From a virus, in the IMG/VR virus record IMGVR_UViG_3300046009_014677, positions 1 to 20,687 of that record: a DNA stretch of 20,687 nucleotides; one strand, given 5' to 3'. Positions 1-20,687 of the stretch are shown piece by piece. A program made the translations under genes and the position numbers. Under the pieces are notes generated by a model. The model was not told the origin of the DNA. It made no database searches and saw only the letters and a list, made by a program, of their open reading frames with translations. Each line of letters begins with the position of its first letter. Positions within the stretch are counted from its first letter, which is position 1.

Positions 1-111
1 AAGGCGGGTGGGCTTTGGCTGCTGATTGGCGATTAGCTGCCGGGCAGGCGTAAAGCCCTTTGCCTTCAAGGCCTTGGGCTTCTGGTTCAAACTGTTGCGG
101 TTCAAACTCAT
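1..111 (-). CDS. 5' end of next late gene, probably terminase large subunit (partial)
   Basis: An ATG at 111-109 overlaps the TGA stop of the preceding gene (ATGA arrangement). The frame stays open for 37 codons to the window edge, starting MSLNRNSLNQKPKALKAKG. The visible peptide is basic and Gln/Asn-rich and carries no diagnostic motif. The identity is inferred from position only: the gene directly after a small-terminase-like gene is usually the large terminase. The first codons contain two copies of AGTTTGAAC (rc of 85-93 and 100-108). A further segment (rc of 32-45) matches the flank of the attachment site near 7350. It could equally be another late gene. Confidence 0.5.
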   Translation of the reverse strand, partial: MSLNRNSLNQKPKALKAKGFTPARQLIANQQPKPTRL

Positions 112-608
112 GCCGGATCACCTTCGATAACCCGTTGATCTTGCTGGCTTTCAACCGCCGCGCCGATGCGCTGGGCGATGGCCCCGGAAACCGCGATCAT
201 CACCGGCATCAGCGGCGCGCCATCCACCTGGATTGACTGCGGCAGGCGCTGGTGAAGATAGGGCAGCGCTTCCTTCAGGCACGTCATCTGCCGGTCGAAG
301 GCTTCCAGCCGGTCGCAGCGCAGTTCTTCGCGCAGCGCATCCAGGGGCTTCGAGGCAATCTCAAGCAGCCGTTCAAGCGGGCTTCCGTGCTTCTCGATCA
401 GCACGCGCACCCATTCGCGGGTCGCGCGGTTGCCAGCCCCCGCCGGGCGGCCTGGCCCGATCCGTGCCGGCGGCGGCGCCAGGTCCGGCGCCAGCGCTGG
501 CTGTTCCACCACAACGGGCCGCGCGCCAGCTGCTGCGGCTTCCTTCACCGCGCGGCGTTCCGCGCGCTGGCGCTCTCGATGGCGCTGCTTCGGGGTCTCG
601 GCGGTCAT
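108..608 (-). CDS. Probable phage terminase small subunit
   Basis: This encodes 166 aa. The N-terminus is charged and Arg-rich (residues 1-25), followed by an Ala/Pro linker. A GRPAGAGNRAT motif near residues 52-63 resembles the GRPxGxxNKxT motif common in small terminases and related phage DNA-binding proteins. A helical region follows (RVLIEKHGSPLERLLEIA), then a KEALPYLHQRLPQ segment typical of proteins encoded just upstream of large terminase genes in alphaproteobacterial phages. Small terminases recognise the packaging site and load the large subunit. The start at 608 has an AAGGGGG ribosome site about 11 bases upstream. The next gene overlaps by 4 bases. The non-coding DNA immediately upstream holds a dense TGAAACG array that could be its binding site. 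The assignment rests on motif and position; another DNA-binding protein is possible. Confidence 0.6.
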   Translation of the reverse strand: MTAETPKQRHRERQRAERRAVKEAAAAGARPVVVEQPALAPDLAPPPARIGPGRPAGAGNRATREWVRVLIEKHGSPLERLLEIASKPLDALREELRCDRLEAFDRQMTCLKEALPYLHQRLPQSIQVDGAPLMPVMIAVSGAIAQRIGAAVESQQDQRVIEGDPA

Positions 609-642
609 GGCGCCGATACCCCCTTTTTAATTCCTGCCCGCC

Positions 643-887
643 TGAAACGCCCTGAAACGGCCAAGCGTTTCAGATGTTTCATAGATATATCCAGGAAATC
701 TATCCCTTTTTCCTGTCTGAAACGGTTGAAACGGTGCGCGCGCGCGTAAGAGAACGCACCAAGGGCGCCACCTGACCCAAAATTCATTACATGCGCGCGG
801 GAAAACCGTTTCAAGCGTTTCATGCGTGCCAAGCCTTTGAAATCATTGCCAAAACCATGAAACGCCTGAGCGTTGCAATGCGTTTCA
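643..887. repeat. TGAAACG/CGTTTCA doublet array upstream of terminase gene
   Basis: Nine exact copies of TGAAACG occur in 245 bases. Plus-orientation copies start at 643, 653, 718, 727 and 858; minus-orientation copies (CGTTTCA) start at 666, 807, 816 and 881. A one-mismatch copy (TGTTTCA) starts at 675. Chance expectation for a 7-mer on both strands in this length is about 0.03. Eight of the ten lie in four tandem doublets spaced 9-10 bases (643/653, 666/675, 718/727, 807/816), and the doublets alternate in orientation. This looks like a multi-site binding region for a protein on one face of the helix. Position beside the small terminase suggests a pac/cosB-like packaging site; an iteron-type origin is the alternative. 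Confidence 0.8.
692..715. repeat. Dyad inside the TGAAACG array (CAGGAAA-N10-TTTCCTG)
   Basis: Perfect 7-base arms at 692-698 and 709-715 are separated by 10 bases. The dyad sits in the AT-rich gap between two doublets. A second short inverted pair (ATAGAT at 681-686, ATCTAT at 698-703) overlaps it. No gene reads through it. It could be a nicking or melting site within a packaging or origin region. Function is inference only. Confidence 0.5.
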
Positions 888-1041
888 TGCGTTACCGCGT
901 TGAAATCAAAGGATTTCCGCCCTACCCTGCCCCCGCAAGCCCTTCCCTTCCGCCAAACCCGCGCGGAATGTTCGCCTTCAGCCCTGGGGGCCAGGGTGGC
1001 GAGCAAGGCCGGGCTGCGCCTGGCCCGAGGGGCTTGGGCAA

Positions 1042-1290
1042 TCATGCGGCGGCGCTGGGCTGGGCTAGCTGTTCGGGTGGTGAGGCGCGGCGGGCAAGTT
1101 CCAGCCCTTCGCAGCCAGGCGGGCGCCAATCAAGCCCGGCATCATGGGCCAAACGCCACACGGCCAGGGCGTGGCGGGTGGGCAGGCGTTCGCGCTGGGA
1201 CCACATGCGCACGGCTCCGGCGGCCAGGCCAAGCTGGCGCGCTAAGGCTGCGGGGCCGCCAAGGGCGGCGATGATCGCGGAAACGGTCAT
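1042..1290 (-). CDS. Small Cro/YdaS-like HTH regulator
   Basis: This 82-aa protein contains an HTH-like stretch, IIAALGGPAALARQLGLAAGAVRMWSQ, within about residues 5-32. It is followed by a second basic segment (RERLPTRHALAVWRLAHDAG). This layout resembles small phage regulators of the Cro/YdaS type that bind operator DNA. An in-frame start 78 bases further upstream (1368) would run through the promoter and operator, so ATG 1290-1288 is preferred. A promoter at 1299-1328 places transcription start within a few bases of this ATG, so the mRNA would be almost leaderless, as is known for lambda cI from PRM. The gene is divergent from the XRE gene at 1371. Whether it is the lysogeny repressor or the anti-repressor cannot be decided from sequence. 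Confidence 0.7.
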   Translation of the reverse strand: MTVSAIIAALGGPAALARQLGLAAGAVRMWSQRERLPTRHALAVWRLAHDAGLDWRPPGCEGLELARRASPPEQLAQPSAAA

Positions 1291-1298
1291 AGGCGCGC

Positions 1299-1328
1299 AC
1301 AATAGGTAACAGGTGGTTACCTCGTCAA
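1299..1328 (-). promoter_or_regulatory. Promoter P1 with operator in its spacer
   Basis: Reading the minus strand, TTGACG (1328-1323) is followed by an 18-base spacer and TATTGT (1304-1299). The ATG of the small HTH gene begins at 1290, about nine bases past the -10 box, giving an almost leaderless transcript. The spacer contains the perfect operator palindrome at 1305-1321, so a bound repressor would block polymerase. Confidence 0.65.
1305..1321. promoter_or_regulatory. Operator O1: GGTAAC-N5-GTTACC palindrome
   Basis: The site reads GGTAACAGGTGGTTACC, a perfect 6+6 inverted repeat with a 5-base spacer. It lies in the divergent intergenic region between two HTH genes. Related sites with the same GGTAAC half and spacing occur at 2045-2061 and 2076-2092. 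A dimeric HTH repressor encoded on either side is the likely ligand (inference). Confidence 0.7.
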
Positions 1329-1370
1329 GCGTCACCATCTGTTGAGGTGTTTTTGGAAGGGAAAACAAGC

Positions 1371-1739
1371 ATGATTGTGAGCATGAGCGACCTCAGAACC
1401 CGCCGCGTGCTAATGGATCGGGTAACCGATCAGGCTGCCATTGGGCGGCGGGTGCGCGCGGCGCGGCGCGCTGCCGGGCTAAGGCAGCGTGACCTGGCGG
1501 CGATTTGCGCCACCACGCCAAACGCGGTGACCAATTGGGAAGCGGGAACAAGGCGCCTAGGCATCAGCCAGGCGGCAATGCTTCTGCCCATTTTGCGCGT
1601 GACTTTGGATTGGCTCTATTTGGGCGATGATCGCGGGCTTGACTGGGAAAAACGCGAAGCGCTGGCTGCCGCGCTGGCTGAAGAACCTGAACCTGGCGCA
1701 GCACCTGATCTGCCCCTGGTGCCACTTGTGGCGGCCTGA
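1371..1739 (+). CDS. XRE-family HTH transcriptional regulator
   Basis: This 122-aa protein has an XRE/HTH_3 domain at about residues 20-80: IGRRVRAARRAAGLRQRDLA, then the recognition-helix region TTPNAVTNWEAGTRRL, then LDWLYLGDD, which is typical of the end of such domains. The C-terminal 30 residues are acidic and Pro/Ala-rich, with no peptidase domain, so it is not a LexA/CI-type self-cleaving repressor. ATG 1371 has a GGAAGG ribosome site 10 bases upstream; a GTG at 1347 and an ATG at 1383 are less likely. It is divergent from the small HTH gene. A GATCGG-GTAA-CCGATC hairpin (1416-1431), containing another GGTAAC half-site, lies early in the gene. It is a candidate lysogeny or early-gene repressor. 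Confidence 0.8.
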   Translation: MIVSMSDLRTRRVLMDRVTDQAAIGRRVRAARRAAGLRQRDLAAICATTPNAVTNWEAGTRRLGISQAAMLLPILRVTLDWLYLGDDRGLDWEKREALAAALAEEPEPGAAPDLPLVPLVAA

Positions 1740-1770
1740 TTCAGCGGAAGTTTTGCACCACCTGCAAACC

Positions 1771-2049
1771 ATGCCCGCGGGCGTCACGCGCGCGCTGGAA
1801 TATCGCGCGACATGGATTTGGCGCCTGGTGTTTTGGCCGATGGCAATAGCTGGGCTTTGGTTTGCGGCTGAGCTGGCGCAGATGCACGAATGGGCATTCT
1901 GGGTAGTGGCTTTCTTTGGCGTTTGGTGCATGCCATGGCTGCCGGCCTGGTATTGGGCCGGCTTTGCCAGGGTGGATTTTTGGCTGGCGTGGCGCCCGGC
2001 ACGGTTCCGCGCGGCGCATGGGTTCTGGCCTGGCAGCGGCCATGGGTAA
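1771..2049 (+). CDS. Small membrane protein (two predicted TM helices)
   Basis: This is about 92 aa and Trp-rich. There are two hydrophobic segments near residues 12-33 (ATWIWRLVFWPMAIAGLWFA) and 40-62 (WAFWVVAFFGVWCMPWLPAW). They are followed by a basic tail (RPARFRAAHGFWPGSGHG), suggesting an inner-membrane protein. The frame is open upstream to 1627 inside the XRE gene. ATG 1771 is chosen because it avoids that long overlap, but its ribosome site is weak. The gene follows the regulator by about 30 bases and may be co-transcribed with it, so it could be expressed in lysogeny. A role in superinfection exclusion is conceivable from position only; I recognise no family. Confidence 0.5.
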   Translation: MPAGVTRALEYRATWIWRLVFWPMAIAGLWFAAELAQMHEWAFWVVAFFGVWCMPWLPAWYWAGFARVDFWLAWRPARFRAAHGFWPGSGHG

Positions 2050-2061
2050 CCATTGGTGATT
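2045..2061. promoter_or_regulatory. Operator-like site O2 (GGTAAC-N5-GTGATT)
   Basis: This site shares the GGTAAC half and the 5-base spacing with O1 and O3, but its second half is degenerate. It overlaps the stop of the membrane-protein gene and lies 31 bases upstream of O3. It may be an auxiliary site for cooperative binding. Confidence 0.4.
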
Positions 2062-2068
2062 TTTTTTC

Positions 2069-2098
2069 TTGCCTAGGTAACTTTTTGTGACGTATGGT
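2069..2098 (+). promoter_or_regulatory. Early promoter P2 with operator O3 in its spacer
   Basis: TTGCCT (2069-2074), an 18-base spacer and TATGGT (2093-2098) precede the early operon. The spacer starts AGGTAAC-TTTTT-GTGACG, an imperfect version of the O1 operator placed exactly as in P1. Transcription would start near 2105, just ahead of the AGGAGG site at 2114 and the first early gene at 2129. The match to sigma-70 boxes is moderate; the parallel with P1 is the stronger argument. Confidence 0.55.
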
Positions 2099-2128
2099 CC
2101 GCCTGCCCGGCATAGGAGGCGGGCGGCA

Positions 2129-2380
2129 ATGATCAGTCAGAAATTGAGAAATCTAAGCGCCACCTTCAAAAGTTGGGCCAGCCCGGTGGGCTTCATCCAA
2201 TTAACGCGGGACCAGGCGCTAACCATGGCGCTGGTGATCGAAGGCTTGGCCGATCAGGCGGCGGGGCTTGAGGGGGCGCCAGTGCCCCCCGGCGCGATGG
2301 CCGGCGAATTGGCACCCAATGTCGTGCGGTTTTCCGATTACGCGGGGGCGCCGCGCCTGGCGCCAAAGGGTGCGGCATGA
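2129..2380 (+). CDS. Hypothetical early phage protein, first gene of early operon
   Basis: This 83-aa protein starts at an ATG preceded by AGGAGG nine bases upstream, the best ribosome site in the region. A longer frame from 2087 would start inside the promoter and is rejected. The middle is helical and Gln/Ala-rich (FIQLTRDQALTMALVIEGLADQ trimmed to about residues 21-42), followed by a Pro/Gly-rich tail ending in RLAPKGAA. No known domain is recognised. It lies directly behind P2 and overlaps the next gene by four bases, so it is probably among the first products after derepression. Confidence 0.65.
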   Translation: MISQKLRNLSATFKSWASPVGFIQLTRDQALTMALVIEGLADQAAGLEGAPVPPGAMAGELAPNVVRFSDYAGAPRLAPKGAA

Positions 2381-2700
2381 TTACGGCCGGCCAAGTCACG
2401 CTCGCGGCGCGGGCCATCAAGGATCATGAAATCGCCAGCAAGGCGCTGCGGCGTTTTCGCGAATGGGCAGGCACCAGCCCTGAACCTGTGCCGGTGGAAG
2501 TCCGCACCGGTGACGGGCAGTCCGCCGTGGATCGGCTGCGGGTGGAAGTGCCGCGCCAGGTGGTGGAAGGCGAATTACTGCGCCAGGTCGCCACGATTGA
2601 AAACGAGTTGCGCGCGCTGGGCGTCATTTTCGAAGCGCAAGCGCCAAGCGGGAATGACAACCTGGTGGCGCTGCCAGCAAGGCGCGGCGGGCCGATATGA
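2377..2700 (+). CDS. Hypothetical early phage protein
   Basis: This 107-aa protein starts at an ATG that overlaps the previous stop (ATGA). It is mostly helical and charged: the N-terminal part (residues 1-30) resembles a helical bundle, and residues 65-88 (VVEGELLRQVATIENELRAL) look like a short coiled coil. The tail ends NLVALPARRGGPI, similar in style to the tail of the preceding protein. No family is recognised. The coupling of stop and start codons implies translational coupling within the early operon. Confidence 0.65.
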   Translation: MITAGQVTLAARAIKDHEIASKALRRFREWAGTSPEPVPVEVRTGDGQSAVDRLRVEVPRQVVEGELLRQVATIENELRALGVIFEAQAPSGNDNLVALPARRGGPI

Positions 2701-2969
2701 TCAACCGCGCGATTGAAGTTCCGCCGCTGTCGCGTGATGTGGCCGAATGGGAGCTTGATGATTTTGATGGTCGGCGGCGGCGTCCCCTGCATGAATTGGA
2801 AGGGGTGCGCCTATTCAGCGATCATCAAAACGGCATTCGGCTTGTTTGGGAAATCGAAGGCAAAAAGCCGCGCGGCGTCTGCCTGAAAGCGCATGAGGCG
2901 CGCGCGCTTGGGCAGCTGCTGCTTGAGGCGGTGGATGATGTCGCACCCTATGCAAAGGCAAGCCGATGA
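2697..2969 (+). CDS. Hypothetical early phage protein
   Basis: This 90-aa protein starts at an ATG overlapping the preceding stop (ATGA). It is acidic near the N-terminus (EWELDDFDG), then RRRRP, then a compact segment with alternating hydrophobics (VRLFSDHQNGIRLVWEIEG). The C-terminal helix is HEARALGQLLLEAVDDV. The pattern suggests a small alpha/beta fold. No family is recognised and no catalytic motif is visible. Confidence 0.6.
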   Translation: MINRAIEVPPLSRDVAEWELDDFDGRRRRPLHELEGVRLFSDHQNGIRLVWEIEGKKPRGVCLKAHEARALGQLLLEAVDDVAPYAKASR

Positions 2970-3211
2970 TCCCGGCGCTTGAAGATCGCCTGATTGCTGC
3001 GGGCCTTCCTGGCTATTCTGCCCTGTGGCCTAAGTGGCAAGTGGTGTTTTCACTCTTGCAGCGGCCCCAAGGCGCAACGGTGCAGGAAATTACTGAAACC
3101 CTTGGATGCTCAAGGGTGCAAGCGCAAGGCTATGTGCGGACGGTGCGGCGTAAAGGCTATCCCGTCACTATGCGGAAACGGGTCCTTCATCTTCCGGCGG
3201 GGGACTTATGA
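2966..3211 (+). CDS. Small winged-HTH-like protein
   Basis: This 81-aa protein starts at an ATG overlapping the previous stop. Residues 25-70 read as a winged helix: WQVVFSLLQRPQGATVQEI, then ETLGCSRVQAQGYVRTVRRKG as helix-turn-recognition helix, then VTMRKRVLHL as a wing strand. Such small proteins in phages usually regulate transcription or act with replication or excision. The assignment to DNA binding comes from the pattern; the specific role is unknown. It is part of the overlapping chain 2129-3465. Confidence 0.65.
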   Translation: MIPALEDRLIAAGLPGYSALWPKWQVVFSLLQRPQGATVQEITETLGCSRVQAQGYVRTVRRKGYPVTMRKRVLHLPAGDL

Positions 3212-3465
3212 TCCCGGCGCGGCGCGTGGCGTGCGCGGATGAAATCGCGGCCATGCTTGGCTGCAAGCCGCGCGCATTTCACGCGCGGCGCGCGCGCCTG
3301 GTGGCGGCGGGCTTTCCGCCACCTCTGCCGGGGCTGGGGTGGCGGTGGGATATCCAGGCTGTGGAAGCCTGGATTTCCGCGCAATCCGGCGCGCCTGGTG
3401 CTGCTGATCCTGGCGGGATCGAGGCGCGATTGATCGAACGTGCCGGGGCAATGGCAGCGGCCTAA
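3208..3465 (+). CDS. MerR/AlpA-like HTH protein, possible excisionase or regulator
   Basis: This 85-aa protein starts at an ATG overlapping the preceding stop. Residues 7-57 (VACADEIAAMLGCKPRAFHA, then RRARLVAAGFPPPLPGLG, then WRWDIQAVEAWI) follow the winged-helix layout of AlpA, excisionase and HTH_17 proteins. In those, the aromatic/Arg 'rW' and 'vexWi' positions end the domain. Phage excisionases and DNA-packaging adaptors share this fold, so Xis is possible but unproven; the gene is about 2 kb from int. It closes the overlapping chain, and a perfect inverted repeat starts at its stop codon. Confidence 0.65.
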   Translation: MIPARRVACADEIAAMLGCKPRAFHARRARLVAAGFPPPLPGLGWRWDIQAVEAWISAQSGAPGAADPGGIEARLIERAGAMAAA

Positions 3466-3478
3466 AAATAATTTTAGG
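3461..3478. repeat. Perfect AT-rich inverted repeat between early operon and ardC
   Basis: CCTAAAAATAATTTTAGG has 7-base arms and a 4-base loop. It overlaps the stop codon of the HTH gene and lies 17 bases upstream of the -35 box of the ardC promoter. It is AT-rich and not followed directly by a U-tract, so it is a weak terminator candidate. A regulator-binding site for the next promoter is equally likely. Confidence 0.5.
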
Positions 3479-3494
3479 GCGCTGCATTTTTTTG

Positions 3495-3522
3495 TTGACA
3501 AGCCTTTTTTATTCCCTATAAA
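3495..3522 (+). promoter_or_regulatory. Strong sigma-70-type promoter for ardC
   Basis: Consensus TTGACA (3495-3500), a 16-base AT-rich spacer and TATAAA (3517-3522) stand about 50 bases before the antirestriction gene. This is the best promoter match I found in the window. No GGTAAC operator overlaps it, so it may fire immediately on DNA entry, independent of the immunity region. Confidence 0.75.
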
Positions 3523-3570
3523 TGCGGATCAGGCGAGGGATTGGCCCCGCCATCATGAAGGGATTACCCC

Positions 3571-4455
3571 ATGTCAAACCAAGCTATCTACAAGGAAGTT
3601 ACCGCCCGCATCTGCACCATGCTTGAAGCGGGCGTGCGCCCCTGGGCGCAAGGCTGGCAGGCGCAAGGCGGCGGGCGTCCGCTGCGCCATGATGGCACGC
3701 CATACAAGGGAATGAATGTGCTGAATTTGTGGGCGGCGGCGGCGCTGCGTGGCTTCACTGCGGCGCGGTGGATGACCTATCAGCAAGCGCAAGCGCTGGG
3801 CGCGCAAGTGAAGAAAGGTGCGAAGTCTGAGGCCGCGTTTTTTGTCGGCGCAATCAAGCGGACTGCTGAACGCAACGGGGAAGAAATCGAGGCAACCATT
3901 CCCTTCCTAAAAACCTATCGCGTTTTCAATGTGGATGAAATCGAAGGCCTGCCGGCGGAATATTACGCGCGGCCTGTGGTGGCGCGCTTGGATGATGGGC
4001 AGCGCCTGGCGGCGGTGGATGCCTGGATCGCGGGCACGGGCGCCAGCATCTCGCACGGTGGCGGCCGTGCCTTCTATGCTCCCTCAAGCGATACAATCCG
4101 CCTGCCTGAGTTTGGGAGTTTTGATTCTCCCGAGGCATATTACGGCACGGCCGCACATGAATTAGTCCATTGGTCAGGCGCTGCCAAGCGGTTGGATCGG
4201 ATCAAGGGCAGCGTTTTCGGTTCGCCAGATTATGCCTTCGAAGAATTGGTGGCGGAATTGGGTGCGGCGTATCTCTGCGCTGATCTTGGGATTTCGGCTG
4301 AACCTCGGGAAGACCATGCCAGCTATATTGCAAGCTGGCTTAAGGCGCTGCGCGATGATCCGCGCAACCTGTTCCGCGCGGCAAGCTATGCCGAAAAGGC
4401 GGCGGGCTACCTGCACGGCTTGCAGGAAGGCGCCAGCCTGGCGGCGGCGGCGTGA
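3571..4455 (+). CDS. ardC: ArdC-type antirestriction protein (zincin-like metallopeptidase)
   Basis: This 294-aa protein matches the ArdC family in length and order of domains. The N-terminal ssDNA-binding domain (about 1-130) includes YKEVTARICTMLEAGVRPW and a GMNVLNLW segment with MTYQQAQALGAQVKKG. The C-terminal zincin-like domain carries H196-E197-L-V-H200 in AAHELVHWSG, with the downstream EELVAELGAAYLC helix that usually supplies the third metal ligand. ArdC proteins protect incoming DNA from type I and related restriction and are spread by plasmids and phages. The start has an AAGGGA ribosome site eight bases upstream. A strong promoter of its own precedes it, fitting early expression. 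The family assignment is confident; protection of this phage is inferred. Confidence 0.92.
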   Translation: MSNQAIYKEVTARICTMLEAGVRPWAQGWQAQGGGRPLRHDGTPYKGMNVLNLWAAAALRGFTAARWMTYQQAQALGAQVKKGAKSEAAFFVGAIKRTAERNGEEIEATIPFLKTYRVFNVDEIEGLPAEYYARPVVARLDDGQRLAAVDAWIAGTGASISHGGGRAFYAPSSDTIRLPEFGSFDSPEAYYGTAAHELVHWSGAAKRLDRIKGSVFGSPDYAFEELVAELGAAYLCADLGISAEPREDHASYIASWLKALRDDPRNLFRAASYAEKAAGYLHGLQEGASLAAAA

Positions 4456-4469
4456 AGGGGGGCGCGGTC

Positions 4470-4670
4470 ATGATCCAGGAATTTATTGTCACCTTGCGCT
4501 TTCGCTTTCCGGCATGGAATGACAAAGCGGGCATTCGCTACACAATCCGCGCGATGAATAAGACGCAGGCGATAAGGTTTGCCAAAGTGCAAGCCGAACG
4601 TGACGGGCACCTTGGCGGGCACGCGGTAAGCCAAGGGCGCGCTACCTTCAAGGCTGAGGCGGCGGAATAG
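4470..4670 (+). CDS. Small hypothetical protein downstream of ardC
   Basis: This 66-aa protein has an ATG at 4470 preceded by an AAGGGGGG site. A GTG start at 4452 would overlap the end of ardC and is less likely. The sequence begins MIQEFIVTLRFRFPAWND, and its strand-helix pattern (IRYTIRAMNKTQAIRFAKVQ) suggests a small alpha/beta fold. I see no enzymatic motif. It follows ardC by 14 bases and is probably co-expressed with it. Confidence 0.6.
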   Translation: MIQEFIVTLRFRFPAWNDKAGIRYTIRAMNKTQAIRFAKVQAERDGHLGGHAVSQGRATFKAEAAE

Positions 4671-4679
4671 GTAAGGGCT

Positions 4680-4719
4680 GGCTTTGGCGATGGCAGCAAG
4701 CGCTGCCATCATCCAAGCC
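4680..4719. repeat. Strong stem-loop between small ORFs
   Basis: A perfect 9-base stem (GATGGCAGC at 4689-4697, GCTGCCATC at 4702-4710) closes an AAGC loop. The outer arms GGCTTTGG and CCAAGCC extend it with a bulge. There is no U-tract, so it is not a classical terminator. It may be an RNA-processing or attenuation element, or a protein-binding site. Confidence 0.55.
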
Positions 4720-4751
4720 AATCAGGGCTTGAAACGGGAAAGGGTGGAAAG

Positions 4752-4967
4752 ATGGCAAGTTGCCATTGGGGTGAAATGCACCAGCCGGCAAAAACTGTTT
4801 CGCAGTTGGTGCGGCAAGCTGCGCTTAATGCCTTGGGGGATGTGATCCAGGCGGCGCATGAAGCGGGCGACATCGCCACCAGAAACCGCCTCACTGATAG
4901 ATGGCATGCTGCGCTATCGGCTGGGGTTGGCACCTCGCGCGGCATTGCCAGCCTTTCCCACACATGA
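4752..4967 (+). CDS. Hypothetical protein
   Basis: This 71-aa protein starts at an ATG preceded by a GGGTGGAAAG purine-rich site. The helical centre (VSQLVRQAALNALGDVIQAA, then AGDIATRNRLTDRWHAAL) is Ala-rich. The first residues include Cys and two His (SCHWGEMH), without a complete zinc motif. No family is recognised. The stop overlaps the start of the next HTH gene (ATGA), suggesting coupled translation. Confidence 0.5.
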   Translation: MASCHWGEMHQPAKTVSQLVRQAALNALGDVIQAAHEAGDIATRNRLTDRWHAALSAGVGTSRGIASLSHT

Positions 4968-5194
4968 CCCCCTTTGAATTGCGCGCATGTCTCGGCTGCC
5001 TGCGCTGGTCGCAACGCAGCCTTGCGGAAGCGCTGGGCTGCGATGATCGGCTAGTGCGGCGCTGGGCGGCTGGGTCTTTGCCGGTTCCGCCTGTGGTGGC
5101 GGAATGGCTAGACAAGGCGGCGCGCTGGCACGCCATGAACCCGGCGCCGCAAGGCTGGCAAAGCCGGGGGCCTGGTGCGGGCGGGCGAGGGTAG
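4964..5194 (+). CDS. Small HTH DNA-binding protein
   Basis: This 76-aa protein starts at an ATG overlapping the previous stop. Residues 1-45 form an HTH: FELRACLGCLRWSQRSLAEA, then LGCDDRLVRRWAAGSLPVPP, then VVAEWLDKAARWH. The W-S-Q-R-S-L-A-x-x-L-G pattern is typical of XRE-like phage regulators in alphaproteobacteria. The rest is Gly/Pro-rich and probably disordered. The gene lies immediately before the phased repeat block 5212-5340, which makes its product a candidate ligand of those sites (inference). Confidence 0.65.
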   Translation: MTPFELRACLGCLRWSQRSLAEALGCDDRLVRRWAAGSLPVPPVVAEWLDKAARWHAMNPAPQGWQSRGPGAGGRG

Positions 5195-5211
5195 CATGGG
5201 CGCGGCGCTGG

Positions 5212-5253
5212 AACCTCTCGGCAACCTCTCGGAACCTCTCGGCGGGCTCTCGG
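5212..5253. repeat. Four helically phased CTCTCGG direct repeats
   Basis: CTCTCGG begins at 5215, 5226, 5236 and 5247, a period of 11, 10 and 11 bases. The first three are extended to AACCTCTCGG. A period near one helical turn, not a multiple of three, points to a protein-binding array on DNA and against selection on a peptide. Confidence 0.8.
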
Positions 5254-5266
5254 TGAATATTCACCG
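5251..5266. promoter_or_regulatory. Palindrome CGGTGAATATTCACCG (copy 1)
   Basis: This is a perfect 16-base palindrome. Its 12-base centre GTGAATATTCAC recurs exactly at 5329-5340, 76 bases away. It separates two different sets of phased direct repeats. It is probably an operator for a dimeric regulator. Confidence 0.75.
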
Positions 5267-5277
5267 GGCAGGCGGCA

Positions 5278-5320
5278 GGGAGAAAACCGGGAGAAAAGAG
5301 GGAGAAAAGGCGGGAGAAAT
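5278..5320. repeat. Four helically phased GGGAGAAA direct repeats
   Basis: GGGAGAAA(A/T) begins at 5278, 5289, 5300 and 5312, a period of 11, 11 and 12 bases. The motif differs from the CTCTCGG set upstream. The block lies between the two GTGAATATTCAC palindromes, about 100 bases before the integrase start. Confidence 0.8.
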
Positions 5321-5328
5321 CGCGCTCA

Positions 5329-5340
5329 GTGAATATTCAC
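5329..5340. promoter_or_regulatory. Palindrome GTGAATATTCAC (copy 2)
   Basis: This is an exact second copy of the 12-base palindrome centred near 5259. It is followed by CCGG as in copy 1, and ends 83 bases before the integrase ATG. The region 5195-5423 has no convincing gene; an open frame crossing the repeats is treated as incidental. Confidence 0.75.
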
Positions 5341-5423
5341 CGGCGCGCTTGGTGTTTCCGGCTGCGGGTGCAAGGGGGCTTTGGTGTGTCTAGCGTGGGT
5401 GCAAAGTGGGAAAGGGCGGCCGA

Positions 5424-6656
5424 ATGAGCAAAGCGGGCAAGGTGCGCCACCTGGTGGCGCGGGTGAAGGGCGGGCGGGAATATTTTTATTGGCAGCCAGC
5501 GCAAGCGCTGCGCTTGGCCGGCTGGCGCATGCAAGCGCTGCCAGGGGATCGCGCGCAAGCGCTGGCCAAGGCGGAAGCGCTGAACCTGGAAGTGGATGCC
5601 TGGCGCCGCGGTGAAGTGGCGCCGAATGCCCCGGCTGCGGCGGCGAAGCGGGGGCGGCGCGCGGCTGCGGGCAGTGTCGAGGCTCTCATTCAGGATTACA
5701 AGGTCAGCCGGTTCTGGCTGGCGCTGGCGGATCGCACGCGCAAGGAATACGGCTGGGCCCTGGATGTGATCGCGGCCTGGGCGGGGGATATGCCTGCGCG
5801 CGCCATCACGGCCCCGGCGGTGCAAGCCTTCTATGCGGGGCAGCTCCGGCGCGTGGAAGGCTCGGGCAAGGCGCGGCGGGTGGTGGAAACGCCAGCCCGC
5901 GCGGCGGCTGTGGTGCGGGTCCTGCGCCTGCTGCTGGGCGTGGGGGAAAGGCTTGGCTACCTGGCGCCGGGCGCCAATCCGGCGCACAATCCGGGCCTGG
6001 TGGTGCGGCGCAAGCGGGATCCGGTGCTGTGGTCGCCGGCGGCGGTCCAGCATATGGCGGCGGTGGCGGATCGGCTGGGTTGGCGTTCGATCGGCACGGC
6101 CATCCTGCTGAATGAATGGCTCGGGCAGCGGGAAGCCGATGTGCTGGCGCTGCCTCCCTGGCAACAGGAAGGCGGGGCCATTGTGCTGCGCCAAGGGAAA
6201 ACCGGGCGGCGCGTGGTGCTGCCGGTGCACCTGGTGCCGCACCTGGTCGCGCGCCTGAAGGGTGAAGCGGCGCGGCCCGATGCGGTCCAGGGCCTGGCGC
6301 GGTTGCTGGTGCATGACAAAACCGGGCAAGGGTGGAATGAACACACGTTTCGCCATACCTTCGCAGCAATTCGGGACATTGCAGCCAAGGGGCTTCCGGC
6401 GGACCCTGATTTGGGCCTTGCACCTGTAGCGCCCATGCCGGGCTGCGCCCAATTGCGCTTTGCCGAGTTGCGCCATACCGCCGCCACCCGCCTGCATGAA
6501 GCCGGCGTGGATGAACAGGGGATTGCCACCATCACGGGCCACACACCTGGCAGCGTGCGGGCCATCCTGGATCGGCACTATCTTGTCAGGACAGAACGCG
6601 GCGCGGAAGCCGCATTCAAGCGCCGCTTGGCGGCTGAGGAGCAAGGCAATGGATGA
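5424..6656 (+). CDS. int: Phage tyrosine integrase
   Basis: This 410-aa protein catalyses site-specific recombination between attP and attB. Residues 1-75 look like an arm-binding region and linker. Residues 85-180 form the core-binding (SAM-like) domain (VEALIQDYKVSRFWLALADR). The catalytic domain follows with R236 (GQREADVLAL), K259 (RQGKTGRR), R350 with H351 (AELRHTAATR), H373 (ITGHT) and the nucleophile Y386 (DRHYLV). The usual first His of the HxxR box is Ala347, a change seen in some phage integrases of this style. An extra WNEHTFRHTFAAIRD segment precedes the box. ATG 5424 has an AAAGGG site upstream; GTG 5406 is possible. The gene points toward the tRNA-derived att core 740 bases downstream, like lambda int toward attP. 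Confidence 0.93.
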   Translation: MSKAGKVRHLVARVKGGREYFYWQPAQALRLAGWRMQALPGDRAQALAKAEALNLEVDAWRRGEVAPNAPAAAAKRGRRAAAGSVEALIQDYKVSRFWLALADRTRKEYGWALDVIAAWAGDMPARAITAPAVQAFYAGQLRRVEGSGKARRVVETPARAAAVVRVLRLLLGVGERLGYLAPGANPAHNPGLVVRRKRDPVLWSPAAVQHMAAVADRLGWRSIGTAILLNEWLGQREADVLALPPWQQEGGAIVLRQGKTGRRVVLPVHLVPHLVARLKGEAARPDAVQGLARLLVHDKTGQGWNEHTFRHTFAAIRDIAAKGLPADPDLGLAPVAPMPGCAQLRFAELRHTAATRLHEAGVDEQGIATITGHTPGSVRAILDRHYLVRTERGAEAAFKRRLAAEEQGNG

Positions 6657-6734
6657 GTGGAAACCGATATCTGAACGCCAATGGAAAACACTGGATTTGC
6701 CGAGGCGCAAGGCAATGGCCGAGTGGCAACCGAT
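6636..6734. repeat. Imperfect 33-base direct repeat at a gene start
   Basis: Copies at 6636-6668 and 6702-6734 differ at four positions and are offset by 66 bases. Each contains GCAAGGCAATGG, a start codon and the codons for EW(K/Q)PI. The second copy gives MAEWQPIETAP, the usual start of this protein family. The first copy therefore looks like an in-frame duplication that added 22 residues. Confidence 0.75.
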
Positions 6735-6999
6735 TGAAACGGCACCCACGGAAGGGCGGTTTTTGGTCTATGGCGGCACTTGGATCAGCGAAGAAAACCT
6801 TGAATGGCGCATTCCTTCCGGCGTGGCCTTGGTTCAAGCGGATGAAAATAGCGTCATCCGAGAGCAACGGTCCCCATTTTCGCGTCCGCCTGCCAGGTAT
6901 TACAGCCCCGCCGATGGCGATTATTCAGGCGGTGGCTTCGCACCATACATCAAAAATCCCACGCATTGGATGCCGGTGCCAGCACCGCCTGGCGGCTGA
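6649..6999 (+). CDS. DUF551-like phage protein
   Basis: This 116-aa protein has the family hallmarks EWQPIETAPTEGRFLVYGG near residues 24-42 and NPTHWMPVPAPP at the C-terminus. The function is unknown; such genes are common in early or accessory regions of temperate phages. The ATG at 6649 has a GAGGAG ribosome site and overlaps the end of int by eight bases. An internal ATG at 6715 (MAEWQPIETAP) corresponds to the normal family start, and the extra N-terminal 22 residues come from a local direct repeat. Either start may be used. Confidence 0.75.
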   Translation: MDEWKPISERQWKTLDLPRRKAMAEWQPIETAPTEGRFLVYGGTWISEENLEWRIPSGVALVQADENSVIREQRSPFSRPPARYYSPADGDYSGGGFAPYIKNPTHWMPVPAPPGG

Positions 7000-7011
7000 G
7001 GGGGCGGAGTG

Positions 7012-7290
7012 ATGGAAGAACGGACAGCATGCCTTCCGCCCGATGGTACGCTTAAAAATACAGCGCATTGGCTTAGGCGGCCCAATCGCGTGTCATCGGC
7101 GCGCTGGGCCATTTGGGATGGTGACGCTTGGCGGTTTGGGTTTGGCGGCCAAATATATGAGGGCCTTCTAATTATTTCCGCCTACCATAAAGAATGCCCA
7201 GAGCGTCTTGCGGCGCGTGGTTTTTTATATGCCGGGCCGGCTTCATCGGGTGAGGTGGATTGGATTTGGGCAGGGCCAGATGATAGGTAG
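7012..7290 (+). CDS. Hypothetical protein, last gene before attP
   Basis: This 92-aa protein starts at an ATG with an AGGGGG site seven bases upstream; GTG 7009 is a close alternative. It is rich in Trp and Gly (ARWAIWDGDAWRFGFGGQIY, EVDWIWAGPDD), hinting at a small beta-rich fold. No family is recognised. Its codons are a little more AT-rich than those of the integrase. It ends 20 bases before the AGTTTGAAC repeats of the attachment region. Confidence 0.55.
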   Translation: MEERTACLPPDGTLKNTAHWLRRPNRVSSARWAIWDGDAWRFGFGGQIYEGLLIISAYHKECPERLAARGFLYAGPASSGEVDWIWAGPDDR

Positions 7291-7310
7291 AACACCCAGG
7301 GAACAGCTAT

Positions 7311-7342
7311 AGTTTGAACTCTAGTTTGAACCAAGTTTGAAC
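7311..7342. repeat. AGTTTGAAC direct repeats, candidate integrase arm sites
   Basis: Three exact copies start at 7311, 7323 and 7334 (spacing 12 and 11). An inverted AGTTTGAA copy lies at 7457-7464 on the other side of the core. Phased repeats on both sides of a tRNA-derived core are typical arm-type integrase sites. The same 9-mer also occurs twice at the start of the gene at 111-1. Confidence 0.65.
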
Positions 7343-7391
7343 TCGGCCCGCCCGGCAGCTAATTTTTCAGTTGTAACCCTTTGAAATTGCT

Positions 7392-7436
7392 TGGTGGGCG
7401 CACAAGGATTCGAACCTTGGACCCGCTGATTAAGAG
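7392..7436 (-). other. attP: attP core: 3' 45 bases of tRNA-Lys (CTT)
   Basis: On the minus strand the segment runs from the anticodon loop (CTCTTAA, anticodon CTT) through the 3' anticodon stem, the variable loop, a complete T-arm (CAAGG-TTCGAAT-CCTTG), the acceptor strand TGCGCCC, the discriminator A and CCA. The bases upstream (TCAAT) cannot pair with TCAGC, and the D-arm and 5' acceptor strand are missing, so this is not a functional tRNA. Phages that integrate in tRNA genes carry exactly such a 3' piece to rebuild the gene. It lies between int and the tail fibre gene, as attP does in lambda. Confidence 0.88.
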
Positions 7437-7443
7437 ATTGATA
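7431..7443 (-). promoter_or_regulatory. Candidate IHF site at the edge of the att core
   Basis: The minus strand reads TATCAATCTCTTA, an exact match to the IHF consensus WATCAANNNNTTR. It overlaps the anticodon-loop end of the core and lies in AT-rich DNA (7437-7475). IHF bending at attP is known for lambda-type integrases; binding here is inferred. Confidence 0.55.
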
Positions 7444-7522
7444 GGTTTCTTTTATTTTCAAACTGTTTTCAAAGTTTGGTTCGGGCTGTTTGTATTTGAT
7501 GCAGCTTAGCTTCATGGCGATT

Positions 7523-8983
7523 TCATTTGCGGTAGCCGATCAGCCGGATTGAACCGCTGGCGATATTTCCTGATGAAAAATAGAACCGCAAACCTGTGAT
7601 TGCGCTTGCTGCGCCATAAAGACCACCGCCGGTTAGACTGACCAGAAAACCCGAACTAGTGAAATGCTCGGCGCTGATATTGCAATTCCACCGATCAGTG
7701 CTTTCTGGATTGTAAAAGCGGATCAGCCCGCGCAACCCTGGATAACCAGCCAAGCTTATCACGCCATTCCCACCACCCGCCGCTTGCGACAACGGAATAA
7801 AACCGCCGGCAGTATTTCCCAAAAGCGCAGTCGATCCAGAGCCAATACCCAAAATCGAAGACGCATAAGCGCTGCCGCCAGACTGCCATGTCGGCCCTGA
7901 TCCAGTGCCAATTCTCAAACCCGCCTGAACATCATTGGTTGCAGGCTTCAGGTCCACCAATTCCAATTCATAACGGTCATAGGTGTTATCAAGATTAGTC
8001 GTGATATCCAGCGTCGCGCTGTTATTGGCGATGGCTTCCGCAATAACCACGGATGAGCCGCGCCAGCCGCTGCTTGGCATGAAAGCCACAACCACCCAAT
8101 TTCCCGACCCAAGGCTTATTGCCTCCGCAGTATCACCAGCCGCCGTAGTGATGTTCGCACCGCCCGGCAGGATCAGGCTGGTCGCGTTATGCGTCAGCGT
8201 CAGCGCCCCAGCAAAGCGCAGCTTGCGCGTCACGCCATTTGCCGCCGTGCCGAAACCGATGATGGTTGTGGTGCCGGTGATCCGCAGATTAGCTGAAGCA
8301 GCGGCACCAATATTCGTAGTGGCAGCGCTCGGCACATCAATTTCCGCTTGGGGTGCAATAGCCGCGGTGATTTGGGCATCCACATACGCTTTGTGTGCTG
8401 CTTGGTTCGGCGAGGCGGGATTAGCTGCAGGCAAAATCAATGCCCCGGTCATTGTGTCGCCAGCGCGCGCCACGGCTTCCAGCAGCGTTCCTGGCGCCCC
8501 AGCGGCATACGGTTGGCCTTGGGCGTCAAACGCCAGAAAGCGACCCGCCCGCGTAACTACCGGCGGCAAAGCTGGCATCGGGCCATCTGTGCTGGGGAAG
8601 ATCAGCGCATTCTGCGCATCGCGGGCGTTTTGCTGGAACAGAACGCGCAGCCGGTTGAATTCCGCTTCCAGGGCTGCGGCCGGCAAATCACCGCCGTTCA
8701 CGAATTGCGTGCTGCGGCCGGAAGGCATGGCCGAAAGCAGCACCAGAATATCGCCAACAGTTGCGCCGGTGGTAAGCGTGATGCTGCCGCCTGCCTGGTC
8801 GCCGGCGCCGGTCACGGTGTAATCCGCGCCGAGCGTCAGGGTGCTGACCACGCCAGAGCGTTCGCGCAACACCAGCAAATCAGTCTGGTCATAGATCGGG
8901 AAATCAAAGGGGAAGCTGGTTTGCCCGGCGGTGGCAATGAAGCGCTCTTTGCGGTCGTTTTCTGGAATGCTGATAATCGTCAT
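7523..8983 (-). CDS. Tail fibre / receptor-binding protein
   Basis: This 486-aa protein has an N-terminus (about 10-115) resembling the T7 gp17 tail-attachment domain: FIATAGQTSFPFDFPIYDQT, LGADYTVTGAG, then the FVNGGDLPAAALEAEFNRLR segment common in podoviral fibres. A mid region with repeated short Ala/Thr/Gly beta motifs (ATTNIGAAASANLRITGTTT) suggests a trimeric shaft. The C-terminal 180 residues are Gly/Ser-rich beta structure ending in SIRLIGYRK and probably bind the receptor. T7 gp17 is 553 aa. The start has a GAGGGA site that overlaps the stop of the upstream gene. It is the last gene of the late operon, next to attP. Confidence 0.85.
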   Translation of the reverse strand: MTIISIPENDRKERFIATAGQTSFPFDFPIYDQTDLLVLRERSGVVSTLTLGADYTVTGAGDQAGGSITLTTGATVGDILVLLSAMPSGRSTQFVNGGDLPAAALEAEFNRLRVLFQQNARDAQNALIFPSTDGPMPALPPVVTRAGRFLAFDAQGQPYAAGAPGTLLEAVARAGDTMTGALILPAANPASPNQAAHKAYVDAQITAAIAPQAEIDVPSAATTNIGAAASANLRITGTTTIIGFGTAANGVTRKLRFAGALTLTHNATSLILPGGANITTAAGDTAEAISLGSGNWVVVAFMPSSGWRGSSVVIAEAIANNSATLDITTNLDNTYDRYELELVDLKPATNDVQAGLRIGTGSGPTWQSGGSAYASSILGIGSGSTALLGNTAGGFIPLSQAAGGGNGVISLAGYPGLRGLIRFYNPESTDRWNCNISAEHFTSSGFLVSLTGGGLYGAASAITGLRFYFSSGNIASGSIRLIGYRK

Positions 8984-8994
8984 TGGTCAATCCC

Positions 8995-11900
8995 TCAAAA
9001 AGCGGTGGCGGGCAGGATGCGTTCTTGGCCGAATTCTTCGCGGCGCCTTTGCTGCTGGCGCTGGATGAAGCCGGGGGAAAGGCTTTCGCGCAGCGAATTT
9101 AGGATCAGCAAATCAAGCGCGGGGCGCGCGTACCAAAGGCTTAGGAAGGGTGTATTTTGCAGCGCGATATTCAGCGCATCGGCTGCCTTGGCTTCACCAT
9201 CGCGGGCGCGGGTGGCCAAGTTTATCACGCTGGCGGCGGTGCCGGCGGTTGGGCCTGCAAGAGTTTCAAGCGCCCCATTTCCAAAGCGATTGGTCTGCGC
9301 AAACAGGAAGTCCCCATAAATGCCCGCGCCGCCTGATTGCATCAGCGCTGCCAGCCAGGTGCCGGGCTTGTCTAAATCGCGCCGGTCATAGCCACGGATC
9401 AAATCCTTGGCGCTCATGGCAAGGTAGCCCGTCACCAAAAGGCCGGCCATCAGCGTGCCCATATTGCGCGCCTGCAATAACCGTTCATCAGGGTTATACC
9501 CCAGCAAAGCGCGGCCCAATACGCGGTCCGTGAAGGCCACGGGAAAGCCTTTGAATTGCGTGATAAAGCGCATGATTTCGCCGGTGGCGGTGCCGCCTTG
9601 CGTTCCCTGCAACATTAGGCGGCGGGTCCGCATGTCCTGTTCCAGAAAGCCGAAGCCCATTTCATCCGCGAAAAAGCCGCGCAAGCGGATTTCCAGGGCA
9701 TCGCGGGTGCGTTCCAGAACGCGGTCCACCTGGTCGCCATAACCATCGCCTTCCGCCTTGGTGGCGGCGGCGCGCGCTTCCGCATTGGCTTCCATGCGGG
9801 CGGTGAATTGGTCCAGCTCCACCTGGCGGCGGTTCCACCAATCGCCAAAATCTTGCAGCCGGGCCTTTTCCGCCTGCGTGGCTTGGCGATTGATCGCGCC
9901 AATGGTGCGGCGCAGCGCATCCAGCCGGGCGCGCAATTCGCCTTCCGCCCGGGCGGCAAGGGTGGCGGGTTCCCCTTCATCCAAATAGCGTTCGGCGCGC
10001 GGGTCAAACACGCGCGCGCCTTCCGTGCCGGTAGTGCTGCGGATCGTGTTGGCGCTGCGCGGCGCGGCGGGGTCTGGTGCGGCTTCACCCCAAGCGCGGC
10101 CTTCGGCAATGGCAGCTTGGAATTCCGCCAATTCATCCAGGCGCAATTGCAATTCCGCCATGCGGTCCCGCATGCCTGCCACGCGGTCAGCGGCGGCGGC
10201 TTCGCCGGCGGCGTTGCGCTTCTGCAAGCGGGCAACCATCAGCATGGTGCTATTGCGGAAGGCTTGCACGCGGCGCGCTACCCATTCGGCTTCTTTGGCA
10301 TCGGCGGCCTGGCGCTTGGCCAGGCGGTCCGCAAGGCCCTTTTGCATGGCTTCCAGATCAGGCCGGGCCAGGTCAATCAGGGTTTGGCGGGGCAGCGTTT
10401 CCAGCCGGTCCGGCGTGATATAGGCGCGGCCATCTTCCGCCTGCCAGGCGGTCGCGCGGATGGCATCCCATTGGGCTGGGCTGATATTCTGCTGGGCCAA
10501 TACGGTGCGATAGCGCGGCGGCAGTGCATCCCATGCCTTGCCTGCATGCAAGCCCATTTCCACCGAAAGCCCGCGCGCGGCGCCAGCCTTCATTGCATCG
10601 GACCACCAAGACATGCCCTGCCAGCGGTAGAAGGTTTCCGTGATGCGGTGCATGGCGCCCATGGGCATGTCATCGGCAATGCCGGCGGCGGTGATGCGGT
10701 TTTTGATCCCATCCAGGCTGGCATCCAGGATCGCGGCGATTTCGCGCTGTTCGCCTGCGCCGCGCCCTTGGAATAGCTGGCGCAAATTCTCCCCCCACGC
10801 CGCCATGATCGGCTTGCCCTGGAAGGTCAGCGCGGCGGCACGCACCGGCAAATCGGTAATGCTGGAAATCACTGCACCGCCAAGCTTGCTGAGTGCCTGC
10901 CATTGCCGGATGCCGCTGGAAATCTGCGCCGCGCGGATATTCACTGGCACGGCGGTCAGCCCCTGCACTTCCGCCATGGCCGATGCAATGGCGCCTTGGG
11001 TTTTGCTGGGGTCTAAGCGGCGCGCGATATCCGCTGGCGCTTCACGCATCAACGTGGCGCGCAAGCGGTTCAAGGTGATCAGCGGGTTCGGCCCCAGCCG
11101 TTCCAATTGCGCGCTGGCTTTGGATGCAGTGGTGAAATGCGCCAGCATGGCATCGTGAATATTCCCGTTGCCGAAACGGTCCGCATAGGTCAGCCAAGCA
11201 TCAGCATCAGCAAAATGCAGGACCCGCGCATGGGCCAGGCTATTGGCCAGATTGGCCGGGCCCACGCGGCCCGTAGCTTCGGCGGCCATGCCGTTCCGGT
11301 CCACGCCTTTGACAATGGTGTCATAGATATCCCGCAACATCTGGCGTTGCAGGGTTTCATTCATGGTACCGAATGTTCGTTGGTTATCCAGGCGCGGCAG
11401 AATGAAATCAATCCATTCATCCGCACTTACGCGCCCCACGCGGTCTGTGGCATGGGCCTGGGGGGACCAGCCATCAAGCCGGCCAATCGGTGCCCCCAGC
11501 TTGTTCAAATCCAGCCGGGTCTTTTCCGCCATGCCGGCATAAAGCTGGGCCAGGTCACGCGCGGCCTGGTTGCCAGTGCGGCCTGGTTCACCGCCCGCGC
11601 GCAATTCCTGCATTTCCCGCACCACGTCAGCGGCAAAGGCTTTGTCCCCATTCTGCACCTGGCGCGCGATTTCCGGGTTGCGCACCATGGCCAGGTTAAA
11701 TTCCTGCAAATAGCGCGCGCGATAGGCCAGCATGGTGGCCGCAACTGAATGCCGGCCCCCTGCCACGTTGCGGCTGGTGCCTTCCAGGAAGGCCAGAAAC
11801 GCGCGGTCTTGCCGCAAGCCGCCGGCAGTTAGCGCATTGATATGGGTCAGCGCCTGGTCATAGGCAATCACCTGCATGGCGGCGTGCTTGGCCCGCAAGG

Positions 11901-12099
11901 CGGCGGCAATCTGCGCCTTTTCCGCTTCCGCCGCTGCCAGCCCGCGCAAGCGCGCATCCAGATTGTCAATGTTCCCGCGCGCTTCTTCTGCCTTGCGCAA
12001 GTCTTCCATCTTGCGCAGCAAATCAACGGCGTCCTGATCTGTCAGCTTGTCGCCTGAAGCGCTGCGCACGGCGGCGATGCAATCGGGGGAAACGCCCAT
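8995..12099 (-). CDS. Large ejection / polyvalent-type virion protein
   Basis: This 1034-aa protein is the third large one behind the gp14-like gene, the place of T7-like internal core proteins. Residues 1-330 are helical and contain LAFLEGTSRNVAGGRHSVAA and the motif RLDGWSPQAHATDRV. These recall large virion proteins of alphaproteobacterial podoviruses and phage polyvalent proteins. Residues 590-820 are strongly coiled-coil (Arg/Glu/Ala-rich). Residues 840-860 hold FITQFKGFPVAFTDRVLG. A hydrophobic stretch at about 879-900 (MGTLMAGLLVTGYLAMSAKD) may insert into the host membrane during DNA ejection. It starts one base after the preceding stop, with GAGG upstream. Ejection from the capsid is inferred from position and architecture. 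Confidence 0.7.
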   Translation of the reverse strand: MGVSPDCIAAVRSASGDKLTDQDAVDLLRKMEDLRKAEEARGNIDNLDARLRGLAAAEAEKAQIAAALRAKHAAMQVIAYDQALTHINALTAGGLRQDRAFLAFLEGTSRNVAGGRHSVAATMLAYRARYLQEFNLAMVRNPEIARQVQNGDKAFAADVVREMQELRAGGEPGRTGNQAARDLAQLYAGMAEKTRLDLNKLGAPIGRLDGWSPQAHATDRVGRVSADEWIDFILPRLDNQRTFGTMNETLQRQMLRDIYDTIVKGVDRNGMAAEATGRVGPANLANSLAHARVLHFADADAWLTYADRFGNGNIHDAMLAHFTTASKASAQLERLGPNPLITLNRLRATLMREAPADIARRLDPSKTQGAIASAMAEVQGLTAVPVNIRAAQISSGIRQWQALSKLGGAVISSITDLPVRAAALTFQGKPIMAAWGENLRQLFQGRGAGEQREIAAILDASLDGIKNRITAAGIADDMPMGAMHRITETFYRWQGMSWWSDAMKAGAARGLSVEMGLHAGKAWDALPPRYRTVLAQQNISPAQWDAIRATAWQAEDGRAYITPDRLETLPRQTLIDLARPDLEAMQKGLADRLAKRQAADAKEAEWVARRVQAFRNSTMLMVARLQKRNAAGEAAAADRVAGMRDRMAELQLRLDELAEFQAAIAEGRAWGEAAPDPAAPRSANTIRSTTGTEGARVFDPRAERYLDEGEPATLAARAEGELRARLDALRRTIGAINRQATQAEKARLQDFGDWWNRRQVELDQFTARMEANAEARAAATKAEGDGYGDQVDRVLERTRDALEIRLRGFFADEMGFGFLEQDMRTRRLMLQGTQGGTATGEIMRFITQFKGFPVAFTDRVLGRALLGYNPDERLLQARNMGTLMAGLLVTGYLAMSAKDLIRGYDRRDLDKPGTWLAALMQSGGAGIYGDFLFAQTNRFGNGALETLAGPTAGTAASVINLATRARDGEAKAADALNIALQNTPFLSLWYARPALDLLILNSLRESLSPGFIQRQQQRRREEFGQERILPATAF

Positions 12100-12100
12100 C

Positions 12101-14614
12101 TCAGCCTCGGATCACGCAGGTTGCGGCGGCGTCATAGGCTTCACCCATGCGCGCGGTTTGGTCTTGTAGGGCGCGGGCTTCATCCAGCGCCGCGCGCAAT
12201 TCGGCGCGCAATTCGGCGGGCAGCGCATTGCCATCCAGCAAAACGCCAGCGCGGGTCAGGCTGCCATCATCGGCAATGTCCAGGCCCATGGCAGCGGCGC
12301 GGCTTTCCAGGCTGCTGGCGCGCGGCGCGGCGGCTTCAGCTGCTGGGGTTGATGGCGCTTCGGGTGGCGGGGTGGCGGCGCGCGGCGGCGGCGCGTAGCT
12401 GTCCGTAGCAAGGCCACGCAAGGCCGGGTCTGTTTCCAGCCCAGCTTGGCGCAGCGCGGCGGCCATAATGTCACCAAGGCCAGGCGGCGGCGTGCCAAAC
12501 ATATCTGGTTCGCGCGGTGCTTCGCTGGCCAGCCGGGCAAAGGCATTCAGCCGATCAGCGGTGGTTTCCGCCCCCACGCGGCCAAGCTCTGCCCGGATCG
12601 GCTGGCGCAGCAACAGGGCCAGCCAGGCGCGTTCAATCGGGTTAAGCGGGTCGAAGGCATCTGCCTGGTCCATGATGGCGCCAAGCGGTTTATTCTGGGC
12701 GCGCGCATCGGCAATGCGCTGGGCGGCCCGCACCAAGGCAGGCAGGCCATTCAATTCCGCCGCAATATCCCCGGCTTCAATGGCGCCGCGCAAGCGGGCC
12801 AAGGCGGGTGCGGCGGCCATCAGGCCGCGACCCATTCCGGCTTCCGCGTCATCAACGGAATTGATCAGGCGGTCCAGCAAAGGCGTGTCGCCATAAGCGC
12901 GGGCCAAAAGGGCACGCTCAACGCGGCGCACCCCATCCGCGGTAAGCGTGCCCCCGGCCGATAGGCTGCGGGCATCCGCGCCAGTCAGCCCTTGCACCAA
13001 TGCGCGAATGAAATCAGCATTGGTTTCAGTCGTCAGGTCATTGGATCGCAGCAAGCGCAGTATGGCGGGCGTCAGCCGGGCGGCATCGGTGCGCGCCTGT
13101 TCGGTGGCGGTCAGCGCATCAATGGTGGTGACATTGCTATCCACCACCAGGCTGCGGCGCTGCTCCGGCGTCAGTTCCGTAGTGCGGCGGCGGATCAGCA
13201 CGGGCTGGCGCATGGTGGCGGCGTCTTCAAACCCGGCCTGAACCAGATAGGCGCGATACGTTTGCGCGGTGGGCAGGCCCTGCTGATAGGCCAGCATCAC
13301 CGCCATGGTGCGGCCATTGCCGCTTTCCACCACACCATCAGGCCCCACAATGGGGGCGCCGCTGCTGGTAAGCGGGCTGGCTTCCACTTCTTCCGGGCGC
13401 AGCATCACGGCAATGTCCCGCACCTGGGTTTGCCGTTCGGCCTGGCTGCGGTCTCGCGGCTGCAATTCCTGCGGAAAGGCCGGGTTTTCGTTGAAGGTAT
13501 CCGGGCTGTGCGATGCAATCAGGCTATCGGCTTCCACCACTTCAAAGCGGCTTTGCACTTCCTGCCCGGCGGGCGTGGTGGCGCGATTGATCACGCCTGG
13601 CGCGGCGGGTTCCGTGGCGCCAATCGGGCGCGCGGCGGCGCGGGCGGATTTGCCGGCGCCTTCATCTGCTGTTGCCTGCTGCGCTGCGCGGAAAATCTGG
13701 TTTTCCCTGATCAGCGCTTCCACCTGGCTGCGAATGGCGGGCGGCATTTGCAGCAAGTCAATCTCGCCACCATCGGCAAGCTGGGCGGCGGCGGCATTCA
13801 GGGCGCGCAAGGCGTTGTCTTGTTCGGTTGGCGTGAGGAATTTCAGGCCAGGATTTTCCGCCAGCGGATCCGCTGCGCCACGCCGGCCAAGCACCGCGCC
13901 AAAGGCGCCGCCCAGCACGGCGCCGCCGGCGGTGCCCAGGCTCAAATCCTGCACAATTTCCGCCCAGCCTACATCATCGGCAAAATTGGCCCGGTCCGCG
14001 TAGATCAGCGGCGCGGCAAGCGTTTGGCCGAGCAGCGCATCAATGGCGCCAGTGCTTGCACCAAAGCCAGCGCGCGCTGCAACGCCGCCGGTGCGCGCGG
14101 CTTCGGCAGTCAGGGCCAGGCGGTAAAGCCGTGACCCTTCGCGCGCGCTGCGGGCAGCCGCCAAGGCAGGCCCGGCGAAAGGCAGGAAGTTTTCTGGCGT
14201 GGGCAGCGCACCCAGCACGCCTGCGCCAAAGCCAAGCGCCATATCCGTGAAGCCGGGATCGCGCGCGGCGATGCGCGCTTCCCTTGCTTTGCGTTCGTCG
14301 AAAATCTCTGCCCGGGCGCGGGCGGCGGCAATGGTCAGGTTCGGCTGATAGGGCAAGCCTTCGCGGGCAAATTCGCTGGCGGCGTAATCTTCCGCTGTCA
14401 GCTTGGCCAGGTCTGCATCCTGCGCGTCAATTTCCGCGCGCCGCACGCGGGCGGCCAAGGTGGCGCGGCCTGCCAGGGTGCCATCCTGAAAGCTGCTGGC
14501 GGCCATGTCACCAAGGAAGGCGCCAAGGCCAGGGCGTGTATCCAGCGCTTGGAAGGCTTCACCAATGGCAACGCCTGGGCCGGCGGCGGGCGCGGCAATC
14601 AACGGTTCATTCAT
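12101..14614 (-). CDS. Virion-associated protein with ParB/DdrB-like domain
   Basis: This 837-aa protein starts at ATG 14614-14612, which overlaps the preceding gene by eight bases; a longer frame to 14800 would run 190 bases into that gene. Residues 1-290 are Ala-rich, with a glycine-zipper-like hydrophobic stretch (LGTAGGAVLGGAFGAVLG). Residues about 350-490 resemble the ParB-like DdrB domain of phage polyvalent proteins: FEVVEADSLIASHSPDTFNE, a PLTSSGAPIVGPDGVV stretch, then the signature E430-S-G-N-G-R435, then PVLIRRRTTELTPEQRRSLV. A helical domain follows (to about 700), then a Pro/Ala-rich tail. In other phages such proteins are packaged and injected, and are proposed to counter host defences. 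The domain call comes from motif memory; nuclease activity is not shown. Confidence 0.7.
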   Translation of the reverse strand: MNEPLIAAPAAGPGVAIGEAFQALDTRPGLGAFLGDMAASSFQDGTLAGRATLAARVRRAEIDAQDADLAKLTAEDYAASEFAREGLPYQPNLTIAAARARAEIFDERKAREARIAARDPGFTDMALGFGAGVLGALPTPENFLPFAGPALAAARSAREGSRLYRLALTAEAARTGGVAARAGFGASTGAIDALLGQTLAAPLIYADRANFADDVGWAEIVQDLSLGTAGGAVLGGAFGAVLGRRGAADPLAENPGLKFLTPTEQDNALRALNAAAAQLADGGEIDLLQMPPAIRSQVEALIRENQIFRAAQQATADEGAGKSARAAARPIGATEPAAPGVINRATTPAGQEVQSRFEVVEADSLIASHSPDTFNENPAFPQELQPRDRSQAERQTQVRDIAVMLRPEEVEASPLTSSGAPIVGPDGVVESGNGRTMAVMLAYQQGLPTAQTYRAYLVQAGFEDAATMRQPVLIRRRTTELTPEQRRSLVVDSNVTTIDALTATEQARTDAARLTPAILRLLRSNDLTTETNADFIRALVQGLTGADARSLSAGGTLTADGVRRVERALLARAYGDTPLLDRLINSVDDAEAGMGRGLMAAAPALARLRGAIEAGDIAAELNGLPALVRAAQRIADARAQNKPLGAIMDQADAFDPLNPIERAWLALLLRQPIRAELGRVGAETTADRLNAFARLASEAPREPDMFGTPPPGLGDIMAAALRQAGLETDPALRGLATDSYAPPPRAATPPPEAPSTPAAEAAAPRASSLESRAAAMGLDIADDGSLTRAGVLLDGNALPAELRAELRAALDEARALQDQTARMGEAYDAAATCVIRG

Positions 14615-17600
14615 CGGCTGGCACCGTTTGCAGGAAATCTTGCCAGCGGCCTTGGGCGGCTTCACGGTTGCGGCGCAATTGGCGGCGCATCCCGCTATCC
14701 AGCGCGTCCATCGGCTCGGGGCTGGCGGTGCGCCCCGTGAAGGGCTGGCCGCTGAAGATGCCGCGCGATGGCGCTGGGCCAAGGCCAGCCAGCAAGGCAT
14801 CCTGTTCGGTCACCACAATGGGCTGGCCATCGCGGCCTTGGATCGGCTGCGGGTTGCCGCGCAAATAAAGCGCAAAATTGCCTGCACCTTCATCCAGCCA
14901 CACCACGCGGTCCCGCAATACGCGGCGCAATTCCTGCGGTGCATCTGGCGCGGCGGCCAATATGTCGGCCAGCCGCGCATCGGCTACGGCCCGCAAGCCG
15001 CTGGTCAGGCGGTCAGGATTGGCGCTGGTGCTGGCGGAAACCAGCACGCCATCTTCGGGCCGATTGATCACCTGGCGGTGGCCGAATAGCTGCTGATAGG
15101 CTTCCCGCACCGCGCCGGTGCTGGTGTTGCCTGCCTGGCCAGCACGCACCATGGCGATGTGTTGCAGGATTTCACGCTCACGCTCGCCAGCCGCAACAAA
15201 GGCGGCATTGCCGGTGGCTTCAGCTTGGGCGCGGCGTAGGCCGCCCAAGCGGTCCGCGCCGGCGGAAAACCAGCCGGTGCTTAGGCCGAATTGCTCATTG
15301 ACGGCGGTGATGATTTCGCGGCGCTGGCCTGGTTCCAGCGGCAGGTCGCGTTCCTTGATCGCCAATTCGGTGGTAATGCGCTGGGCGATTGGCGCGCTGG
15401 TATTGCGCGCCACACTGGCGCCAATGGCCAAGTGATCCGGCAGGCCAGCATCTTTCAGGCTGGCCAGGAATTGCGCGCGCGTGGCCGGTGTGGCGATGGT
15501 GGCGCTAATGGCGGAAAGCTGCGCTACGCGCGCGGCGTCATTTTGCAGCTGCGAAAGGCTATAAACCACGGCATTGGCGAAAGGCTTGGGCAGGATGTTC
15601 CGCTGCTGCGGCGGCACGCCAAGGCGTTCCTGTTCCGCCGCGATGCTGTCCAGCAAAACGGGCAGGCGCTGCACATTACCAGCCTGCACTTCGCCTGCCA
15701 GCACGCGCAGCGTGGGGGAATTATCCACCACAAAACCGGCGGCATCGTCAGCCAAGGCGCGGTCACGGTCCACCAAGGCGCGGCGCCACGCATCCATGGC
15801 GCGGGCGTTTTCCGCCGCCTGGTCCCCCAGCACGGCCAAATCGGCTTCGATGGCGCGGCGTTCTTCCGGGCTGGCGGTCGCGGCCATGGCGGCAAAGCGC
15901 GCGCGCCGCACAAGGTCAAAGGCTTCGGCGTTTTTGGCATCTGCCCATTCGGGCCGCTGGCCAGCGGCGGCGGCTTCTTCGCGGGAAACAACGGTGAATT
16001 GTTCCGGGCGGCGCGGATCAAATTCACCAGCCTGGCGCGCAAGGCGGCCCATTACTTCCCCAACCGTGGCGCCGCGTTGCAGCAAGGTGGCATTGGCGGC
16101 ATTGTCGAATGCCTGCGCCGCGCGGGCAGGGCCAGCGGCGGCGGCATAGGTAGTGAAGGCATCGGCTCCGGGATCGGCCCGCACCATGCCGCGCCAGCCG
16201 GCGGCGCCAAGGACCCAGGCGGCCCGCGCATCCGTATAGGTCAGGCCCCGGCCAAGGTTATCGCGCGCCCATTTGTCCTGATCATCCAGGAAGATGCGCG
16301 CAATGGCTTTCTGCGCTTCGGGGTTGTTCTTATCCAGGTTTTGCACGCCAGCGCGCGCGGCGTAATCACGCCATAGGCCATCGGTAATGCCCAGCAGGCC
16401 GCCGGCGCTGCCGCCGTTGCCATGCTGCCCAATATCTGGCCGGTTGCCGCTTTCGTGGCGCGCCAGCATGGCAATGGCCCGGTCAAGCGTGAATGGCCCG
16501 GCGGCGGCGGTGGTGCGGGTCACGGCTTCCGTCACGCGGTCCGCAAGGGTGCGGTCTAGCGCGGCGCTTTCAATCTGCGCGCCGCGTTCGCGGGCCATGG
16601 CCCGCACCTGCATGGCCGTGGCGGGATCGGCGGCGAAAAGCGCGGTGCCTGGGGCAAAGCGTGCCGCAATGGCCGTGGCATCCTGCGCGCTGGTCAGCGC
16701 CAGCAAATCCTGCCGCGCCTGCCAGCCGGAAATCTGCGCGGCTTCGGCGGCGCGATAGCGCGGCACGTCATACCCAGCGCGGGCAAGCTGTTCATCGGTG
16801 ATGCCGCTGATCGGCTTGCCGCTATCCGCAATGGCCTTTTTGTCGGCGTCAATCAGCCCGGCAATTTCGGTGCGCGCGGCATTGCGCGCTTCCGTATCCA
16901 CGGATCGCTGCTGGGCCAGGTCGCGGCGGAATTCACCAGCCATGCGCCGCGCCATGGGTGGGGTGATACCGGGGATTTCCCCCTTTTCGCCGCGCGCTTC
17001 AAAATCTTGCACCCAGGCTTCGGTGCGCGGGCCTTGGGCAAACAGGCCGCGCGCGGTGCCCAGCGCTTCGGTTTCCTGCGCGCCTTGCAGGCGTTCCGTG
17101 ATCTGCGTGACGGAAAGCGCACCGGCGCGCGTGGGGTCCGCCGGGATTTCCTGGCCATTCAGCGTGAAGGCTTGGCGTGGCCCAAGGGCAATCAATTCCT
17201 GGCGCAGCGCAAGCTGTTCTCGGACGATATCGCCCGTTGCCGCCGGGTCAGTGGCGCCAGCCACGGCGGCCCGTTCAATGGCCGCGATGCGGCCGGGCAG
17301 GGCTTCATTGAAAGTGGCAATACGCTGGTCTTGTGTGCGGCGTTCCAGCGCGGCGGTCAGGTTCCGCTGATAGGGCTGGGCCAGCAATTCCAGCGTGGGG
17401 CGCAGCCGGTCCTGCAAGGGCTGCGGCATGGGCGCCAGCATGCCCTGAGTATAGGCCTGATATGCCTGGCTGAACGCGCCGGGGTCGGCTTCATGTTCGC
17501 GGGCCAGGCGGTCCAGATTGGCGCGCGCATCAATTTCCAGGCGCCGGCCTGAAGCTTCCAGCGCGGCGCGATTGAAGGCGGCGCGGTATAGGCTGCCGCC

Positions 17601-17846
17601 ATCCTGCATCTGCGCGCCTGGTGCTGCGCTGCCCGCATTGAAGCCAGCCTCGGCGGCGGCGGCCTGCGCTTCCTGATCATCGCGGCGCGCGCGGGATGCC
17701 AGCACGCTATTGATCCGGTCTGCCAGGGAAAGCAGCTGCGGCCCGCCGGTTTGCGTGGGGGAATAGCTGGCCTGGGGCATATTGCCGGCGGGATCAATTG
17801 CGGCGCGGGCGGTGAATTCCGGCGCGGCAGGGGTTAGCGGCGGCAT
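14607..17846 (-). CDS. Internal virion protein with transglycosylase-like domain (gp16-like)
   Basis: This 1079-aa protein lies directly after the gp14-like gene. Residues about 450-600 contain a lytic-transglycosylase-like segment: AIAMLARHESGNRPDIGQHG with candidate catalytic E465, then GGLLGITDGLWRDYA, then AAWVLGAAGWRGM. T7 gp16 carries such an activity at its N-terminus to open the peptidoglycan for DNA entry; here it is in the middle. The flanks are long Ala/Arg/Glu-rich helical regions. The N-terminus (PQASYSPTQTGGPQ) is extended. It starts two bases after the preceding stop and overlaps the next gene by eight bases. Role: part of the ejected trans-envelope channel (inferred from family and order). 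Confidence 0.8.
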   Translation of the reverse strand: MPPLTPAAPEFTARAAIDPAGNMPQASYSPTQTGGPQLLSLADRINSVLASRARRDDQEAQAAAAEAGFNAGSAAPGAQMQDGGSLYRAAFNRAALEASGRRLEIDARANLDRLAREHEADPGAFSQAYQAYTQGMLAPMPQPLQDRLRPTLELLAQPYQRNLTAALERRTQDQRIATFNEALPGRIAAIERAAVAGATDPAATGDIVREQLALRQELIALGPRQAFTLNGQEIPADPTRAGALSVTQITERLQGAQETEALGTARGLFAQGPRTEAWVQDFEARGEKGEIPGITPPMARRMAGEFRRDLAQQRSVDTEARNAARTEIAGLIDADKKAIADSGKPISGITDEQLARAGYDVPRYRAAEAAQISGWQARQDLLALTSAQDATAIAARFAPGTALFAADPATAMQVRAMARERGAQIESAALDRTLADRVTEAVTRTTAAAGPFTLDRAIAMLARHESGNRPDIGQHGNGGSAGGLLGITDGLWRDYAARAGVQNLDKNNPEAQKAIARIFLDDQDKWARDNLGRGLTYTDARAAWVLGAAGWRGMVRADPGADAFTTYAAAAGPARAAQAFDNAANATLLQRGATVGEVMGRLARQAGEFDPRRPEQFTVVSREEAAAAGQRPEWADAKNAEAFDLVRRARFAAMAATASPEERRAIEADLAVLGDQAAENARAMDAWRRALVDRDRALADDAAGFVVDNSPTLRVLAGEVQAGNVQRLPVLLDSIAAEQERLGVPPQQRNILPKPFANAVVYSLSQLQNDAARVAQLSAISATIATPATRAQFLASLKDAGLPDHLAIGASVARNTSAPIAQRITTELAIKERDLPLEPGQRREIITAVNEQFGLSTGWFSAGADRLGGLRRAQAEATGNAAFVAAGEREREILQHIAMVRAGQAGNTSTGAVREAYQQLFGHRQVINRPEDGVLVSASTSANPDRLTSGLRAVADARLADILAAAPDAPQELRRVLRDRVVWLDEGAGNFALYLRGNPQPIQGRDGQPIVVTEQDALLAGLGPAPSRGIFSGQPFTGRTASPEPMDALDSGMRRQLRRNREAAQGRWQDFLQTVPADE

Positions 17847-17848
17847 GG

Positions 17849-18538
17849 CTATTCGCGCCTGACGTTGATGTTGACTGTTTGGCCCGCGCGGCGGGCGGCT
17901 TGCCGGTCCAGATTGTCAAACAGGTTCACGCCAGCGCCTACGGTGCCAGCAACGCTAGTATAATCGGCGCCGCTGCCGGTTGCGTCTGCTTGGCTGGAAA
18001 GCAGGTTGCCTTGCGTCAGCAGCTGTTCCCTGCGGATGGTGGTATTGGCTTCGGCCAAGGCCAATTCGCGTTCCGCCACGGTGCGGGTGGCATCCGCCAC
18101 GGTTTCTGGCGTGCCATCCAGCGTCAGGCCAGCGCCGGAATATCGTGCGTTCTGGGCGGCCAATACACGGGAAAGCTGGTCACGCATGGCTAGGCTTTGT
18201 TGCAAGCCCCGCAAGGCTTCCTGATCTGCGGCAAAGCGGCCCTGCTGCGCTTGGCCCTGCTGCACGCGCGCCTGCATGCGCTGGGCGGATGCGCTTTGCT
18301 GCGCCCCTACCACGCCAAGTCCTGCGGAAGTAAGCGCAGCGGCTATGCTGGCATAGCTGGCCAGGGCCGCCCATGAAGTGCCTGTGGCTGTGGCTGCTGC
18401 ACCCGCACTTGCGGCGGTGCTGGCGGCAGCCGTTCCTGCGGCGGCAGTGCTGGCGGCAGCCGTTCCTGCGGCGGCAGTGCTGGCGGCTGTGGTGCTGGCA
18501 GCGGCTGCTGCCGGCAGAATATCAGCGATGAAGGTCAT
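17849..18538 (-). CDS. gp14-like internal virion protein
   Basis: This 229-aa protein is close to T7 gp14 (196 aa) in size and position, immediately after the nozzle gene (TAA-ATG adjacent). Residues 10-50 are an Ala/Ser/Thr/Gly-rich repeat tract. It is followed by a hydrophobic segment (SWAALASYASIAAALTSAGL, about 55-75) that could cross the outer membrane after ejection. Residues 80-180 are helical and Gln-rich (ARVQQGQAQQGRFAADQEAL), a pattern seen in gp14-like proteins. The Ala-rich tract is encoded by a 30-base tandem repeat. The function is inferred from synteny and architecture. Confidence 0.7.
   Translation of the reverse strand: MTFIADILPAAAAASTTAASTAAAGTAAASTAAAGTAAASTAASAGAAATATGTSWAALASYASIAAALTSAGLGVVGAQQSASAQRMQARVQQGQAQQGRFAADQEALRGLQQSLAMRDQLSRVLAAQNARYSGAGLTLDGTPETVADATRTVAERELALAEANTTIRREQLLTQGNLLSSQADATGSGADYTSVAGTVGAGVNLFDNLDRQAARRAGQTVNINVRRE
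18421..18487. repeat. 30-base tandem repeat in the gp14-like gene
   Basis: Two exact 30-base units (18421-18450 and 18451-18480) are followed by a 7-base partial third. In protein they give two ten-residue Ala/Thr/Ser/Gly units. The period is a multiple of three, so copy-number change by slippage would keep the frame and lengthen or shorten the tract. Confidence 0.9.
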
Positions 18539-20245
18539 TTATTCATCCACCTGCACGGTATAGGCCAAGGCCAGCAATTCCAGCGGGGCGGGAATGGTTT
18601 GGGACAGTTCAACATTTTGCTGCGCGCGATAGCCCAGCAATCCGCGTAGCCTGATATCGCTGCTGAAAATGGGCGGTGCCGTATCCAATGGCGCAACCGG
18701 GGCTGCGCCCACCTGGCGCAGCACCACGGGCTGGCCGCGCAATTCGAAAATGCCGGAATTGAGCACGCGCGCCGTGATATCGGAAATGCGCGCGCGGCGG
18801 CCAATCAAGGGGCCGCTTTGGTCGCGCGGTTCGGCAGGCAGGGTTTGCACGCGGGTTTCAAAACCCAAACCGATTTCGGCCGCATTGGCATTGCGCGGCA
18901 AGGTAACGCTGCCGCCGGCAATGGTGGCTGTGCCCAAATACGCGTTATCGCCAATCTGCTGAGCGACAAGGCCATTCAAATGCGCAAGGCCGGTCACGGC
19001 ATCGAAAGGTCCGCCGGTGGTGCGCTGCACCGCACCATCCGTCAGGCTGGTTTCATCCCATGTTTCAATGCGGATGGCGTTATTGCGCAGCACAGCGAAA
19101 AACACCTGGCCGGAAAGCAAGGCAGCGGCGCTTTTGATCTGGCCTGCGGTTTCCCAGCGCGTGAAGGCCACCACTTCCTGACTGCGAAGGGTGGTCATTA
19201 CGGTCACGGTGCCATCGGCATTGACCAAAAGCACATGATCCGCGTCGTCATTGCTCGCGCTGGTGCGTGCGGTGATTTCGATGGGCGATTTGATTAGGTG
19301 CGGCGCAAGCAAGCTGGCCAGGCTGGATTGCCAGGCCGCTTCCGTATCCGAATACAGGAATTGGCGCAGCGCCGCGCCGCCACGCTGGATGAATAGGGTG
19401 GCCCCATCCACTTCCGCCATGGTGGTATAGCGCTTGATCCCGCGTCGGGTCTGCCCGCGCCGTTCCACGCTTTTGGGCGTGATGGGCACGCCTTCAATGG
19501 TGTGTTCCGCGCCGCTGGTAAAGATCATCAGGGCGCGGCCTGATGCCATTTGGTGAATGGCGTTCAGTTGGTCCGTGTCAATCGTGATATTGATGGCTTC
19601 ATCATCAAGCCCGGTGCCCACATTCAGATTGAAAAAATCGCCAATCTTGCTGGCCAGCATGGTGGCTGGGCGGGATTTCAGGCCGCCAATCCACAAGCGT
19701 CCGTCATGGAAGGTTCCGCATTCGGGCCAGCCGCGCGTGGCGGAAATAACGGCTTCGGCGCCGCTGCCGAAGTTATAGGTTGGAATATTGGTGAAGGTGA
19801 TTGCGCTGCGCGTCCATGTCGTTTCCGTGGCGCCGCGCTGGATTTGCTGCGGCTGCATATCTGGGTGGAATAAAAGCAGCGTGTCCGCGCTCTGGGCGAA
19901 GTTCATTTGGCTGGCTTGCGTGGCGTTCCATGGGCAGCCTGTGACCGTGGCCAAATAAGTGCCATCGGCGCGGAAAACATCAAAGGCCCCGCTGCGAAGG
20001 GCGATGCAATAAGTCTGGTCCACATTAAAAGCGAAGGGAATCAGCCGCACCCCATCAAGCCCGCCTGCAAGGCTGTATTGGTGGCGCATGCCAGGGCGGC
20101 GGCGCAGCCCGCCTTGGGGGCGGACCAGCATGTTTCTGATCAGGGCAGCGCCGCTATAATACCGCGCGACTTCCGTGCGCGCGTTCAAGGCGGGCGTGAG
20201 TTCCCCGGCGGTGAAGCTGGTTTGCTGGGTATATACTTTGGGCAT
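18539..20245 (-). CDS. Tail tubular protein B / phage nozzle protein
   Basis: This 568-aa protein has an N-terminus (about 8-55) with the family signature: SFTAGELTPALNARTEVARY, then IRNMLVRPQGGLRRRPGMRH, then LIPFAFNVDQTYCIALRSG. Further hallmarks are the GWPECGTFHDGRLWIGG stretch and the SKIGDFFNLNVG segment. These proteins form the lower tail tube or nozzle of short-tailed phages, to which fibres attach. T7 gp12 is 794 aa; shorter members like this one are common in temperate podoviruses. The start ATG overlaps the preceding stop (TGATG). It is the second gene of the visible late operon, between tubular protein A and the ejection proteins. Confidence 0.9.
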   Translation of the reverse strand: MPKVYTQQTSFTAGELTPALNARTEVARYYSGAALIRNMLVRPQGGLRRRPGMRHQYSLAGGLDGVRLIPFAFNVDQTYCIALRSGAFDVFRADGTYLATVTGCPWNATQASQMNFAQSADTLLLFHPDMQPQQIQRGATETTWTRSAITFTNIPTYNFGSGAEAVISATRGWPECGTFHDGRLWIGGLKSRPATMLASKIGDFFNLNVGTGLDDEAINITIDTDQLNAIHQMASGRALMIFTSGAEHTIEGVPITPKSVERRGQTRRGIKRYTTMAEVDGATLFIQRGGAALRQFLYSDTEAAWQSSLASLLAPHLIKSPIEITARTSASNDDADHVLLVNADGTVTVMTTLRSQEVVAFTRWETAGQIKSAAALLSGQVFFAVLRNNAIRIETWDETSLTDGAVQRTTGGPFDAVTGLAHLNGLVAQQIGDNAYLGTATIAGGSVTLPRNANAAEIGLGFETRVQTLPAEPRDQSGPLIGRRARISDITARVLNSGIFELRGQPVVLRQVGAAPVAPLDTAPPIFSSDIRLRGLLGYRAQQNVELSQTIPAPLELLALAYTVQVDE

Positions 20246-20687
20246 CAGCGGCCCCAGCGGGCAGTGACAAGCGGCGTGGCGCCAAGGGTCTGCGGCGTCT
20301 GCTGCTGGCTATCAAAATGCCGTGCCTGGCGCATCAGTCCGCCGGCGCCGTTTTCGATGGGTGTGCCATAGGCGCGCCGATAGAAATAATCGCCTTTGTC
20401 TGCGCCAGCACCCACTGCAATTGCAAGATCAGCGGCAAGGGCATGGCGTGCCAAATTGGTGAACCAGGCGGGCCAGGCCGCGCTATCAATCTGCACCTGA
20501 TAATCGCAATAAAGCGTTTCGTGGTTTGATAGAATGCGATTTTCAAAGATTTCCCACGCATCCGCCGGCGGCGCCGAAGGGGCGGGCCGCACAGCACGAA
20601 TGAAAATGGCTTCTGCCGGCTTGGCGTGCTGATAAGCCCATTCGGTCAGCGGCGCTTCGGCAATGCGGCCGAGCTGCGCTTTGCGCA
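20245..20687 (-). CDS. Tail tubular protein A-like, C-terminal part (runs off the window)
   Basis: The frame is open to the right edge, giving 146 visible residues; a GTG at 20592 is internal and not the real start. The sequence resembles the adaptor (gp11) proteins of T7-like phages: ERLGRIAEAP-like start (QLGRIAEAPLTEWAYQHAKP), then YCDYQVQIDSAAWPAWFTNL, then ARHALAADLAIAVG, and the C-terminal QTPQTLGATPLVTARWGR. T7 gp11 is 196 aa, so roughly 50 residues may lie outside the window. It links the portal to the nozzle. It overlaps the nozzle gene by one base. Confidence 0.75.
   Translation of the reverse strand, partial: RKAQLGRIAEAPLTEWAYQHAKPAEAIFIRAVRPAPSAPPADAWEIFENRILSNHETLYCDYQVQIDSAAWPAWFTNLARHALAADLAIAVGAGADKGDYFYRRAYGTPIENGAGGLMRQARHFDSQQQTPQTLGATPLVTARWGR

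Follow-up and report, generated by a model that had tools for sequence, protein, structure and literature searches.

A lineage-specific array of helically spaced repeats in a cassette slot upstream of a temperate-phage integrase gene

Immediately before the tyrosine integrase gene (int, positions 5424 to 6656, plus strand) of a temperate phage lies a block of DNA (5212 to 5340) in which two sets of direct repeats, each with about one unit per helical turn, are interleaved with two identical palindromes. The window analysed here, a virus contig of 20,687 bases, is a fragment of this phage, whose host is probably alphaproteobacterial. The reading that we favour, tentatively, is that the block is a lineage-specific, probably non-coding array lying in a cassette slot, where it may offer cooperative binding sites for protein and locally modulate int transcription.

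Early genes occupy the plus strand from about 1.3 to 7.3 kb, and tail and virion genes the minus strand from 7.5 to 20 kb. The early region comprises a repressor-like HTH (HTH_3) gene (1347 to 1739), followed by small genes, a winged-HTH-like (wHTH) gene (2966 to 3211), an excisionase-like HTH gene (3208 to 3465, PHROG 66), an ArdC antirestriction gene starting at 3571, a small HTH gene directly upstream of the block (4964 to 5194, PHROG 4779-like) and int, all on the plus strand. A scan of early proteins recognised no replication gene. The dyad GGTAACAGGTGGTTACC (GGTAAC-N5-GTTACC, 1305 to 1321), identical in the related phage L050, separates divergent Cro/YdaS-like and HTH_3 repressor genes and is likely the main lysogeny repressor operator. 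The dyad of this divergent promoter is not GTGAATATTCAC, the palindrome of the block.

The first array of the block comprises four plus-strand copies of CTCTCGG (5215 to 5253; copies at 5215-5221, 5226-5232, 5236-5242 and 5247-5253) with a spacing of 11, 10 and 11, three of them within identical 10-mers, AACCTCTCGG. Palindrome P1, CGGTGAATATTCACCG (5251 to 5266), to which no strand is assigned, is a perfect palindrome of 16 nt with the core GTGAATATTCAC at 5253 to 5264. The second array involves four plus-strand copies of GGGAGAAA (5278 to 5319; copies at 5278-5285, 5289-5296, 5300-5307 and 5312-5319) with a spacing of 11, 11 and 12. Finally, palindrome P2 (5329 to 5340), likewise strandless, is a second exact GTGAATATTCAC; with their flanks included, P1 and P2 are alike at 20 of 22 bases. 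Degenerate direct repeats of 27 to 32 bp (5347 to 5442, plus strand) then run up to the int start, pairing 5347-5377 with 5379-5409 and 5401-5415 with 5428-5442. Both arrays place their direct repeats about one helical turn (10-11 bp) apart. In the rest of the window CTCTCGG occurs once (6858, minus strand), GGGAGAAA not at all (0.26 expected), and exact GTGAATATTCAC not at all. The repeat sets and palindromes of the original prediction, with their coordinates, copy numbers and spacings, were thereby confirmed to the base.

Arrays of four copies of a 7-mer spaced by 8 to 14 nt were found in none of 300 windows simulated with an order-2 Markov model, and any 8-mer occurring three times at short gaps in 5 of 500 simulated windows. 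A scan of the window for 7-mers with at least three copies at helical spacing, from which the two-letter GGGAGAAA was excluded and counted separately, returned only the CTCTCGG array and the AGTTTGAAC repeats at attP described below. The repetition is non-random and resides at the DNA level. Because spacings of 10, 11 and 12 are not multiples of 3, they rotate the reading frame and the overlapping peptide does not repeat; this rotation, together with the non-coding-like codon score of the overlapping frame, argues for repetition of the DNA rather than of a peptide. The predicted match of the periods to DNA turns rather than codons therefore holds.

The whole block is contained in a window-specific segment of about 265 bp (about 5172 to 5438, plus strand) between the small HTH gene and int. 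This segment was delimited as an unaligned gap in blastn comparisons with the close relatives L050 and L052, and similarly with L051; a global alignment supports it as well. Among the close relatives, the two largest contigs measure 32.7 and 34.2 kb. L050 is almost the same phage as the one in the window: DNA identity between the two is 94.7% over 4-2941, 93.5% over 3200-4754, 96.7% over 4963-5171, 93.1% over 5439-6637 and 96.9% over 7311-7440. In L050 and L052 the block is absent, the stop codon of the HTH gene is followed almost at once by the ribosome-binding site and start of int, and int is intact. L051 carries an unrelated, gene-like insert at the same junction. No GTGAATATTCAC was found in the whole contigs holding L050 and L051, and the small HTH gene is kept in all three close relatives. 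Since the block is absent from two relatives and replaced in the third, with its flanks kept, the alignments mark it as an accessory insert, placed at a junction that varies. Variable cassette slots lie on either side of the small HTH gene (4755 to 4962 and 5172 to 5438); in the upstream one, L050 and L051 have one common gene (MRDISKAA...), and the window and L052 each differ. Judging from the close relatives, integration in this group of phages does not require the block, and control of int, excision and replication there are unlikely to depend on it. It could still tune int in this one phage.

The contig appears to contain attP, since a partial tRNA, as an attachment core, lies inside the phage map beside int. 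This core, between int and the tail genes, is a 45-bp 3' end of tRNA-Lys(CTT) (7391 to 7435, minus strand) that exactly matches a complete tRNA-Lys gene of a bacterial genome. Three plus-strand copies of AGTTTGAAC (7311 to 7342; copies at 7311, 7323 and 7334, spacing 12 and 11) lie on one side of the core, and inverted degenerate copies at 7456 and 7467 on the other. The attachment core and its flanking repeats are thus found at 7311 to 7475, not at the block, which is 2 kb away. The arm repeats are conserved in all three relatives. In L050 (7238-7270) the three AGTTTGAAC copies are unchanged; L051 (about 2731-2856) and L052, with integrases of 86-87% identity, have AGTTGGAAT in all three places at unchanged spacing. 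Such a concerted change is as expected of arm-type sites following their integrase. The AGTTTGAAC triplet is thus predicted to be the probable set of integrase arm-type sites, and the repeats and integrases may form a natural pair of co-evolving sites and enzyme. Neither CTCTCGG nor GGGAGAAA was found near attP (7290-7520), and neither recurs at the likely repressor operator (1305-1321). Two more exact AGTTTGAAC copies, inverted and 15 nt apart (85-93 and 100-108, minus strand), are localized far from attP at the 3' end of a frame named by inference as terminase-small-subunit-like; this inverted pair is conserved in L050 (1068 and 1083).

We performed searches for homologues using the twin dyads, each array, the peptide and the segment DNA as queries against viral contigs, phages, plasmids, a genome collection and 297 genomes of one order; not every query was run against every collection, and a pattern search detects exact matches only. 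These searches gave no second copy of the composite block. The segment DNA had no real match in phages, plasmids or the 297 genomes, which belong to the order of the integrase-bearing genome G294. The twin-palindrome pattern gave one unrelated match in viral contigs (L055) and, in a stricter form with CGG, two unrelated matches in bacterial and archaeal genomes, one intergenic (L056) and one in a 60-bp tandem repeat (L057). The GTGAATATTCAC pairs of L055 (5933-6028) and L056 (1832-1925) are 84 and 79 bp apart; the former lies directly upstream of an XRE-like gene in a phage contig and the latter is intergenic in a Magnetococcales MAG, and the intergenic DNA around both pairs looks regulatory. 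Neither CTCTCGG nor GGGAGAAA arrays accompany these two dyad pairs. The presence of twin GTGAATATTCAC in these unrelated contexts gives a hint that such paired dyads recur as a form of operator and can be regulatory. GTGAATATTCACCGG alone was found in 25 contigs, none with the arrays, mostly as chance-like coding matches or lone hairpins. Three copies of CTCTCGG occur in 35 contigs and three of GGGAGAAA in 16, never with the block dyad in the flanks inspected. Seven contigs (L099, L100, L101, L104, L105, L107 and L108) have common TC-rich DNA followed by three to five GGGAGAAA-type repeats with a period of 9.

In the favoured reading, the segment of about 265 bp would have been inserted into the variable slot between the conserved small HTH gene and int. 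Its two sets of direct repeats, spaced at one unit per turn of the helix, and the pair of identical dyads would then form cooperative sites for one or two DNA-binding proteins, bound in the manner of wHTH arrays of the BldC type or of the recombination directionality factor (RDF)/Apl type, and the bound array would modulate transcription locally into int. Protein binding, the identity of the binder and any effect on int are what we infer. Exact phased repeats beyond chance support this reading, as do the DNA-level repetition, the absence or replacement of the block in relatives that keep its flanks, int and attP, the 10-11 bp geometry, and the twin dyads of L055 and L056. Against it, the collections searched gave no homologous block, so that conservation offers no sign of selection. 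Scanning 5212-5423 revealed neither a sigma-70-like promoter nor a terminator. The lack of both repeat motifs at attP and at the likely repressor operator also counts against it.

The main rival to a local, integration-dispensable protein-binding array would be neutral, functionless spacer DNA, expanded by slippage and left in the cassette slot by recombination. The near-identical repeat units and the more degenerate repeats adjoining them count against the favoured reading by fitting replication slippage, and the restriction of the block to one phage, the lack of homologues and the slot contents that vary among relatives all agree with a neutral origin. However, one slippage event would hardly produce two distinct, approximately helical arrays together with a pair of identical dyads in GC-rich DNA, and we consider this explanation unlikely, though it deserves serious weight.

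Doubtful, too, is an RNA leader, in which the CU-rich and GA-rich repeats would pair as a long hairpin with P1 at its tip, P2 would form a second hairpin, and int translation or mRNA stability would be affected. The plus strand of 5196-5345 indeed folds at -65.6 kcal/mol (z -3.9, reached by 0 of 200 shuffles), and the z of -1.0 on the minus strand is expected if G-U pairs matter. Yet this fold ranks only 8th by z among 822 windows (150-nt, by strand) of a GC-rich genome, several coding regions do better, no Rfam match was found in the block, homologues for covariation are lacking, and no terminator follows in the interval given above. The strongest predicted RNA fold of the genome scan (-93.7 kcal/mol, z -5.9) lies within the small HTH gene, at 5001-5150 on the plus strand; the region 3251-3500 comes second. 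Folding of the block as single-strand DNA is ordinary.

The 65-aa open frame over the block (5196 to 5393, plus strand) is probably not a conserved gene, and we hold it improbable that it is a small translated cassette gene with incidental repeats. A single nucleotide separates its start from the HTH stop, GAGG precedes that start by a few bases, and L051 has a gene-like frame in the same slot; its in-frame codon score of -0.28, however, is like those of non-coding frames (int, +0.28; neighbouring HTH gene, -0.01), it has no Pfam or PHROG match, the peptide is without relatives in phages or viral contigs, and the repeats rotate its reading frame.

The original prediction had also pointed to the HTH proteins encoded at 2966, 3208 and 4964, and to co-occurrence with the block as a guide. 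One of the three genes follows the block. The wHTH gene at 2966-3211 is missing together with the block from L050 and L052, the only relatives covering both loci, and the HTH genes at 3208 and 4964 are present in block-less relatives. As the pairing amounts to one presence against two absences in related genomes, the wHTH protein is a weak candidate for the binder of the block. It has no relatives in viral contigs or plasmids, and four weak genome matches. That this gene was acquired with its own operator array before int, as a plug-in module, seems improbable as well; if true, a new regulator would have been wired onto integration with attP and the integrase unchanged.

The composite switch itself, by which this phage type would control int, excision or the start of replication, is suggested by phased repeats and dyads directly upstream of int but is very improbable, given that L050 and L052 join the HTH gene to an intact int with no block between, that GTGAATATTCAC is missing from the contigs of L050 and L051, and that the probable arm sites are at attP instead. 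Absence from close relatives with normal int control, which had been named as grounds for abandoning it, is what the relatives display as far as can be read from their DNA. What survives of the proposal is the DNA-level, helically spaced repeats and a geometry like that of cooperative HTH/RDF arrays; as a general mechanism it is largely refuted.

Should the array bind protein, it would show that temperate phages can take up operator arrays ahead of int as interchangeable cassettes, apart from the recombination sites, which are conserved. If no protein binds, the case is a caution that striking phased repeats beside an integrase may be lineage-specific, with the true recombination repeats elsewhere.

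Mosaic temperate phages harbor cassette (moron-like) slots in which unrelated small inserts occupy the same junction in sister phages; the insert here differs in being a repeat array with no evident gene. Iteron origins and parC-type centromeres are arrays of short phased repeats with AT-rich dyads, and the block resembles them in this. Unlike such elements, it is absent from L050 and L052, which must also replicate, and no Rep, ParM or ParR family match was found among the early proteins scanned, several of which are of unknown function. The arm-type sites of tyrosine integrases are likewise phased direct repeats in the int region, but the block motifs are unrelated to AGTTTGAAC, 2 kb from it, and not conserved. 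BldC-type MerR-like arrays (PMC5859096) share direct repeats about one turn apart and are bound cooperatively in a filament-like manner, whereas no BldC-like gene was identified in this phage. RdfS and BldC both assemble head to tail, each protomer taking up about one turn of DNA (PMC11963761). The direct repeats recognised by Apl and other RDFs have a spacing of 10-11 bp and are located at att, in some cases also at early promoters; those of 186 Apl are found at attP and pR-pL (PMC7498355). The excisionase-like gene at 3208 does not co-occur with the array, being present in L050 and L052, both without it. In contrast to these RDF sites, neither block motif is at attP. The RDF operator arrays (186 Apl, P2 Cox, lambda Xis, P4 Vis and RdfS), in which small HTH proteins bind cooperatively, to 6-bp operators in the case of Apl, nevertheless share with the block short direct repeats at 10-11 bp near int, and by this analogy the geometry of the block is consistent with cooperative wHTH/RDF arrays.
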